Shown one piece after another: positions 1 through 64,000 of a DNA stretch of 64,000 nucleotides (within the stretch, counting starts at the first letter, position 1; every line of letters begins with the position of its first letter). The stretch is taken from assembly GCF_012926615.1 (NCBI RefSeq), contig NZ_JABBNU010000001.1, forward strand, positions 372,001 through 436,000, given 5' to 3'. Both the position numbers and the translations under genes were made by a program. This DNA is from Marinigracilibium pacificum. Its GTDB lineage: Bacteria; Bacteroidota; Bacteroidia; Cytophagales; Cyclobacteriaceae. The notes below the pieces were generated by a model that saw only the letters and a list, made by a program, of their open reading frames with translations, did not search any database and was not told where the DNA came from.

Positions 1-667
1 TATTCCTGCTTTTAGTGTTGGGCGAACACAAGAACTGGTTTATTTATTAGACAGAATGGAAACTGCCGGTACCTTGCCTAAGATTCCAGTTTATGTTGAT
101 AGTCCATTGGCAATTAATGCAACTGATATTTTCCGGATGAACCCCCAATGTTTTGATAAGGAAATTATAAAGTATATGGAAATTGACCCGAATCCTTTTG
201 GATTTAACAATCTCCATTATACCAGGCAAGTTGAAGATAGTAAAGCTATCAATGATCTGGAAGGGCCTGCAATAATTATCAGCGCAAGCGGTATGGCAAC
301 TGCAGGCAGGATTTTACATCATATCTATAACCATTGCGAAAACCCAAGAAATACAATATTAATTGTAGGGTTTTGTGCTCCAAATACTTTGGGAGACAAA
401 ATCAGGTCAAGACCGGAAACCTTTCGACTGTTTGGCAAAGAGTTAAAGCTACGAGCCAGAGTTGAAATAATGGATTCATTTAGTGCACATGCTGATGAGG
501 ATGAAATGGTTGAGTTTTTATCAAACCAGCAAAAAGATAGTGTAAAAAATGTCTTTCTAGTTCATGGTGAAGAAAACAGGCAAAAAGCCATGAAAGAAAG
601 AATGGAAAAAGAAGGTTTTCGTAATGTAATGATACCAGAGTTCACTGAAAGCGTCTGGCTTACCTGA
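1..667 (+). CDS. MBL-fold/beta-CASP RNA-processing nuclease (5' truncated)
   Basis: The reading frame is open from base 2, so the gene starts outside the window; 221 codons remain. What is visible is the beta-CASP half and the end of the metallo-beta-lactamase fold of a CPSF73/YSH1-type ribonuclease. A VYVDSPLA segment opens the conserved core. SASGMATAGR follows. FSAHAD carries the motif B histidine and VHGE the motif C histidine. By family, such enzymes cleave RNA in the cytoplasm with two zinc ions; the HxHxDH zinc site lies upstream of the window and cannot be checked. A methionine at base 56 is internal, because the codons before it (FSVGRTQELVYLLDR) fit the family. The next gene starts 5 bases after the stop. 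Confidence 0.9.
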   Translation, partial: IPAFSVGRTQELVYLLDRMETAGTLPKIPVYVDSPLAINATDIFRMNPQCFDKEIIKYMEIDPNPFGFNNLHYTRQVEDSKAINDLEGPAIIISASGMATAGRILHHIYNHCENPRNTILIVGFCAPNTLGDKIRSRPETFRLFGKELKLRARVEIMDSFSAHADEDEMVEFLSNQQKDSVKNVFLVHGEENRQKAMKERMEKEGFRNVMIPEFTESVWLT

Positions 668-672
668 TATTA

Positions 673-996
673 ATGAAGAAATACACATTATTTGATTCAT
701 CTGAAATCTTTGATGAAAAATTCCCTGTTGGAAGCAGGAAATTGATTAAGGCTGGAGATAAGGTTGTTTTACTTATAAGGCATATTGAGACTGATTTGCT
801 AGCTACCGAACCTAATTGTCCACACAACAATAAAAATCTTATCGAAGCACCAATCATAAATAATGAATATTTAGTTTGCCTAATGCATGGGTATAGATTT
901 AAAATGTTTTCAGGAGAAGAAGAAAAAAGGCGTTGCAGAAATCTGAAGATCTATGAAACTCAAATTACTGATAACGGTATATTTTTGTATTGTTAG
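673..996 (+). CDS. Rieske-type [2Fe-2S] ferredoxin
   Basis: A 107-residue soluble protein with one Rieske site: C49-P-H51 and C69-L-M-H72, the Cys-x-His and Cys-x-x-His pairs that ligate the 2Fe-2S cluster. There is no signal peptide or membrane segment, so it is predicted to be cytoplasmic, like the small Rieske ferredoxins that feed electrons to oxygenases or reductases. No oxygenase is next to it, so the partner is unknown. It begins 5 bases after the nuclease stop and is probably co-transcribed. Its last 44 bases are shared with the start of the next gene in another frame. Confidence 0.85.
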   Translation: MKKYTLFDSSEIFDEKFPVGSRKLIKAGDKVVLLIRHIETDLLATEPNCPHNNKNLIEAPIINNEYLVCLMHGYRFKMFSGEEEKRRCRNLKIYETQITDNGIFLYC

Positions 997-2233
997 TATT
1001 TTTTCTGGTTTAGCTCAATCAGAAATTAAGACAATATATCAAAAAGACAATCCCCCTTTGTCTGTAAGAGGAACAAATCATGGTGTTTTTATTCTTGAAA
1101 AGCGCAATGATTTGGGGTTTAATTTATCAGTTTATAGTCTAAAAGACGAATCAAATTCTGAATTCAAAATTGACAATAGTAATAATTTGAGTGTATTGTC
1201 ATTCAAAGTATTTAATTCTGAATTCGGTTTGTTACTTGGAGGCACTTCAACTTCTAAGTTTACGGCTGTTTTTGGGTCTGTAAATAATGAAAATCAGTAT
1301 CTGGAAACGATTGATATGGATATTCCAGATGGGTTTACTCCGGAAGAATTAATATTTGATGGAGTTCATCTATATTGTTTGGGAAGTTATCTAAACAGAA
1401 AGCATATAATATTATTTCAAAATAATTCATTTGTATTTGTGCCGCTTGTCATAAATGATTTGAATCAAATTATTGATATATTAAGTCTTGATGAGGGCCC
1501 CGGATTTGTTTTAAGGTCATATATTAAAAATCAATTGATAATATATTCTTCCAAAGACCTCCGTGAGCCATATAATACCTTGATTATTGATGATAACACA
1601 AATTCGGAAGCACTAATCTACTCTCATAATGGTTCGTATGCTGCCGAATTAAACCAAAGTTTAATCAGGATATACTCTAATCAGGCCATATACGAGCAAG
1701 AAATTGTAACCACCAACGAGCAAGAAGGCTTATTGATTTCCGGAGTATTTGAACATGATAATTCGGCAACAATTATTTTAGATAGATTTGAGGATCAGAC
1801 GAGGACTAAAAATGTTTACGAAAGAGTTCTGAAAAACAAAAAATACGAGTATGCCACTGTAAAAAAGACTGTTTTTGATCAACGTAATTTTCTGGAAAAG
1901 AAAATATTCCGTTTTCATGAAAAATTGTCTGAACCTATAAACGTTAAAACAGAGTTTGCGATAAAGGAAAAAACCATTCCTCTTAATTATTTTCACTCTG
2001 ATTCTGAGTTAACAACTGTTTCAACTTTATATAATTCCGAGGGAATAGCAATAGAATTAAACATAAATTCCTGGGAGCTTAAGTCTTCAAATAAACTATC
2101 TTCAGGAGAAATTAATCAAATAAAAGATATTGAGTCCATTCCATTTTTTGGAGGTTGGTTGGTAATGGGGAATAGATATTTGTATGAACAAAACAATAAG
2201 CGTGTTTATACAATCATGTTCTATGAGAAATAA
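953..2233 (+). CDS. Secreted hypothetical protein
   Basis: 426 residues, function not recognised. The first 22 residues form a clear signal peptide (MKLKLLITVYFCIVSIFSGLAQ). It is encoded by the ATG at 953, which lies inside the end of the Rieske gene in a different frame. No later ATG keeps the signal peptide, so the 44-base overlap is probably real. The body is rich in beta-strand-like segments with Asn, Ile and Ser and has no catalytic motif I can name; a beta-propeller is possible but not shown. No membrane segment follows the signal, which suggests a periplasmic or exported protein. Confidence 0.7.
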   Translation: MKLKLLITVYFCIVSIFSGLAQSEIKTIYQKDNPPLSVRGTNHGVFILEKRNDLGFNLSVYSLKDESNSEFKIDNSNNLSVLSFKVFNSEFGLLLGGTSTSKFTAVFGSVNNENQYLETIDMDIPDGFTPEELIFDGVHLYCLGSYLNRKHIILFQNNSFVFVPLVINDLNQIIDILSLDEGPGFVLRSYIKNQLIIYSSKDLREPYNTLIIDDNTNSEALIYSHNGSYAAELNQSLIRIYSNQAIYEQEIVTTNEQEGLLISGVFEHDNSATIILDRFEDQTRTKNVYERVLKNKKYEYATVKKTVFDQRNFLEKKIFRFHEKLSEPINVKTEFAIKEKTIPLNYFHSDSELTTVSTLYNSEGIAIELNINSWELKSSNKLSSGEINQIKDIESIPFFGGWLVMGNRYLYEQNNKRVYTIMFYEK

Positions 2234-2320
2234 TACATTTATTGCCTCAAATCAAAATGAAAGAAACTTATATTTCATTAAATTACATCCGATTTTGAAA
2301 CTCAATAAATACTAACCAAA

Positions 2321-3721
2321 ATGGATATTCGTATAGAAAAAGATACAATGGGTCCTGTTGAGGTGCCAGCAGAGAAATACTGGGGAGCTCAAACGCAGAG
2401 ATCATTAATGAACTTCAAGATCGGAGGCGAGCCTATGAAGATGCCAATGGAAGTTATTAAGGCATTTGCTGTGCTTAAGAAGGCTGCTGCTTTGACCAAT
2501 TCTGAACTTGGAGTTCTTGATAATGAAAAAGCTGAACTTATTAAGACTGTTTGTGATGAAATTCTTGAGGGAAAACTTGATGATCAATTTCCTTTGAAAG
2601 TATGGCAAACTGGTTCAGGAACCCAGTCAAATATGAATTCTAATGAAGTGATTGCAAATCGTGGTCACGTTATTAAAGGGGGTAAACTAACTGACGACAA
2701 GAAATTTTTACATCCGAATGATGATGTTAACAAATCTCAGTCAAGTAACGATACTTTCCCAACGGCTATGCACATCGCTGCATATTCATTTTTAGTAAAT
2801 GAGATGATCCCGAAAGTAAAAAAATTAAGGGATACGCTTGATCAAAAGGCAAAGGCATTTAAAGATGTTGTAAAGATAGGCCGTACTCACTTTATGGATG
2901 CAACCCCGCTTACTTTGGGAATGGAGTTTTCAGGCTATGTTTCTCAACTAGATCATGGGTTAAAAGCGCTGGATAATTCATTCAAGCATTTGAGCGAGCT
3001 TGCTTTAGGTGGTACCGCAGTAGGTACAGGGTTAAATACTCCAAAAGGATATGCAGAATTGGTTGCTAAGAAAATTGCTGATTTAACCGGTTTACCATTT
3101 GTATCTGCAGAAAATAAATTTGAAGCTTTAGCAGCACACGATGCAATGGTAGAGACTTCAGGAGCATTACGTCAGTTGGCAGTTAGCCTTATGAAAATCG
3201 GTAATGATATAAGAATGCTGGCAAGTGGTCCAAGATCAGGTATTGGTGAAATTCTTATTCCTGAAAATGAGCCAGGATCTTCAATTATGCCTGGTAAAGT
3301 TAATCCAACCCAATGTGAGGCTTTGACTATGGTTTGTGCTCAGGTTGTAGGGTTAGATAACGCTTGTGCTATCGGAGGAATGAATGGTCACTTTGAACTT
3401 AATGTATTTAAGCCAATGATGATCTATAACGTTTTAACTTCAGCCAGATTAATTGGTGATGCATGTGAATCATTTAATGATCATTGTGCAATTGGTATTG
3501 AGCCAAATCATCCGGTAATTAAAGATAAACTTGAAAAGTCTTTAATGCTTGTAACGGCATTAAACACACATATCGGATATGAAAATGCGGCTAAAATTGC
3601 CAAAAAAGCATATAAGGAGGGTAAAACTCTTAAAGAAGCAGCAGTAGAATTAGAATTATTAACAGCTGACCAGTTTGATGAATGGGTGAAACCAGAAGAC
3701 ATGGTTGGTGGACTCAAGTAA
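2321..3721 (+). CDS. fumC: Class II fumarate hydratase
   Basis: 466 residues, the normal length for iron-independent fumarase, which interconverts fumarate and malate in the TCA cycle in the cytoplasm. The superfamily signature [11 protein letters not shown] lies near residue 318 and contains the catalytic loop serine. GSGTQSNMN near residue 100, [11 protein letters not shown] and [10 protein letters not shown] are further active-site blocks shared with FumC; the FumC-type start ([23 protein letters not shown]) separates it from aspartase and argininosuccinate lyase. It stands alone between an 87-base gap and a strong terminator at 3746-3775. Confidence 0.97.
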
Positions 3722-3745
3722 TAATTAACTACTAAGAATTGATAT

Positions 3746-3775
3746 AAAACGCCTCAAATTTAATGAGGCGTTTTT
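3746..3775 (+). terminator. Intrinsic terminator after fumC
   Basis: Arms 3746-3756 and 3764-3774 are perfect complements (11 bp, core GCCTCA/TGAGGC) with a 7-base loop and a T run. It ends the fumC transcript. Confidence 0.9.
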
Positions 3776-3890
3776 ATTATAAAGAGGTATTATGTATTTT
3801 CGTGGAAAATGTATTTTTTAATTAATATTTCTTCTATTTTATTAAAAAGTACTATATTGTCTCAAATACCGGCTTGATAAATTTTTTGTT

Positions 3891-4514
3891 ATGAATAAAA
3901 ATCTAATCGCTTTATTGATCATTGTCCTTGGACTTTCACTAGTTCCTTTGGAGGGTCATGCCCAACTTTCTAAACAGGAAAGAAAAGAGTGGAAAAAGAA
4001 AAAGAAATCCATGTCTGAAGAAGCTTTTAAACAGATGGTGGATGAAAATAAGTCATTAAAAGCTCAGGTTAGCAGTCTGAACAATCAGCTATCTGCATTA
4101 GAGCCTCAGCTAAATGAAAAAGATAATACAATTGCTACATTAGAGAAGCAATTAAGACAGGCTCAGGCTGAAGTAACTGCTGCTCAGCGTGCATTAGAAG
4201 AGTCTGCTGCAGGTGGAGGTAATCAGCAACAAGCTAGCGGTTACTCTATGGATGAAAGTGGAGTAGTATTTAAAGTTCAGGTTGGAGCATTTAAAAATAA
4301 AGACCTGAGCAAATATTTTGAAAACCACCCTAATTTTGGTGGTGAAACAGAAGACGGATTACAAAAGATTACTTTAGGTCAATTCCGTGATTATTGGGAA
4401 GCTGACACATTCAAAAAATACCTTCGTGAGATGGGTGTTAAAGATGCTTGGATTGTCGCCTATAAAGATGGGAATAGAGTCCCTCTAAAAGACGTTCTTG
4501 AAGGAGTAATCTAA
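3891..4514 (+). CDS. Secreted coiled-coil protein with SPOR-like C-terminus
   Basis: 207 residues. A signal peptide ends near residue 25 (VPLEGHAQ). A charged stretch (ERKEWKKKKKSMSEE) and a coiled coil follow to about residue 105, with heptads through SLNNQLSALEPQLNEKD. Residues 125-205 read VFKVQVGAFKNKDLSKYF and then FRDYWEADTFKKYLREMG, which resembles a SPOR domain, a fold that binds denuded peptidoglycan. A role at the cell wall or division site is therefore possible. It is monocistronic, between the fumC terminator and its own terminator at 4535-4564. The SPOR call is from pattern and not certain. Confidence 0.75.
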   Translation: MNKNLIALLIIVLGLSLVPLEGHAQLSKQERKEWKKKKKSMSEEAFKQMVDENKSLKAQVSSLNNQLSALEPQLNEKDNTIATLEKQLRQAQAEVTAAQRALEESAAGGGNQQQASGYSMDESGVVFKVQVGAFKNKDLSKYFENHPNFGGETEDGLQKITLGQFRDYWEADTFKKYLREMGVKDAWIVAYKDGNRVPLKDVLEGVI

Positions 4515-4534
4515 GAGATATTGATATTTAGATT

Positions 4535-4564
4535 AAAACCGGTCGTTTCAGGCCGGTTTTTTTA
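4535..4564 (+). terminator. Intrinsic terminator between convergent genes
   Basis: Arms 4535-4544 and 4551-4560 pair over 10 bp (AAAACCGG/CCGGTTTT with one G-U) followed by T residues. The A-rich left flank means it could also stop the minus-strand methyltransferase transcript. Confidence 0.85.
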
Positions 4565-4566
4565 TT

Positions 4567-5346
4567 TTATAGAGGTTCTCCTTTAAGGTAAATTGTTTTT
4601 CCAAAAGTGAACTTAAGTTTTCCCGCCTCCCATAAATAATTATTCCCTTTGGGTGTAATCTGATTTAAGTGAGAAACACTATATAATCTTAAAACTGAAA
4701 ATATTCCGTCAAAGCATGTAACCACCGGAACAATAGGGATAAGGTATGAAAATATGAATCTCGAAAGACGTACCGGCAAGATGAAAAGGTTTAAAATTGG
4801 AGACAGGATTAATGTAACCAGGATGTTTATCAAGATTTGAAAAACACTTTTATCGAGTGGTTCAACAATCAAAAGATTTAGTTCTTTCTCTTTTGCAACA
4901 GCGAGAAATTTCTGAGCTGCTGGTTCATCAAGGTGATGAAACATATTAAAGACAGTAACCAGAGTGCTTTGATCATTACTAATTTCCTTTATAACATCCA
5001 AAGCATTTAATGACCTTAGATCATAATGAGCTTTTCCTTCCGAAGACTCTTCAATAATCTTTGCAGCATTTTGATTAGGGTAAAGGTCTGTTAGGGTTAT
5101 TTCAGGAATTTTGATGTTTTTACTTTTGAGGTCTTCGATCAAATTGGGAATTGCTCCACCTCCCCCGGAACCTATATCATATACTTTTACTATATTCTTT
5201 TCCTGAATAATTTTTGATGCCAGATTGATCCCAGGTTTATAAACGCCAAATAGTGAAGAAATAAATCTTAAATAGTCAGTTTGGAGAGAACGTAATATTC
5301 CCGGATACCCTTTTAAATCTTCAATTTCAATGCCCTGTATTCTCAT
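4567..5346 (-). CDS. SAM-dependent methyltransferase with membrane segment
   Basis: 259 residues. Residues near 58-70 read VYDIGSGGGGAIPNL, the glycine-rich SAM-binding motif I of class I methyltransferases; TLTDLYPNQ and VFNMFHHLD occupy the positions of motifs II and IV. Residues 165-210 (FQILINILVTLILSPILNLFILP and a second hydrophobic run) look like one or two membrane helices, so it may act on a membrane lipid or membrane-bound substrate. The substrate is not identifiable. Its ATG overlaps the TGA of a tiny upstream gene (ATGA), so the two are probably translationally coupled. Confidence 0.75.
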   Translation of the reverse strand: MRIQGIEIEDLKGYPGILRSLQTDYLRFISSLFGVYKPGINLASKIIQEKNIVKVYDIGSGGGGAIPNLIEDLKSKNIKIPEITLTDLYPNQNAAKIIEESSEGKAHYDLRSLNALDVIKEISNDQSTLVTVFNMFHHLDEPAAQKFLAVAKEKELNLLIVEPLDKSVFQILINILVTLILSPILNLFILPVRLSRFIFSYLIPIVPVVTCFDGIFSVLRLYSVSHLNQITPKGNNYLWEAGKLKFTFGKTIYLKGEPL

Positions 5347-5471
5347 GACCTAAAAAGTGGAGCAAGAACTAATGCCAGTATGATAATTATTATCATAATT
5401 ACGTACATTAGTAAATCAACACGGATGTATTGCTTATATTTTTTGTAAAAATCACTGAGTTTTTTCAACAT
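5343..5471 (-). CDS. Small single-pass membrane protein (42 aa)
   Basis: A 42-codon frame found by reading the minus strand of the gap before the methyltransferase. It begins MLKKLSDFYKKYKQYIR, a basic amphipathic stretch, and continues into a hydrophobic helix (YVIMIIIIILALVLAPLF), ending RS. Its TGA overlaps the methyltransferase ATG as ATGA. An in-frame ATG at 5489 would add six residues (MIIFIR). The Lys-rich N-terminus and membrane helix, together with the coupled stop/start, make a real gene more likely than chance. I recognise no family. It may assist or anchor the methyltransferase; that is inference. Confidence 0.6.
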   Translation of the reverse strand: MLKKLSDFYKKYKQYIRVDLLMYVIMIIIIILALVLAPLFRS

Positions 5472-5522
5472 ACGGATAAAGATAATCATTTTTGTAAATC
5501 GTTCAGACTTTAAACACACAGG

Positions 5523-7265
5523 ATGGGAAAATCAAAGCTGATATATAAATGGAATTTTAAGAAACCTCATGATCCACGTCAAATAAGTGATCTATCAGAA
5601 GCTATTAATGTCAATGAGTATTTAGCTGAAGTATTGCTAAATAGAGGTGTTTCCTGTTTTGAGTCAGCAAAAAATTATTTCCGTCCCTCAATTAATGATC
5701 TACACGATCCATTTTTAATGGAAGATATGGATAAAGCGGTATCTCGACTGATGCAAGCCTTATCTGGAGGAGAATCCATTTTGGTATTTGGTGATTATGA
5801 TGTGGATGGAACAACCTCAGTGGCTTTGTTTATGCATACATTGGCCCGGAGGCATCAGAACATTCATTATCATATACCCGATAGATATGAAGAAGGGTAT
5901 GGGCTTTCCAAAATTGGAATTGATAAAGCAAAAGAGCTTGGAGTATCTCTTCTAATTTCAATTGATTGTGGTATCACAGCAATAGAACAGGTAGAATACG
6001 CAAGAGAGAAGGGCATAGATGTAATTATTTGCGATCACCATAAACCAGGAGCTGTTTTACCAAAGGCAGTAGCTATACTGGATCCAAAAAAGAAATCGTG
6101 TTCATATCCATATGATGAGTTATCAGGCTGTGGTGTCGGGTTTAAACTCTTGCAGGCATTGTATCAAAACCTTGGATGGGATCAGAGAGAGTTATTTGCA
6201 AGGCTTGATTTGCTTACTGTTAGTATTGGTTCAGATATTGTTCCGATCACAGGCGAGAACCGGATTTTAGCATTTTATGGAATGAAAGTTCTTTCAGATT
6301 CTCCATTACCCGGAATAGAGGCATTGATGCAGACTGCCGGAGTAAGTCGTGATAATTTGACCATTGAAAAGATTGTATTTTACATAGGCCCAAGAATAAA
6401 TGCGGCTGGTCGTATGACTCATGCACATGCTGCCCTGGAGTTGCTAATTGAACAGGATTTTTCAAGAGCAATGGCTCATGCAGATTTACTTGAAGACAAC
6501 AACAAGGAGAGGAGGGCATTTGATCAGGATATGACTAATAAAGCATTGGATATGCTTAATTCTGCACCTGACTGGCCTGGAGGAAATACTACCGTGCTAT
6601 TTGAGCCATCCTGGCATAAGGGCCTTGTAGGAATTGTGGCTTCAAGATGTATCGAACATTATTTTAGACCAACGATTATATTAACCGAGCATGAAGGGGA
6701 AGCTACTGGTTCAGCCAGATCAGTTCCCGGATTTGATATTTATGAAGCTATAAGCTCTTGTAGTGATTTATTATCAAAATTTGGTGGTCATAAATATGCT
6801 GCAGGGTTGTCCCTTCCGGTAGATAAAGTTGATGAGTTTAAAGACAGGTTTGAAAAAACAGTTTCCGAGCAAATCGAAGGTTACATGTTAGAGCCAGTGC
6901 TTGATATAGATAAGAATGTTCCTCTTAATATTATTAATGAGCGCTTTTATAATATACTTTATCAAATGCAGCCCTTTGGTCCGGGGAATGAAGAACCGGT
7001 GTTTATAAGCGAATCTGTTGAGATAATTGGCGAACCAAGGTTATTAAAAAATGAACACGTAAAGCTAACTCTTCAGCAGCGGAAAAATGATGAAACTATT
7101 GAAGCAATTGGCTTTTTTATGGGGCATTATTTTCCTCAACTACATGATGGTTTGAAATTGGATATTGCATATCAGGTTTCATTAAATGAATTCAGAGGAA
7201 AAAGAACCATTCAATTAATGCTAAAGGACATAAAAGTTCATCAAAGCGTGGTTTTACATAATTAA
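5523..7265 (+). CDS. recJ: Single-stranded-DNA-specific exonuclease RecJ
   Basis: 580 residues, the usual RecJ length. This 5'-3' ssDNA exonuclease works in recombination, mismatch and base excision repair. The DHH phosphoesterase domain shows GDYDVDGTTS near residue 90 and CDHHKPG near 170, both metal-binding motifs; RINAAGRMTHA follows. The DHHA1 domain contains SARSVPGFDIYEAI and GGHKYAAGLSL near residue 421. The C-terminal OB-like part has QMQPFGPGNEEPVF. It heads a same-strand run recJ-lptB-GH3-glycerate kinase with a 50-base gap before lptB. Confidence 0.96.
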   Translation: MGKSKLIYKWNFKKPHDPRQISDLSEAINVNEYLAEVLLNRGVSCFESAKNYFRPSINDLHDPFLMEDMDKAVSRLMQALSGGESILVFGDYDVDGTTSVALFMHTLARRHQNIHYHIPDRYEEGYGLSKIGIDKAKELGVSLLISIDCGITAIEQVEYAREKGIDVIICDHHKPGAVLPKAVAILDPKKKSCSYPYDELSGCGVGFKLLQALYQNLGWDQRELFARLDLLTVSIGSDIVPITGENRILAFYGMKVLSDSPLPGIEALMQTAGVSRDNLTIEKIVFYIGPRINAAGRMTHAHAALELLIEQDFSRAMAHADLLEDNNKERRAFDQDMTNKALDMLNSAPDWPGGNTTVLFEPSWHKGLVGIVASRCIEHYFRPTIILTEHEGEATGSARSVPGFDIYEAISSCSDLLSKFGGHKYAAGLSLPVDKVDEFKDRFEKTVSEQIEGYMLEPVLDIDKNVPLNIINERFYNILYQMQPFGPGNEEPVFISESVEIIGEPRLLKNEHVKLTLQQRKNDETIEAIGFFMGHYFPQLHDGLKLDIAYQVSLNEFRGKRTIQLMLKDIKVHQSVVLHN

Positions 7266-7315
7266 TGAATTATAATTAAAGGTGGATAAGCAGGTCTGGT
7301 AATTTGTAGTTAGAT

Positions 7316-8047
7316 ATGAAGTTATACGCAGATAATCTCGTAAAAATATATAATAAACGAACAGTAGTTGATCATATTTCTGTAGAGGTAAATACAGGAG
7401 AAATTGTTGGATTGCTTGGGCCAAATGGTGCAGGTAAAACAACCTCCTTTTATATGATAGTTGGGTTGGTAAAACCAAATGAAGGTGAAATTTATCTTGG
7501 CGATGAAAATATAACTGATCTTCCAATGTATCGTCGAGCTAAAAGGGGAATTGGTTATCTGGCCCAGGAAGCTTCGGTTTTTAGAACATTAACTGTTGAA
7601 GAGAATATTCTTGCTGTACTTGAAATGACAAAACAGCCTAAGAATGTGCAGAAAGAAAAGATGGAGTCATTGCTCGAAGAGTTTAGTTTGACCCATGTAC
7701 GAAAAAACAAAGGTGGTGTTTTATCAGGTGGTGAACGTAGACGTACTGAAATAGCCCGTGCTCTTGCAGTTGATCCGCACTTTGTGTTATTGGATGAGCC
7801 ATTTGCGGGTGTTGACCCAATTGCTGTTGAAGAGATTCAAACGATCGTAGCAAAACTTAAAAATAAGAATATTGGAATTCTTATTACCGACCACAATGTA
7901 AACGAGACATTATCTATTACCGACAGAGCTTATCTTATGTTCGAGGGCAGGCTGTTGAAAGCAGGTACTGCAGAAGAATTAGCAAATGACCCGAGAGTAC
8001 GAGAAGTTTATCTTGGGAAACATTTTGAGCTGAAGCGGAAAATTTAA
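7316..8047 (+). CDS. lptB: LPS export ABC transporter ATP-binding protein LptB
   Basis: 243 residues forming one complete ABC ATPase: Walker [10 protein letters not shown] near residue 37, Q-loop [10 protein letters not shown], signature LSGGERRR near 137, Walker [14 protein letters not shown] and switch histidine in TDHNV. The combination [15 protein letters not shown] plus [16 protein letters not shown] is characteristic of LptB, which drives lipopolysaccharide extraction from the inner membrane with LptF and LptG. Those partners are not in the window. The next gene starts one base after its stop, so translation is probably coupled. Confidence 0.95.
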
Positions 8048-8048
8048 T

Positions 8049-9581
8049 ATGGATATATTCAATTCTATTTTGAGTTGGGCGCTAAAAAAGCGCATTCATG
8101 ATATCGAACTTTTCATGAAGTACCCGGAGGAGGTCCAGCAAGAACACTTTTTTGAATTAGTTGAGACTGCTCGAGGAACTATTTTCGGAAAGGAACATAA
8201 TTTTTCAGGGATAACTAATTACAATGATTTTAAAGAAAGAGTTCCTGTCAGGAATTATGAGGGATTATATCCTTATATAGAGCGTTTACTTCATGGTGAA
8301 CAGAATGTGTTGTGGCCTACCAAAATCAAGTGGTTTGCCAAATCATCAGGGACGACTAACGCTAGGTCTAAATTTATACCCGTATCAGAGGAGGCTCTTC
8401 AGGATTGTCATTTTAAAGGAGGTAAAGATTTATTAAGTATCTACATTAATAATTATCCGGAAAGCAAATTATTTACCGGGAAAAGCCTTACAATTGGTGG
8501 CAGCCAGCAAATAAACACCTTTGACCAAAAGAGTGACACTCGCTATGGAGATGTGAGTGCTGTAATAATGAAGAATTTACCGTTGTGGGCCCAATTGGTA
8601 AGGACTCCAAATCTTAAGATCGCTCTAATGGAAGAATGGGAAGAGAAGATCGAAAAAATGGCTCAGGCTACCATTAATGAAAACGTAACAAGTCTTGCAG
8701 GGGTACCGACCTGGACTTTAGTTTTACTCAATCGAATTTTAGAAATAACAGGTAAAAGCAATATCACTGAGGTATGGCCTAACCTTGAATTGTTTGCACA
8801 TGGAGCAGTAGCATTCGGTCCTTATAGAAGGCTTTTTGAAGATTTGATTCCTTCTGATAAAATGAATTATATCGAATCATATAATGCTTCAGAGGGATAT
8901 TTTGGGATTCAAGACCAAAAGAATTCTGATGAGTTGCTTTTAATGCTTGATTATGGGGTGTTTTATGAATTTATCCCAATTGAGGAATTAGACAGTGATG
9001 ACCCGAAGGTTCTTAGTCTTGGTGAAGTGGAAATAGGCAAAAATTATGCAATAATAATTTCGACTAATGCCGGGTTATGGAGATATAAGATAGGAGATAC
9101 AGTAAGGTTTACTTCAAAATCTCCATACAGGATTAAGATAAGTGGAAGAACAAAGCACTTTATAAATGCTTTTGGTGAGGAGTTGGTAATTGAAAATGCA
9201 GAAAAAGGAATAGAAAAAGCTTGTGAAGCCACTGGAGCAGTTATTGATAATTTTACGGCGGGTCCGATATATCTTGATGGTAAACATCGTGGTGGGCATG
9301 AATATATTATTGAGTTTATCAATGAGCCTGATGATTTGAATCGTTTTACACGTGTTCTTGATGAATCTCTTAGAGAGATTAATAGTGACTATGACGCTAA
9401 ACGACATAAAGACATCGCTCTTGCCGAACCTAAGATCCATTCAGTGCCAAGAGGAACATTTTATAATTGGATGAAGATGCGAGGTAAGTTAGGTGGTCAG
9501 AATAAAGTGCCTAGACTTTCAAACAATAGAGATTATCTGGATAGTTTGTTAGAAATGCTAGGAACAGATGTTCAGCAATAA
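8049..9581 (+). CDS. GH3 auxin-responsive promoter family protein (acyl-adenylating)
   Basis: 510 residues with the plant-GH3 fold of the ANL adenylating superfamily. WFAKSSGTTNARSKFIPVS near residue 100 is the ATP/AMP-binding P-loop-like motif, and YNASEGYFG near residue 280 is the second nucleotide motif. WRYKIGDTVRF and SGRTKHFINAFGEE form the third motif and hinge. Plant GH3 proteins conjugate amino acids to carboxylic hormones; bacterial members are common in Bacteroidota but their substrate is not known. It begins one base after lptB and overlaps the glycerate kinase gene by 14 bases, so it sits in the middle of an operon. Confidence 0.88.
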   Translation: MDIFNSILSWALKKRIHDIELFMKYPEEVQQEHFFELVETARGTIFGKEHNFSGITNYNDFKERVPVRNYEGLYPYIERLLHGEQNVLWPTKIKWFAKSSGTTNARSKFIPVSEEALQDCHFKGGKDLLSIYINNYPESKLFTGKSLTIGGSQQINTFDQKSDTRYGDVSAVIMKNLPLWAQLVRTPNLKIALMEEWEEKIEKMAQATINENVTSLAGVPTWTLVLLNRILEITGKSNITEVWPNLELFAHGAVAFGPYRRLFEDLIPSDKMNYIESYNASEGYFGIQDQKNSDELLLMLDYGVFYEFIPIEELDSDDPKVLSLGEVEIGKNYAIIISTNAGLWRYKIGDTVRFTSKSPYRIKISGRTKHFINAFGEELVIENAEKGIEKACEATGAVIDNFTAGPIYLDGKHRGGHEYIIEFINEPDDLNRFTRVLDESLREINSDYDAKRHKDIALAEPKIHSVPRGTFYNWMKMRGKLGGQNKVPRLSNNRDYLDSLLEMLGTDVQQ

Positions 9582-10659
9582 AAAAATCCTTATTGCACCA
9601 AATGCTTTCAAGGGTACCCTGACAGCAAACGAGGTGGCAGAAAGTATCTCAAATGCTGTTCATGAAAATTCCCAACCTCAAAGTTTGAAAATACTTCCGT
9701 TAGCCGATGGAGGCGATGGTACCCTCAGGGTTTTGACCGCTGCTCTTAATTTAGAGATAACGGAATGCCAGACGGTTGACCCTTTAGGTAGAGAAATTAA
9801 TGCTCTCTATGGAATTAAGGATGGAGCTGCCTACTTTGAGCTTGCAGAAGCTTCTGGAATACAACACCTAAGGAAGGAAGAACTAGATCCATCAATCGCT
9901 AATACCTTTGGAACAGGATTATTAATTCTTGATGCTATAAAACAAGGCATTAAGGATATCAGGTTGTTTTGTGGTGGTAGTGCTTCAGTCGACCTTGGGT
10001 TTGGAATTATCGCTGCACTTGCCGGAATTCAAAAATATTCAAAAACAAATCCAATATTTTCTTTCCAATCAATTTTAACAGAAGCGCATCATCTTAGAAA
10101 TAAGTATTCTGATATTTCTTTCTCCATATACACAGATGTAAATAATAAATTGTTGGGTGAAAATGGTTCTATTAATGTTTTCGGAAGACAAAAAGGAATC
10201 AAAGAAGAGGAAATAGAAAGGTACGAAAAGACATTTACACAGATAGCTACTGCGCTTAATTATGAAGATGACATTAGCGGAATGGGGGCAAGTGGAGGCT
10301 TACCTTTTGCTTTTTATCAGATTTTTAATGTCATACCAGTTTTAGCGACAAAAGAGATTTTCAAATTATTAAATCTTAGGCAAGAAATTCGAGAGTCCGA
10401 TATGGTAATTACTGGTGAGGGTAGTTTTGATGAACAATCGATCCAAGGAAAGTTAACAGGAGAAATTTGGAAGGAGTGTGTTATAAACTCAAAAGATTTG
10501 ATAATAGTTTCTGCAATTGATGGACATTATAAACTTGAAGGGGCTGAAGTGGTAATTTTAAGGTCTTATTTAGAGGATCAAGAAAGAGACAAGATGAATT
10601 ATATTGATCAATTGTCAACTGCTTTACGCAGGTATATACAAAAAAACACACCTTACTAA
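9568..10659 (+). CDS. Glycerate kinase (GckA/GarK family)
   Basis: 363 residues. KILIAPNAFKGTLTANEVAESI at the start, LPLADGGDGT near residue 47 and VITGEGSFDEQSIQGK near residue 284 are the conserved blocks of the type-1 glycerate kinases, which phosphorylate D-glycerate to a phosphoglycerate with ATP. Its ATG lies 14 bases inside the GH3 gene in another frame, indicating coupled translation. The stop codon lies in the loop of a hairpin at 10646-10668. Confidence 0.93.
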   Translation: MFSNKKILIAPNAFKGTLTANEVAESISNAVHENSQPQSLKILPLADGGDGTLRVLTAALNLEITECQTVDPLGREINALYGIKDGAAYFELAEASGIQHLRKEELDPSIANTFGTGLLILDAIKQGIKDIRLFCGGSASVDLGFGIIAALAGIQKYSKTNPIFSFQSILTEAHHLRNKYSDISFSIYTDVNNKLLGENGSINVFGRQKGIKEEEIERYEKTFTQIATALNYEDDISGMGASGGLPFAFYQIFNVIPVLATKEIFKLLNLRQEIRESDMVITGEGSFDEQSIQGKLTGEIWKECVINSKDLIIVSAIDGHYKLEGAEVVILRSYLEDQERDKMNYIDQLSTALRRYIQKNTPY

Positions 10660-10668
10660 AAGGTGTGT
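10646..10668. terminator. Hairpin over the glycerate kinase stop codon
   Basis: Arms 10646-10654 and 10660-10668 pair perfectly over 9 bp (ACACACCTT/AAGGTGTGT) with a 5-base loop holding part of the TAA. An A run lies on the left and no long T run on the right, so on the minus strand it resembles a terminator for the thioredoxin gene beyond it. It could serve the convergent pair. Confidence 0.55.
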
Positions 10669-10696
10669 CTTAACATATATATATTGAAGTTCTAAA

Positions 10697-11296
10697 TTAC
10701 GACTTCCACTTAATGGTACATCCAATTGCTCTTGTAAAGTGTTCGCTTACAGACTTTCCTGCTTCAACCTCTTCAATAGCATTTTCAACGTATTTAGTTT
10801 TTACATCATTTGGGTTTTGTGGATTATCATCAATAGCCCCAATGTACACTACCTTAAAGTTTCCACCTTCTTTCTTTAATAAATAAACATGAGGTGTTTT
10901 AGTAGCGCCATAAGCCATAGCAACCTCTTGTGTCTCATCATAAAGATAAGGGAAAGTAAAACCCTTTTCTTTAGCTCTAACCTTCATTTTGTCAAAAGAA
11001 TCTTCAGGTTGTCTGTCTTTGTCGTTAGGGTTTATTGCGATAACCGGATAACCTTGATTCGCAAATTTATTATTTAAAGCTATTATTCTATCTTCATAAA
11101 GCTTTGCGTAAGGACAGCTGTTGCATGTAAATATCACAATAAAACCTTTTGCAGTGTTGTAATTAGCAAGACTTACCGTTTTACCATCAATATTCTTTAG
11201 TTTAAAGTCAATAGCATTGTCTCCTACTTCATATCCTTGAGCAGAAGCTCCTAGGGATATTGTAAAAAGTAAAATTAATGTATATAAGTGTTTCAT
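10697..11296 (-). CDS. Exported thioredoxin-fold protein (redoxin/AhpC-TSA type)
   Basis: 199 residues. Signal peptide to residue 20 (TISLGASAQ). VGDNAIDFKLKNIDGKTVSL is the usual redoxin start, and the active-site-like segment IFTCNSCPYAKLYEDR holds C58 and C61 in a Cys-Asn-Ser-Cys arrangement followed by Pro-Tyr. KTPHVYLL supplies the cis-proline. A third cysteine sits near the C-terminus (IGCTIKW). It is a periplasmic thiol oxidoreductase-like protein, substrate unknown. It lies 11 bases after the TlpA-like gene on the same strand, so the two probably form one operon. Confidence 0.85.
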   Translation of the reverse strand: MKHLYTLILLFTISLGASAQGYEVGDNAIDFKLKNIDGKTVSLANYNTAKGFIVIFTCNSCPYAKLYEDRIIALNNKFANQGYPVIAINPNDKDRQPEDSFDKMKVRAKEKGFTFPYLYDETQEVAMAYGATKTPHVYLLKKEGGNFKVVYIGAIDDNPQNPNDVKTKYVENAIEEVEAGKSVSEHFTRAIGCTIKWKS

Positions 11297-11307
11297 ATCT
11301 GTGGAGA

Positions 11308-11784
11308 TTATTTTCTCAGTTTGTTTATATATTCGTTTAACTCCTCAAGGGTAAACTCTTTTTCTACAAAATATTTTTTTTTGTTATAAATAAATAGTGT
11401 TGAGGGTATCGCCCCACTCCATTCATTACTTATACGAGGCATCCATATGTTTGGGTTATCTTCATCTAAAAATAACACCTGAGACTTAATACCCTTATCT
11501 TCTACAAATGGAACTACTCTGTTATCATATTGATTTTTAAAGTCTATGCTCACCAAGTATACTTTTGCATCCTCACTTCTTGTTGAATTAATTTCTTCAA
11601 AGGCAGGTATTTCTTTAATACAAGGCTTACACCAAGTAGCCCAAAAATTAAAAATTAATACTTTATCAGAAGATTGATTTAATAGTTTTTCCAAATCATC
11701 TATTTCAACCTTTTCTACTTTTTGTCCATAACTAATAAAGTTGATAGACAGGAAAAGAAATAGACATATTTTTTTTAATTCCAT
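11308..11784 (-). CDS. TlpA/ResA-like periplasmic thiol-disulfide oxidoreductase
   Basis: 158 residues with a signal peptide ending near residue 21 (NFISYGQ). The active site is FWATWCKPCIKEIP (C52 and C55), the TlpA/ResA consensus WCxPC; IPSTLFIY contains the cis-proline. Such proteins keep periplasmic cysteines reduced, for example during cytochrome c maturation. It is the first gene of a minus-strand pair with the redoxin-like protein. The 534-base gap upstream of it contains DnaA-box sequences. Confidence 0.9.
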   Translation of the reverse strand: MELKKICLFLFLSINFISYGQKVEKVEIDDLEKLLNQSSDKVLIFNFWATWCKPCIKEIPAFEEINSTRSEDAKVYLVSIDFKNQYDNRVVPFVEDKGIKSQVLFLDEDNPNIWMPRISNEWSGAIPSTLFIYNKKKYFVEKEFTLEELNEYINKLRK

Positions 11785-12318
11785 TTTTGAAATTTAGGTT
11801 AATTTTTTCACAAAATCAAAATTGTATTATTTTAAGTTTGCGTTAATGTTTGACCACTTGCCAATACTGCTTTGGTGATAATTATTAGGTTGAAAATAAT
11901 TTTCTTTCTTTTTTATTCATTCTGAGCTGATTTTGACTTTTCATCAAGTTTTATTCTTCCTAAGAATCTATAGGTTAAGATTATATAAAAACCATGCCAT
12001 TTTGAAGAAATGGGCAATGTCATGATTTGACATTAATTGCTGTTAAGAGAAGGTTAATTAAACATTATTAAGAAAATATTAAAGTCAAATCTTTTGGTTT
12101 AAAGTTTTCCACAAATTTTGAAAGTTATCCACAAATTCTATCAAGATTTAGTTAACTAACTGAACAACAGAGCTTTATAGACTTTTAATGAAGTCGGTTT
12201 TTTGTGGATAACTCATTTGACTTATAATTATTGTCTTTAAACACTATATTTTGTTTTTCAAAAATTAATGGCTGATAAATTAGAGATAAACTTATAATTA
12301 AAGTGGTTTTTTAAAAAA
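11785..12318. other. AT-rich gap with a DnaA-box cluster (candidate origin or DnaA target)
   Basis: No coding frame is convincing in this 534-base gap. Two perfect DnaA-box consensus sequences TTATCCACA occur at 12125-12133 (plus) and 12203-12211 (minus), and TTTTCCACA, one mismatch, at 12105-12113. The first two plus-strand boxes sit in direct 20-base near-repeats (12101-12120 and 12121-12140, both beginning AAAGTT-TCCACAAATT). AT-rich sequence suitable for unwinding lies on both sides. This could be oriC, a DnaA-titration site, or chance. Neither dnaA nor dnaN is adjacent, and the left-hand genes at 1-10.6 kb point toward it, which is unusual for leading-strand bias at an origin. Confidence 0.45.
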
Positions 12319-14097
12319 TCAATCCTTTTGTTGTCTCTTGAGTCTGGTTCGATAAGCATTGAAAATTCGTGATTTAGAAAGGAAGCCTGCATATTTTCCT
12401 TCATCGATTACCGGTAGGTTCCAAGCTCCTGTAATTTCAAACTTTTGCATAACTGATTCCATAGTTTCTTTTGAGCTGACATACGCAGGAGGGGAATGCA
12501 TAATAGATTTAATTATTATATTTTTTCTTGAATCTTCATCAAACATTATGCTTCGTACATCATCTAATGTAACAATACCAACAAGCTCATTTTTATCTGA
12601 AACTACTGGGAATATATTCCGCTGTGATTTCTGAACTAATTCCACTAATGAGCCTAATGAAGCTTCCGGGTCAATTGTTAACAGATCTTTTTCAATTATT
12701 TTATTTAAGTCTATAAGTGACAGGAGCTGTTTGTCTTTATCATAATTAACTAAGTCGCCACTTTCAACCAGAGGCTTAGAATAAAAGGAGAATTTCTCAA
12801 AGTTTTTTGCTGTATTGTAAGCCAAAGCACTAACCAGCATAAGCGGAATAAACAACTCATAACCACTAGTGATTTCAGCAATAAGGAATATTGCTGTCAA
12901 TGGTGCATGTAGTACTCCACTCATTATTCCACACATTCCAACCAAAGTAAAGTTTGCGGGACTGATAATCTGCTCACCAAAAATGAAGTTAACGAGAATA
13001 GCATAGAAGTACCCTGTTACTCCTCCAAGGAATAAGGATGGACCAAAAATCCCTCCTGACCCTCCTGATCCAATTGTTAAAGCTGTAGCAATTGGTTTAA
13101 TCATAATTATTACAAAAAGGAAAATAAAGAGAAATAAGACATTATTAGTATTATTAAAGAAGAGTGAGTTTGATATCAAGGTTTCACCCTGGTCATTTAA
13201 AAGTTGTTTTATTATTCCATATCCTTCTCCATATAATGGAGGAAGTATAAAAATGATTATTCCCAGTGCAAGTCCACCAATTAAGGCTCTTTTGAGATCA
13301 CCTTTTATTTTATAAGTCAGACTTTCAAAATAAAACATCATTCGTGTGAAATACACACTTAAAAGTCCGGTGATAAGTCCAAGTCCTATATAGTAGAGTA
13401 TATTTCCTTCAGTAAAATCTTCTTTGATTCTATGTGAAAATAAAACGTGTTCTCCCAAAAGGGATAATGAAACTACTGAGCCACTTACAGATGCGATCAA
13501 TAGCGGGATAAAAGTTGCAATAGTGATTTCACTAAAAATAACCTCAATGGCAAAGATCACGCCGGTTATCGGAGAGTTGAAAATTGCAGAAATTGCACCG
13601 GCAGCACCACAACCGATAAGTAATGTCCTTTTTTTGTAAGAAAGGTGCATTATTCTACCAAGATTGGAGCCAATAGAAGATCCTGTTACAACAATTGGTG
13701 CCTCTAACCCAACAGAACCACCAAAACCAACTGTTACAGCACTTGTCAAAAGTCTGTTATATTGAAGGGAGCGTTTCATTTTACTTCCCTTTTTAGAAAT
13801 AAAATATAAAACGGTTGTTATACCATGTCCTAGTTTTTCTTTAAGAATATACTTTGCGAGGATCAAAGTCATTAATATCCCTAAAGGCGGAATAAGTAAA
13901 AAATAAAAACGGGTTTCATTGAAGTTGAAATTTTTTGTAACCTGTGCCTGAATCAAATGAACTGACTCTTTCAACGCAACTGCTGCAAGACCTGCCAAAA
14001 TCCCAACCAGAATACTAAGCATCAGCACAAAATTCTTATCATTTATATGCTTTATTCGCCAAACCAGGAATTGTGTTAACCAGTTACCTTGTTTCAT
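12319..14097 (-). CDS. CLC family chloride channel/transporter with CBS pair
   Basis: 592 residues. About ten hydrophobic helices fill residues 20-430, followed by two CBS domains (470-590) that usually bind adenine nucleotides. GSVGLEAP holds the gating glutamate E132, and GSGGSGGIFGPSLF near 343-356 is the GxFxP anion-filter helix. The pore tyrosine equivalent is Y413 (TSGYELF). At the position of the internal proton glutamate of E. coli ClC-ec1 the sequence reads FAIEVIFSE, that is Val after the first Glu, as in channel-type CLCs. The usual GSGIP motif reads GHGIT. Channel-like rather than tightly proton-coupled behaviour is therefore possible, by inference. Confidence 0.93.
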   Translation of the reverse strand: MKQGNWLTQFLVWRIKHINDKNFVLMLSILVGILAGLAAVALKESVHLIQAQVTKNFNFNETRFYFLLIPPLGILMTLILAKYILKEKLGHGITTVLYFISKKGSKMKRSLQYNRLLTSAVTVGFGGSVGLEAPIVVTGSSIGSNLGRIMHLSYKKRTLLIGCGAAGAISAIFNSPITGVIFAIEVIFSEITIATFIPLLIASVSGSVVSLSLLGEHVLFSHRIKEDFTEGNILYYIGLGLITGLLSVYFTRMMFYFESLTYKIKGDLKRALIGGLALGIIIFILPPLYGEGYGIIKQLLNDQGETLISNSLFFNNTNNVLFLFIFLFVIIMIKPIATALTIGSGGSGGIFGPSLFLGGVTGYFYAILVNFIFGEQIISPANFTLVGMCGIMSGVLHAPLTAIFLIAEITSGYELFIPLMLVSALAYNTAKNFEKFSFYSKPLVESGDLVNYDKDKQLLSLIDLNKIIEKDLLTIDPEASLGSLVELVQKSQRNIFPVVSDKNELVGIVTLDDVRSIMFDEDSRKNIIIKSIMHSPPAYVSSKETMESVMQKFEITGAWNLPVIDEGKYAGFLSKSRIFNAYRTRLKRQQKD

Positions 14098-14211
14098 TTA
14101 TAGACTTCAACAAATTTTGCTGTAAAGTTATACGATAAAGTTTAGTCGCCAAACCTCAACAATTACTATAATTCTTTCAATTAATCACTTTTGGTATTAA
14201 ATTAAATTTAT

Positions 14212-15216
14212 ATGAAAGCAATTATACCAGTGGCGGGTAGTGGAACGCATTTAAGGCCATTAACGCATACTCAACCGAAATGTCTTTTGCCTCTGGCCGG
14301 GAAGCCAATATTGGGTCATATTATTGATTACCTAGATGATTCAGGTGTAACTGAAATGATTTTTGTGGTTGGTCACCTTAGTCAAAAAATCGAGCGGTTT
14401 CTTTTGGAGTTTTTAGCCAATAGAACCATTAAATATAAAACTATTTTTCAACAACCCGGGATGGGATTAGGCCATGCCATATTTTTGGCCCACGAAGATT
14501 TTAAAGACGAGAAGGAAATAATTATTCACCTTGGAGATAGTATCATCCGGACTGATAAAGATTTTTTTAAGCACAAATCAGATGAATCGCTTATATGTCT
14601 TAAGAAAGTAGATGTTCCGGGAAATTTTGGAATTTGTGAGGTTGACCAAGAAGGTAGAATCAAGAAAATGGTTGAAAAGCCAAAAGTACCGAAGTCAAAC
14701 CTTGCAATAGTTGGTTTGTATCGTATTCGGCAGATCAGTGATTTTATTAGTTATTTACAAAAGGAAGTTGAGTTAAAAAAAGGAAAAGACGAGGCTCAAT
14801 TGACAGATGCTTTACAAGAGATGCTTTCTAATGGGGCATTGTTCAAAATGCAAAAAACTGACAGGTGGTTTGATTGCAGCCGGAAAGAATCTTTACTTGA
14901 GGCTAATAGAATGCTAATGCACGTAGATGGTGAACAAACTGATAATGTTTCGCTATATCCAAGAACAATAATTATCCCTCCAGTGGTGATAGGAAAGGGT
15001 TGTCAGATAAGTAATGCCATTATCGGACCAAATGTTGTAGTTGGACATGAAAGCGAGATAACGGATGCTATAATTAAGGAATCAATAATAGGTAATACGA
15101 CACAAATACGTAACACGGTAATTCAGGAAAGTATTATTGGAAATGACTCTACTTTTTTTGGAAGTAATCTGAAGTTGAACCTTGGAGATAATACTGATAT
15201 TGATTTGACATCATGA
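14212..15216 (+). CDS. Sugar-phosphate nucleotidyltransferase with left-handed beta-helix
   Basis: 334 residues. The N-terminal Rossmann-like domain opens MKAIIPVAGSGTHLRPLT, the nucleotide-binding signature of RmlA/GlmU-type enzymes with His where Arg or Lys is usual. TQPKCLLPLAGKPILGH follows, with the conserved PK. HLGDSI supplies the metal-binding aspartate and VEKPKVP the sugar site. From about residue 245 hexapeptide repeats (VVIGKGCQISNAIIGPNVVVG and onward) form a left-handed beta-helix. It should make an NDP-sugar from a sugar 1-phosphate; the sugar and nucleotide cannot be told from sequence. It overlaps the VOC gene by ATGA. Confidence 0.85.
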   Translation: MKAIIPVAGSGTHLRPLTHTQPKCLLPLAGKPILGHIIDYLDDSGVTEMIFVVGHLSQKIERFLLEFLANRTIKYKTIFQQPGMGLGHAIFLAHEDFKDEKEIIIHLGDSIIRTDKDFFKHKSDESLICLKKVDVPGNFGICEVDQEGRIKKMVEKPKVPKSNLAIVGLYRIRQISDFISYLQKEVELKKGKDEAQLTDALQEMLSNGALFKMQKTDRWFDCSRKESLLEANRMLMHVDGEQTDNVSLYPRTIIIPPVVIGKGCQISNAIIGPNVVVGHESEITDAIIKESIIGNTTQIRNTVIQESIIGNDSTFFGSNLKLNLGDNTDIDLTS

Positions 15217-15614
15217 ACATAAATATTTTCAGCAATAGAGTACAAGAAGTCTGTTTATACAGTAGGGATCTTGTGTCTGCAAAGGATTTTTATGTCGATA
15301 AACTTGGGTTTAAGGTTTATACATATGTTCCGGGCACTCTGTTATTTTTGAAGATGGAATTATGCATGCTATTAATTTTTAACCCCGATAAGTCAAAGGT
15401 TAAAAAGGAATTACCACCTCATTTTGCAGAAGGAAAGCAACATATAGCATTCAATGTCGATGAGGAGAGGTATGAAGATGTAAAACAAGAAATTATAAAT
15501 GAAGGAATTAAAATTATTCATGAAGAAAAATGGCCTTCAGGATTAAAGTCGTTTTACTTTAACGATCCTGAAGGCCATGTTCTTGAATTTGTCCCGCCTA
15601 GAGTGTGGGATTAA
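15213..15614 (+). CDS. VOC-superfamily (glyoxalase/bleomycin resistance-like) protein
   Basis: 133 residues, a single vicinal-oxygen-chelate unit with two beta-alpha-beta-beta-beta modules: YSRDLVSAKDFYVDKLGF starts the first and GKQHIAFNVDEERYEDV the second. FNDPEGHVLEFV carries the C-terminal Glu that commonly ligates the metal. Substrate unknown. Its ATG overlaps the nucleotidyltransferase TGA, so the pair is co-translated. Its stop codon and that of the convergent AsmA-like gene share the four bases TTAA at 15611-15614. Confidence 0.85.
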   Translation: MNINIFSNRVQEVCLYSRDLVSAKDFYVDKLGFKVYTYVPGTLLFLKMELCMLLIFNPDKSKVKKELPPHFAEGKQHIAFNVDEERYEDVKQEIINEGIKIIHEEKWPSGLKSFYFNDPEGHVLEFVPPRVWD

Positions 15615-18598
15615 TTATCATCTTTCTTCTTCTTCTTTCCGAAAATGTTTTTTAATGCATCCTCAGCTTTTTCTTTAAGCTCTTCTTTACCTTCTTCAAT
15701 TTTTTCTTCGGCTACATTTGTAACACTATCTTTAGCTGTTTTAACAACAGCTTTTGCGGAGTCTTCAACAATTTTCTTTTGAGAGTCTAACTCTGCCTGA
15801 GCTTCCTTCTTAATTGTTTCTGTTGCCTGACCTGCAACTGAACTTTCTGAATCACCAGATGTTTTTCCTCCGGCAAGGCCAAAGCTTAAATCATCATACT
15901 TACCGCCTACTTTTACAGGTATTGTAATCATTTCTCCAACTACATCTTTTCCTCCTGTAACAGATTTTGCAAGGTTATTTATAGCTGTTCCAGCAGCGCC
16001 GGCAGGAACATCAATATTGAAAATATAATCTACAGACCCATCTATTCCTGTTCTTCCACTTACTTCAGCATTATATCCTGCAATGTTAACATTAAAGGGT
16101 TTGGTTGTTACATATCCATCTGAAATATCAACATTAATTAATGCGTCTTTCAGATTAAAACCTGAGGCATCTTTTAATTTAGTAACACTTGTTATTCCCT
16201 CAATAATTTTACTGTCAGTAATAGCTGCATCCAGAATTTCAATTAATCCTTTACCTGTAATAGTCGATAACTTAGGAGTAAGGTCTTGTAGTAATTCACC
16301 ACTAAGGTTAAAATTAGTATTGAAATTACCTGTCATATCTTCTGCAATTGGTGCTAAAGCCTGAACAGTATTAAAATTCTGATAAGAAACTGGTATCGAT
16401 AAGTTTTGAATATTTAATGCAAAATCAAACTTCGGGTGATCAATGTTTTCAGTATTGTACTGTCCTGAAGTTTTAAATTGTCCACCAAGTGTATTGAATA
16501 CAAGATTTTCTAGTTTTACAGCACTATTCTTAATGATCAAATCACCAGACAGGTTTGATAAAACCAGGTTGTCATATTTAACCTTGTTAGCAGATGAATG
16601 AAGAACGATATCAAGATTTTCAGGAACCTTAATAACCTCTAATGGAGACTCTTCTTCAGACTCTTCACTTTCAGCTTCCTCAGTCATGAACTCATTTACA
16701 TTAAAATAATTACTTGATACATTAAAAACTCCTGATAACAAGCCATCATTTAATGCATAACCCATATAGTTTGTGATTTTACCTGAAGCTTTAAAGTCAG
16801 TTTCTCCAGTTTTACCATCAACGGTTTTGATGTTAATATCAGCCGGGGTAAACTGTGCTTCAGCCATTGTAATTGAAACTCCCAGTGGTAAAGATTTTTC
16901 ATCAGAATAATTAAAGTTTCTTAGACTCACATTTCCTGATGTTTGAAGTGCAGCATAATTTTCTGCTTCAACGTCTTTAAGCCTTCCTTTAGACTTTATG
17001 TTAGCAATAACAGTACCTGCCATTTCCACACCTTCCATTGGGTATACCTTGCTAAGTTCTTCAATATTTAATGTTCCATTTACATTGGCATCCCAGACAG
17101 GGCTGTCGAAATTTGTAACATAAGCAGAAGCCTGGACCTTGTCTTTACCAAGTATGAAGCTTAAATCATTAAGATTAAAGATTCCATTATTCATGCTCCC
17201 GTCTTTTGAGTTTGCATGAGCTTCAAAGTGTAGGTTCTCTAATGCAACAGGGTACTCAGCATTTTTTACATATCCGTTATCTAAGGTAGCGTCTACATTA
17301 AATGCTGGAATGATATTTCTTACACTGTCATATTTACCTTCAGCTTTAGCCGCTAAAGTAAAAATTCCCTTAAGAGTAGTTTCTTCAACAGGAAATACCT
17401 TGGTGATTTTTTCCAGATCAAGTTTAGCATTAGCATCAAGTTTGATAGGGTAGTCTACAAGGTTTTTGACTATTAAGTTCAAGTCGAAAGGGTTGTCTTC
17501 AATATTGAAATGGAAATTATTGATTTCAACACTAGTATAATCGATGTTTCCTTCAGGGCATAATACCTTAAAAGTTCCCTTTATGTTTTCAACAGGAGTT
17601 GGAAGATCATCATATTGAAAAGAGCTACTTTTAATATCAAGATCAAGCCCAAATCCCGGAAGGCTATTTTCATTGTAAGTACCTTTTGCCCATCCATCAA
17701 AAGCAAATGCACCAGTAGTTTCTATATCATCAAATGACTCTGTATAGATACCAGGGATTAATGATAATAGAGATTTAAACGAATTATCTTCAGCTCCGAA
17801 TTTAATATCCATTTTGATGTTCTCATCTGGCATTTCGAAAGCACCATTGAAATTAAAACCAAAGTCGTTAACCTTAAAATGATTCTCTTTGAAGGTAAAA
17901 ATCATTTTATCAAGATCCATGCTTAATACCATATCGGCGTAGAATGATTTCTCTGAAAAGTAAGCAACGTCATCACTCTTGAAAGTAATGCTTTCGATGC
18001 TTGTTTCAGTATCCATGTCAAGAATGGTAGATCCGAAATTTCCGTTTCCTTCATGGTTTAAACCTGAGATTTTCAGAAACATATTAGATGATCTGTCCTC
18101 ATAAACAATTTCCCCGTCAGAAATCTCCCAATGATCAATCTGAATCTTCATATCAGAAGATGTTGTGTCAATGTCCTCTTCAACTTCCTCTTCAGAACTT
18201 TTTACTATATCATAATTAGCCTTGCCATCTTGAAGAATTAAAGCATAAATCTGGGGTTGTCGAATATAAATTCCTGATACCTCTATTTGATCACCAAATA
18301 TTACCGATAACGGCTTTAAGCTAACTTCGAATTCTTGAATTTCAGTAAGAGGAATGCCTTCAAAATCACCTCTCCCAACAAGGCCAATCTCTTCAATACT
18401 TACGCTAAGTGTTGGAAAGTGACTGAAAAAGCTGATTGATAATGATTCCGCATCATAGAATACGTCAGCATCTATGTTTTCTGCCAGAGCTTCATCAACA
18501 GCCTTTTTGATATCATCCTTGAAAATAATTGGCAAGGTGATCGCTGCTATCAATAAAATGACAACTATTGAACCGATTATTATTAATCCTTTTTTCAT
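15611..18598 (-). CDS. AsmA-like envelope protein
   Basis: 995 residues. A signal anchor (LIIIGSIVVILLIAAITLPIIF) is followed by a long periplasmic part of repeated beta-strands typical of AsmA/TamB-like bridge proteins: LSISFFSHFPTLSVSIEEIGL near residue 50 matches the AsmA N-terminus and residues 760-900 match the AsmA C-terminal domain. The last ~95 residues are a Lys/Glu/Ala-rich helix ending KKKKKDDN. Such proteins are thought to carry phospholipids between the membranes. It is separated from the upstream aldehyde dehydrogenase gene by a 454-base gap with a terminator at 18659-18693. Confidence 0.85.
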   Translation of the reverse strand: MKKGLIIIGSIVVILLIAAITLPIIFKDDIKKAVDEALAENIDADVFYDAESLSISFFSHFPTLSVSIEEIGLVGRGDFEGIPLTEIQEFEVSLKPLSVIFGDQIEVSGIYIRQPQIYALILQDGKANYDIVKSSEEEVEEDIDTTSSDMKIQIDHWEISDGEIVYEDRSSNMFLKISGLNHEGNGNFGSTILDMDTETSIESITFKSDDVAYFSEKSFYADMVLSMDLDKMIFTFKENHFKVNDFGFNFNGAFEMPDENIKMDIKFGAEDNSFKSLLSLIPGIYTESFDDIETTGAFAFDGWAKGTYNENSLPGFGLDLDIKSSSFQYDDLPTPVENIKGTFKVLCPEGNIDYTSVEINNFHFNIEDNPFDLNLIVKNLVDYPIKLDANAKLDLEKITKVFPVEETTLKGIFTLAAKAEGKYDSVRNIIPAFNVDATLDNGYVKNAEYPVALENLHFEAHANSKDGSMNNGIFNLNDLSFILGKDKVQASAYVTNFDSPVWDANVNGTLNIEELSKVYPMEGVEMAGTVIANIKSKGRLKDVEAENYAALQTSGNVSLRNFNYSDEKSLPLGVSITMAEAQFTPADINIKTVDGKTGETDFKASGKITNYMGYALNDGLLSGVFNVSSNYFNVNEFMTEEAESEESEEESPLEVIKVPENLDIVLHSSANKVKYDNLVLSNLSGDLIIKNSAVKLENLVFNTLGGQFKTSGQYNTENIDHPKFDFALNIQNLSIPVSYQNFNTVQALAPIAEDMTGNFNTNFNLSGELLQDLTPKLSTITGKGLIEILDAAITDSKIIEGITSVTKLKDASGFNLKDALINVDISDGYVTTKPFNVNIAGYNAEVSGRTGIDGSVDYIFNIDVPAGAAGTAINNLAKSVTGGKDVVGEMITIPVKVGGKYDDLSFGLAGGKTSGDSESSVAGQATETIKKEAQAELDSQKKIVEDSAKAVVKTAKDSVTNVAEEKIEEGKEELKEKAEDALKNIFGKKKKKDDN

Positions 18599-19052
18599 TT
18601 TTAAGCTGATTAAAAAATATTAGATGAAGTTACTACAAAAATATAGTAATTGGTGGGCAAAAAAAATAAGCCACCCGTTCTTCGCGAGTGGCTCACCTAA
18701 AAATCTGTAATTTTAAACAAGCGAAACAGGTTTCTGTCTATTGTTAAAATAGAAACGGTAAAAACCTTTTAATTATTGCAAATTTATTACATAAAAGTGA
18801 ATAAAGTGCAGGAATTGCTACATTATTTTATAAAGTCTTGAATAAATACAATAAATAAACCCTGTTATGTGCTAATTTTTTGATTTTCAATAAGAATGAC
18901 TTTTTTTCACAGTGCAAACACAGCAAACAATATTTGGAAAAATTTGCATATTAAATGTGAATAATTTTTCACTTAAATAATAATACTACATCTGTATTTT
19001 AATTTATAATATGATATTCAAATATGTGCATGGCTAATTGAAATTTGATCAA
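18599..19052 (-). other. Gap between ALDH and AsmA genes; possible small RNA
   Basis: No coding frame. The minus strand carries an isolated terminator at 18659-18693, some 360 bases beyond the aldehyde dehydrogenase stop. Just upstream of it on that strand is a TTTG at about 18781-18784 with AT-rich sequence and a partial -7-like TACCGTTT near 18757-18764, and a second hairpin (GTTTCT / AGAAAC arms near 18730-18755). A transcript of roughly 90-100 bases is possible. A long 3' UTR of the dehydrogenase mRNA would explain the terminator equally well. Confidence 0.35.
18659..18693 (-). terminator. Minus-strand intrinsic terminator
   Basis: On the minus strand AGCCAC (18693-18688) pairs with GTGGCT (18674-18669); two inner C-G pairs extend the stem across one mismatch. 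It is followed by TATTTTTTTT. This is a strong signal between the aldehyde dehydrogenase and AsmA-like genes. Confidence 0.8.
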
Positions 19053-20480
19053 TTAGAAATACTTAACAAGTAAATCGCTTACCATCCTTTTTAGTGAATT
19101 ATATGGTGGTTGCAATAGCGATGAACTTGGGAATACTGTGTTTTGCTTCATGATTGGTCTTTCATGTGAAAACGCCCTAACTCCCCAATAGCCATGTCCA
19201 TTTCCTACTCCACTATTTCCAATTCCACCAAAAGGCAATTCTGTGTTTGCAAACTGGATTGTACAATCGTTTATAGCAGTTGTTCCACTTTGACAATTTT
19301 CAATTATGTATTTTTGATCCTTGGATTTAGATCCAAAATAATATAAGGCCAAAGGTTTTGGCTTACTATTAATTATTTTTACTGTTTCAGCCAGTTCTTC
19401 AAATTCTACAATAGGCAGGAGTGGACCAAATATCTCTTCCTCCATTATTTTCATATCAAAAGTCACCTTTTCTATAAGAGTTGGGGAAATCGTACAATTA
19501 TCATTTTCGAATTTTCCACCAGTGATAACTTTGGCTCCATTATTAATAGCATCTTCGTACAAGCCTTTAATTCGGGTGCCATTTTTCTCATTTATTATAT
19601 TGCAATAAGGGCTGTCTTCTGATTTGCCATTAAATTTATTATTGATGCAAGAAATAAGCTTGGTTACAAGCTCATCCTTTATATCCTTGTGAACTAATAA
19701 ATAGTCTGGTGCAACACAAGTTTGTCCTGCATTTAGAAACTTACCAAAGGTTATTTTTTCAGCAGTATCCTGAAGGTTTGCATCTTTGTTAATAATTGTT
19801 GGAGACTTACCTCCTAGTTCTAAAGTTACACCTGAAAGGTTTTTAGCAGCACTTGCCATCACTATTTTTCCTACAGCTGGACTACCAGTAAAAAATATAT
19901 GATCGAATGGCAATGACAATAAATATTGAGTCTCCGCGATTTCTCCTTCTACCACAGCAACTTCAGATTTATCAAAGACTTTTGATAAAATGTCTGTTAC
20001 TACTTTGTTTGTAGCAGGAGTAAACTCACTTGGTTTTATCAGAGCTGTATTACCTGCTGCTACTGCGCTAACAAGAGGTCCGAGTGAGAGGTTGAACGGA
20101 TAATTCCATGGTGCTATAATTAAAGTTCGGCCTTTTGGTTCTAGAAGTACACTCGACCAGGATCCGATTAATGTAAGTGGCGTATCCACCTTTTGTGGCT
20201 TTAACCATTTTTTTAGGTTTTTACAGGTATGCCTGATTTCGGCAAGAACCACCCATGTTTCACTAACTTGTGTTTCCTCTGCAGGTTTTTGAAAATCTTG
20301 AAATAAAGCTTCCTTAATGACATTCTGAGAATCAAGAATTACCTTTTCAAGTTTTTTGAGTTTTGCAATTCTTTGCTTTACCGTTGACTTTCTTAATTGC
20401 TGACTCACAGGGTATTGACTCTCGAAGAGTGCTTTTGTTTGTTCCTCAAATCCTGTGCCTTTAGTTATAACCGTATCCAT
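19053..20480 (-). CDS. Aldehyde dehydrogenase (ALDH3-like)
   Basis: 475 residues. APWNYPFNLSL near residue 123, FTGSPAVGK near 198, the catalytic glutamate in LELGGKSP (E221) and the catalytic cysteine in NAGQTCVAPDY (C255) are all present. FGPLLPIVEF and LPFGGIGNSGVGNGHG complete the fold. The shorter N-terminus and the C-terminal hydrophobic/basic tail (YNSLKRMVSDLLVKYF) point to class 3 enzymes, which oxidise medium- and long-chain aldehydes with NAD(P) and may associate with membranes. Monocistronic; divergent from the transglutaminase-like gene. Confidence 0.93.
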   Translation of the reverse strand: MDTVITKGTGFEEQTKALFESQYPVSQQLRKSTVKQRIAKLKKLEKVILDSQNVIKEALFQDFQKPAEETQVSETWVVLAEIRHTCKNLKKWLKPQKVDTPLTLIGSWSSVLLEPKGRTLIIAPWNYPFNLSLGPLVSAVAAGNTALIKPSEFTPATNKVVTDILSKVFDKSEVAVVEGEIAETQYLLSLPFDHIFFTGSPAVGKIVMASAAKNLSGVTLELGGKSPTIINKDANLQDTAEKITFGKFLNAGQTCVAPDYLLVHKDIKDELVTKLISCINNKFNGKSEDSPYCNIINEKNGTRIKGLYEDAINNGAKVITGGKFENDNCTISPTLIEKVTFDMKIMEEEIFGPLLPIVEFEELAETVKIINSKPKPLALYYFGSKSKDQKYIIENCQSGTTAINDCTIQFANTELPFGGIGNSGVGNGHGYWGVRAFSHERPIMKQNTVFPSSSLLQPPYNSLKRMVSDLLVKYF

Positions 20481-20603
20481 GGAAATTAATGATTTCTTTA
20501 AATATAGGTTTTCATTTGAATAAACGCGAAAACCTGATGTAAAAGTTTTATTTGTAAGATTTTAGACAAAATGACACACTTAACCAATTGCGTAAACATT
20601 AAT

Positions 20604-20625
20604 TTAATGTTAACTTAATGTTAAG
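20604..20625. repeat. Tandem 11-bp repeat in a divergent promoter region
   Basis: TTAATGTTAAC (20604-20614) is followed directly by TTAATGTTAAG (20615-20625), 10 of 11 positions identical, 23 bases before the TTG start at 20648 and between two divergent genes. It could be an operator or just low-complexity AT sequence. Confidence 0.4.
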
Positions 20626-20647
20626 AACATTGGCTTATTATTAAGTT

Positions 20648-21331
20648 TTGGTTAAAAATTATCACATATTAGTCATTTTGCTTTTTATTTTATCGATACC
20701 GGTAAATGCACAGGATTATTATGCTCAATTAACTACTGAACTTAATATTAGCCAGTCTATTTCTAAAATAATTGATCAATCAAAACCTGAATCAGGAGAA
20801 ACCCTAAATGAAAATGATCTTGAAAAGGTTTTTTACAAAACTCATCGTAAAGTTCTTAAGCAATATAAGACCTACTCTAAACTTAGCGAAACTCTAGAGG
20901 AAGGAGTTTATGATTGTGTTACAGGAACAGCTGTTTATTCTTACATATATGAGTCATTAGGTGCAAAAGTTGAAATTCTGGAAACTCCTTCTCATGTTTT
21001 TTTATTAATTGAGAATAATGGAAATAAATATATAGTTGAATCTACATCTCCATTAGACGGATTTTATAAGATTGATAAAGATTTTAAGATTAATAATCAT
21101 GATTCTTTTGGTCTATTGGTTGCTGATGAGTCATCTGAAGTAATAAATAACGTAATAAATAAGATTTCGCTTAAAGAGTTAGCTGCTATTCTTTTACATA
21201 ATCAAGCGGCTAAGAATTATCTGAATCAAGACTTTGATCCAGCGATTAGTCTTATAAATGAAGCTTTGTCTTTATACCCTTCTGCAAGGTCTGTTCACCT
21301 TAAAAATTTGATATTAAAACATATCAACTAA
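20648..21331 (+). CDS. Exported transglutaminase-like protein with TPR-like tail
   Basis: 227 residues. The start is TTG at 20648: an in-frame stop lies two codons upstream, and only this start gives the signal peptide (LVILLFILSIPVNAQ). Residues 95-150 hold a Cys in EGVYDCVTGTAVYSY, a His in PSHVFLLIE and an Asp in ESTSPLDGF, the order of a transglutaminase/papain-like Cys-His-Asp triad. The C-terminal part (NYLNQDFDPAISLINEALSLYPSARS) looks like one TPR-type repeat. A periplasmic peptidase or amidase-like role is possible; I cannot name a family. Confidence 0.7.
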   Translation: MVKNYHILVILLFILSIPVNAQDYYAQLTTELNISQSISKIIDQSKPESGETLNENDLEKVFYKTHRKVLKQYKTYSKLSETLEEGVYDCVTGTAVYSYIYESLGAKVEILETPSHVFLLIENNGNKYIVESTSPLDGFYKIDKDFKINNHDSFGLLVADESSEVINNVINKISLKELAAILLHNQAAKNYLNQDFDPAISLINEALSLYPSARSVHLKNLILKHIN

Positions 21332-21489
21332 TCTTTTGATTTAAATTCTAAATCATCGCAAAGACCATTTTTTTCGGAATATTAGTAGTGATAATTTTAT
21401 AAACATTGATTTGAATATCATTGTAGAATTAGTGTAAAAGTATAGGTGGATTAATTTAATCTGAGCTACACTTAAGATGATCAAAAAAT

Positions 21490-21524
21490 AAACAGGCTGT
21501 CCCATATGAGACAGCCTGTTTTTA
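21490..21524. terminator. Bidirectional terminator
   Basis: Perfect 12-bp arms 21490-21501 and 21510-21521 (core ACAGGCTGTC / GACAGCCTGT) with an 8-base loop, A-rich on the left and T-rich on the right. It separates the convergent transglutaminase-like and OmpA/PD40 genes. Confidence 0.88.
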
Positions 21525-21564
21525 TGAACAAAGTTTTATTATTCTAAATGAGGGTAAATAATAA

Positions 21565-23583
21565 TTATTCTCCTGCTTCTACAATTTCGAATTCTACTCT
21601 TCTGTTTTGAGCTCTTCCTTCAGCCGTAGAGTTATCTGCTATTGGTTTAGATTCACCAAATGCTTTAACGACAATTCTATCAGCTTCTACATCATTATTT
21701 GTAAGGTAATCAACTACAGCTTGAGCTCTACGTCCGCTTAGACCTTCATTATATTGTTCTGAGCCTACGCTGTCAGTATGCCCGGATATTTGAACTTTAA
21801 CATCTGTTTCCTTTTTCATGAATTCAACAAGCCTGTCAAGTTCAGGTTTTGATTGAGGCTTAAGTGTTGATTTGTCGAAATCAAAGAAGATATTATTAAG
21901 AGTTATGACAGCTCCTTTTTTAATAGGAGTTAAATAAAGGTTTCTTTCAACCTCATCATAAGTTTCTTGAGAAGTCAAATCCAGATTTTCGCTCATTGCC
22001 AAATAATCTTCAGCTTCTGCTAGGAATCCATAAGCCTCGCCAGATGGAAGCATAATCTCATAGTCTCCTGATCCGGGATCTGATAATGTTTCGCCTATAA
22101 CCTTACCATCTTCAAGTCTTTGATAAACTATTCTTGCCTCAACAGGTTCGTTATTTTCCTTATTTAAAACCTTACCGGCAACAAGTGTTACAGGATCAGG
22201 ACGGTAAAATTCAGGTAAAGAAATTTTGAATACATCCAGGTTTTCTTCAGTTATACCTTTTGAATAGTATGCAAAATCTCCAGTTGGAGGAATCACGAAA
22301 AACTCATCATCAAGTTCACCATTTATTCCAGGTCCTAAGTTTTCAGGCTCAGACCATTTTGTCCATGTAGAGTCAAGTCTTCTGGAAACGTATATATCTG
22401 TTCCTCCATATCCGGAATAACCTGCAGATGAAAAATAAAGTGTTTTATCATCAGGAGCCAGGAATGGAGAAGACTCTTCACTTGCAGTATTTAAGTCATC
22501 ACCAAGGTTTAAAGGTTCAGACCAGGTGCCATCATCTAAAAGGAAGGATACATAAAGGTCTCTTCCACCTCTTGAATCATTTCTTTCAACAGACATTATT
22601 AATGTTCTTCTATTGTTAGCCATATAAAAGTTGGCACTTTCACTGGTGTTGTAATTATTTTCAATTTCAAGTGGTTCCGGATCTGACCAACCATCACCAA
22701 CTTTTCTGGAAATTGATACACCTGCCTTCATTTTATTTTTACCTCTGTATTCATTACCAAGAATCAAAATCACAGAGTTTCCATCCGGAGTTATTGAACT
22801 AATAAAGTTAGGCTCCTTGTTATTCAATTTTGGACCCATATTTTTTGCTACTGTCCAATCTTGCTGAGATTCACTCCATTCTGAGTACCAGATATCTTCC
22901 ATATCATCCTCTCCGCCGATATTATCTGGATGGTTTCTTCTGGAAAAGAAAAGTGTTTTTCCATCTGGTGATAATAAAGGTCTAAACTCAGGGTATTCTG
23001 AATTCACATTTTCACTAAGTCTAATAGGAACGACATTAGGGTTGATTTCTTCAGAAACGTTAACCTCAATTGTTATTGGAACTTCTGAGTTTGAAATACC
23101 AATAGCATCAATGCTAAAATATCCCGGCACCGCTTTTCCGGAAAAAGTGATTTTTACAGAAGCTACTTCATATGGTGTAGGCTCGAAAAATATATTTAAT
23201 GGCCTACCAGTAATGTCCATTGCTTGTGGATTCAGCTTATTAATAAGATATTCTTTTCCACTGGCATCATATACAAATATTTCTTCTACCGCTGTAGGAT
23301 TAAATGATTCGGCGATCATAATTTGTCTTATCGGAATCGCTTTTTCGAAACCCACATGGATATACTCATTTTTATCCGGTCGTGAAGGTGTCCAAGCATT
23401 TGGACTTTCGGCCGGATTAGGGAAAACATCGGGTTTACCTAAAGCCTGTTTGGCTCCATACTGTTGTGGAGTCAATTCAGAAGATACATCAATAACTTTA
23501 TCTGCCCACAACACCTCTTGTTGTGCCACAGAAATATATAATGTACCGATAAATAGAACAGAAGTAGCAAAAAATTTAAACAT
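21565..23583 (-). CDS. OmpA-family protein with PD40 propeller and carboxypeptidase regulatory-like domain
   Basis: 672 residues. Signal peptide to about residue 20 (TLYISVAQ). Residues 30-170 look like a galactose-binding/discoidin-like beta-sandwich. Residues 190-420 contain PD40 repeats (FRPLLSPDGKTLFFSRR, SITPDGNSVILI, FLAPDDKTLYFSSAG). Residues 445-530 are a carboxypeptidase regulatory-like domain. The C-terminal OmpA peptidoglycan-binding domain has FDFDKSTLKPQSKPEL, ISGHTDSVGSEQYN and AQNRRVEFEI. This PD40-regulatory-OmpA order resembles PorE-type proteins of the T9SS, but the N-terminal TPR of PorE is missing, so function is unassigned. It is probably tethered between outer membrane and wall. 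Confidence 0.85.
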   Translation of the reverse strand: MFKFFATSVLFIGTLYISVAQQEVLWADKVIDVSSELTPQQYGAKQALGKPDVFPNPAESPNAWTPSRPDKNEYIHVGFEKAIPIRQIMIAESFNPTAVEEIFVYDASGKEYLINKLNPQAMDITGRPLNIFFEPTPYEVASVKITFSGKAVPGYFSIDAIGISNSEVPITIEVNVSEEINPNVVPIRLSENVNSEYPEFRPLLSPDGKTLFFSRRNHPDNIGGEDDMEDIWYSEWSESQQDWTVAKNMGPKLNNKEPNFISSITPDGNSVILILGNEYRGKNKMKAGVSISRKVGDGWSDPEPLEIENNYNTSESANFYMANNRRTLIMSVERNDSRGGRDLYVSFLLDDGTWSEPLNLGDDLNTASEESSPFLAPDDKTLYFSSAGYSGYGGTDIYVSRRLDSTWTKWSEPENLGPGINGELDDEFFVIPPTGDFAYYSKGITEENLDVFKISLPEFYRPDPVTLVAGKVLNKENNEPVEARIVYQRLEDGKVIGETLSDPGSGDYEIMLPSGEAYGFLAEAEDYLAMSENLDLTSQETYDEVERNLYLTPIKKGAVITLNNIFFDFDKSTLKPQSKPELDRLVEFMKKETDVKVQISGHTDSVGSEQYNEGLSGRRAQAVVDYLTNNDVEADRIVVKAFGESKPIADNSTAEGRAQNRRVEFEIVEAGE

Positions 23584-23682
23584 TATCGATCGGTTTTTGC
23601 GGTTGTGTTAATTCAATAATTGAAATAATTTATCACTAAAATATTAATTTTGTCTTAAACAGTAATCAAATATTACAATAAA

Positions 23683-24402
23683 TTAATCGTTTTTAAGGAT
23701 TCTTACCTCAACTCGACGATTTAATTGATGTGCTTCTTCGGTATTTTCCGTTGAAATAGGTTGTGTACCTCCAAAGGCCTTGGTTTTAATTCTATTTTTA
23801 TTGATCCCGTTTTTTACAAGATACGACTTTACTTCTTCAACTCTCTCCCTTGACAATTCGAGATTTTTTGATTCAACTCCGCGAGTATCTGTATGTCCTT
23901 CTAACTGAATTACCATTTCAGGGTAACTATCCATCATTTGCAGTAAAGTTTCTAACTCAGGATAGGACTCAGGCAAAATATTTGCCCTTCCCCTCTGAAA
24001 TAAAAGTTTTTCCATTCTAAGGATTTCCCCCTGTCTACTACTTTTAAGATAGAAGGTATCTTTTCTTAAAGGACTTCCTCCTTCTTCAATCTTAACTTCA
24101 AAGATAGAAGGAAAATATGTATCTGCACTAATTTTTATTCTATAAGTGTTGGTTTCAAGGACACTAAAACTAAAGTAACCATTAGCTCCTGCTGAAAATA
24201 GCCCCATGTCATCAGCATAAGGCAGTTTTTCATAAGAAACTTTACCACTTATTGGCTGCTTGGAATTATGATCAAGTATAAGCCCCTCAAAACGAACAAG
24301 CTTAGGCTTTGAATCTGTTTGAGAAAACACATTAACCGTTACAAACAACAGTAAGCAGATAATACCAGTTTGTGTAAAAAAATATTTAGGTTTTTGAACC
24401 AT
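23683..24402 (-). CDS. OmpA-family protein with N-terminal carboxypeptidase regulatory-like domain
   Basis: 239 residues from the ATG at 24402; the GTG at 24429 would add nine residues before the signal peptide (MVQKPKYFF to TVNVFSQ), so the ATG is preferred. Residues 40-125 are a beta-sandwich regulatory-like domain (LVRFEGLILDHNSKQPISGKV). The OmpA domain follows: FQRGRANILPESYPEL, QLEGHTDTRGVESKN and QLNRRVEVRI, with the residues that bind diaminopimelate. It is a shorter relative of the downstream PD40/OmpA gene and lies 38 bases after the patatin gene, probably in the same operon. Confidence 0.85.
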   Translation of the reverse strand: MVQKPKYFFTQTGIICLLLFVTVNVFSQTDSKPKLVRFEGLILDHNSKQPISGKVSYEKLPYADDMGLFSAGANGYFSFSVLETNTYRIKISADTYFPSIFEVKIEEGGSPLRKDTFYLKSSRQGEILRMEKLLFQRGRANILPESYPELETLLQMMDSYPEMVIQLEGHTDTRGVESKNLELSRERVEEVKSYLVKNGINKNRIKTKAFGGTQPISTENTEEAHQLNRRVEVRILKND

Positions 24403-24440
24403 AGATTTAAGGTAGAAAAAAAAAATCACTTTTTAAATAA

Positions 24441-26753
24441 TTACGGTTCAATTGGAGTTTTGTTAAACAAAATAAATCCAAAATGTAACATAGCTCCAAA
24501 ATTTAACCTGTCAATATTGTACCAGGTTCCTAAAAGACTTACCGGACCAAACCGTGTATGATATACCAAAGATAACCCGGTAGCTAAAACCAGGTCCTCA
24601 CTTCTAGTTTGATATTCCCAGGTTTGGTCTGTAGAATTTAGAGTTGAAAAAGGTATAAATAAATGTGATTCACCACGAACTAATAAATCATCACTGATTC
24701 TGTAGTTTATGATTCCTCCAGCTGATGCAAAAAATGGAGATCGTAATTCTTCTATGAAGTATATTCTTGAATCAGGTAATGGGTTACTACCTCTGGATAA
24801 TAAATATGAAGTTCTTTCATTAAGGTAGAAAAAATGACTGGAGAAATTTGATTCCAGTTTTATACCAGGAATAAACCTGCCTCTACCATAATAGTTTTCA
24901 TATTTTATATTAATACCTGCCCAGGTTTTAACTGAATGGTAATTAGGGATTTCATAACTAAATGTATTGCCTGGAGAATAATCTAGGATGCCTCTATAGT
25001 ATGATCCAGTGACGCCTAGATATTTACCTCTATACCCATATTGAGGGTGGTTTAATGTACTTTTTTCAAAGGATAACTTAAGACTTAAACCTTTAACAAT
25101 CAGGTTGTCTAGCGTGTCTATAGTTGAAAGAAAGTTGACATTTGAATAATTAAATTTTGATCTGAAAAATGATGCTTCAAACTCAAGGAAATTATTTGTT
25201 TTAACCGGGGTAATCAATTTTAGTCCGGCAGAAAAATTATTGTTAGTTAATGGTATAATTTCACTTCCTGATTCATCAAAAATTAATTCTTCCGGAGCAA
25301 GATAGTTCCATCTGTCAAGTGATAAAAACGGAGAGGCTTTAAAAATGTATTTTCCAGGAAATGTTATTTCAGTTTTGTAATCAAATGACTGGTAGAATTG
25401 GCCTACATGAAACTTCATAGCATGATTATAAAACAACTTGTTCAGGTAATAGTAATTAAAATCAAGAACAAACTGGTTTATGTTTTTTGTAGCTATCGTT
25501 CCTCCAATTCCAATATCTAATAGATTAGAGTTGTCTCCTGATAGTCCAAAAGTAAAATGTTCGTCCTCCGGGTTTCGATATATATCCGGGAAAATGTTTC
25601 TGAAATATTTTTCAGAGGTAAGAAAGAAATAGCCTTTTTTTACATCATCAAGATCAAATACTTTATCCTTCTTTTGGAAGATCTTTCTAATAAACTTCTC
25701 TTGGTTTGTAGTATATCCATTAACTACAATCTCATTAAATGTAAGAGGCTTAAAACCAGACCTGAAGTTTAATCTTTCCTGTTTTAATTCAACGGAGTCT
25801 TTTCTAACCTGAATACTGCTTTTAATCTTTGGAATAAGTCGTTTGGCTGCAACATAACCGGAATCATAAATAGCTTGAGCCTGTGTAAAGCTTGCTGCAC
25901 TAAAATTGAGTAAATTTGGAGCTATATACAGTAAGTCGGAGTCTGCTGGTACTTGAACATACATATCCATAAAAAGATCAAGTATTGCATCGTTCATATG
26001 CTGGTCATCTTCTCCAAACGGATACTCTTTTTTTCTTGTGTCAGAAACATTTACGCCAATAAGATGATCAGGAGCAAATTCTTTTCTCATGACATCCAAA
26101 GGGAAGTTATTGTAAATTCCTCCATCAAACAGGTATTGATTTTCTATTTTAATTGGGGGAAAGAAAAAAGGCACACTCATTGTTGCCCTTACAGCTGCAG
26201 CCAGGCTTCCCTGACTCATTACTCTTTGTTGGCCTGTAAAAATTTCCGAAGTAATACAACGGTAGGGTATAAACAGGCTGTCGAATTTATAGTTTGCTCT
26301 CTGAGAAGGTTGCGCTAACTCTTCCGTTATTGCAAAATTTAATGATCTGTCTGTTGCAATTACAGTTTTAAAATAGGCATTGTAAAGACTATCAAAAGTC
26401 AGATCAAGATGAATCATATTAAGAGGGTCATCTCTATGATTCAGGTAATAGTAGTATTCTGTTGGGATTTTACCATTTACCCAGTCTTGAAAAGTTTGTG
26501 AAAGAACCAATGATCGTATTTCATCAGCACTGAAACCTGACGCATACATTGATCCAATTATTCCCCCCATGGAGGTTCCTATAATATAGTCTATCGGGAT
26601 GTTTTCTTCTTCTAGGGCGCTAATTACGCCAGCATGGGCTATGCCTTTTGCACCGCCTCCGCTTAAAACTAAACCGACTTTTTGGGGGTAAGAGTAAAAA
26701 TTGGTTATGAGAAATAAAACAGGAAGTATTAAAAAATGGCGTTTCAATCCCAT
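24441..26753 (-). CDS. Patatin-like phospholipase fused to an outer-membrane barrel (type Vd-like)
   Basis: 770 residues from the ATG at 26753; a TTG at 26759 adds only two residues. Signal peptide to residue 24. The patatin domain (25-320) has the oxyanion motif LSGGGAKGIAH, nucleophile S61 in GTSMGG, and dyad aspartate D210 in FDGGIYNNFP. Residues about 340-400 look like one POTRA domain (FNEIVVNGYTTNQEKFIRKIF), and the rest is aromatic-rich beta-strands of a barrel ending in the outer membrane. This is the PlpD/FplA arrangement of type Vd autotransporters, which display a lipase at the cell surface or periplasm. It begins 15 bases after the M23 peptidase stop. Confidence 0.88.
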   Translation of the reverse strand: MGLKRHFLILPVLFLITNFYSYPQKVGLVLSGGGAKGIAHAGVISALEEENIPIDYIIGTSMGGIIGSMYASGFSADEIRSLVLSQTFQDWVNGKIPTEYYYYLNHRDDPLNMIHLDLTFDSLYNAYFKTVIATDRSLNFAITEELAQPSQRANYKFDSLFIPYRCITSEIFTGQQRVMSQGSLAAAVRATMSVPFFFPPIKIENQYLFDGGIYNNFPLDVMRKEFAPDHLIGVNVSDTRKKEYPFGEDDQHMNDAILDLFMDMYVQVPADSDLLYIAPNLLNFSAASFTQAQAIYDSGYVAAKRLIPKIKSSIQVRKDSVELKQERLNFRSGFKPLTFNEIVVNGYTTNQEKFIRKIFQKKDKVFDLDDVKKGYFFLTSEKYFRNIFPDIYRNPEDEHFTFGLSGDNSNLLDIGIGGTIATKNINQFVLDFNYYYLNKLFYNHAMKFHVGQFYQSFDYKTEITFPGKYIFKASPFLSLDRWNYLAPEELIFDESGSEIIPLTNNNFSAGLKLITPVKTNNFLEFEASFFRSKFNYSNVNFLSTIDTLDNLIVKGLSLKLSFEKSTLNHPQYGYRGKYLGVTGSYYRGILDYSPGNTFSYEIPNYHSVKTWAGINIKYENYYGRGRFIPGIKLESNFSSHFFYLNERTSYLLSRGSNPLPDSRIYFIEELRSPFFASAGGIINYRISDDLLVRGESHLFIPFSTLNSTDQTWEYQTRSEDLVLATGLSLVYHTRFGPVSLLGTWYNIDRLNFGAMLHFGFILFNKTPIEP

Positions 26754-26768
26754 AACCAATTTTGAGGT

Positions 26769-28079
26769 TTACAATTTCTTATTTTCAGTTTCTGCCTGAG
26801 CAACAAGTTTATTTTCATTAAGACCATTTACCTTAACCTTTTTCAACATAGCAAGGTACTCGTCTTTTTTCTTATTAAATGCTTCAAGGCTTTCTTCTTT
26901 GATCGGTTGAGAAGCCGGAAGATCCTGAGCCATTGGGTCAACCTGTTTTCCATTTTTCCAGAATCGGTAACAAACGTGAGGCCCAGTTGCTAGTCCTGTA
27001 CTACCAATATATCCTATAATATCTCCTTGTCTTACTCTGGCCCCAGGTCTTATTCCTGACTTAATTTTAGACATATGAAGATATTGAGTAGTATAAGTTC
27101 CGTTGTGCTTTACTTTTACATAATTACCGTTATACTTAGAATAAGTTGCTGCTGTAATTACTCCATCACCTGTTGATCTGATTGGAGAACCATGAGGAGC
27201 TGCATAGTCTGTACCTAAGTGAGCTTTCCACCTTTTTTGTACAGGGTGAAATCTTCTACCAGTATATCTGCTAGTAATTCTTGAAAATTCTACAGGAGAT
27301 CGTAAAAATGCTTTTCTAAGGCTATTTCCTTCAAGGTCAAAATAGTCTTCACCATCACCTTGATCATAGTTTAATGCATGATAGTCACTCCCAAAATGAT
27401 TCAGTTCTGCAGCGATTACCTTATTTAAACCTACAACCTGACCTTCAACTTGTTTTTCTTCATAAATAACTCGGTAGTAATCACCCTTTTGTATTCTGAA
27501 GAAATCCACCTGCCATCCGAATACGTCAGCCAACTTATCTACTAAAGCAGGTGAGGCACCCTGATCTGTCATGCTAATGTAAAGAGAGTTTTCAATGATT
27601 CCTGAGATCTCTCTTTGTACAATTTCGATCTCTCTTTCTACCTTATTTATATTAACAGAATCATTAAAGGAATATACAATATATTCGATCGCACTTGGCT
27701 CATATATGAATGCTAAAGCACTTTGTGCAGTGTCTTTTGGCATTATCACAGTGTATTTTTTGTTTGCCCTGATTTTACGAACATCAAATACATCTTTCGA
27801 TTTATTTGCTAACTCGTGAATAGTTGGCATACTAATATTGAACTGTGTTAGAATTTCACTAAGGTTTTGATTTGACTCAACTACACCCTCGACTACGTCT
27901 ACGCTATCAGCATAATAGCCATAGATCATTTCCGGTTCGACATAAATTTCTGCAGAGTCAACTTCAATACTTGCTTCGGAAGCTGTGTTGATTGTCTCTT
28001 TTTCATTTTGAAAATAAAACCACGCTGCCGCAGCAATCGCCACCGTGATCAAAATACCTGTTAGCCTGTAAAGTTTCAT
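26769..28079 (-). CDS. M23 family peptidoglycan endopeptidase, membrane-anchored
   Basis: 436 residues. An N-terminal anchor (LTGILITVAIAAAAWFYF) is followed by an acidic linker and a domain resembling the N-terminal region of DD-endopeptidases (IMPKDTAQSALAFIYEPSAIEY, PALVDKLADVFGWQVDFFRIQKGDYYRV). The zinc peptidase domain near residues 280-390 has HLGTDYAAPHGSPI (HxxxD), YLHMSKI (HxH-type part) and HVCYRFWKNGKQVDP. These are all metal ligands of LytM/MepM enzymes, which cut peptide cross-links for wall growth. It is the first gene of a minus-strand run M23-patatin-OmpA-OmpA. Confidence 0.93.
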   Translation of the reverse strand: MKLYRLTGILITVAIAAAAWFYFQNEKETINTASEASIEVDSAEIYVEPEMIYGYYADSVDVVEGVVESNQNLSEILTQFNISMPTIHELANKSKDVFDVRKIRANKKYTVIMPKDTAQSALAFIYEPSAIEYIVYSFNDSVNINKVEREIEIVQREISGIIENSLYISMTDQGASPALVDKLADVFGWQVDFFRIQKGDYYRVIYEEKQVEGQVVGLNKVIAAELNHFGSDYHALNYDQGDGEDYFDLEGNSLRKAFLRSPVEFSRITSRYTGRRFHPVQKRWKAHLGTDYAAPHGSPIRSTGDGVITAATYSKYNGNYVKVKHNGTYTTQYLHMSKIKSGIRPGARVRQGDIIGYIGSTGLATGPHVCYRFWKNGKQVDPMAQDLPASQPIKEESLEAFNKKKDEYLAMLKKVKVNGLNENKLVAQAETENKKL

Positions 28080-28752
28080 TTCTGGAAATAATTAAAAAAA
28101 ATACATTTTTTTCCTCATCTGCAAAATACAGTTATTTATCCTTAATTATCAATGGTTTAGGCAATTTTTAATAAAACCCATCTAAATCACTTATTTGGAA
28201 TACCTAAAAAGAATTTGTGATAAAATATTAAAAGAGTACCAAAATATGACTATAACTGTCTGGTTGTTTAAATATTGCACAAAAAATTAAAATACTTTTT
28301 TGAATGATATAAATCTAATGACTTATAATGTTTCGTAAAATTACAATTATAGTACTGATTTCCTGATTTTCTATACATTGTGATGATTTTGCAACAAAAT
28401 GTAACAAAAAAAAGAAGGCTATTTAACACTTGCTCTGTATCAGTTGGTTATAAAATGCAAGACAAAAATAGATTGCGCAATTATAATAAAGAATTATACA
28501 ACATTAATCCACTTGATGTTCGGCCAATTCATATTCAACTTGATTCTAACAGTCAAATGATATTTAAAGTGTGAAATTTCTTCTATATCATTTAATTTTT
28601 TTAGAATAGTTGATATTTCACTTATAACATTTTCGTGGGATCAAATTTTATCCTTATTTTGATCATCCAAATTGAGTGTGGTTTTGGGTTGCCATTAACA
28701 TTTGAGAGCTGCTTTGTGCAGTGTTACAGAAATATACTTTCAATAATGTAGT
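28080..28752. other. 673-base divergent gap, no gene assigned
   Basis: Separates the divergent M23 and hybrid-regulator genes, so both promoters must lie here. AT-rich throughout. A 64-codon plus-strand frame at 28380-28574 has a GTG/ATG start but no signal peptide, no recognisable motif and ordinary intergenic composition, so I do not call it. Sequence near 28557-28585 and 28612-28630 contains opposed ATATTTAAAGTG / ATATTTCAC-type words, which could be regulatory. Nothing else stands out. Confidence 0.5.
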
Positions 28753-31700
28753 ATGCGACCAATTTTTTTATTCGTTTTTTCAATCATTTGCTTTGTAGTC
28801 TTTCCTCAGCAGCAGCCTGAATGGAAAGAGATTAAGGAAATATATGGTTTACCTTCAAATAAGGTCTTTAAGCGATTAGAGGCACATAATGGCGGCGCCT
28901 GGTTTGCTACTGAAAATGGTTTAGCCTTTTTTGATGGATATGTGACCAATGAGGTACAACTAGTACTTGGAGATTCTAATTATTCAAAACTTCCTGTTTA
29001 CAACATCGAAACTGGTCCGGATAAAAACTTATGGCTGGCAACAAAATCCGGATTATTGATATACAACCCTCAACTTCAGGAATTAATTAATCACAAACTA
29101 GATGATAATCGTCCGGTTGAGAAAACTCTTTTCATAAATGACAACCGAGTATTAATCTCATACTATCATGGATTTTATGATGTGAAATTAAACTCCTCGT
29201 TTTTGCCAGAATCAGTTATTGATTATCCACTTTCAGATTTAACAGAGCAAGAAAATTGCTATATACACACTTTTTATGTTGATCAAGCGGATCAATTGTA
29301 TATATCAATAATTGGAAAAGGAGTTTATAAAGGGCCTTTAGAGAATTTGGATAACTGGTACCAATTTAAAAAAATAAAATATTCAGAAGCAACAGACTCC
29401 AGTGACTTTATAGTATGTCAGGAAATAACATCGTATGATCCACAACTCTTGCTGTTTAATTATGTAAAGGAAGGCCTTTATCTATATAATGTATCTCAAG
29501 ATAAATTTATTCCGGTTAAAGGATTAAACTATTTAGATAGCCCCTCATTTTCAACAATTACAAGATTTACGTTATTAAATAATAAGGAACTCTATTTCAC
29601 TCAGATTCATTCTGGCCTTCAAAAAGCTGACCTATCAGATTTGAATAAAATTAAAACAGAGCAATATTCCTTTAAATCTATACCAGACTTTAATTTTTGG
29701 GATAATCCCGTTAGTTCGATACAGGTAAAAAATAATATTTTATGGCTAACTACAATTGGTGAAGGCATTAAATATGCTGTTCTGAATAACCCTGGCATCA
29801 ATATACATTCATTAAAAGACTATTTACCTCAAAAAACATTTTTATATGCTGTCAAAGCAATTGGAGATGATCAGGTATGGGTAGGTTCATATGGCAACGG
29901 GTTACTAAAGGTTGATATAGATAAAAACAACTTTGAATCGATAAAGAATTTTAATTTAAATAATAATGCTTTAAACCTTCCTTCAGATTCTATCAATGAC
30001 ATTTATATAAGTAGTAGAAATGAGTTATGGATTGCAACCACCAATGGGCTCGCTTTATATAATAATGGGGAGGAAAGAATGCTTCAGATAGATCAAAAGC
30101 CAATGATCCCAGATAAGGTTTTTAATCATTCATCAATAAAAACCAATTCGATTTCCTCCAACAACGTTAACTATATATTTGAAGATAAAGGAAATACTAT
30201 ATACCTGACTAGTAGTAGTGGAATAAATATATATCAGGAGAATGGTAGTTTCTTAAATCATTTTAATAACAATGGACTACCAATTTTAAAGTATGATAAA
30301 GACATTTACTTCAGTGATTTTCTATCTGACGGTTCTTTGGTTATGACTGGTGACTGGATAGCCGGATGGTTTAAAGACCATGAATTACTTAGCTATCAGC
30401 AATTGTTTAATACAGATAATCGTGGGGCTATATACCATAGTATAAATGATGAGGATAATATAAGCTGGTTAGGAACAAGCAGAGGGTTATTAAAATATGA
30501 TGGAAAATCTGGAAAGACTATTGATTTTAAAGGCAAAGCTTATTTCGCTAATAAGAAAGTAAATGCAATTATTAAATATAGTGATCATCTATGGCTCGGT
30601 ACTAATCAAGGGTTGTTTGCATATAATACAAAAACAGGAGCAATACATTCATTTGACTTAACAGAGTCTGAAGGCTGGCCTTATTTCCATTATGGAAGTG
30701 TTGATGCTAATTCAAGTAATATTTTCTTTGGAACCAATAAAGGAATAGTAGTTATTGATCCGGTCAAAGCAATTAAGAACACCATACTTTGCGAAGACAA
30801 ATGCAATATATTTCTATCAACAATAACAAAGAATCAAAATCAATCTGTAAATCCAGAGGTTTTAATAAAGGGCAATACAGTTAAGTATGACCCTGTAACA
30901 ATAGATTATGGAGATATTATTGATTTAAGGTTAGGGTTTCCTACCCATCATGTTGAGAAAGGGGCTCATTTGCAATATAGCATTTCTGATAGTGTCTGGG
31001 TAGATATTGGCTTATCCACACCACGGGTATTATTACACAATTTGTCACCTGGTGAATACCCTTTAGAATTCAGAGCGTTATCTGTATCAGGCGAGGAGAT
31101 TTCAAATGCTTCTATGAACCTGACTGTTTTACCTCCTGTATATTTAAGGTGGTGGGCATTAGGAATATATTTATCATTAGCAGTGGCAATTGTGTTTGTT
31201 GGAGTAAAGTCAAAAATAAACACTGTCAAAAGAAAAGAAAAAGATAAACAGGATAAGGCTTTCTTACAGAAGAAGCAGGAAATAAATGATTTAAAGTTTC
31301 AATTCATTTCAAACATTTCACACGAGTTTCGTACTCCACTTACCTTAATGCTAAATGATATTCAATCATTAAAGAATAAAGTTAATGAGGAGGGAGCAAC
31401 CGAAAAACTTGAGATTAATGCCAAAAGACTAAAGCGTTTAGCTAATGAAATGCTAGATCTAAAAGGATTAAATACTGAAAAGTTAAAACTTACTGTTGGA
31501 GAGTATGATGTTGTAGAGTTTATCAAATCAATTTGCAGTCTTTTTGAGGGGCTTGCACAAGATAGATCGATAACTTTCAAAATTGATAGTGTAAAACCAT
31601 CGATTGACCTTTGGTTTAATCCACACCAATTTGAGAAAGTGGTTTATAATTTGCTTTCGAATGCATTTAAATTTACTCCGGAGGGTGGGTCAATTACAGT

Positions 31701-32847
31701 TGAGATTAATAAGGTTGAAAATTGTGCCTTTGAGCATAAAAGGCTTTTGGGATTAAACAACTGTATAACCATTGAAGTCAAAGATTCAGGGCCTGGAATA
31801 AGTGTTAAAGATCTGGAAAGTATATTTAGCCCTGATTATTCAAATGTACCTTCTGAACCTACTCACTTTGATAGCTCAGGAATTGGGTTGTACCTATGTC
31901 GTAAAATTGTTGATCTGCATTTTGGTGATATCAAAGCTGAAAACCTGTTAGAAGGTGGGGCTTCATTTTTAGTAAGAATTCCTGAAGGTAACTATCATTA
32001 TGACAGGGATCAGCTTGAACTAAATAAAAATAAATTAGCAGCCTCCGGATTAAAGGGTGTTGTTAAGACAGAAACTCCGATACTTGATCTTTCAAATAAA
32101 ATTGTATTGACTATTGAAGATAATGAGGACATAAATATTATGCTTCAAAACATATTATCTCCTATATATAAACATAAGTCAGCCAAAAACGGGGTGGAAG
32201 GTCTGGAAAAGGCGAAAGCTTTAATTCCGGATTTGGTAGTTACTGATATCTCCATGCCAGGAAAGAATGGTATGGTGGTTATTAAAGAATTGAAAAGTAA
32301 TCCGTTGCTTTCACATATCCCTATAATTGTACTTACTTCCTATGCTGATGATGAACGGAGAGTTGCTGTTTTAAATGAAGGTGTTGATGCATTCATCAGA
32401 AAACCATTTGATCAGGAAGTTCTTATTGCAAGAATTAATAATCTTTTGTTATCCAGACAGCAATTAAAAGATATGTTTTCTGATGGGAGTGCAAACTTTA
32501 ATGACCTTGTAAATCAATCACCTGACACTGATCTGTTAAAACGCACCATTACACTTATTGATAAGCATATGGATGATCCTGACTTTGATGTTACAGCATT
32601 GGCTTCAGGATTAAAAGTCAGTCGCTCTTTGTTATATAATAAGATACCTTCATTGACTAATTATTCTCCAAAGGACTTTATTCATGTAATGCGAGTAAGA
32701 AGGGCTGCAAAATATCTTCGAACAGGTAGGTTTAGAGTTAATGAAGTTTCTGATGAGGTTGGTTATAATACCCAGAAAAATTTCAGAAAGTATTTTAAAA
32801 ATTACTTTGGTGTTACCCCTACAGATTATTTAAAAAACAACAGTTAG
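28753..32847 (+). CDS. Hybrid two-component system protein (sensor kinase, receiver and AraC-type regulator in one chain)
   Basis: 1364 residues. Signal peptide (LFVFSIICFVVFPQQ), then about 700 residues of Reg_prop-type propeller blades (WFATENGLAFFDG, LWLATKSGLLIYN, LWIATTNGLALYN, WLGTSRGLLKYDG, LWLGTNQGLFAYN), a Y_Y_Y-like beta-domain and one membrane helix near 800 (WWALGIYLSLAVAIVFVGV). The kinase has H857 in NISHEFRTPLT, an N-box (NLLSNAFKFTPEGG) and a G-box (DSSGIGLYLC). The receiver aspartate is D1165 in VVTDISMPGKNG, with K in FIRKPFD. The last 100 residues are an AraC HTH (FDVTALASGLKVSRSLLYNKI). It senses a periplasmic ligand and binds DNA directly; the adjacent M4 protease is a likely target. 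Confidence 0.95.
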   Translation: MRPIFLFVFSIICFVVFPQQQPEWKEIKEIYGLPSNKVFKRLEAHNGGAWFATENGLAFFDGYVTNEVQLVLGDSNYSKLPVYNIETGPDKNLWLATKSGLLIYNPQLQELINHKLDDNRPVEKTLFINDNRVLISYYHGFYDVKLNSSFLPESVIDYPLSDLTEQENCYIHTFYVDQADQLYISIIGKGVYKGPLENLDNWYQFKKIKYSEATDSSDFIVCQEITSYDPQLLLFNYVKEGLYLYNVSQDKFIPVKGLNYLDSPSFSTITRFTLLNNKELYFTQIHSGLQKADLSDLNKIKTEQYSFKSIPDFNFWDNPVSSIQVKNNILWLTTIGEGIKYAVLNNPGINIHSLKDYLPQKTFLYAVKAIGDDQVWVGSYGNGLLKVDIDKNNFESIKNFNLNNNALNLPSDSINDIYISSRNELWIATTNGLALYNNGEERMLQIDQKPMIPDKVFNHSSIKTNSISSNNVNYIFEDKGNTIYLTSSSGINIYQENGSFLNHFNNNGLPILKYDKDIYFSDFLSDGSLVMTGDWIAGWFKDHELLSYQQLFNTDNRGAIYHSINDEDNISWLGTSRGLLKYDGKSGKTIDFKGKAYFANKKVNAIIKYSDHLWLGTNQGLFAYNTKTGAIHSFDLTESEGWPYFHYGSVDANSSNIFFGTNKGIVVIDPVKAIKNTILCEDKCNIFLSTITKNQNQSVNPEVLIKGNTVKYDPVTIDYGDIIDLRLGFPTHHVEKGAHLQYSISDSVWVDIGLSTPRVLLHNLSPGEYPLEFRALSVSGEEISNASMNLTVLPPVYLRWWALGIYLSLAVAIVFVGVKSKINTVKRKEKDKQDKAFLQKKQEINDLKFQFISNISHEFRTPLTLMLNDIQSLKNKVNEEGATEKLEINAKRLKRLANEMLDLKGLNTEKLKLTVGEYDVVEFIKSICSLFEGLAQDRSITFKIDSVKPSIDLWFNPHQFEKVVYNLLSNAFKFTPEGGSITVEINKVENCAFEHKRLLGLNNCITIEVKDSGPGISVKDLESIFSPDYSNVPSEPTHFDSSGIGLYLCRKIVDLHFGDIKAENLLEGGASFLVRIPEGNYHYDRDQLELNKNKLAASGLKGVVKTETPILDLSNKIVLTIEDNEDINIMLQNILSPIYKHKSAKNGVEGLEKAKALIPDLVVTDISMPGKNGMVVIKELKSNPLLSHIPIIVLTSYADDERRVAVLNEGVDAFIRKPFDQEVLIARINNLLLSRQQLKDMFSDGSANFNDLVNQSPDTDLLKRTITLIDKHMDDPDFDVTALASGLKVSRSLLYNKIPSLTNYSPKDFIHVMRVRRAAKYLRTGRFRVNEVSDEVGYNTQKNFRKYFKNYFGVTPTDYLKNNS

Positions 32848-33202
32848 TTTACAAACACCTTTTCTTAACATTTAAAGATCATTTAATCTCTTAGTGAATA
32901 TTAATTTCATATTAAAACTTCCTCAATACTTTCCATATTCCCATTCCTTATTATACTTCACTAACCATTATTTCACAGCACTACCAGCCGAGAATAAAAG
33001 TTATTATTTCCCGGTTGTTAATTAAATATTTCCCGGGAATTAAAAAAAATACAGTTTTAATGGACAAATAGAACCCTTTCTGGACAAATGAGCCCTTCAT
33101 TGATAAACGAGTCCTAATGCTATGAACAATCAAAACCCAGAATAATCTTTTCATCATCAAATTGGGAACTGTAAAATTTATTATTAACAAAACCCAAAGA
33201 AG
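32848..33202. other. Gap between the hybrid regulator and M4 protease genes
   Basis: A 355-base spacer. It contains the 20-bp repeats described separately and, before them, TTTCCCGG at about 33007-33014 followed by the palindrome TTTCCCGGGAA near 33029-33039. I see no coding frame; a minus-strand frame of 69 codons here has no supporting features. No clear terminator follows the regulator gene. Confidence 0.5.
33061..33120. promoter_or_regulatory. Three imperfect 20-bp direct repeats upstream of the M4 protease gene
   Basis: Three consecutive units of 20 bases: 33061-33080 and 33081-33100 both start TGGACAAAT, and 33101-33120 repeats the core in diverged form. A shared core GAYAAAYRRRNCCY can be drawn through all three. 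The array lies 83 bases before the protease ATG and 213 bases after the AraC-type regulator gene. Direct repeats near two helical turns apart suit a dimeric or tandem AraC-type activator. Binding by the neighbouring regulator is inference. Confidence 0.45.
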
Positions 33203-36200
33203 ATGAAAAGATTATTCACTCTTATATGGGTGCTAGTTATGTTGAGTAATATGAGTATTGCTCAAGATATCTCCACCTATACACAGCGAGGATTATTTCC
33301 TCACACCAAACAATATGAGGTGGGTAACCAACCGGTTTTCAATGGGGTAGAATCATTTGTATTGAGTCAGTTTCCTGCAACTTCAGATTATGGAGTTGAA
33401 ATAATCAACGAAGAGACTGATGATTTAGGATTTACCCATTATCGTTTAAAGCAAACTTTAAACGGAATCCCTATTGAAAAATCAATGATGTTGGTCCATG
33501 TCAAAGATGGAAAAGTAGTATCAGTAAATGGTGAGTGGTTTAAGCAGCTACCCATTTCAGAAACTAAAAATCCATCTATTAGAGAAGAGAGCGCTTTAAG
33601 TGCTGCTTTAGATAAAGTTGGAGCTAAAACGTACATCTGGCAAACTGAAGAAGCCAAAGCCAGAGCTCAGATGAGAGTTACTGACGGAGATGTTAGCTTC
33701 GAGATTCCTAAAGCGGAATTAGTTTACATGAATGCGGATAATGAGCTAGACGCAAAGTCGCTGAGATTGGCTTATAAATTCAATATTTTCGCTGTCGACC
33801 CATTTGAAATTGAAAATGTATATGTCGACGCAAATATTGGAGAGGTCATATTTTCTGTGTCACAAATCCACAAGAATTTTATCACTGGCGAAAAGTCTGA
33901 TCCACACCCTGCCAATAGCCCAGTGGTAAAATCTCCTTTCTTACTTGCCAATGCCTCGGCAACAGCTAACACAGGATATTATGGCCAAAGGTCAATTACA
34001 GCTGATCGGAGTGGGAGTTACTACTACACCCGCCAGAGTGGAGCCCGTAGCATCGAAGTGTATGACATGAACGGTGCTACAGTTCCACAAAATGGCTCAA
34101 GGCCATCCGGGACTACGATGTCTAGCTCATCATCAACATTTAATTATTCAGGCAACAAGAAATATTATCTGGATGCATATTGGGGTGCCGAAGTTACTAT
34201 AGATTTTTTCAAAGAGAAGTTTAACCGCAATAGCTATAACAACTCCGGAGGCAAGGTTGACATCTTTGTAAATGGTTCCGGACAAGGGGCTAGTAATAAT
34301 GCGTTTTGGTACGGTAGCTTTGCTTACTTTGGAAACTCTACAAGTGGCACCCCTTTTACTTCATTAGATGTTGTCTCTCATGAAATTACTCATGGAGTAA
34401 CACAAAATTCAGCAAACCTTATTTACCAGGGAGAATCTGGCGCTCTAAATGAAGCATTTTCTGATATATTCGGTGCCTATGCAGAGCATTATGCCGGTGT
34501 AGGACAAAAATGGACTATGGGAGAATATATTTCTTTCCAGCGTTCAATGAACAACCCAAATCAACATAGACAACCAGATACTTACAGAGGAACGTATTGG
34601 GCAAGTACTTCAGGTGCAGATAATGGAGGTGTACATACCAACAGCGGTGTGATGAACTATTGGTTTTACCTGGTGTCAGAAGGTGGTAGCGGATCAAATG
34701 ATAACGGAAATTCATTTTCAGTAAATGGTATTGGAATTGAAAAGGCTTCTCAAATAGCTTACCGTGCATTAACTCGCTATTTGACTTCTTCATCAGGATA
34801 TAGCGCGGCAAGAACAGCAGTAATTAACTCCGCACGAGATTTATATGGCTCAGGATCTTGTGAGGAGGCCGCTGCTACAAATGCTATGCACGCAGTTGGC
34901 GTGGGTAGTGCCTTTAGTGGAAATTGTGGTGGACAATCATGCGATCCGTTAACTGGATTATCTGCTAGCAATGTTACTAGTAGTAGTGCTACAGTAAGTT
35001 GGAATGCTGTTTCAGGAGTAAGTAGTTACGTATTAGAGTACAAGGCTTCAACAGCTTCAAACTATACTTCTGTAAATGTTAGTTCTTCATCTAGAAACCT
35101 AACAGGACTTAGTGCTTCAACAACATATAATGTTCGAGTGAAATACACTTGTGCAAACGGTACAGTTGCAGATTATGCTTCCATTTCATTTACAACCCAA
35201 TCAGGTCAAACTTCATGTAATGCACTTACCGGACTTTCTGTAAGTAATGTAACAACATCAGGTGCTCAGGTGAGCTGGAATGCTGTTTCAGGTGTGTCAT
35301 CATATAATGTGCAGTATAAGCCTCAATCATCAAGCTCATATACTTCGGTAACTGCTAATAGTAGTTCAGTAACACTTAGTGGACTTTCAAGTGAAACGGC
35401 CTATGATGTACGAGTAAATTATACATGTAGTAACGGTCAAACTGCAGCGTATGCTTCAACTACATTCTCTACTTCAGGCTCAACAGGTGGAGGTTGCGAC
35501 GGAATAGAGGCATGGTCATCAGCAGGTTATTATGATGCCGGTGATAGAGTAGTTTACAATAACAAGGTTTATGAAGCCCTATACTTCATTTACTATTACC
35601 CTCCAACAGATACCCGATACTGGAAATATGTATCTGATTGTGGTTCGACTAATCCTACTTGTGATGCTGTATCAGGACTAAGCTCATCTAATGTAACCCA
35701 AAATAGCGCTAGCATTAGCTGGAATGCAGTTTCAGGAGTAAGTAGCTATGTACTTGAATACAAAAAGGCTTCAGATGGAAGTTATTCATCTCAAAATGTA
35801 TCATCAAGTAGTGTTAGCTTAACTGGATTAGCTGCAAATACTTCTTACAACGTACGAGTTAAATATACATGCTCTAATGGTCAGCAGGCAGCTTATTCTA
35901 GTATAACATTTACTACAGAAGGAGGAACTACCACATGTTCAGCTGTAACAGGCTTGTCAGTTTCTTCAGTTACTAATAATTCAGCACAGATTTCATGGAA
36001 TGGTGTTAGCGGAGTAAGTACTTACACACTAGAATATAAAGCTACGTCAGATGCCAGTTTCCAATCGGCTCAAATCAATGGAACTTCAGAGCCTTATACA
36101 GGGTTATCACCAAATACATCGTATACAATCAGAGTTAAATACAGATGTTCAAACGGTCAGGATTCGCCTTACTCAACAGTTACATTTACTACATCAGGTG

Positions 36201-36634
36201 GTTCAGGATCTTGTAATGGAGTTCCAGAGTATGAAAGTGGAAAATACTATTTCCGTGGTGACAGAGTGGTGTACCAGGGTAATGTGTATGAGTCACAAGC
36301 TGATTACATCTACTGGTCGCCTGCATATGGCTGGTGGACATACATTGGCCCATGTGGAAGCTCAGCTACATCTTTTGCAATTGATGATAGAGAAAGAGGG
36401 GTTAAGTTATTCCCTAACCCTACCAGAGAAAGAGTTTCGTTACAGTTTTTTGCTGAAGAAGCTCAATCAAACTCAATTGTAAGAATATTTGATGCTTCAG
36501 GAAGAATGACATTGGAGCAAAGTATTTCAATAAATAAAGGACAGAATATCGTTCCGATAGAACTGCCATCTTTACAACCAGGATTATACACGGTTCATTT
36601 TGAAGATAATGTAACCAGGTTAATCATTAAATAA
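33203..36634 (+). CDS. Secreted M4 (thermolysin-like) metalloprotease with FN3 and carbohydrate-binding modules and T9SS sorting domain
   Basis: 1143 residues. Signal peptide (LIWVLVMLSNMSIAQ) and FTP/PepSY-type propeptide to about 250. The M4 catalytic domain is 265-575, with zinc ligands H393 and H397 in SHEITHGVTQ and E417 in GALNEAFSD; GGVHTNSGVMNYWFYL carries the catalytic His region. Then come FN3 (~580-665), FN3 (~675-755), a chitin-binding-like CBM (~765-812, YYDAGDRVVYNNKVYEA), FN3, FN3 (~818-988) and a second CBM (~993-1045, YYFRGDRVVYQGNVYES). The type A sorting domain starts at VKLFPNPTRERVSL. It should be exported by the T9SS to digest protein in polysaccharide-rich material. Confidence 0.95.
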   Translation: MKRLFTLIWVLVMLSNMSIAQDISTYTQRGLFPHTKQYEVGNQPVFNGVESFVLSQFPATSDYGVEIINEETDDLGFTHYRLKQTLNGIPIEKSMMLVHVKDGKVVSVNGEWFKQLPISETKNPSIREESALSAALDKVGAKTYIWQTEEAKARAQMRVTDGDVSFEIPKAELVYMNADNELDAKSLRLAYKFNIFAVDPFEIENVYVDANIGEVIFSVSQIHKNFITGEKSDPHPANSPVVKSPFLLANASATANTGYYGQRSITADRSGSYYYTRQSGARSIEVYDMNGATVPQNGSRPSGTTMSSSSSTFNYSGNKKYYLDAYWGAEVTIDFFKEKFNRNSYNNSGGKVDIFVNGSGQGASNNAFWYGSFAYFGNSTSGTPFTSLDVVSHEITHGVTQNSANLIYQGESGALNEAFSDIFGAYAEHYAGVGQKWTMGEYISFQRSMNNPNQHRQPDTYRGTYWASTSGADNGGVHTNSGVMNYWFYLVSEGGSGSNDNGNSFSVNGIGIEKASQIAYRALTRYLTSSSGYSAARTAVINSARDLYGSGSCEEAAATNAMHAVGVGSAFSGNCGGQSCDPLTGLSASNVTSSSATVSWNAVSGVSSYVLEYKASTASNYTSVNVSSSSRNLTGLSASTTYNVRVKYTCANGTVADYASISFTTQSGQTSCNALTGLSVSNVTTSGAQVSWNAVSGVSSYNVQYKPQSSSSYTSVTANSSSVTLSGLSSETAYDVRVNYTCSNGQTAAYASTTFSTSGSTGGGCDGIEAWSSAGYYDAGDRVVYNNKVYEALYFIYYYPPTDTRYWKYVSDCGSTNPTCDAVSGLSSSNVTQNSASISWNAVSGVSSYVLEYKKASDGSYSSQNVSSSSVSLTGLAANTSYNVRVKYTCSNGQQAAYSSITFTTEGGTTTCSAVTGLSVSSVTNNSAQISWNGVSGVSTYTLEYKATSDASFQSAQINGTSEPYTGLSPNTSYTIRVKYRCSNGQDSPYSTVTFTTSGGSGSCNGVPEYESGKYYFRGDRVVYQGNVYESQADYIYWSPAYGWWTYIGPCGSSATSFAIDDRERGVKLFPNPTRERVSLQFFAEEAQSNSIVRIFDASGRMTLEQSISINKGQNIVPIELPSLQPGLYTVHFEDNVTRLIIK

Positions 36635-36779
36635 CCATTAAAAATACTAGAGACATGGGGCTGATGCGATGTTGTATTTAAGGTTGAGATTCTCAAATAA
36701 AGTTATCATCCCTCATGTTCTTTAGTGGTGCTAATTTAGCCCGATCAATTAACAACAACCCAAATTCTACTCAAGCAAT

Positions 36780-36818
36780 GGCCGGCTTACTTTTGTAAGT
36801 CGGTCTTGTTTTTTTTTA
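36780..36818 (+). terminator. Intrinsic terminator after the M4 protease
   Basis: Arms 36780-36790 and 36795-36805 pair over 11 bp with two G-U pairs (GGCTTAC/GTAAGTC core), tetraloop TTTT, followed by TTGTTTTTTTTT. It is 146 bases after the protease stop. Confidence 0.85.
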
Positions 36819-36905
36819 GGGGGTAGTTGATATATCCCGTCACGAGTTGCTTTTTTCAGCATAACGCGTGCCGATGAATTGTCAGAATGTATCATCCTAA
36901 ACTAA

Positions 36906-37064
36906 GTTGACAGTTTAAAGGATTATAATATAATGATTGAGCAAAGACTTGATTATACCCATAATAATCCGGTAAATTCAGAAATAGTAGACGAGGCTGA
37001 AAATTCCTAGTACAGTTCAGCAAGAGAATATTTTAAATGTGGAGTTGTTATTATAGTCACGCGT
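36906..37064 (+). pseudogene. Decayed REP-associated tyrosine transposase (RAYT, Y1/IS200-like) C-terminal fragment
   Basis: The frame through 36951 reads IEQRLDYTHNNPVNSEIVDE and then AENS, stop (TAG 37008-37010), YSSAREYF. The order IEQ-L-Y-HNNPV-IV-E-E, then YSSAR, is the well-conserved end of the Bacteroidota RAYT/IS200-like transposase family, where the stop replaces a residue before YSSAR. An upstream in-frame stop at 36903-36905 leaves no catalytic HUH or tyrosine region, so only the tail survives. It is not expressed as a transposase. A REP-like hairpin follows immediately, as expected for RAYT genes, which are flanked by the repeats they mobilise. Confidence 0.75.
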
Positions 37065-37080
37065 ATTGCTTCGCTACGCG
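37060..37080. repeat. REP-like hairpin, TGCTTCGCTA loop type
   Basis: Arms CGCGTA (37060-37065) and TACGCG (37075-37080) enclose a loop with TTGCTTCGC. The word TGCTTCGCTA at 37067-37076 recurs in two other hairpins (39515-39524 and 41742-41751) whose stems differ in sequence. It directly follows the transposase relic. Confidence 0.6.
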
Positions 37081-37278
37081 CCAGGGGGGGTTAATCTTTA
37101 TAATATAGTGTTATCTCAAGATTTGTGAAACATTAACATAGTTTCAGTTTGTTATTCTGTCTGGGTGTAATAATGACAACATGGAGCTTCTTGAAGAGAG
37201 GGGAAATCACAAAATAAAGAAGGGTTAAAGTTTGACCTTTAACCCTTTAATATGTTTAATCAATTCTTTAAAAGAGTA

Positions 37279-38415
37279 CTAATAAATTAATTTGATTGTA
37301 GAATCATTTAAATCTACTTTATAAAGGCCTCCCTTAGGTGGATAAGAGTCACTAATTAAATCAAACCCACCAACAAAAACACCAGGTTCTATTTCTTCCA
37401 ATGAGCTTGTTGGGTAATGGTATATACGGTTATCCTCGTATTTAAAAGCAAGCTTTAATTCTTCAGTTTCAGTATTGAATTGATAAATATATAATTCATT
37501 CGGGGTTTGATTATCGAAATTGGCATTATGACCAACAAAATATAAATTACCATCTTCTCCTACCTCAAAAAACTCCCTTGCAAAAACAATATCAGGAGGT
37601 AAGGTTGCCAGTTTTGTAACTTCTTTTGTTAATAAATTTACTTTTGTAAGTATATAAGATCCATTTGATCTAACAGCTGTGTATGCATTTTCACCATCAG
37701 GACAAATTAGACTCATTGTTAAAGATGGCCTGGAACCCTCAAAATAATCACCAAATTTTATGTATTCTGTTAAAGTGGAATTTTTTGGTGAAAATTGTAA
37801 AATGGCTCCGTCCCACCAGTCTGCAACATATAAGTTATTATCAATGGCATTTATGATATCACCCATTAATTCATTTTGCAATGAACTTTCTTGCTGAATT
37901 GCTGTTTGACCGTTGGCAATACTAAAAATATATCCACTATTTGCAAAACTATACCAGCTAATATCTAATCCCGAATTATATTCTACGAATCCATAATATG
38001 GATTTTTCATGTTAGAATTTGCATCAAAGCTTGCAAGGAAATTAACTTCGTTTGATAGAGGTGATAGTTCAAATATAGTCCCTCCTCCTTTTGTGCCACC
38101 TTCTGTTGTAGTCCCTAATAATTTTCCATTAAAAGTTTCGAGTAATTTACCATTGGGAGAAGTCCCTGAGCGTATTGAATCACCAAAAATATAAATGGTT
38201 TGTAAATCATCATTTTCAGGATTGTATTTATAAATAGTACCATCTCCATCGCCTGTCACACCATAATACATCCCATCTTCAGAGCTATATGTTGGCTTTT
38301 GAGGCCATCCACCTATTGAGTTTTCAGTTTTAATTCTTGCCGATTCATTAGAATCACAAGAAAAAGCAATTACTAAGGATATGATGGTTGAAAAATTAAA
38401 GAATAAATTCTTCAT
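37279..38415 (-). CDS. Lipoprotein with GloVer-type repeats (beta-propeller-like)
   Basis: 378 residues. A lipobox-like end of the signal peptide (LVIAFSC, Cys near residue 20) suggests a lipoprotein. Residues 50-120 have YYGVTGDGDGTIYKYNPENDDL and LLGTTTEGGTKGGGTIFEL, the repeat motif of proteins annotated as choice-of-anchor tandem repeat GloVer-containing. Later segments (NNLYVADWWDGAILQFSP, GNLYFVGHNANF) continue a propeller-like pattern. No enzyme motif. It probably sits in the outer membrane or periplasm; role unknown. The helical protein gene at 38436-38849 lies 20 bases upstream on the same strand. Confidence 0.75.
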   Translation of the reverse strand: MKNLFFNFSTIISLVIAFSCDSNESARIKTENSIGGWPQKPTYSSEDGMYYGVTGDGDGTIYKYNPENDDLQTIYIFGDSIRSGTSPNGKLLETFNGKLLGTTTEGGTKGGGTIFELSPLSNEVNFLASFDANSNMKNPYYGFVEYNSGLDISWYSFANSGYIFSIANGQTAIQQESSLQNELMGDIINAIDNNLYVADWWDGAILQFSPKNSTLTEYIKFGDYFEGSRPSLTMSLICPDGENAYTAVRSNGSYILTKVNLLTKEVTKLATLPPDIVFAREFFEVGEDGNLYFVGHNANFDNQTPNELYIYQFNTETEELKLAFKYEDNRIYHYPTSSLEEIEPGVFVGGFDLISDSYPPKGGLYKVDLNDSTIKLIY

Positions 38416-38435
38416 AGTTAATAAAGTATAGTGGT

Positions 38436-38849
38436 TTAAAAATCTAATTTATAATCGTCATCAGAGAATCTAAACCCAGGATTAATTCTTAAAAACTTAT
38501 TTACTCGTTCATTTTTATCTTCTAAATATTGATTTAGAATTGTTATTTGATCTACATTTAAAAATCTTCGAAATCGAGCATAATAAGGAGTTTCAAAATC
38601 ATTTTTTCTTTTATAAGACGCATGATTAGGTAGATTTGCAATTTTTTCATTTCGCTCTGTTAGCAATTGCCTTAGTTGATTTTGTTGTTTTGAATCTAAA
38701 TTGAGTTTTTCGGAATACTTATCAACAACTAAGTCTATTGTTGAAGGTTCATTTACAGCCATTCTTGACTGATTTACATTTGTGGAGTCTTGTGCCTGAA
38801 TTTTTCCAAGACAAACTAAAAAAAGTAATAATAAATAAATTGTTTTCAT
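38436..38849 (-). CDS. Small periplasmic helical protein (possibly Spy/LTXXQ-like)
   Basis: 137 residues from the ATG at 38849, chosen because it gives a clean signal peptide (MKTIYLLLLFLVCLGKIQAQ); the frame extends upstream to 38999 but that part is not protein-like. The mature chain is helical and charged: LNLDSKQQNQLRQLLTERNEKI, then FRRFLNVDQITILNQYLEDKNER. The pairing of two 'L-x-x-x-Q' helices is reminiscent of Spy/CpxP-like periplasmic proteins, but the match is weak. It is followed after 20 bases by the GloVer lipoprotein and may share its transcript. Confidence 0.6.
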   Translation of the reverse strand: MKTIYLLLLFLVCLGKIQAQDSTNVNQSRMAVNEPSTIDLVVDKYSEKLNLDSKQQNQLRQLLTERNEKIANLPNHASYKRKNDFETPYYARFRRFLNVDQITILNQYLEDKNERVNKFLRINPGFRFSDDDYKLDF

Positions 38850-39178
38850 AAGTAAAAAGTGATAAATCCTTTTATAATGAAGGTTTAACCTAAAAATTAA
38901 TAATAAAACTGATAAACAATGTGTTGAATTTTGCTCTTTACCACTATTAAAAATAGTTAGCTCATTGTTAATCAAAATGCTTGCAAAGTTAATATTCAAT
39001 GTTTATAATCTATAGTTATTGAGTCAAATATTAAAGTTAATATCCCCTGCTGTTTGGAGTGTTCCGCAGGACAACTTCAAACTTTTGATGAAAAGTAGGG
39101 ATTTTATCTCGGGCATTAATTGTCAGAATCAAGATTTTCAAGATTCAAGGATTTACAGGATGAGTAAAAAATAAAAAG

Positions 39179-39211
39179 AAAGCCTTTAGATTATTTCTGG
39201 AGGCTTTTTTG
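39179..39211. terminator. Hairpin at the left end of repeat copy A (terminator-like)
   Basis: Arms 39179-39189 and 39197-39207 pair over 11 bp with two G-U pairs, followed by TTTTTT. Compared with copy B (41382-41416) the stem bases differ but pairing is kept. No plus-strand gene ends nearby, so it is probably carried along by the repeat; the A-rich left flank could stop the minus-strand gene ending at 39589. Confidence 0.6.
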
Positions 39212-39380
39212 ATTACTCTGGTTTTGACTTTACTGCCTTTTACAGACAGATATTTCACTTACTGTTAAGTTGTGTCAATATGCCACATGAGTGGTCATTT
39301 TTATCATTGATTCATTGTAAACTGGAGTTTCATTGTTCAACATGACGGGGAGAGTGGTGGGTGGTGTGTGATGGTTTTTG

Positions 39381-39440
39381 ATTTTAATGGCTGATTGTAG
39401 GGGCGTAGCAAGCTACGCCCCTACAATCAGCTATTAAAAT
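39381..39440. repeat. 60-bp near-perfect palindrome in repeat copy A
   Basis: Left arm 39381-39409 and right arm 39412-39440 pair over 29 bp with one G-U and a 2-base centre. The GC-rich inner part is GTAGGGGCGTAGC / GCTACGCCCCTAC. A matching shorter palindrome is at 41598-41629. Confidence 0.85.
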
Positions 39441-39478
39441 TTCTACATATATTTTTTATATTGGTTTTTTTAATAAAT

Positions 39479-39495
39479 CTGCGTTACAAACGCAG
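39479..39495. repeat. REP-like hairpin, TTACAAA loop type
   Basis: CTGCGTT (39479-39485) pairs with AACGCAG (39489-39495). The element reads CTGCG-TTACAAA-CGCAG; a hairpin at 41816-41830 reads GGCA-TTACAAA-TGCC on the minus strand, so the loop is conserved while the stem differs. Confidence 0.6.
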
Positions 39496-39505
39496 GTCTC
39501 TAAAA

Positions 39506-39532
39506 CCCTTGATATGCTTCGCTAAACAAGTG
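39506..39532. repeat. REP-like hairpin, TGCTTCGCTA loop type
   Basis: CCCTTG (39506-39511) faces CAAGTG (39527-39532), with one mismatch, around TGCTTCGCTA at 39515-39524. Second of three members. Confidence 0.5.
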
Positions 39533-39588
39533 CGATTAAATTGTCCTTATTTGTAATGTGGATATTCGAGAGCAAAGAGAGTATTGTC

Positions 39589-40497
39589 TTAAAAATACAC
39601 CGGATTAAACTTTACCCCATCAACCCGGTTAAACTCAACTGCAGGAAATGGGATTTTTATCAGATTTAAGGCTTTCAGCATTCCGCGAACCCATTTTTTA
39701 TTAGTCCTGATTCGAGAAAAGTCTACATCTAGTGAAATTAGGTATTGTCTGTACCTTTCAAAATGAGGAAAAGGCTCTCCTTGATAGTATGTTGGGTTGT
39801 CAAATTCATAAATCATACCATTAGCGCTATATCCAAAGGAAATATTAAGCCAGTCTGGTACCTTTTGAATTCCTGTTAATTTTTTGATGTTTCCGGATAG
39901 CCAATAGGTATGGGCATTATAATCCAGGAAAAATCTTTGGATATGATTTTCTCCAAGGTGATCATGATAATCCGGGTAGATACTTGGTGAATATGAGAAT
40001 TTCATCAAAAAGATCTGCTCATCGAATACCGCTTCCTGAATAGTAAATATTGCTGATCCTGCAGTGTTGGCAATCATGTCATACCATGAAAATCCCCAGC
40101 CTTCGTACATGCCATCAAAGATTTCGATTGGTGTTTGAAATATCAAGCCTGTTGGTCCACCATAGATAAGGGCTTTTTTCTTGCTTACACCGGCAGCTCG
40201 AAGAGCATAATAGGCGGAATAACTATATCGGTAAGCTCCGAATGCATGCCCGGCTTTATCCATTTGCAAGTATCCCTTAGAGTCATCGTAATAATGGAAG
40301 GGTACTCGGTCGTGATCTTTGTACCAGATAAATTGTAAAAAGGAAATACCTGCCAAATAAGTTCCGGTTTCGATCCCTATTGTTTTAATTAGCTTCTTTT
40401 TGTCTATCGAATCGGGATATGATTCTGATAACTGATGCTGACCAAAACATAATGAAGTTATACTAAAGAAAAGGATGAATAAAAATTGTCTTTTCAT
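39589..40497 (-). CDS. DUF2279 family exported protein
   Basis: 302 residues. Signal peptide ending near residue 20 (FFSITSLCFGQ). Conserved blocks of the DUF2279 family are visible: LQMDKAGHAFGAYRYSYSAYY near residue 80 and EIFDGMYEGWGFSWYDMIANTAGS near residue 128, with DKxGH and D-x-x-N-x-x-G reminiscent of small membrane-associated hydrolases such as VanZ/PAP2-like proteins. Several half-hydrophobic helices occur. No function has been established for the family that I know of. It lies between the two REP-bearing gaps. Confidence 0.75.
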   Translation of the reverse strand: MKRQFLFILFFSITSLCFGQHQLSESYPDSIDKKKLIKTIGIETGTYLAGISFLQFIWYKDHDRVPFHYYDDSKGYLQMDKAGHAFGAYRYSYSAYYALRAAGVSKKKALIYGGPTGLIFQTPIEIFDGMYEGWGFSWYDMIANTAGSAIFTIQEAVFDEQIFLMKFSYSPSIYPDYHDHLGENHIQRFFLDYNAHTYWLSGNIKKLTGIQKVPDWLNISFGYSANGMIYEFDNPTYYQGEPFPHFERYRQYLISLDVDFSRIRTNKKWVRGMLKALNLIKIPFPAVEFNRVDGVKFNPVYF

Positions 40498-40797
40498 AGT
40501 GAGGTAGTTGATAAAAATCGCAAGTTAATTACCATTATCGATAAGCATAATAAAAACAAAGTATTATTCAATTCAAATAATATGCAATAACCTACAGACT
40601 TTAGTTATTAAAATGTATAAAAATATAATACTGCTTTCTTATTTTTTTTGAGAGTATTATCTTTAAGATTGTATTATGGATGTTCTTTTTTACAGTTAAA
40701 AAGCATCATAATAACTAAAATATATTAGGATTATAACTTTTTAATTTTGTGGATCTTACCAAAGATTCACTTAGCATTTTTAAAAATTAAATTAACT
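40498..40797. other. 300-base divergent gap, nothing recognised
   Basis: Very AT-rich spacer between the divergent DUF2279 and lipoprotein genes. A possible TTTG (40745-40748) lies about 50 bases before the lipoprotein start, without a clean TAnnTTTG partner. I see no repeat or frame. Confidence 0.5.
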
Positions 40798-41334
40798 ATG
40801 ATGAGAATTTTAACACTTACATTGACCCTTACCATTTTGTTTGCTTCATGCATGAGTACGGAAGAAAAAAAGCAAAAAGCAGAAGAAGAGGGTAACGCAC
40901 TTGTAGCTATTAAATCCAAACTTTTGAAAGGAGCTGGTGATGCATTAAAAAGCGATGGAAAGGAAGCAGCCGAATCAGCTAGTGAAGGTGTTGGTGAAGT
41001 AATTAAAGGCGTGAACTCTGGTTTTGACAAAAGCCTTAGTGGAGTTGATATAGCAATAGACTCCGCAACAAGCGAATACTTTGAAATAGGTAGATCTCAC
41101 AAGGATTTCTCTGGTGAAGAAGATGAAAAGAAAGTATCAGTTTACTTAATTGCCAAGAATAATTTTGAAGGGAAAGTAATGCTAAAGGCATTTGATGCAG
41201 ATGGCAAAGAAATTGGTAGAAGTACTCAAGAAATAAAAATTGAGAAAGATGAAGCTAATTATTCTGATTTTACTTTTGATAAACGCACCCCATTACTTCA
41301 GGCAACAAGCTTTTCTTTAGAAGTAAAGAAGTAA
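40798..41334 (+). CDS. Small lipoprotein of unknown function
   Basis: 178 residues from the ATG at 40798; the in-frame GTG/ATG-like codons further upstream (to 40747) add a poorly fitting N-terminus. The signal peptide (LTLTLTLTILFASC) ends in a lipobox, so Cys near residue 19 should be lipidated. A charged helical stretch (KLLKGAGDALKSDGKEAAESASEGVG) is followed by a beta-rich domain from about residue 95 (SEYFEIGRSHKDF to ATSFSLEVKK). No family recognised. It is followed by a perfect terminator that is part of repeat copy B. Confidence 0.7.
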   Translation: MMRILTLTLTLTILFASCMSTEEKKQKAEEEGNALVAIKSKLLKGAGDALKSDGKEAAESASEGVGEVIKGVNSGFDKSLSGVDIAIDSATSEYFEIGRSHKDFSGEEDEKKVSVYLIAKNNFEGKVMLKAFDADGKEIGRSTQEIKIEKDEANYSDFTFDKRTPLLQATSFSLEVKK

Positions 41335-41381
41335 TTGTGAACCAGGATTTAACGGATTAAAAAAGATTACCAAGATTATAA

Positions 41382-41416
41382 AAAAAGCCTTCAGATTATT
41401 TCTGAAGGCTTTTTTT
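41382..41416 (+). terminator. Intrinsic terminator after the small lipoprotein (start of repeat copy B)
   Basis: Arms 41382-41394 and 41402-41414 pair perfectly over 13 bp (core GCCTTCAG/CTGAAGGC), 7-base loop, T run. It ends the lipoprotein transcript and is also the first landmark of the repeat block. Confidence 0.88.
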
Positions 41417-41597
41417 ATTACTTAGATTTTGGTTTTGCTGCCATGAACATTCAGATATTTCACTTATTGTTAGGTTGTGTCTATGTCACACATGAGTAGT
41501 TATATTTATAAATAAGTCATTGTTAGCTGAAGGAGAACCGTTCAATATGACGAGGTGATTGGTGGGTGGTAATTGATGAATTTTGATTTTCAATTCT

Positions 41598-41629
41598 TTG
41601 TAGGGGCGTAGCATGCTACGCCCCTACAA
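41598..41629. repeat. 32-bp perfect palindrome in repeat copy B
   Basis: Self-complementary from 41598 to 41629; left half TTGTAGGGGCGTAGCA. The inner 13 bases of each arm match the palindrome at 39381-39440, while the flanks have diverged on the left side only. Confidence 0.85.
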
Positions 41630-41691
41630 TCAGCCATTAAAATTTGCACATAGATGTTTCTCGACATTTGCAATGTTGAGTCATTATCGTA

Positions 41692-41704
41692 GGATCTGTG
41701 ATCC
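41692..41704. repeat. Short hairpin GGATC-TGT-GATCC
   Basis: Five-base perfect arms (41692-41696, 41700-41704) with a 3-base loop, in the same cluster as the other REP-like hairpins. Confidence 0.45.
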
Positions 41705-41732
41705 GACTTAAATTTACGAGAGTTCTCTATCA

Positions 41733-41759
41733 CCCTTGCCATGCTTCGCTAATCAAGGG
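41733..41759. repeat. REP-like hairpin, TGCTTCGCTA loop type
   Basis: CCCTTG (41733-41738) pairs with CAAGGG (41754-41759) around TGCTTCGCTA at 41742-41751. Third member of the loop family and the one with the cleanest stem. Confidence 0.65.
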
Positions 41760-41815
41760 CGATGAATAGTACCGTGAGTCAATCGTCATCGTTTGGAACG
41801 AGGATGGTTGAGGTT

Positions 41816-41830
41816 GGCATTTGTAATGCC
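41816..41830. repeat. REP-like hairpin, TTACAAA loop type (minus strand)
   Basis: GGCAT (41816-41820) and ATGCC (41826-41830) pair perfectly. On the minus strand the loop reads TTACAAA, as in the hairpin at 39479-39495. Confidence 0.55.
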
Positions 41831-42059
41831 TTATCATGATTCATTCTGCAAATCTTGAAAAGCCTCATGTATTAAGTTATCAACCTACCCAATATACACT
41901 CCTCCATATCAACAATTTAATCACAGCTCATAAACTTAAGTTAACATTGGCTTTGACCATTTAATAAACTGTTAAACAACGCAACCCAATGACTTAACAT
42001 TATATATCGAAGTTTGCTTCCAGATTTTAGAAACCAAAAACGAAAATCGGACTAACGAA

Positions 42060-43742
42060 ATGAAAAAATTAATTAATTCTATTTTAGCGTTCGCCCTAAT
42101 CGCGGGATTTTTAACGCTACAGTCATGCGACGATGATGAGACTCAAAGCTCAGCAAAAGACATAACTTCATTTGTATTTGCTGGTTTAAATCCTCAGGTT
42201 GATGGACAAATCAGTGGAACATCTATTACAGCTTCAGTTTTTCCTGGCACTGATGTTACTGCATTAGTTCCAACTATCGCTGTTTCTTCAGGAGCTTCTG
42301 TTGACCCGGCTTCAGGAGTTGCTCAAGACTTTACTTCTCCAGTGACTTATACGGTGAAAGCTGAAGATGGATCTACTAAAAGCTACACTGTTACTGTTTC
42401 TGAAGCATCTGAAGTTACTTACATGGGAGGAACTTACACAGATGATGATTTCATAGCAGGTATTACATATAATCTTGTTGCTGGTGAAGACTACTTATTC
42501 GACGGACTTGTATTTATCGAAGCCGGAGCTACTTTAAATGTTCCTGCAGGTACAACTGTTAAATTTAAAAATGCTCCTACAACTGGTGACAACACTTCTT
42601 CATTAATCATCGCTAGAGATGCTATGATTATGGCTGAGGGTACTTCTAGTAACCCAATTGTTTTCACTGCGGAACTTGATGATGATAACGAAGGTGTATT
42701 AACTCCTTCTGATAATGCTCAATGGGGAGGTCTTATTATGCTTGGAAATGCTCCTGCTTATAAAGACGGTATAACAGATGGAATTGCAATTGAAGGTATC
42801 GACTCTGAAGAAGTTAGAGGTCAATATGGTGGAAATGATGCAAATGATAATTCAGGTGTATTAAAGTATGTTTCTATAAGATATACTGGAATTGGTCTTG
42901 CTGCAGGTGATGAGATCCAAGGACTTACATTAGGTGGTGTTGGAGCTGGTACAGTAATTGATTATATTGATATTTTCTCAACAGCTGATGATGGTATTGA
43001 AATTTTTGGTGGTACTGTTAATATCAAGCACATTGCAGTAGCTTTCTCTACTGACGATGATTTTGACTTTGACTTAGGTTGGAGAGGAAATGCTCAATTC
43101 TTATTTACATTAATGAGAAATGATGTTGAAGGTTATGATCATGCAGGTGAGTGGGATGGTGCTGATCCAGATGATGCTCCTTTATTTTCTGCTCCAAATG
43201 TATTTAACTATACAGCTATAGGACCTGGTCAAAATGCAACTGGTCGTCAAAGAGCGTTCTTAATGAGAGAAAACTTTGCTGGAAAATTAGGTAACTCTGT
43301 TATCGTTGACTTCCCTGGTTATGCTATGGAAATTCAAAACCTAACAGGTACTAATCAGGATTCTTATGGAAAAATAACTACTCCAGTTGATGGATACCAG
43401 CTTGAGATCCTTAATAATACTTGGTCTGCAATTAAAAAATATGATGGAAGTACAGTGGCTTCAGTCGTAGAACCTTCAGATGATACAGAAATTTCAGATG
43501 TTGTTGCTGAATTAACTGATAATAACAATAAAATTTCTTCAAGTCCAATTGTTTCAATTACAAGAGGTAGCGGTGTTTCTGATGTAACTGTTGATCCACG
43601 ACCAACATCTAATGATGATGAAGTTGCTACAGTACCTTCAGGAATGGAACAAGTTAACTATAGAGGTGCTTTTGCCGCTGGTGAAGCTACTTGGTTAGCT
43701 GGATGGTCTGCATTATCTAAATTTGGATATGTAACTGAGTAA
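42060..43742 (+). CDS. Surface lipoprotein with Ig-like domain and beta-helix-like body
   Basis: 560 residues. Lipobox FLTLQSC (Cys near 23) followed by DDDE, an acidic start common in surface-exposed Bacteroidota lipoproteins. Residues 33-118 form an Ig-like, DUF5018-like domain (ITSFVFAGLNPQVDGQISGT, VKAEDGSTKSYTVTV). From about 140 the chain has repetitive strands of a right-handed beta-helix (FIEAGATLNVPAGTTVKF, SNPIVFTAEL, QWGGLIMLGNAPAY, GVLKYVSIRYTG). It has its own terminator but lies just upstream of a TonB-dependent receptor gene and may be its partner; ligand unknown. Confidence 0.8.
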   Translation: MKKLINSILAFALIAGFLTLQSCDDDETQSSAKDITSFVFAGLNPQVDGQISGTSITASVFPGTDVTALVPTIAVSSGASVDPASGVAQDFTSPVTYTVKAEDGSTKSYTVTVSEASEVTYMGGTYTDDDFIAGITYNLVAGEDYLFDGLVFIEAGATLNVPAGTTVKFKNAPTTGDNTSSLIIARDAMIMAEGTSSNPIVFTAELDDDNEGVLTPSDNAQWGGLIMLGNAPAYKDGITDGIAIEGIDSEEVRGQYGGNDANDNSGVLKYVSIRYTGIGLAAGDEIQGLTLGGVGAGTVIDYIDIFSTADDGIEIFGGTVNIKHIAVAFSTDDDFDFDLGWRGNAQFLFTLMRNDVEGYDHAGEWDGADPDDAPLFSAPNVFNYTAIGPGQNATGRQRAFLMRENFAGKLGNSVIVDFPGYAMEIQNLTGTNQDSYGKITTPVDGYQLEILNNTWSAIKKYDGSTVASVVEPSDDTEISDVVAELTDNNNKISSSPIVSITRGSGVSDVTVDPRPTSNDDEVATVPSGMEQVNYRGAFAAGEATWLAGWSALSKFGYVTE

Positions 43743-43766
43743 TTTTAACTCACTAATCAAAATATT

Positions 43767-43796
43767 AGGCCATCTCAAAGTGAGATGGCCTTTTTT
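43767..43796 (+). terminator. Intrinsic terminator after the Ig/beta-helix lipoprotein
   Basis: Arms 43767-43777 and 43781-43791 pair perfectly over 11 bp (core GGCCATCTCA/TGAGATGGCC) with a 3-base loop and T run. Confidence 0.92.
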
Positions 43797-43902
43797 ATTA
43801 TCAGTCTTTTTTTCATACCCAACCCATAAAATAAGGGATGCAAAAACATTTTTCATGTTACTTAAATGTTACTTATTTGGAAAACCCTCACATATCAAAA
43901 TA

Positions 43903-43933
43903 TAATTTGGTATTTGGGGGTTATACCAAATTA
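43903..43933. promoter_or_regulatory. Long hairpin upstream of the TonB-dependent receptor
   Basis: Arms 43903-43913 and 43923-43933 pair perfectly over 11 bp (TAATTTGGTAT / ATACCAAATTA) around a loop of TTGGGGGTT. No T run follows. It lies 206 bases before the receptor ATG and 107 bases beyond the preceding terminator, so it is more likely an operator or leader structure than a terminator. Just before it ATGTTACTTA is repeated (43855-43875). Confidence 0.45.
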
Positions 43934-44109
43934 GAGGTTGTGAGCTGGATTAGGTCAGGAATTTTCAACTATTGGTTAACTCTTATTTTATAGCACATTT
44001 ACTTAGGTTACATCTTATGTTAACTAATTGTTAATGCAGTGTCTTAATGTTTCTTATTGCGTTAACAAATTGATAAAAACCACGTAAACACCACGCTTGT
44101 TTGTAAGCA

Positions 44110-44117
44110 TATCTTTG
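44110..44117 (+). promoter_or_regulatory. Bacteroidota-type -7 element of the receptor gene
   Basis: TATCTTTG matches the TAnnTTTG consensus exactly, 21 bases before the receptor ATG. No clear TTTG is present at the expected -33 position, so the promoter call is tentative. Confidence 0.4.
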
Positions 44118-44138
44118 CAGCATAAAATAAAAAATGAA

Positions 44139-47036
44139 ATGAATTACTCAAAGGTATTATTTTTCTTATTGTTCGTAGCAGGGGTATATACTGCCCAGGC
44201 TCAGAATGGTAGTTTAAGTGGTATGATTACCGATGGTGAAACAGGTGAAGAGCTTATCGGTGCAACTGTTTACATTCCTTCAATAGCGAAAGGAGCAGTT
44301 ACAGACATTTATGGAAACTACTCGATCAAAGGAATCCCTGCAGGGACTTATAAGGTTGAGGTTTCTTATGTTACATACCAGAAAAACACAATAGAAGGTG
44401 TTGAGATCAAGGATGGTCAAAATACAGAAATCAGTGTGGCGCTTTCTACTGCTGAACAGCAACTAGATGAAGTTGTTGTCGTTGCGAAACAAATCAAAAA
44501 CAACGAAGTTGCGCTTCTTTCAATGCAAAGAAAAGCTGTTGGAGTTCAGGATGGTATTTCTTCACAGGAAATCAAAAACCTTGGAGCTTCTAATGCCGCA
44601 GAATCTATGAAGCAAGTTACAGGAGCTTCAATTGAAGATGGTAAGTATGTTGTAATGAGGGGTTTAGGTGATAGATACTCAATATCACTTCTAAATGGTA
44701 TTCCTTTACCCTCTGCAGATCCATACAGAAACTCTACAAGTATGGATATGATTCCTGCAGACATGGTAATGAATATTGTTACACAGAAAACATTTACTCC
44801 TGACATGCCGGGCAACTTCACTGGAGGAGCTGTTGATATCACTACTAAATCAATGCCGGAAGAATTTTACTTCAACGCTGGAATGAGCTTTGGTTATAAT
44901 ACACAAAGCAGTTTTAGAGACGATTTTATCACTGATTCAAATTCTGGCGGGATGGATTGGTTAGGTTATGATGATGGAACAAGAGACAGACCAACAGTAT
45001 TTGATGCTAATAAGCAATACCTTCAGGGTTCAGCAGCGAATCAAACGGCTATTATTGGTAGAGTTCCTGAAAATGATTTTGAAAGAAATTTAATTGATGA
45101 ATCTTCAAAAGCATTCAATAGCTCATTTTTAGAAAGAAGAAAAAGTTCTGCAATGAACTATGGACTTAATATCGCTTTTGGTAACCAGCATCAATATGGT
45201 GATAAAAAGTTAGGATATAATGTCGGTCTCTTATATGACAGATCTTATGAAATGGTGCCTTCTGGTATGGAAGGGTATTATTCTAGAAGTTTAAGTGGAA
45301 CTTCTGATTTAGTAAGAGAGCAAGAATTTACTACGATGTCGGGATCTGAAAAGGCAACAGTTGGAGGTTTATTTGGATTATCATATCAGTTCAGCCCAAC
45401 AAATGAGATAAATTTTGATGCGATCTATAATCATAGTGGAGAATCTTATGCTCAGGTAAATGATGGTTACTGGAGAAATACCGCTTATCCAAATTTTAAC
45501 ACAAGAGTTAATGGATTCAAGGAAAGAGAATTAGTGGATCTTCAATTAAGAGGTAAGCATTATTTCATGAATCTTAATGAATTAAAAATTGATTGGTCAG
45601 CAGGCCGTGTAAATGTTTCGCAGGATGAACCTGATATGAAGCTATTTGCATATAACACCACAACTTCAAATGGTCAAACTGATTATATAATGAATCAATC
45701 TGAGGTAGGAATTCTTCCAACTCATTTATACAGATATTTAAATGATGTTCAATATAATGCTAAACTAGATATCTCTTTTAAATTGCTAAAAGATGCTGAG
45801 CATACTTTAAAGTTTGGAGGGTGGTATTCTACTAAGGAAAGAGATTATGAAGAATTTTTCTATAGCCAGGTTCAGGTACCTGTGAACCAGTATAATCCTT
45901 CATATGTAACTTTTAGTGAAGCAGCTGGTGATTTTGATAGATTCTTTTCAGATGCAAATTCTGGAATTGTTGATACACCAACTTCAAATGGAACTGGGCG
46001 ATACGGGTTTGGTAATTTTTATCAAGATCTTTCAAGACTGCAAAATTTTTATAGTGGTAATGAAACAATCATTGCAGGATATGCAATGGCAGATTTTAGG
46101 GTAACTGATAAATTCCAGGTAGTTGCAGGTGGTAGAGTTGAGACTACAGATATTGAGACATTGAGTCTTGATAAAAATGCTGCTCCTGGTATTATAGATC
46201 AGGTTGACTTTCTTCCTTCAGTAAATACAAAATATGCCATCACTGAAAATGCAAACTTGAGACTTGCTTATTCACAGACTTTAGCCAGACCAAATCTTAG
46301 GGAAATCGCACCTATTTTCTCAATTAGTATGGTTGGTAGACCAAACTTCTTAGGAAATCCAGATTTATTACGAACAAAAATTCAGAACTTTGATTTAAGA
46401 TATGAATTGTTCCCGAAGGCTGGTGAATTAATTGCATTTTCTGCTTACTATAAGAGCTTTAATGATCCGATTGTATTGCAGTTGACTCCTAAAGCTTCTT
46501 CACCTGAAATTCGTCCAATTAACGTAGGTACAGCTACCGTATATGGCGCTGAGGTTGAATTTAGAAAAAGATTAGATTTCCTTGGTGAAACATTCCAAAA
46601 CTTTAAGTTAAGTGCTAATTTTAGCTATATCTATTCTCGAATTGACAAGAGTGATGAAGAAATAGCTGCTTTCAGAGCACAAGGCTTAGACCTAGATGAA
46701 TGGAGACCACTTCCTGGACAATCGCCATATATTGTAAACGTAGCACTAAATCATTACAGTCCGAAACTTGATTGGGATAATACATTAAGTTTTAATATCT
46801 GGGGTGAAAGATTGTCATATGTTACTGGCGCAATTGATCCGGATGTTTATGAGCAACCGAGACCATCTTTGAATTTTGTGTCAAGAAAGAGTGTTGGTGA
46901 ACATTGGTCAGTTTCGTTCAAAGCAATGAACATACTGAATATGACATACGAGAAGAAATTTCAAGATACTGAATACGATTACGAAACCTACCAGGTTGGT
47001 ACAGACATCAATGTAGGAGTATCATATAAATTTTAA
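44139..47036 (+). CDS. TonB-dependent outer-membrane receptor
   Basis: 965 residues from the ATG at 44139, which starts the signal peptide (MNYSKVLFFLLFVAGVYTAQAQ); an upstream frame extension to 44097 is not needed. Residues 23-110 are a CarboxypepD_reg-like domain (GSLSGMITDGETGEELIGAT). The plug follows (LDEVVVVAKQ, MKQVTGASIEDGKYVVMRGLGDRY, FTGGAVDITTKS) and then a 22-strand-type barrel with a TonB-dependent C-terminus (LNMTYEKKFQD to NVGVSYKF). It imports a large or scarce nutrient using TonB energy. No SusD homologue is next to it; the upstream lipoprotein may take that role. Confidence 0.93.
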   Translation: MNYSKVLFFLLFVAGVYTAQAQNGSLSGMITDGETGEELIGATVYIPSIAKGAVTDIYGNYSIKGIPAGTYKVEVSYVTYQKNTIEGVEIKDGQNTEISVALSTAEQQLDEVVVVAKQIKNNEVALLSMQRKAVGVQDGISSQEIKNLGASNAAESMKQVTGASIEDGKYVVMRGLGDRYSISLLNGIPLPSADPYRNSTSMDMIPADMVMNIVTQKTFTPDMPGNFTGGAVDITTKSMPEEFYFNAGMSFGYNTQSSFRDDFITDSNSGGMDWLGYDDGTRDRPTVFDANKQYLQGSAANQTAIIGRVPENDFERNLIDESSKAFNSSFLERRKSSAMNYGLNIAFGNQHQYGDKKLGYNVGLLYDRSYEMVPSGMEGYYSRSLSGTSDLVREQEFTTMSGSEKATVGGLFGLSYQFSPTNEINFDAIYNHSGESYAQVNDGYWRNTAYPNFNTRVNGFKERELVDLQLRGKHYFMNLNELKIDWSAGRVNVSQDEPDMKLFAYNTTTSNGQTDYIMNQSEVGILPTHLYRYLNDVQYNAKLDISFKLLKDAEHTLKFGGWYSTKERDYEEFFYSQVQVPVNQYNPSYVTFSEAAGDFDRFFSDANSGIVDTPTSNGTGRYGFGNFYQDLSRLQNFYSGNETIIAGYAMADFRVTDKFQVVAGGRVETTDIETLSLDKNAAPGIIDQVDFLPSVNTKYAITENANLRLAYSQTLARPNLREIAPIFSISMVGRPNFLGNPDLLRTKIQNFDLRYELFPKAGELIAFSAYYKSFNDPIVLQLTPKASSPEIRPINVGTATVYGAEVEFRKRLDFLGETFQNFKLSANFSYIYSRIDKSDEEIAAFRAQGLDLDEWRPLPGQSPYIVNVALNHYSPKLDWDNTLSFNIWGERLSYVTGAIDPDVYEQPRPSLNFVSRKSVGEHWSVSFKAMNILNMTYEKKFQDTEYDYETYQVGTDINVGVSYKF

Positions 47037-47114
47037 TCCTGATTAATTAATCAATCATTTGTAAAAATGAAACTTTATAAATCGGGAAAAGAAACCTTTT
47101 GAGGGTTCATTTTG

Positions 47115-47147
47115 GGGCAGCATCCAGGAGTGGAGCTGCCCTTTTTT
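47115..47147. terminator. Terminator between receptor and coiled-coil gene
   Basis: GGGCAGC (47115-47121) pairs with GCTGCCC (47135-47141), with an inner TCCA/TGGA extension, and TTTTTT follows. It ends the receptor transcript and touches the stop of the convergent minus-strand gene. Confidence 0.85.
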
Positions 47148-47817
47148 ATTGCTTTCCCAAATACTCTTCTTTAATTAGCTCGATAGCTTTTTTCATGGTT
47201 TCTGTTTCATGATAAAGACTGTCAGACTCCTGATGTTTAAGCTGTAATAAAGAGTCAATCTCAACATTCTCGGTTTTAAGACGATCAATCATAGCTTGAA
47301 GCTCTTCGATTTCTTTTTGATTTGTCTCTTTTTTCTCTTCAAGAGTCTCAATTTTATTTAGTGCTTTGGAATATTTTTTACTTACAAACTCTGAAGCATC
47401 TTCAGCATCTTTAATTCTTTTTTCAAATTTTAATGCTTCAAATTGATTTAATATGGAGTAAAGTAACTGCTCAAGAATTTTATCATCCATGCTCTCCTGG
47501 AAAGAGACAAAAACTTCATATTTTTCTGAAGCAATTTTATTTATGGAGCTTACAATAATATGTCCGGTATATTTGTACCCTTCTTTTTCAAAATAGGTTA
47601 GTTTATATCCTCCAGAGCGGTTTGTCTTTCCATTGTTCTCAATAATAATATCAACAGATTCTGAGATGAGATCTTTGTCACCTTCAATAGTAATCGACCC
47701 TCCTTTATACTTGATTCCATCGATTTCTACTGTTTTTGAAGTATAAAAATTATTTTGACCTGATGATATAAAACAAAGAATACCAAAAAGAGTCATAAAT
47801 GTGTATCTTAAAAACAT
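47146..47817 (-). CDS. Exported coiled-coil protein of unknown function
   Basis: 223 residues from the ATG at 47817, giving a signal peptide MFLRYTFMTLFGILCFISSGQ; ATGs at 47862 and 47796 are alternatives. The N-terminal 110 residues are beta-rich (TVEIDGIKYKGGSITIEGD). Residues 125-215 are a long charged coiled coil (KALNKIETLEEKKETNQKEIEEL). No family recognised. Its 5' end is divergent from, and close to, the epimerase gene (start 47831), so both promoters may overlap the other coding region. Confidence 0.65.
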   Translation of the reverse strand: MFLRYTFMTLFGILCFISSGQNNFYTSKTVEIDGIKYKGGSITIEGDKDLISESVDIIIENNGKTNRSGGYKLTYFEKEGYKYTGHIIVSSINKIASEKYEVFVSFQESMDDKILEQLLYSILNQFEALKFEKRIKDAEDASEFVSKKYSKALNKIETLEEKKETNQKEIEELQAMIDRLKTENVEIDSLLQLKHQESDSLYHETETMKKAIELIKEEYLGKQ

Positions 47818-47830
47818 ATACAGGATTTTT

Positions 47831-48739
47831 ATGAATAAACACGTTGTAATTACTGGCGGCACCGGCCTGGTTGGCTCTTCCCTCGCAAAAAAATTACTGA
47901 AAAACGGGTATCAGGTGTCGATTTATAGCCGCTCAGCAAACAAAGATAGTAACCCTCCGCAATATTACTGGTCTCCGGCTAAAAAAGAAATAGATACGAC
48001 GCCATTGCAAACTGCAGATGTCATTATTCATCTTGCCGGGGCAGGAGTGTTTGATGAAGCCTGGACAGAAAAGCGAAAAGAGGTTATAATTAAAAGTCGT
48101 ACAGAAAGCTCAAAGCTACTGGCAGAACAGTTACCGTCATTACCCAATATCAAAACTGTTATTGGAGCATCGGCTATCGGTTACTATGGTAAAGATACCG
48201 GTGATAAATGGATAATCGAGGAGGCTAAGCCTGGTGATGATTTTCTTGCTCGTGTTACAGTAGATTGGGAAAAGGCAGAGCAATCCATGGCTGTAGAAAA
48301 TGTTCGGTTAGCACAAGTTAGAATCGGAATTGTTTTTGCCAAAGAAGGAGGCGCGTTACCTCAATTAGTTCAACCTATTAGATTTTGGGGTGGAGCTCCC
48401 CTTGGTTCAGGAAATCAATTTATGAGTTGGATCCATATTGATGATCTGGTAGACATGTTTATTTATCTACTTGAAAATGAAAACCTTTCTGGAGTATATA
48501 ATGGAGTGGCTCCTAACCCGGAAACAAATAAGAAAATCACAGAGCTATCTGCCAAAGCTCTTGGTAAGCCGTTAATACTTCCGAATGTACCCGCTTTCGT
48601 TTTGCGTATGATGCTTGGCGATAGAGCTGAAGTTTTGATAGGAGGCCAGAGAATTTCCGCAGAAAAGATGCAGAAAACAGGCTTTCGTTTTAGATTTGAA
48701 GAAGCTGAAGCAGCAATAAAGGATTTATTAAATAATTGA
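47831..48739 (+). CDS. TIGR01777-type NAD(P)-dependent epimerase (SDR39U1-like)
   Basis: 302 residues from ATG 47831; an earlier in-frame codon at 47801 adds ten residues before MNKHVVITGGTGLVGSSLAK, the Rossmann-fold start, so it is not used. Conserved blocks of the family: ADVIIHLAGAGVFDEAWTEKRK, SAIGYYG, RIGIVFAKEGGALPQL, WGGAPLGSGNQFMSWIHIDDL and YNGVAPNP. Extended short-chain dehydrogenase-like proteins of this group (YfcH in E. coli) bind NADP; the substrate is not known. Confidence 0.92.
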   Translation: MNKHVVITGGTGLVGSSLAKKLLKNGYQVSIYSRSANKDSNPPQYYWSPAKKEIDTTPLQTADVIIHLAGAGVFDEAWTEKRKEVIIKSRTESSKLLAEQLPSLPNIKTVIGASAIGYYGKDTGDKWIIEEAKPGDDFLARVTVDWEKAEQSMAVENVRLAQVRIGIVFAKEGGALPQLVQPIRFWGGAPLGSGNQFMSWIHIDDLVDMFIYLLENENLSGVYNGVAPNPETNKKITELSAKALGKPLILPNVPAFVLRMMLGDRAEVLIGGQRISAEKMQKTGFRFRFEEAEAAIKDLLNN

Positions 48740-48813
48740 ATTTTACTACATGGGCAGCCATTTACAAAATAAAGTGCTAATTTAAAGGTTGCTTTTATTA
48801 CAAATCGATTGAA

Positions 48814-49545
48814 ATGATGGAAGAACAAAATATAAATAAAGAAGAAGAACACAGAATTGTTAAAGCCTTCAAAGAAAAAAATTGGAATGAGATAAAAAGT
48901 ACAGACTCTTGGGTAATATTTAAGGTGATGTCTGAGTTTGTCGAAGGTTTTGAAAAGTTAGCCAAGATAGGGCCGTGTGTATCGATTTTTGGTTCTGCAA
49001 GAACAAAAGACGACCATGATTATTACCAGATGGCTCATGATATTGCAGCCAAATTAGTTAGACATGGTTATGGAGTTATTACCGGTGGTGGCCCTGGTAT
49101 TATGGAAGCTGGTAACAGAGGTGCAAATTCTGAAGGAGGACGTTCGGTTGGTCTAAATATTCATCTTCCTTTTGAACAATTCAATAATATTTATATTGAC
49201 AGAGACAAGCTGATCAATTTTGATTATTTCTTTGTTAGAAAAGTGATGTTTGTCAGATATTCACAAGGTTTTATTGTAATGCCGGGTGGTTTTGGTACTC
49301 TTGATGAATTTTTTGAAGCACTAACGCTGATTCAAACAAAGAAAATTGGAGCATTCCCGATTGTTCTCGTTGGAAAATCATTTTGGTCGGGTTTAGCAAA
49401 CTGGATACAGGACACATTATTAAAAGCAGAAAACAATATTAGTGAAGAAGACCTTGAGCTTTTCCATATTGTTGATACTGTTGATGATGCTGTTAAAGTA
49501 ATTGATGAATTTTATTCAAAATACCTATTGTCTCCAAACTTTTAA
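48814..49545 (+). CDS. LOG family protein (TIGR00730)
   Basis: 243 residues. VSIFGSARTKDDHDYYQMA near residue 55, GVITGGGPGIMEAGNRGA near 90 and the signature PGGFGTLDEFFEALTLIQTKK near 160 identify a LOG (lonely guy) protein, a Rossmann-fold phosphoribohydrolase that releases base from nucleoside 5'-monophosphates. Plant members activate cytokinins; bacterial members often act on AMP. The stop overlaps the next ATG by one base (TAATG), so it is translationally linked to the lytic transglycosylase gene. Confidence 0.93.
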   Translation: MMEEQNINKEEEHRIVKAFKEKNWNEIKSTDSWVIFKVMSEFVEGFEKLAKIGPCVSIFGSARTKDDHDYYQMAHDIAAKLVRHGYGVITGGGPGIMEAGNRGANSEGGRSVGLNIHLPFEQFNNIYIDRDKLINFDYFFVRKVMFVRYSQGFIVMPGGFGTLDEFFEALTLIQTKKIGAFPIVLVGKSFWSGLANWIQDTLLKAENNISEEDLELFHIVDTVDDAVKVIDEFYSKYLLSPNF

Positions 49546-50507
49546 TGAATACAAACAAGCTTCTACTAACGCTGAATATTTTTACAGTATTCACCTTATT
49601 ATTTTATATCGTTTATTCAGAATTCGGCAAATCACCTGTGGTTATCGAAAATGTCGATAGGACTTCTTCTCCATCGGTGTTTAATGCAAACCCGGGTGAA
49701 CCAGTAGTTTATTCAAGTAAGACCGTGATGATTGACCTGCCAGATTCTTTGACTTTTGCAGGTGAAAAGGTCCCGATGGACATCCCTGATGTTCGTGAAA
49801 GGCTCGATCGTGAAATACACATTAACACTTATTGGCATAACAACTCAATTTTTTTATTTAAGAGAGCAAATAGATGGTTGCCACAGATTGAAGAGATCTT
49901 AAAAGAAAAGGGTGTTCCTGATGATTTTAAGTACCTTTGCGCAATTGAATCCGGTTTTCAGAATGTAGTTTCACCTGCGGGTGCCGTAGGGTTCTGGCAG
50001 TTTCTTAAAGAAACAGGTAAAGAATATGGTTTAGAGGTTGATAAGCAGGTTGACGAGCGGTATGACCCAATTAAGGCAACATATGCTGCATGCGATTATT
50101 TGCTAAATGCACATGAAGATCTTGGAAACTGGACACTGGTTGCTGCCAGCTATAATCGTGGTCTTTCCGGAGTAAAACGTGCGCTGGAAAATCAAAAAGT
50201 TGATAACTATTATGACTTGATGTTAAATGAGGAAACATCAAGGTATGTTTTTCGTATTCTGGCTTGTAAGGAACTACTTCAAAGTCCGTCTGATTATGGA
50301 TTTGAAATCAAAGAAGAAGATCTTTACAGTGTTATCGAAACAAAGAAAGTTACTGTTAAAGAAACTATTCCTGACCTTGTTGAGTTTGCTCTTAATCAGG
50401 GAATCAATTACAAGCTATTGAAGGCTTATAATCAATGGCTGAGAGATGATAAACTGACTGTAAAAGAAGGAGAAGAATACGATATATGGATTCCGGTGCG
50501 GAAATAA
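49545..50507 (+). CDS. Membrane-anchored lytic transglycosylase (MltD-like)
   Basis: 320 residues. An N-terminal hydrophobic anchor ([19 protein letters not shown]) is followed by the SLT domain. The catalytic glutamate is E135 in [47 protein letters not shown] and AASYNRG complete the MltD-type family 1D fold. It cleaves the MurNAc-GlcNAc bond in peptidoglycan, leaving anhydro-muropeptides. The C-terminal 60 residues ([23 protein letters not shown]) resemble a degenerate LysM. It overlaps uvrA by 22 bases. Confidence 0.92.
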
Positions 50508-53359
50508 AGAAGAATTTTGTGAAAGAAGAAAACGAAGCTCTTGATCTTACTGGCCATGAAAATATTGAGGTTTTTGGCGCCAGAGAACATAATCTGAAAA
50601 ATATCGATGTTAAGATTCCGCGAAATAAACTGGTTGTTTTAACCGGTATTAGTGGTAGTGGAAAATCATCATTAGCTTTTGATACTATTTATGCTGAAGG
50701 CCAGCGAAGATATATGGAAAGCTTTTCAGCTTATGCCAGATCTTTTATCGGTAGCATGGAGAGACCTGATGTTGATAAAATCAGTGGTCTTTCCCCAGTA
50801 ATTTCTATTGAGCAGAAAACAACTTCTAAAAATCCGCGATCGACAGTAGGTACTACAACCGAGATTTATGACTTTCTTAGATTATTGTATGCCAGAACCG
50901 GAGAGGCTTTTTCATATCTGAGTGGCGAAAAAATGGTTCGTCAAACTGAAGATCAAATTGTAAAGCAAATTGTCTCCAAGTTTAAAGATCAAAAAATATA
51001 CTTACTTGCTCCGGTGGTCAAAGGTCGTAAAGGTCACTACCGTGAGTTATTTCAACAGATAAGAAAATCAGGGTTCACTTCTGTTAGGGTTGATGGTGAA
51101 CTTATGGAGGTGACACCTAAAATGCAGGTGGATCGATATAAGGTTCACGATATCGAAATTGTTATTGATAAGTTAAAACCTTCCGGAGAAGCTGATAGAA
51201 GGACTATTGACTCGGTAAAAGTAGCATTGCAGCAAGGAAAAGATGTCTTGATGATTCAGGACGAATCGGGAGAGGTTCATCACTTTTCCAAAGCTTTGAT
51301 GGACCCAAAAACCGGACTTTCGTATGATGAACCCGCACCGAATAATTTCTCATTTAATAGTCCATATGGGGCATGCCCGACATGTAATGGTCTGGGGCAG
51401 ATCGAAAAAATCTCCATTGAAAGTATTATTCCGGATCCATCATTAAGCATTCGACAAGGCGCAATCGCTCCTTTAGGAGATTATCGCGATATCTGGATCT
51501 TCAAAAAGATCAGTGCAATTCTCAAACGCTACAAGCAAGGTATTACCACTCCATTTAAAGATTTGAATGATGAAGTAAAAGAAGTACTTCTGAATGGTGA
51601 TGACTCTTTGGTATCAGTTGATTCAAAAAAGTATCCCGGCACTAAATGGAATACAACATTTGAAGGAATTATTCCTTTTCTTGAAAGTCAGCTTGAAAGT
51701 GGTAACAGCAAAATTCAAGACTGGATAAAGGATTATATGGTGATCTCTACTTGTCCGGAGTGTCATGGGCAACGATTGAAGAAAGAGTCTCTTCATTTTA
51801 AAATCGATGATAAGAATATTGCTGAACTGGCAATGTTTAGCATTGTTAAGTTAGGTGAGTGGCTTGAAGGAATTGAGGACCGTATGACTGACAAACAAAA
51901 AGTTGTTGGAAAGGAAATCCTTAAAGAAGTAAGAAAAAGAATAGGCTTTTTATTGGATGTTGGGTTAAGTTATCTTCATCTTAATAGACCTTTGAGAACT
52001 CTTTCTGGTGGGGAAGCTCAGAGAATCAGACTAGCCACACAAATCGGAACCCAATTAACTGGTGTATTATATATACTTGATGAACCAAGCATCGGATTGC
52101 ATCAAAGGGATAATGTAAAACTTATTAAAGCATTACAAGACCTTCGTGATCTTGGAAATACTGTTATGGTTGTCGAGCATGATAAGGATATGATGCTCGA
52201 ATCTGATTATATAATTGATATCGGACCAGGCGCAGGAAGACATGGAGGGAAAGTCGTTGCTGCAGGTACCCCAAAAGAGTTTACCGCAACAAGCACCAAA
52301 ACAGCTGCATATCTTAATGGGCTAAAAGCTATTGAAGTTCCTGAAAAAAGGAGGGAAGGTAGTGGAGACCATTTAATTTTGAAGGGAGCTTCAGGAAATA
52401 ATCTCAAAAATGTAACTCTCGATCTTCCATTAGGAAAAATGATCTGTATAACCGGGGTGTCTGGTAGTGGAAAGTCAACGCTTATTCATGAGACTCTATA
52501 TCCATTGTTAAATAATTATGTTTATCGTTCTTCAAGAAAAGCAATGCCACACAAGGCAATTGAAGGGTTGAAAAATATAGATAAGGTAATAGAAGTAGAT
52601 CAGTCTCCTATAGGTCGTACACCAAGATCAAACCCGGCAACTTATACTGGTGTATTTAGTGATATCAGAGCTCTTTTTTCTGATTTACCTGAGTCGAAAA
52701 TCAGAGGTTATAAGCCAGGGCGTTTTTCATTTAACGTAAAAGGCGGAAGGTGCGAAACTTGTGAAGGTGGAGGAATGAGAGTGATTGAAATGGACTTTCT
52801 TCCGGATGTATATGTTGAGTGTGAAACATGTAAAGGTAAGAGATATAATCGGGAGACTCTTGAAGTTAGATATAAAGGAAAGTCAATCGCAGATGTGTTG
52901 GACATGACTGTTGAGCAGGCAGTTGAGTTCTTTGAGCATTTACCAAAGATTGTTCGAAAAGTAAAAACTTTAGAGGAGGTTGGTTTGGGTTATATTAGTC
53001 TTGGTCAACATGCAACGACCTTATCAGGAGGGGAAGCTCAACGAGTTAAGCTTGCTACCGAACTGACTAAAAAAGATACCGGAAAGACAATTTATATTCT
53101 TGATGAGCCAACTACCGGTTTACATTTTCAGGATATTAGTCATTTACTTGATGTACTAAATAAGCTTGTTGATAAGGGTAATACCGTATTAATTATTGAA
53201 CATAATCTCGATGTTATAAAGGTTTCTGACCATATTATAGACCTTGGTCCGGAGGGCGGTGATGCCGGAGGGCAGATAATGTTTGAGGGTACTCCTGAAG
53301 AATTAATTAAGAAGAAGAAGAACTATACTGCAAAATATTTGGCTCTTGAATTAGAGTAG
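50486..53359 (+). CDS. uvrA: Excinuclease ABC subunit A
   Basis: 957 residues, the normal size. UvrA finds bulky DNA lesions and loads UvrB in nucleotide excision repair. The first ATPase has [15 protein letters not shown] near residue 55 and signature [16 protein letters not shown]; the second has [10 protein letters not shown] near 656 and [15 protein letters not shown]. Zinc-binding cysteine pairs are visible in [19 protein letters not shown] and CETCEGGG with CETCKGKR. The ATG at 50486 lies inside the transglycosylase gene; the conserved part begins near residue 27 ([13 protein letters not shown]), so a slightly later start is not excluded. Confidence 0.96.
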
Positions 53360-53373
53360 ATCTTGATATTGTT

Positions 53374-53406
53374 TTTGGGTTTTGGTAAATTACCAAACTA
53401 TTTTTT
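53374..53406 (+). promoter_or_regulatory. Promoter of solute-binding protein copy 1, with palindrome in the spacer
   Basis: TTTG (53374-53377), 21-base spacer, TATTTTTT (53399-53406), close to the Bacteroidota -33/-7 pattern. The palindrome TTTGGTAAATTACCAAA (53381-53397) fills the spacer, a typical operator position. It could also act as a weak terminator for uvrA, since a T run follows. Confidence 0.45.
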
Positions 53407-53424
53407 TACCTAAATCCACTTGTT

Positions 53425-54276
53425 ATGAAATTTTTTAGACAATCTCTATGGCTTTTTCTACTAGCCATATCTACACTCAATTCTTTTAGTCAATCAACAT
53501 CTTTTGAAAAGGCTAAACAACAAGGTTCCGGAACATTGGAGTACATGTACGTTGCTACTCCAGGGTTTATGGAAAATGAAAATGGAAAATATTCAGGGAT
53601 TTGTGTTGATATCTTATCAGGCTTTGAAAAATGGGTGCAATCGCAATATGGAATCACACTTCAAACCAAGTATGTTCCAACTGCGAATGAAAGCTTCCCC
53701 ACCTTTTTGGGTAAAGTAAAAGCAGGAGGGGCCGGTGTAATTGGTGTCGGAGGCATTACAATTACCGAACAAAGAAAAGCTTCATATTCATTTAGCTATC
53801 CATTTATTAATAACATATCAATTTTAGCAACACACTCAAGTGTTCCAGCAATATCTTCTCCAGACCAAATTGCAACTGCTTTTGCTAATATGACAGCACT
53901 TTCAGTAAAAGGTACAACAAATGAGAAAGCTTTATTGGAATTAAAAAGGAAGCATTTTCCTAATATGAAAATAGAGTATTTGCCTAGCAATATGTATGTA
54001 AGCCAAAAAATTGCAGAAGATCCAAAGTATTTTTCTATTGTTGATCTTGGGTATTTTCTGGCATCATTAAAAAAGTATCGTACTATTAAAAGACAGCCTG
54101 CTATGGATGAGTCTAACGAAAGGTTTGGGTTTATTATGCCTAAGAATTCTGATTGGGCTCCTGTCTTGTCTGAGTATTTAAAAAGTGTATATTTAAATAG
54201 TCCGGAACACAGAAAATCTATCGCGACACATTTGGGCCCTTCAGCTCTGAAACTCCTTGATTCATTCGCTAATTAA
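53425..54276 (+). CDS. Periplasmic family-3 solute-binding protein, array copy 1
   Basis: 283 residues. Signal peptide to about residue 22 (LLAISTLNSFSQ), no lipobox, so predicted soluble in the periplasm. Type-2 periplasmic binding fold of the SBP_bac_3 family: YSGICVDILSGFEKWV, ITITEQRKASYSFSYPF (the family's I-T-x-x-R...FS-P block), SVKGTTNEKALLELK and RFGFIMPKNSDWAPVL. Family members bind amino acids or similar small polar solutes for ABC uptake. No permease or ATPase is near. It is first of five tandem paralogues and has its own promoter and terminator. Confidence 0.85.
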   Translation: MKFFRQSLWLFLLAISTLNSFSQSTSFEKAKQQGSGTLEYMYVATPGFMENENGKYSGICVDILSGFEKWVQSQYGITLQTKYVPTANESFPTFLGKVKAGGAGVIGVGGITITEQRKASYSFSYPFINNISILATHSSVPAISSPDQIATAFANMTALSVKGTTNEKALLELKRKHFPNMKIEYLPSNMYVSQKIAEDPKYFSIVDLGYFLASLKKYRTIKRQPAMDESNERFGFIMPKNSDWAPVLSEYLKSVYLNSPEHRKSIATHLGPSALKLLDSFAN

Positions 54277-54301
54277 GCTGAAATAAAAATATATTTTTAA
54301 G

Positions 54302-54330
54302 ACCTCAATTTATCTAAGTTGAGGTTTTTT
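54302..54330 (+). terminator. Terminator after array copy 1
   Basis: Arms 54302-54311 and 54316-54325 pair over 10 bp with one G-U (ACCTCAA/TTGAGGT core), tetraloop ATCT, T run. Nearly identical to the terminator of copy 2. Confidence 0.85.
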
Positions 54331-54489
54331 ATTTCATAACTTTCAATCAAAAATGTCAAGTTCTGTCATCTGAAGGGCGATTTTTGATATTTTCATTTGA
54401 AGACTGAGACTCCAAAAACACGGGATTGCCAAATTAAAAATTGGAATAATTACACAAAATAAATTTTGCTAACGTAACTGTAAAAATTG

Positions 54490-54521
54490 TTTGTGTTTTT
54501 TTGGTCTTGGAACTAATTTTC
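54490..54521 (+). promoter_or_regulatory. Promoter of array copy 2
   Basis: TTTG (54490-54493), 20-base spacer, TAATTTTC (54514-54521), 29 bases before the ATG. TTTGGT at 54500-54505 lies in the spacer. The whole block through ACCTAAATTTTTTGATATG is repeated before copy 3, so it was duplicated with the gene. Confidence 0.55.
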
Positions 54522-54550
54522 AGTTCTGATACTAACCTAAATTTTTTGAT

Positions 54551-55402
54551 ATGACATTTTTTAAACGATCACTGTGGCTATTTTTTATAGCTATATCTAC
54601 TTTTTATTCTTTTGGTCAAACCACATCATTTGCGGAGGCAAAAGTAAAAGAAAAAGGACAGCTCAATTATTATTATGACACTAACCCCGGATTTATAAAT
54701 GTAAGCTCCGGCACACAAAGTGGTATCTGTGCAGATATCCTTACTGAGTTTGAAAAGTGGGTTAAAGCAGAATATGGAATTACCCTGGTTACAAACTATG
54801 TCCCAACTAAAAATGAAAGTTTTTCTATTTTCCTAGAAAAGGTAAAAAATGGTGGAGCAGGAATAATTGGAGTAGGAGGAGTTACAATCACTGAAGAGAG
54901 AAAGAAGTCATATAGCTTTAGCCATCCTTATATAAATAATATTTCCATTATGGTTACACATTCATCAGTGCCTTCGTTGCGTTCGCCTGAAGAAATGGCT
55001 AGCAAATTTTCAAATATGATAGCGTTATCGGTTAGAGGTACTACTAATGAAAAAACTTTGTTGGAATTAAAGAAAAAATATTTTCCATCTATGAGAATTG
55101 AATATATGCCTAGTTCAAACTTATTAGGAGAGAAAATTTCTAAAGATCCAAAGTATTTTTCAATTGTAGACCTTGGATTCTTTTTAGTGTCATTAAAAGA
55201 ATACAGATCAGTTAAACCTCAACCTGCATTGAACGAATCAAATGACAAGTTTGGATTTATTATGCCTAAAGATTCAGACTGGGCACCTATATTGTCAAAA
55301 TTTATAAAAGAAGTATATCTGAATAGTTCTGATTATAGAAAATCAATTGCTAGTAACTTGGGTGCACCGGCATTAAAACTACTAGACTCTTATGCAAATT
55401 AA
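54551..55402 (+). CDS. Periplasmic family-3 solute-binding protein, array copy 2
   Basis: 283 residues, same length and block order as copy 1. Signal peptide MTFFKRSLWLFFIAISTFYSFGQ. Shared blocks: QSGICADILTEFEKWV, VTITEERKKSYSFSHPYINN, SVRGTTNEKTLLELKKKYFP and KFGFIMPKDSDWAPIL. In place of HLGPSALKLLDS the end reads NLGAPALKLLDS. Its signal peptide start and upstream region are closest to copy 3. Ligand-contact differences cannot be judged without alignment to a structure. Confidence 0.85.
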   Translation: MTFFKRSLWLFFIAISTFYSFGQTTSFAEAKVKEKGQLNYYYDTNPGFINVSSGTQSGICADILTEFEKWVKAEYGITLVTNYVPTKNESFSIFLEKVKNGGAGIIGVGGVTITEERKKSYSFSHPYINNISIMVTHSSVPSLRSPEEMASKFSNMIALSVRGTTNEKTLLELKKKYFPSMRIEYMPSSNLLGEKISKDPKYFSIVDLGFFLVSLKEYRSVKPQPALNESNDKFGFIMPKDSDWAPILSKFIKEVYLNSSDYRKSIASNLGAPALKLLDSYAN

Positions 55403-55423
55403 TCTCAAGTAAAAAAAATTATG

Positions 55424-55453
55424 ACCTCAATTTATCTAAGTTGAGGTTTTTTT
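55424..55453 (+). terminator. Terminator after array copy 2
   Basis: Arms 55424-55433 and 55438-55447, same stem and loop as the copy-1 terminator, with a longer T run. Confidence 0.85.
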
Positions 55454-55612
55454 ATTTCTTGATTTTAAACCAAAAATGTCATGTTTTGTCATTTGAACAG
55501 CGGTTTTTGGGATTTTGATTTGATGGCAGAGGGACCAAAAACTAGGCAACACAAAATTAAAAATAGGAATAATTATACAAAAAAATTTTTATTGGCATAT
55601 CTATAAAAATTG

Positions 55613-55644
55613 CTTGTGTTTCTTTGGTGGGGAAGCTATTTTTC
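55613..55644 (+). promoter_or_regulatory. Promoter of array copy 3
   Basis: CTTG (55613-55616), 20-base spacer, TATTTTTC (55637-55644). It aligns base for base in position with the copy-2 promoter; TTTGGT at 55623-55628 is kept in the spacer. Confidence 0.5.
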
Positions 55645-55673
55645 AGTTCTGATATGAACCTAAATTTTTTGAT

Positions 55674-56525
55674 ATGACATTTTTTAAACGATCACTTTTG
55701 CTATGTTTAATAGCATTTTCTACTTTTTCTTCTTTTGCTCAAACCACATCATTTAAGTCTGCAATGCAAAAGAAATCAGGTACTCTTGAGTACTATTATA
55801 TTTCATCTCCAGCGTTTGCAGATAATGTTGGAGGAAAAGAAACAGGTATTTGTGTTGATATCCTCAATGGTTTTGAGACCTGGGTAAAATCAAAATATGG
55901 CATTACCTTGAAAACAAGGTATATTCATTCTGCTGGGGATAGTTTTGTTAAGTTTTTGACGGATATTAAGACCGGAGGACCTGGTGTTATCGGTGCTGGT
56001 GGAGTTACAATTACAGAGAAAAGAAAGGAAGCATATACTTTCAGCCATGAATTTATGACGAATGTATCAATCCTGGCAACTCATGCAAATGCGCCAACTC
56101 TTTCTTCTGCTGCTGATATGTCAACTGCATTTAGTGGTATGACGGCGCTTGCCGTAAAAGGTACTACCAATGAGAAAGCTTTGTTAGAATTGAAAGCGAA
56201 GCACTTCAAGAATATGACAATTGAGTACCTTCCAAGTATCAAAGACCTTAGCCAGAAAATAGCAGAGAATCAAAAGTATTTCTCAATTATGGATTTGGGT
56301 TATTATTTGTCTTCAATGAAACAACATCGTACAATTAAGAGACAACCTGCAATGGATATGTCAAATGAACTACTTGGTTTTATTATGCCAAAGGGTTCAG
56401 ATTGGGCTCCTGTTTTATCTGAATATATAAGAACAGTTTACAATAATAGCCCTGAAAGAAGAAAATCAATTGCTGCTCACTTAGGACCATCTGCATTACG
56501 ATTATTAGATTCTGTTGGTCAGTAA
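55674..56525 (+). CDS. Periplasmic family-3 solute-binding protein, array copy 3
   Basis: 283 residues. Signal peptide MTFFKRSLLLCLIAFSTFSSFAQ, almost that of copy 2. Blocks: ETGICVDILNGFETWV, VTITEKRKEAYTFSHEFMTN, AVKGTTNEKALLELKAKHF, LLGFIMPKGSDWAPVL, HLGPSALRLLDSVGQ. The usual FS-P-(F/Y) block reads FSHEF, losing the proline seen in the other copies. GAGGVTIT and MDLGYYLSS keep the second-lobe pattern. It shares a C-terminal RLLDSVG ending with copy 4. Confidence 0.85.
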   Translation: MTFFKRSLLLCLIAFSTFSSFAQTTSFKSAMQKKSGTLEYYYISSPAFADNVGGKETGICVDILNGFETWVKSKYGITLKTRYIHSAGDSFVKFLTDIKTGGPGVIGAGGVTITEKRKEAYTFSHEFMTNVSILATHANAPTLSSAADMSTAFSGMTALAVKGTTNEKALLELKAKHFKNMTIEYLPSIKDLSQKIAENQKYFSIMDLGYYLSSMKQHRTIKRQPAMDMSNELLGFIMPKGSDWAPVLSEYIRTVYNNSPERRKSIAAHLGPSALRLLDSVGQ

Positions 56526-56546
56526 TCGAATAATAATATATTTGTT

Positions 56547-56579
56547 AACCTCAACTTATAAGAAGTTGAGGTTTTTTTC
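56547..56579 (+). terminator. Terminator after array copy 3
   Basis: Arms 56547-56557 and 56563-56573 pair perfectly over 11 bp (AACCTCAACTT/AAGTTGAGGTT), then TTTTTTT. Confidence 0.9.
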
Positions 56580-56663
56580 TCTTACAATATCATTATATCT
56601 CATCTACTAATGGCCATTTTAACAATTTCAGCAACTAAAGTAGTCACGGTATTAAGGAGCTTC

Positions 56664-56681
56664 TTTGGTAAGCTATTGTTT
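56664..56681 (+). promoter_or_regulatory. Likely promoter region of array copy 4
   Basis: TTTGGT (56664-56669) is followed by AAGC and TATTGTTT (56674-56681). The block TTCTTTGGT...AAGCTATT also occurs before copy 3 with four extra bases, so it is a shortened relative of that promoter. No TTTG at the right -33 distance is obvious. Confidence 0.35.
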
Positions 56682-56737
56682 TTAAAGCGCTTTTAGGTAG
56701 TACACTTATAATACATCAAATTAACCTATTTATTGAA

Positions 56738-57589
56738 ATGAGATTTCTTAAAAAATCCCTCTGGTTATTCATAATTACGGTATTTAATTTTTCATCATTT
56801 GGTCAAACCACATCATTTGAAATAGCTAATCAAACTAAATCAGGATCTCTTGAATACTTATATTGCTTTTCTCCTGGGTTTATAAATAAGAAAGGAGGAG
56901 ATGTTTCAGGTATTTGTGTTGATATTTTGAAAGGGTTTGAAAGTTGGGTTAAAACTAAATATGGCATTACTCTAACGACAAAATATACTCATATACCTGG
57001 CGATAGCTTTTCTGGGTTTATGGAAGGTGTAAAGTCTGGTGGTCCAGGGGTAATTGGAGCTGAAGGAGCAACAATTACTGAAAAAAGAAAAGAAAATTAT
57101 TCTTTTAGTCATCCTTTTATTACTAGTGTATCTATTTTGACTACCCATGCTAATGTACCAACTCTTAAATCTGGAAAGGAAATGCCATCTACCTTTAATG
57201 GTATGATAGCATTAGCAATAAAGGGGACAAGTAGTGAAAAAGCACTATTAAAATTGAAGGCTGAGCATTACCCAAATATGAAGATTGAGTACTTAAAAAG
57301 CTTTTCAGACTTAAATAGCAAAATAGCTGAGAACCCTAAATATTATTCAATTGTTGATTTGGGATATTTTCTTTCATCAATGAAGCAATATCGAACAATT
57401 AAATGGCAGCCTGCCTTAAATCAATCAAATGAATTGCTTGGCTTTATTATGCCAAAAGACTCTGATTGGGCTCCAATATTGTCTCAATATATAAAAGAAG
57501 TATATCATAACAGCTCAAATAAAAGACAGTCAATAGCCACACATTTGGGTCCGTCAGCTTTAAGATTGTTAGATTCAGTAGGAAATTAA
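56738..57589 (+). CDS. Periplasmic family-3 solute-binding protein, array copy 4
   Basis: 283 residues. Signal peptide MRFLKKSLWLFIITVFNFSSFGQ. Blocks: VSGICVDILKGFESWV, ATITEKRKENYSFSHPFITS, AIKGTSSEKALLKLKAEHYP, LLGFIMPKDSDWAPIL, HLGPSALRLLDSVGN. The GTTNEK motif of the other copies is GTSSEK here, and GVGGITIT is GAEGATIT. These differences fall where family-3 proteins contact ligand or hinge residues, so a changed specificity is possible. It has its own terminator. Confidence 0.85.
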   Translation: MRFLKKSLWLFIITVFNFSSFGQTTSFEIANQTKSGSLEYLYCFSPGFINKKGGDVSGICVDILKGFESWVKTKYGITLTTKYTHIPGDSFSGFMEGVKSGGPGVIGAEGATITEKRKENYSFSHPFITSVSILTTHANVPTLKSGKEMPSTFNGMIALAIKGTSSEKALLKLKAEHYPNMKIEYLKSFSDLNSKIAENPKYYSIVDLGYFLSSMKQYRTIKWQPALNQSNELLGFIMPKDSDWAPILSQYIKEVYHNSSNKRQSIATHLGPSALRLLDSVGN

Positions 57590-57605
57590 TAAATCCAATG
57601 ATTGG

Positions 57606-57641
57606 AAGCCTCAGTTCATGATTTTGGACTGGGGCTTTTTT
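57606..57641 (+). terminator. Terminator after array copy 4
   Basis: Arms 57606-57617 and 57626-57637 pair over 12 bp with two G-U pairs (AAGCCTCAGT core), 8-base loop, then TTTTT. It differs in sequence from the other three. Confidence 0.8.
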
Positions 57642-57832
57642 ATGCCTAAATAGTTAATACAGCTATAAGCTTGCTTATTAACGTTGGAAAATATATGAAT
57701 TTTAAAACAAGCCATTCATATAATAATAAAAATTGTAAATTTTATTACATAGCGCCTAATCCAAATAGTATTTTGTTTTGATTGACAAAACCAAATTATT
57801 ATTTTCCGTTTTTAACCAAAATTCGGAATGCT

Positions 57833-58687
57833 ATGAAATCATTTATTTTTAATGCATCTATTTTATTGATGCTTATTGCCTTTATTGGGAATAATGCTTT
57901 TTCTCAAACAACATCTTTTTCTAAAGCGAAGGAAACTGGTAGTGCCACTATCGAATATGTTTATCTTAATACTCCAGGCTTTATTGAAAAACGATCAGGA
58001 AGTATGAATGGTCTATGCTATGATATAATAAAGCACTTTGAAACATGGCTGAAAATAAACCATGGCATTTCAATTAAAGGAAATTGGGTTGAGACTCCAG
58101 ACAATAGCTTCACTTCCTTTATGCAGAAAGTAAAATCAGCAAATGACGGTACCGTTGGTGTAGCTAATATTACTATTACACCTGAAAGAGAAACTCAATA
58201 CACATTTAGCTCTCCGTTTATTAATAATATTTCAATTTTAGTAAGCCATAACTCCATTAAGACTCTTTCCAATCCAAACGATATCGGAACAGCTTTCAAA
58301 AACATGACTGCAGTTACTGTTAAAGGTTCTACTAATGAAAAATACCTTCGTCAAATAAAGTCAAAATATTTTAAAGAGATGAAGATTGAATATCTGAACA
58401 GTAATATTGATGTGAGTAAAAAGGTTTCTATGGATCCTAAATATTTCAGTGTGCTTGATTTCACATATTATCTTTCTTCGTTGAAAGACCATAGAACTAT
58501 AAAAAGACAACCTGTAATGGATGAAGCAAATGAATACTTTGGGTTTATAATGCCATTAGGATCTAGTTGGGGACCTGTCTTTTCTGAATTTTTATCAGAT
58601 CAATATTTACAGTCTGGCCAATATAGAAGCACACTTGCAAAACATTTAGGCCCAAATGCCTTAAAACTATTAGACTCTGTTCAATAG
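57833..58687 (+). CDS. Periplasmic family-3 solute-binding protein, array copy 5 (divergent)
   Basis: 284 residues from the ATG at 57833, which gives the signal peptide MKSFIFNASILLMLIAFIGN and cleavage after AFSQ; a TTG at 57782 would add 17 unlikely residues. Most diverged copy: MNGLCYDIIKHFETWL replaces GICVDI-GFE-W, and ITITPERETQYTFSSPFINN, VKGSTNEKYLRQIKSKYF, YFGFIMPLGSSWGPVF and HLGPNALKLLDSV replace the common blocks. GxGG before ITIT is VGVAN. Its upstream region does not match that of copies 2-4. A weak hairpin (58703-58723) follows. Confidence 0.85.
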   Translation: MKSFIFNASILLMLIAFIGNNAFSQTTSFSKAKETGSATIEYVYLNTPGFIEKRSGSMNGLCYDIIKHFETWLKINHGISIKGNWVETPDNSFTSFMQKVKSANDGTVGVANITITPERETQYTFSSPFINNISILVSHNSIKTLSNPNDIGTAFKNMTAVTVKGSTNEKYLRQIKSKYFKEMKIEYLNSNIDVSKKVSMDPKYFSVLDFTYYLSSLKDHRTIKRQPVMDEANEYFGFIMPLGSSWGPVFSEFLSDQYLQSGQYRSTLAKHLGPNALKLLDSVQ

Positions 58688-58702
58688 ACAAAAAAAAGAA
58701 AA

Positions 58703-58723
58703 AGCTGCCCGGGGAGAGCAGCT
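58703..58723 (+). terminator. Weak hairpin after array copy 5
   Basis: AGCTGC (58703-58708) pairs with GCAGCT (58718-58723); the tail ATCTTTCA is poor in T. Some read-through into the membrane protein and LytS genes is possible. Confidence 0.4.
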
Positions 58724-58910
58724 ATCTTTCAACCAAAACATTAGGAATTTATCAACTATGAATAAAGAGACTGTAAAATTACTGATTCTTGGCAAAATCT
58801 CAAATGCAGTAAAATGATTTATTTACCGTTTAACATTTTTTTACACCGTAAAATTAAATTATAGTACTATTAAAAGGAAGTTTATGGTAATTTGATTAAA
58901 AATAATAGTT

Positions 58911-59264
58911 ATGGCTCGCTACTATATCATTCTTGCTTTATTCATATTCTTAGCTGGTAAGTTAGGGCTGATAGATGGGTTTGTTGCAGACTCGGCTATG
59001 ACTTTAGTTTTTGGAATCACTATTCTTGAACAATTCAGTTCTATACGTAAATACAAAAAATCTAAAAAGCTTAAACCGTTATTAATTGTTATTCTTGCAA
59101 TACTTTTAAACGCTCTCATTATTCAAGGATTTGAGATTGGTTTAGACAGCTTAGTTGCTCAAGGTATTGATAAGGTAGAAAATGTTTCCAATCTTGATGG
59201 GAATGTATTTCTTGACAATAACATTTTTTTTAAAGTACTTTCAATGATAATTGAAGTTGCTTGA
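58911..59264 (+). CDS. Small membrane protein of unknown function
   Basis: 117 residues. Two or three hydrophobic segments (YYIILALFIFLAGKLGLI, SAMTLVFGITILEQF, LLIVILAILLNALIIQGF) separated by a basic loop RKYKKSKKLKP, then an acidic tail with VENVSNLDGNVFLDN. No signal peptidase site, so it is an inner-membrane protein. No family recognised. It starts 12 bases before the LytS gene and is probably co-transcribed with the kinase pair, which suggests an accessory or sensory role for that pair; this is inference. Confidence 0.65.
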   Translation: MARYYIILALFIFLAGKLGLIDGFVADSAMTLVFGITILEQFSSIRKYKKSKKLKPLLIVILAILLNALIIQGFEIGLDSLVAQGIDKVENVSNLDGNVFLDNNIFFKVLSMIIEVA

Positions 59265-59276
59265 TAATTTGTCTTG

Positions 59277-60299
59277 ATGAAGAAAACATTAATTTATTGG
59301 TTATGTCAATCCATCTGGATTGTATTTGCATTTTTTCAAATCATCGGGTATTATCTTACCCTAAACGATATTACTTTACCTGCGGCTTTTAGTTATATTT
59401 CATTTGCTGTTTATGGCATTATAGTTACCCACATCTATCGATTTATAATTATCAAATATGGTTGGCTAAATCTTCCTATTTCTAAAATTTTACCAAGGGT
59501 ATTCTTATCAACTTTTATTATGAGTGTTGTGGGATATCTCTGGGGGTTAGGTACTGTTCATATTGCTAGTATCTATGATGCTTCTAATGATGTTACCATA
59601 CCAACTTTTATCGCAAATATTCTCGTAAATGAATTTTTGTTTTTGATTTGGTCCCTTATATATTTTTCATATCACTATATAAGTAACTATAGAGCCAATT
59701 TAAAGTATCAGGCCTATATTAACGAAGTGAGATTAAATCAACTCAAATCACAATTAAACCCACATTTTATTTTTAATGGTTTAAACAGTATTAGGGCATT
59801 AATTGATATCGAACCTGATAAAAGTAAATTGGCTTTAACCAAACTCAGTAACATTCTTCGAAAGTCATTAATTTTTGATAGTAAGAAACTTATTGACCTC
59901 AGAGAAGAAATCAAAACGGTAACTGATTACCTCTACCTTGAAAAGATCAGGTATGAGGAACGTTTAAATTTTAATATTGAAATAGAAAAGGAAGCAGAAA
60001 ACATTCCTGTACCACCAATGATGGTACAAACACTGGTTGAAAATGGAATCAAACATGGGATAAGTAATTTGATTAACGGAGGGTGTATTTCAATCAAAGC
60101 TTTTAAAAAGAATACACATTTAATTTTAGAGATAATTAATAGTGGGCAATTACCAAAATATCCTGTTACAAGAGCAAAAGGTCATGGCCTTGCTAATACC
60201 AGAGAAAGGTTAGATTTACTTTATTCTGGTAAGGCAACATTTAAAATTGCCAATTATGGCGAAGATAAAGTTATAACCAGTATAAAATTACCACTTTAA
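59277..60299 (+). CDS. LytS-family sensor histidine kinase
   Basis: 340 residues from the ATG at 59277 (a TTG at 59274 is in frame). Four membrane helices fill residues 1-130 with almost no periplasmic domain. The His_kinase domain follows: H163 in QLNPHFIFNGLNSIRAL is the phosphorylation site, LREEIKTVTDYLYLEKIRYEERL is the conserved second block, VENGIKHGI the N-box and GHGLANTRERL the G-box of the ATPase. Without its own ligand domain it may depend on a partner for sensing. It is 25 bases upstream of its LytTR regulator. Confidence 0.95.
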   Translation: MKKTLIYWLCQSIWIVFAFFQIIGYYLTLNDITLPAAFSYISFAVYGIIVTHIYRFIIIKYGWLNLPISKILPRVFLSTFIMSVVGYLWGLGTVHIASIYDASNDVTIPTFIANILVNEFLFLIWSLIYFSYHYISNYRANLKYQAYINEVRLNQLKSQLNPHFIFNGLNSIRALIDIEPDKSKLALTKLSNILRKSLIFDSKKLIDLREEIKTVTDYLYLEKIRYEERLNFNIEIEKEAENIPVPPMMVQTLVENGIKHGISNLINGGCISIKAFKKNTHLILEIINSGQLPKYPVTRAKGHGLANTRERLDLLYSGKATFKIANYGEDKVITSIKLPL

Positions 60300-60324
60300 A
60301 GATTTACTGAATAAATTAGAAATC

Positions 60325-61056
60325 ATGAGAGCAATAATTGTTGATGATGAGAGGTTAGCAAGAGTAGAGTTATCTTCTTTGTTAAAAAACTTTGATGAAA
60401 TAGAGGTCATTGATGAAGCTGTTAATGCGGATGACGCTTATGAAAAAATAAATAAACACCAACCTGATCTTCTTTTTCTGGATATACAAATGCCTGGAAA
60501 GACTGGATTTGAATTGCTCGAAATGTTAGAAATCGTACCTAAAGTGATATTTACTACAGCGTATGATGAATATGCTCTTAAAGCATTTGAAGTGAATGCA
60601 CTTGATTATTTACTAAAACCAATTCAGCCGGAGCGACTTAAAGAAACTTTACATAAACTGCAAAAGGCAGAAGAAAGTATTTCAAAGGAGCCTGATACTG
60701 TTGAAAAGTCAGCTTCAAAGTTGTCACAGGAAGATCAGGTGTTTGTAAAAGATGGTGAAAGGTGTTGGTTTGTAAAATTATCTGACATTAGGCTTTTTGA
60801 ATCTGATGGCAATTACATTAAGGTTTATTTTGAAAACAATAAACCAATGATCCATAAGAGCCTAAATGCACTAGATGAAAAATTAGATGAAAAAGCTTTT
60901 TTTAGAGCAAGTAGAAAACACATTATTAACCTAAACTGGATTGAAGGTATCGAGCCATGGTTTAATGGTGGATTACTCGTAAAGTTAAAAGGTGGTGAAA
61001 AGATTGAAGTATCCAGAAGGCAAGCAGCTAAGTTTAAAGACATGATGAGTCTTTAA
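60325..61056 (+). CDS. LytTR-family response regulator
   Basis: 243 residues. Receiver domain 1-118 with VDDER at the acidic pocket, phospho-acceptor D53 in LLFLDIQMPGKTGFELL, T in FTTAYDEYALKAF and lysine in YLLKPIQPERL. The LytTR DNA-binding domain spans 140-243 (VFVKDGERCWFVKLSDIRLFE, GNYIKVYF, FFRASRKHIINLNWI, SRRQAAKFKDM). LytTR proteins bind pairs of short direct repeats. Targets are unknown; the upstream solute-binding protein genes are plausible candidates by proximity only. Confidence 0.96.
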   Translation: MRAIIVDDERLARVELSSLLKNFDEIEVIDEAVNADDAYEKINKHQPDLLFLDIQMPGKTGFELLEMLEIVPKVIFTTAYDEYALKAFEVNALDYLLKPIQPERLKETLHKLQKAEESISKEPDTVEKSASKLSQEDQVFVKDGERCWFVKLSDIRLFESDGNYIKVYFENNKPMIHKSLNALDEKLDEKAFFRASRKHIINLNWIEGIEPWFNGGLLVKLKGGEKIEVSRRQAAKFKDMMSL

Positions 61057-61084
61057 GGTTGCCTTCCGGAAAGTTTCAAAAGGG

Positions 61085-61122
61085 TTGATAGAAAGAGATT
61101 ATTTTCTAATCATTTCTATCAG
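61085..61122. terminator. Hairpin between convergent LytTR and acidic-protein genes
   Basis: Arms 61086-61094 and 61113-61121 pair over 9 bp (TGATAGAAA / TTTCTATCA), and GATTA/TAATC (61097-61101, 61107-61111) extends the stem. It overlaps the last codons of the minus-strand gene. No T run follows, so termination is uncertain. Confidence 0.4.
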
Positions 61123-61464
61123 CTCTCTTTCAACATCCCAGTCTTTAGCAAGCTTCAGCATTGCTGTAGCTTCCATTTCAGTAATGTATCCTTTTTGATT
61201 ATTTGCTTCCCATACAAGTTTGATGTAATTAAGCTTCTTTTCTTTATCTAGCTTGCCAATTACATCATTCAGAAGGCTTCGTGCTCGTTGAAAGGCGGTA
61301 TAATAATCTTCCGCAATGAAATTGTTTGCCCACTCAAGTTCCTCATGTGCATCAAGTTCATCAGCTGTATCACCCAGCATCTTTTCCTCGTCTTCGTCAA
61401 GTCCGTGATAATGAAAAATTACTGACTTTAATAAAATGTAGGCTTTCTTTTCCTCTTGCGTCAT
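61099..61464 (-). CDS. Small acidic helical protein (possibly TerB-like)
   Basis: 121 residues, no signal peptide, so cytoplasmic. All-helical and acidic: HYHGLDEDEEKMLGDTADELDAHEELEW, then LLNDVIGKLDKEKKLNYIKLVWEAN and GYITEMEATAMLKLAKDWDVERELIEMI. The second half, with an acidic pair before a helix that follows a loop, is reminiscent of TerB/DjlA-type helical domains, but I would not rely on it. Convergent with the LytTR gene and 79 bases downstream of the hemW stop on the same strand... the gene starts after hemW ends and may share its transcript. Confidence 0.6.
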   Translation of the reverse strand: MTQEEKKAYILLKSVIFHYHGLDEDEEKMLGDTADELDAHEELEWANNFIAEDYYTAFQRARSLLNDVIGKLDKEKKLNYIKLVWEANNQKGYITEMEATAMLKLAKDWDVERELIEMIRK

Positions 61465-61543
61465 TACGAAAAATTACTTTCTACAAATATATATTAATCT
61501 TTTAAAAGTCGATAAAAAGAAAAAATATTTTGAATGGTTGTAC

Positions 61544-62671
61544 TTAATAAAATAGGTTAGAGGCTATTTCATCTGCGAATAGTTTACCTCTAGTAGTCAA
61601 TTTATAAAAATTATTCCTAAACTCGCCTAATCCGGCAGATGAAATTTCTTGAAAATAATTTTCGTGATCTTTCATTATATCAGACCCAAATCGATTTTTA
61701 AATTCAATTGTATCTATTCCTTCTATTAATCTAAGCTTGGTCATCAAATATTCATTCATTTGATCTTTTATGCTTAGAACTTCATTTTCGATAGGGAGAA
61801 TGCCACTTTTTAATGAGCTTATATATTTCGCATTGTTTGAAACATTCCAAAATCGCTGATCATTTTTAAATGAATGAGCAGAAGGGCCAATTCCTAAATA
61901 TGGGATTGCATTCCAATATGAAGTATTGTGTACCGCCCGACAACCTGGTTTAGCAAAATTTGAGACTTCATAATGTTCATATCCATGATCTTCAAGGATT
62001 TGCACCAATAGTAAATATTGATCAATAACATCATTGTCTTCCATTGGCTTGATTCTTCCTTTTTTTAACCAATTTCCGAAAACGGTTTTTTCTTCAATGG
62101 TTAATGAATATGCAGATATATGTTCTGGATTATATGACAATGCCTTCTCAACGTCTTTTCTCCACTCATTTAGATTTCTACCGGGAATTCCATAAATGAG
62201 ATCAAGGCTGAATCTATTAAATCCGGTGTTTTTACAGTCTTCTAAAGCTTTAACTGCCATTTCAGCATTATGTGCTCGATTAAGGAACTTTAATATTTCT
62301 TCATTAAAACTTTGAATTCCAATGCTTAACCTGTCAACGCCTGAAATTTTCCATTTTAGTAATTTTTGTTTGGTTATATCATCAGGGTTAGCTTCAAATG
62401 TAAATTCACTTAAGTTTGATGGTAAAGTAAAAGAACTATTCAGTTCATTTATTATGGCATCAATATTTTTTTGATTTAATGTTGAGGGAGTACCGCCTCC
62501 AAAATAGAGAGTTTTAATCTCCGCATCTTTAAAAAAATCTTTTCTTAAATTTATTTCTGTTAACATTGCATCAACTAATGCATCAATATTTTTCAGATTA
62601 GTGCTGAAGTGAAAGTCACAATAATGACAAGCTTGTTTACAAAATGGAATATGTATATAAATACCGCTCAA
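61544..62671 (-). CDS. hemW: HemW-type radical SAM protein
   Basis: 375 residues. The conserved N-terminus MSGIYIHIPFCKQACHYCDF holds the cluster cysteines C11, C15 and C18 (CxxxCxxC) plus the extra downstream position typical of HemW. TLYFGGGTPSTL, EFTFEANPDD, LSIGIQSFNEEILKFLNRAH and FSLDLIYGIPGR are radical SAM and coproporphyrinogen-oxidase-like blocks; HNTSYWNAIPYLGIGPSAHSF is diagnostic for the HemW branch. It is now considered a heme chaperone rather than the HemN oxidase. Its first 48 bases overlap, on the other strand, the start of the Omp85-like gene. Confidence 0.93.
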   Translation of the reverse strand: MSGIYIHIPFCKQACHYCDFHFSTNLKNIDALVDAMLTEINLRKDFFKDAEIKTLYFGGGTPSTLNQKNIDAIINELNSSFTLPSNLSEFTFEANPDDITKQKLLKWKISGVDRLSIGIQSFNEEILKFLNRAHNAEMAVKALEDCKNTGFNRFSLDLIYGIPGRNLNEWRKDVEKALSYNPEHISAYSLTIEEKTVFGNWLKKGRIKPMEDNDVIDQYLLLVQILEDHGYEHYEVSNFAKPGCRAVHNTSYWNAIPYLGIGPSAHSFKNDQRFWNVSNNAKYISSLKSGILPIENEVLSIKDQMNEYLMTKLRLIEGIDTIEFKNRFGSDIMKDHENYFQEISSAGLGEFRNNFYKLTTRGKLFADEIASNLFY

Positions 62672-64000
62672 GTGCTAGGGGTGTTATTTTGTTTGACTTA
62701 TTCTTTTGCTTTTGGTCAAAATTATTCCATTAAAGTTCAAAATACTGACCTTCACTATGAAATTGTTGGTTCTGATTCGGCAGATCTAAGCACAATAATC
62801 AAAAAATATAAAAAAGCCGGCTACTCAAGTATAGATATTGACACCTTATATTTAGGTAATTCGGTAGTTTATTCAATTAATTCACCACTAATAATTAATC
62901 CAAAGTATATTTTAGTAAAAGATTATGTATCTGGAGATACCTTAGAATTTTCTGAAGTTCATAATTGGAACCAATTTTCTGAATTGCGACTGAAAATATT
63001 AAATAATTACTTAAATAATGGATATCCTTTTTGTCAACTAAGATTTTCATCAAATGATATTCATAAGAATACATTTAGTTATCTGCTTAATAAAGGAAGA
63101 AGGATTTATTTTGATACATTAAGAATCAATAATTCCAATCAGTTAAATAATCTTTTCTTAAGTAAGTATCTACAAATTAAGCCTGGTTCTGAGTTTGATC
63201 AGTCAAAGATTGAAGAAATTAACAATCGTATGAGCAGACTTACCGGTTGGGACATTCAGTCAATAGATACTATGATCTTCAGGTTGGGAAATGCTGAGCC
63301 CTACATTTCAATTAAAAGAAAGAATAAAGATTATCTGGATTTTTTTGTAGGGTTAACTAATAATAATTCCGGTACAGTTTTTACCGGACAGGCATCGTTG
63401 GGCTTGTTCAATTTGTTTAAAACAGGGAGAGTACTTCAATTGGAATGGCAAAGAGTAAGGGCTGGTTCCCAATATTTATTGGCCGATTATTATCACCCCT
63501 ATTTATTTAGCCCATTATTCTCAGGTGAAGCAAAGCTCGAAATAATTAAAGCTGACAGTACTTATAATAGAGTAAGGACTGAATTGAAAGTTTTTGGTAA
63601 TGCTGGTGGTAAGGTAATGTATGGAGTTGGGTATTATTATGAGGATAATTCGGCAATTAGTAATAAAGCAACAGAAAATGGAATTCGTCCGTCAGATAAG
63701 GTTAATATAAATGGAATATTATTGTCAGCTGATTATAACAGCAGGTATTCTATTCCAGAAGGAGAGAAAGTTTCATTTTATCTTGATTTTGTTTTTGGAA
63801 GAAGAGTTGTTAAAGATTCGGTGTTTAGCGAGTCAGGAAGTTGGATAAAAGCATACTCTAATATTTCTTTTAAAGAAAAGATAAATAATAGGCTAGAAGT
63901 TAAACTTGGCTTAACTGGTTTATATGCTCCGTTAAAAGGACAAAAGGTTAATGAAGCCTTTCGTTTTGGAGGAATTAATGAGTTTAGGGGTATTCCGCAG
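62624..64000 (+). CDS. Outer-membrane protein of the Omp85/BamA-like type (3' truncated)
   Basis: Open to the window edge in the frame beginning ATG 62624, with a second ATG at 62651. Either gives a signal peptide ending VLFCLTYSFAFGQ; a GTG at 62678 would leave too short a signal. Residues 40-210 resemble one or two POTRA domains (GSDSADLSTIIKKYKKAGYSSIDID, LKPGSEFDQSKIEEINNRMSRLTGW). From about residue 225 aromatic-rich beta-strands begin (DYLDFFVGLTNNNSGTVF) and near the end FRFGGINEFRGI resembles the GG...RG turn before lid strands in Omp85 barrels. Both starts lie inside hemW on the opposite strand. Confidence 0.8.
   Translation, partial: MTSLFTKWNMYINTAQVLGVLFCLTYSFAFGQNYSIKVQNTDLHYEIVGSDSADLSTIIKKYKKAGYSSIDIDTLYLGNSVVYSINSPLIINPKYILVKDYVSGDTLEFSEVHNWNQFSELRLKILNNYLNNGYPFCQLRFSSNDIHKNTFSYLLNKGRRIYFDTLRINNSNQLNNLFLSKYLQIKPGSEFDQSKIEEINNRMSRLTGWDIQSIDTMIFRLGNAEPYISIKRKNKDYLDFFVGLTNNNSGTVFTGQASLGLFNLFKTGRVLQLEWQRVRAGSQYLLADYYHPYLFSPLFSGEAKLEIIKADSTYNRVRTELKVFGNAGGKVMYGVGYYYEDNSAISNKATENGIRPSDKVNINGILLSADYNSRYSIPEGEKVSFYLDFVFGRRVVKDSVFSESGSWIKAYSNISFKEKINNRLEVKLGLTGLYAPLKGQKVNEAFRFGGINEFRGIPQ

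Follow-up and report, generated by a model that had tools for sequence, protein, structure and literature searches.

Family-3 solute-binding proteins (SBPs) are routinely annotated as ABC-transporter parts. The window analysed here, a 64,000-nucleotide stretch of Marinigracilibium pacificum DNA, carries five such genes in tandem. The PAAT binders (SBP_bac_3, PF00497) GlnH, HisJ/ArgT, ArtJ and AncQR resemble the array proteins in fold, secretion and ligand clamp; the array differs in that no PAAT permease was found (0 of 148 family genomes) and in having only 12–22% identity to the solved structures among the Foldseek matches listed. The same domain occurs in SBP_bac_3 sensor kinases of the BvgS/EvgS type (here HisKA members). 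No nearer relative than their sensor domain was found, and 26 of 32 keep the same clamp, whereas the window proteins are soluble, 283–284 residues long and have no kinase in the chain.

Three further systems invite comparison. The TTT/Bug orphan binding proteins of Bordetella and Rhodoplanes have expanded without membrane components, and sensing has been proposed for them (PMC5994714); they are alike in this lineage-specific expansion, but belong to another SBP family and are far more numerous. Cyclohexadienyl dehydratase (PheC/CDT), as described in PMC7683729 and PMC10520331, shares the periplasmic type-II fold, export and the lack of a transport role, and its active site comprises nine residues including Glu173 (PMC10520331); the array family differs in keeping the amino-acid clamp. 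Activation of kinases or chemoreceptors by periplasmic SBPs is presented as a general mechanism in PMC9602780, which also names the TctC family, and it is in this proposed mode of working that the likeness to the array would lie. According to PMC11113362, a functional link between neighbouring sbp and kinase genes is not always present. No paper was found on the stand-alone proteins described below, a result only as good as the search terms used.

The array and its proteins

The features of the locus are collected in Table 1. Five tandem SBP_bac_3 paralogues were noticed in the initial annotation, and this is borne out by the open reading frames, by Pfam and by the identity of copies 2, 3, 4 and 5 to copy 1 (65, 65, 60 and 54%, respectively). 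For copy 5 we adopted the ATG at 57833, the mechanical frame beginning at TTG 57782. All five match SBP_bac_3, four of them over the curated cut-off of 26.4 bits. TctC, the Pfam family of the TTT/Bug proteins, matched none of the five. The reported absence of a lipobox held, the pattern occurring in none of the family's 75 shorter frames, among which the five of the window and a single contig-cut one were counted.

Table 1. Coordinates of the array, its hairpins and its neighbours in the window.
Feature	Coordinates	Strand	Remarks
uvrA (named by eye)	50486..53359	+	conserved left anchor of the neighbourhood
Tandem array of five secreted family-3 binding-protein genes	53425..58687	+	
SBP copy 1	53425..54276	+	283 aa; N-terminus hydrophobic, read by eye as a signal peptide; lipobox absent
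Hairpin terminator after copy 1	54299..54328	+	
SBP copy 2	54551..55402	+	283 aa; conserved R223 replaced by P
Hairpin terminator after copy 2	55423..55448	+	
SBP copy 3	55674..56525	+	283 aa; Pfam 19.4 bits, under cut-off
Hairpin terminator after copy 3	56547..56573	+	
SBP copy 4	56738..57589	+	283 aa; conserved N130 replaced by S, conserved R223 by W
Hairpin and T run after copy 4	57607..57636	+	absent from consensus scan list
SBP copy 5	57833..58687	+	284 aa; conserved D243 replaced by S
Hairpin between copy 5 and 117-aa gene	58703..58723	.	scan scores the - strand; T tail weak on +
117-aa small membrane protein	58911..59264	+	about three TM segments
Sensor kinase, His_kinase (PF06580)	59277..60299	+	several TM segments; little periplasmic sequence
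LytTR response regulator	60325..61056	+	

The clamp (S/T, R, S/T, D) was read by alignment to AncQR. Its residues T112, R117, S/T164 and D207 are kept in all five copies, and all four are present in 123 of 127 distinct stand-alone proteins (the window's five included, the contig-cut L137 left out). We take their roles to be those of the corresponding residues in GlnBP and LAOBP; judged by this alignment, they should hold an amino acid. Copies 2, 4 and 5 deviate at certain otherwise conserved positions, and copy 4 also has E109 and S166, both at less conserved ones. Position 130 is N in 123/127 stand-alones and D in all 32 proteins fused to a kinase. A residue tally of 146 rows, with duplicates kept, was used solely for the letters of the window copies. 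The AlphaFold2 model of copy 1, the sole copy modelled, has a pLDDT of 93.3 and its best Foldseek matches are glutamine- and arginine-binding proteins; there was no kinase sensor domain among the 50 matches listed.

Since hairpins with T runs come after each of them, copies 1–4 are probably separate transcription units. The region following copy 4 (57590–57650) folds at -22.8 kcal/mol. A hairpin follows every binding-protein gene, copy 5 included (weak T tail on +), so array and kinase genes probably do not form a single operon. An Rfam search of 53000–61100 for regulatory RNA returned merely two sub-threshold matches, around the copy 4 hairpin, and the promoter scan was uninformative, giving fewer sites (27) than shuffled sequence (38.2).

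The search for an importer

No ABC permease lies in the window, as originally stated: the five BPD_transp_1 (PF00528) matches in the genome, one of them under the cut-off, are all on other contigs and were assigned by eye to an OppB-like, an OppC-like and a glycine-betaine-type permease and to a permease pair adjoining its own binding protein. The PAAT permease domain TIGR01726 was found neither in this genome nor in any of the 148 family genomes, while 11 of 14 controls were positive. The orphan status of the array is therefore stronger than the initial annotation claimed, and a hidden PAAT importer was rejected on these PF00528 and TIGR01726 searches. UvrA, the left neighbour, has an ABC-type ATPase but is a repair protein; the names uvrA, comEC and hemW and the ABC permease types were given informally, by eye.

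Relatives were sampled by a scan of genome contigs, in which the best 80 of 169 relatives were kept (78 loci), and by a phylum search in which at most six candidates were scored per genome, so that copies may be missed. Collapsing duplicate loci by sequence left 126 stand-alone genes in 113 loci, with the window excluded and L137 included. With duplicates included, one of 140 loci carries an OppB-like gene (L220) and another carries two ABC ATPases (L094), in each case several kb off, and the remaining ABC ATPase matches are UvrA-sized. About half of the 113 distinct loci adjoin housekeeping rather than signalling genes (enoyl-CoA hydratase in 35, UvrA in 18).

These neighbours bear upon an alternative which we regard as unlikely, namely that the proteins scavenge, capturing amino acids in the periplasm and handing them to a non-PAAT transporter such as a secondary symporter, a scheme suggested for TAXI-GltS of Bordetella. 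Secondary transport that depends on a binding protein has been put forward (PMC12344293), the conserved clamp is consistent with capture, and the stand-alone proteins, which branch apart from the kinase fusions, could act differently. Against it, no amino-acid transporter was recognised by TM count, a simple hydropathy rule, among the 220 immediate neighbours of the 126 stand-alone genes. Three of the 220 are possible transporters by this count: a ComEC-like protein (by eye), a ZIP and a PMT_2 (Pfam; 10 neighbour proteins scanned).

The neighbouring kinase

The small membrane protein, the kinase and the LytTR regulator do lie downstream of the array, according to the open reading frames and Pfam. 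The kinase, which starts at 59277 or alternatively at TTG 59274, matches His_kinase and, weakly, HATPase_c. Its earlier description as a kinase with almost no periplasmic part stands; the label "LytS-type" is loose, no match to 5TM-5TMR_LYT, the sensor domain of LytS, being found at E up to 1. Among loci L041–L100, proteins like the 117-residue one occur only in the two congeners.

It had been suggested that the array could feed this kinase; in such a chain the binding proteins would be receptors and the 117-residue protein an adaptor. Adjacency in three Mangrovivirga-type genomes and the presence of such a kinase in 21 of the 113 distinct loci, in a sample weighted towards close relatives, speak for this, but the wider distribution does not. 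The kinase is present in 138/148 family genomes and stand-alone binding proteins in 39, so it mostly occurs without them. Where stand-alone SBPs are lacking and uvrA and the kinase share a contig (75 genomes), the two genes are within 500 bp in 49 and within 10 kb in 70; where an SBP adjoins uvrA, they are within 10 kb in 8 of 10 (135 of the 148 genomes were counted, 12 lacking one match and one lacking both). The array thus sits within an older neighbourhood, and its proximity to the kinase adds nothing beyond inherited gene order. In addition, the SBP lies by uvrA with the kinase 15–20 kb away in G030 and G101 or on another contig in G002 and G139, and by the kinase with uvrA at least 400 kb off in G055 and G116; the uvrA of G019 is on a separate contig. 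Together with the hairpin between the array and the kinase genes, this makes the feed very unlikely; as a main reading, the LytS partnership was rejected on genome presence and uvrA–kinase distance.

Relatives of the array and its possible role

At E <= 1e-20 the family search gave 108 matches in 49/148 genomes, comprising 76 shorter frames (39 genomes; one contig-cut, one a stop-containing fragment) and 32 longer open frames, each of roughly 600–700 residues (19 genomes). Ten of the latter were scanned: all have HATPase_c, nine HisKA, and all SBP_bac_3, eight over the cut-off. By sequence comparison, no relatives found outside the group are nearer than the predicted outer domains of sensor kinases. 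All 32 fused frames fall in one group, joined only by the contig-cut frame (support 84), in a tree built by a quick method with SH-aLRT only, domains under 180 residues being left out beforehand; its root is unreliable, as two very distant outgroups do not group. Repeated kinase decay was rejected as the origin of the stand-alones, the tree needing two fused-label changes, one of them the contig-cut frame. Stand-alone and fused forms co-occur in 9 genomes against 5.0 expected, a weak excess (hypergeometric P 0.03, phylogeny ignored).

Copies 1–4 group with the first SBP gene of the congeners and copy 5 with their second; by this grouping, copies 1–4 arose through lineage-specific expansion of a gene of which the two congeners have a single copy. 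Redundant copies that do little more than raise gene dosage, expanded by drift, would fit this grouping and the G140 homologue, a fragment with stops; we nevertheless think this improbable, since all five frames are open and keep the clamp although copies 2–5 have diverged so far from copy 1. Periplasmic enzymes derived from binding proteins are less probable still, for while the Foldseek matches include cyclohexadienyl dehydratases and reconstructions of their ancestors (3kbr, 5jos), the retained clamp is binder-like.

The reading we prefer, to which we give an even chance, is that the five array proteins are soluble amino-acid receptors of the periplasm that serve signalling, from an SBP_bac_3 lineage not serving ABC import. 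We favour receptors over importer parts because no PAAT permease was found in the 148 genomes and kinase sensor domains are the closest relatives found; of the initial proposal the receptor part is thus supported, and the feed into this kinase is not. Each SBP would be exported to the periplasm and close on an amino acid or a zwitterion resembling one; the closed form may then dock on a membrane signalling protein whose gene lies elsewhere, either a kinase or a chemoreceptor, which would relay the signal onward. Duplication may have allowed the copies to diverge in ligand or expression.

One stand-alone clade adjoins chemoreceptor genes in two genera, an MCP gene lying next to sister SBPs in G072 and G035. 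Anywhere in the stretch read, MCPs occur in 3 of the 113 distinct loci (2 adjacent) and HisKA-type kinases in 11. These low counts speak against the receptor reading, as do the housekeeping neighbours and the lack of a kinase sensor domain among the listed Foldseek matches. No signalling partner was found for the array itself either: its genome has no fused kinase of the family at E <= 0.01, and its single MCP is only distantly similar to the SBP-linked ones (23–30% identity in parts). As a speculation to which we attach little probability, the separately transcribed, tandem-expanded receptors could compete for one membrane sensor, the mix of copies setting which amino acids are reported, as a "split" counterpart of the family's SBP–kinase fusions.

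A whole SBP_bac_3 lineage thus exists in a family with no detected PAAT importer, alongside a kinase-fused branch. The locus is also a warning that function should not be read from closeness to an old, conserved gene neighbour. If the stand-alone proteins are receptors, their annotation as ABC-transporter parts would be misleading in these bacteria, and the fused and soluble pair would offer a direct route to study how a transport domain becomes a sensor.

Binding-protein array and its predicted ligand site

The initial annotation described the array as five tandem paralogues of the SBP_bac_3 (family-3) binding proteins (SBPs), and this was borne out: the Pfam family was matched in all five products, four above and one below the cut-off, with copies 2–5 showing 54–65% identity to copy 1. 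The AlphaFold2 model of copy 1 is confident (mean pLDDT 93.3); among the 50 Foldseek matches listed, the top solved structures were glutamine- and arginine-binding proteins, and cyclohexadienyl dehydratases, MltF and ionotropic glutamate receptor domains were also present. Since copies 1–4 are each followed by a hairpin and a T run, and copy 5 by a hairpin whose T tail is weak, the five genes appear to be separate transcription units. The genome encodes two other SBP_bac_3 proteins (L001 and L002), one 326-amino acid protein and one MltF-like protein (the latter by eye); neither matched the array's profile at E ≤ 0.01.

Location of the features discussed
Feature	Location	Strand	Remarks
SBP genes, copies 1–5	window 53425–58687	+	283–284 residues each, hydrophobic N-terminus
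121-amino acid protein and HemW-like gene (by eye)	window 61099–62671		position beside kinase pair kept in several genera
Other SBP_bac_3 protein of the genome (L002)	G000:C12:107291–107917		
Other SBP_bac_3 protein of the genome (L001)	G000:C37:17575–18237		
Four tandem SBP genes	L198:3–3395		first gene interrupted by contig end
Double-HAMP MCP gene by stand-alone SBP	L074:3744–5921		one of two genera
Double-HAMP MCP gene by stand-alone SBP	L077:6859–9012		one of two genera

Profile alignment to AncQR, an ancestral Gln/Arg-binding protein, spans both lobes. Judged by their counterparts in GlnBP and LAOBP, T112, R117, T/S164 and D207 presumably provide the carboxylate and amino contacts. None of the four is lost in any of the five window copies, and the full set persists in 123 of 127 distinct stand-alone (soluble) proteins and in 26 of the 32 domains fused to kinases. 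Departures were seen at N130 and R223 in copy 4, R223 in copy 2 and D243 in copy 5, the conservation of N130, R223 and D243 being 97, 94 and 98%, respectively. Position 130 is D in all 32 fused domains versus N in 123 of 127 stand-alones. A survey (PMC9602780) gives amino acids as almost the only predicted ligands of SBP_bac_3 members.

Relatives and expansion of the array

At E ≤ 1e-20, relatives were found in 49 of 148 sampled genomes of the bacterial family, as 76 shorter frames in 39 genomes (including one truncated by a contig end and one fragment with stops) and 32 longer ones in 19, nine genomes having both kinds. Ten of the longer frames were scanned, and all carry SBP_bac_3 at the front and HATPase_c, with HisKA in nine. 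On the tree the 32 form one group, the sole other member of which is the contig-cut frame; this tree was made by a quick method with SH-aLRT support, has an unreliable root and is silent on the order of fused and stand-alone forms. Solved ABC binding proteins gave weaker matches (best E about 1e-10), and the naming of the kinase-fused domains as "nearest relatives" outside the group is to be read as the outcome of these searches and weaker matches, ABC-linked binding proteins not being broadly represented on the tree. Across 395 genomes of the phylum the protein family occurs in 16, of which 12 belong to bacterial families other than the window's, as frames of stand-alone or kinase length. Within the window's family, L041–L060 contain SBP_bac_3-TM-HisKA kinases, and nothing related to the window's LytTR regulator was found in those stretches. 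Two distant stand-alone relatives (L227 and L230) have an early cysteine by eye and may be lipoproteins.

Two sampled congeners (G063, contig C12; and G120) have two SBP genes each at the site of the window's five. On the tree the first of these two genes clusters with copies 1–4 and the second with copy 5, a single gene having thus expanded to four in the window's lineage. A hairpin sequence is repeated after copies 1–3, which fits duplication of gene and terminator together. The tandem of four in a Cyclobacteriaceae MAG (L198) shows that arrays have also arisen elsewhere. Orphan binding-protein expansions are already described for the TTT/Bug families (PMC5994714).

Importer and neighbouring kinase as possible partners

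The genome has five BPD_transp_1 matches, one below the cut-off, all on contigs other than the window's; from their surroundings, by eye, we take them to be an OppB-like, an OppC-like and a glycine-betaine-type permease, plus two paired permeases accompanied by a binding protein of their own. TIGR01726, the permease domain of family-3-fed amino-acid importers, was detected in 11 of the 14 genomes used as controls, in none of the 148 family genomes and not in the window's own, in agreement with the earlier claim that no transporter accompanies the array. Among 220 proteins directly adjoining 126 distinct stand-alone genes, three have at least six predicted TM segments (ComEC-like by eye; ZIP and PMT_2 by Pfam). 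Against this absence, one of 140 loci (duplicates counted) has an OppB-like gene and another two ABC ATPases, some kilobases from the SBP.

The proposal that the array feeds the adjacent LytS-type kinase fared poorly. The kinase occurs in 138 of 148 family genomes and uvrA, the array's left neighbour, in 144. Where both share a contig and there is no stand-alone SBP, they are within 500 bp in 49 of 75 cases and within 10 kb in 70; where the SBP sits at another place in the genome the figures are 9 and 17 of 21, and with the SBP beside uvrA, 0 and 8 of 10. The most economical view is that the SBP gene entered a uvrA-kinase pair that was already there. The SBP stays with uvrA while the kinase is 15–20 kb distant (G030, G101) or on a different contig (G002, G139), or stays with the kinase, uvrA being far off or on a different contig (G055, G116, G019). 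In five other genera (loci L061, L062, L067, L084, L087 and L092) a type II NADH dehydrogenase cluster gene (Pfam for one member) separates SBP from kinase; three Mangrovivirga genomes lack it at that spot. PMC11113362 describes neighbouring sbp and kinase genes between which no interaction was observed, and the same caution applies here. A link to the kinase finds no support apart from inherited gene order and is quite improbable.

Other homes and signalling ties

A second conserved home has the order comEC-like, enoyl-CoA hydratase, SBP and often recQ (L068, L071, L073, L079, L094–L100); enoyl-CoA hydratase accounts for 35 and RecQ for 27 of the 220 neighbours. In G072 two SBP genes come immediately after an MCP-domain gene that shares their strand, and in G035 such a gene adjoins an SBP on the opposite strand; these genomes have 13 and 8 MCP matches, respectively, and the SBPs in question are sisters on the tree. 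Besides the double-HAMP MCP genes of L074 and L077, a third member of their sequence cluster is found in L056, two genes away from a fused kinase. The window's genome has a single MCP protein, only distantly similar to the SBP-linked ones. The main rival reading is scavenging, in which the SBPs pass amino acids to a transporter other than the amino-acid ABC importer type (PAAT); we consider it unlikely. The most likely reading, to which we give about an even chance, is that the array serves amino-acid reception for signalling, via a partner presumably encoded elsewhere.
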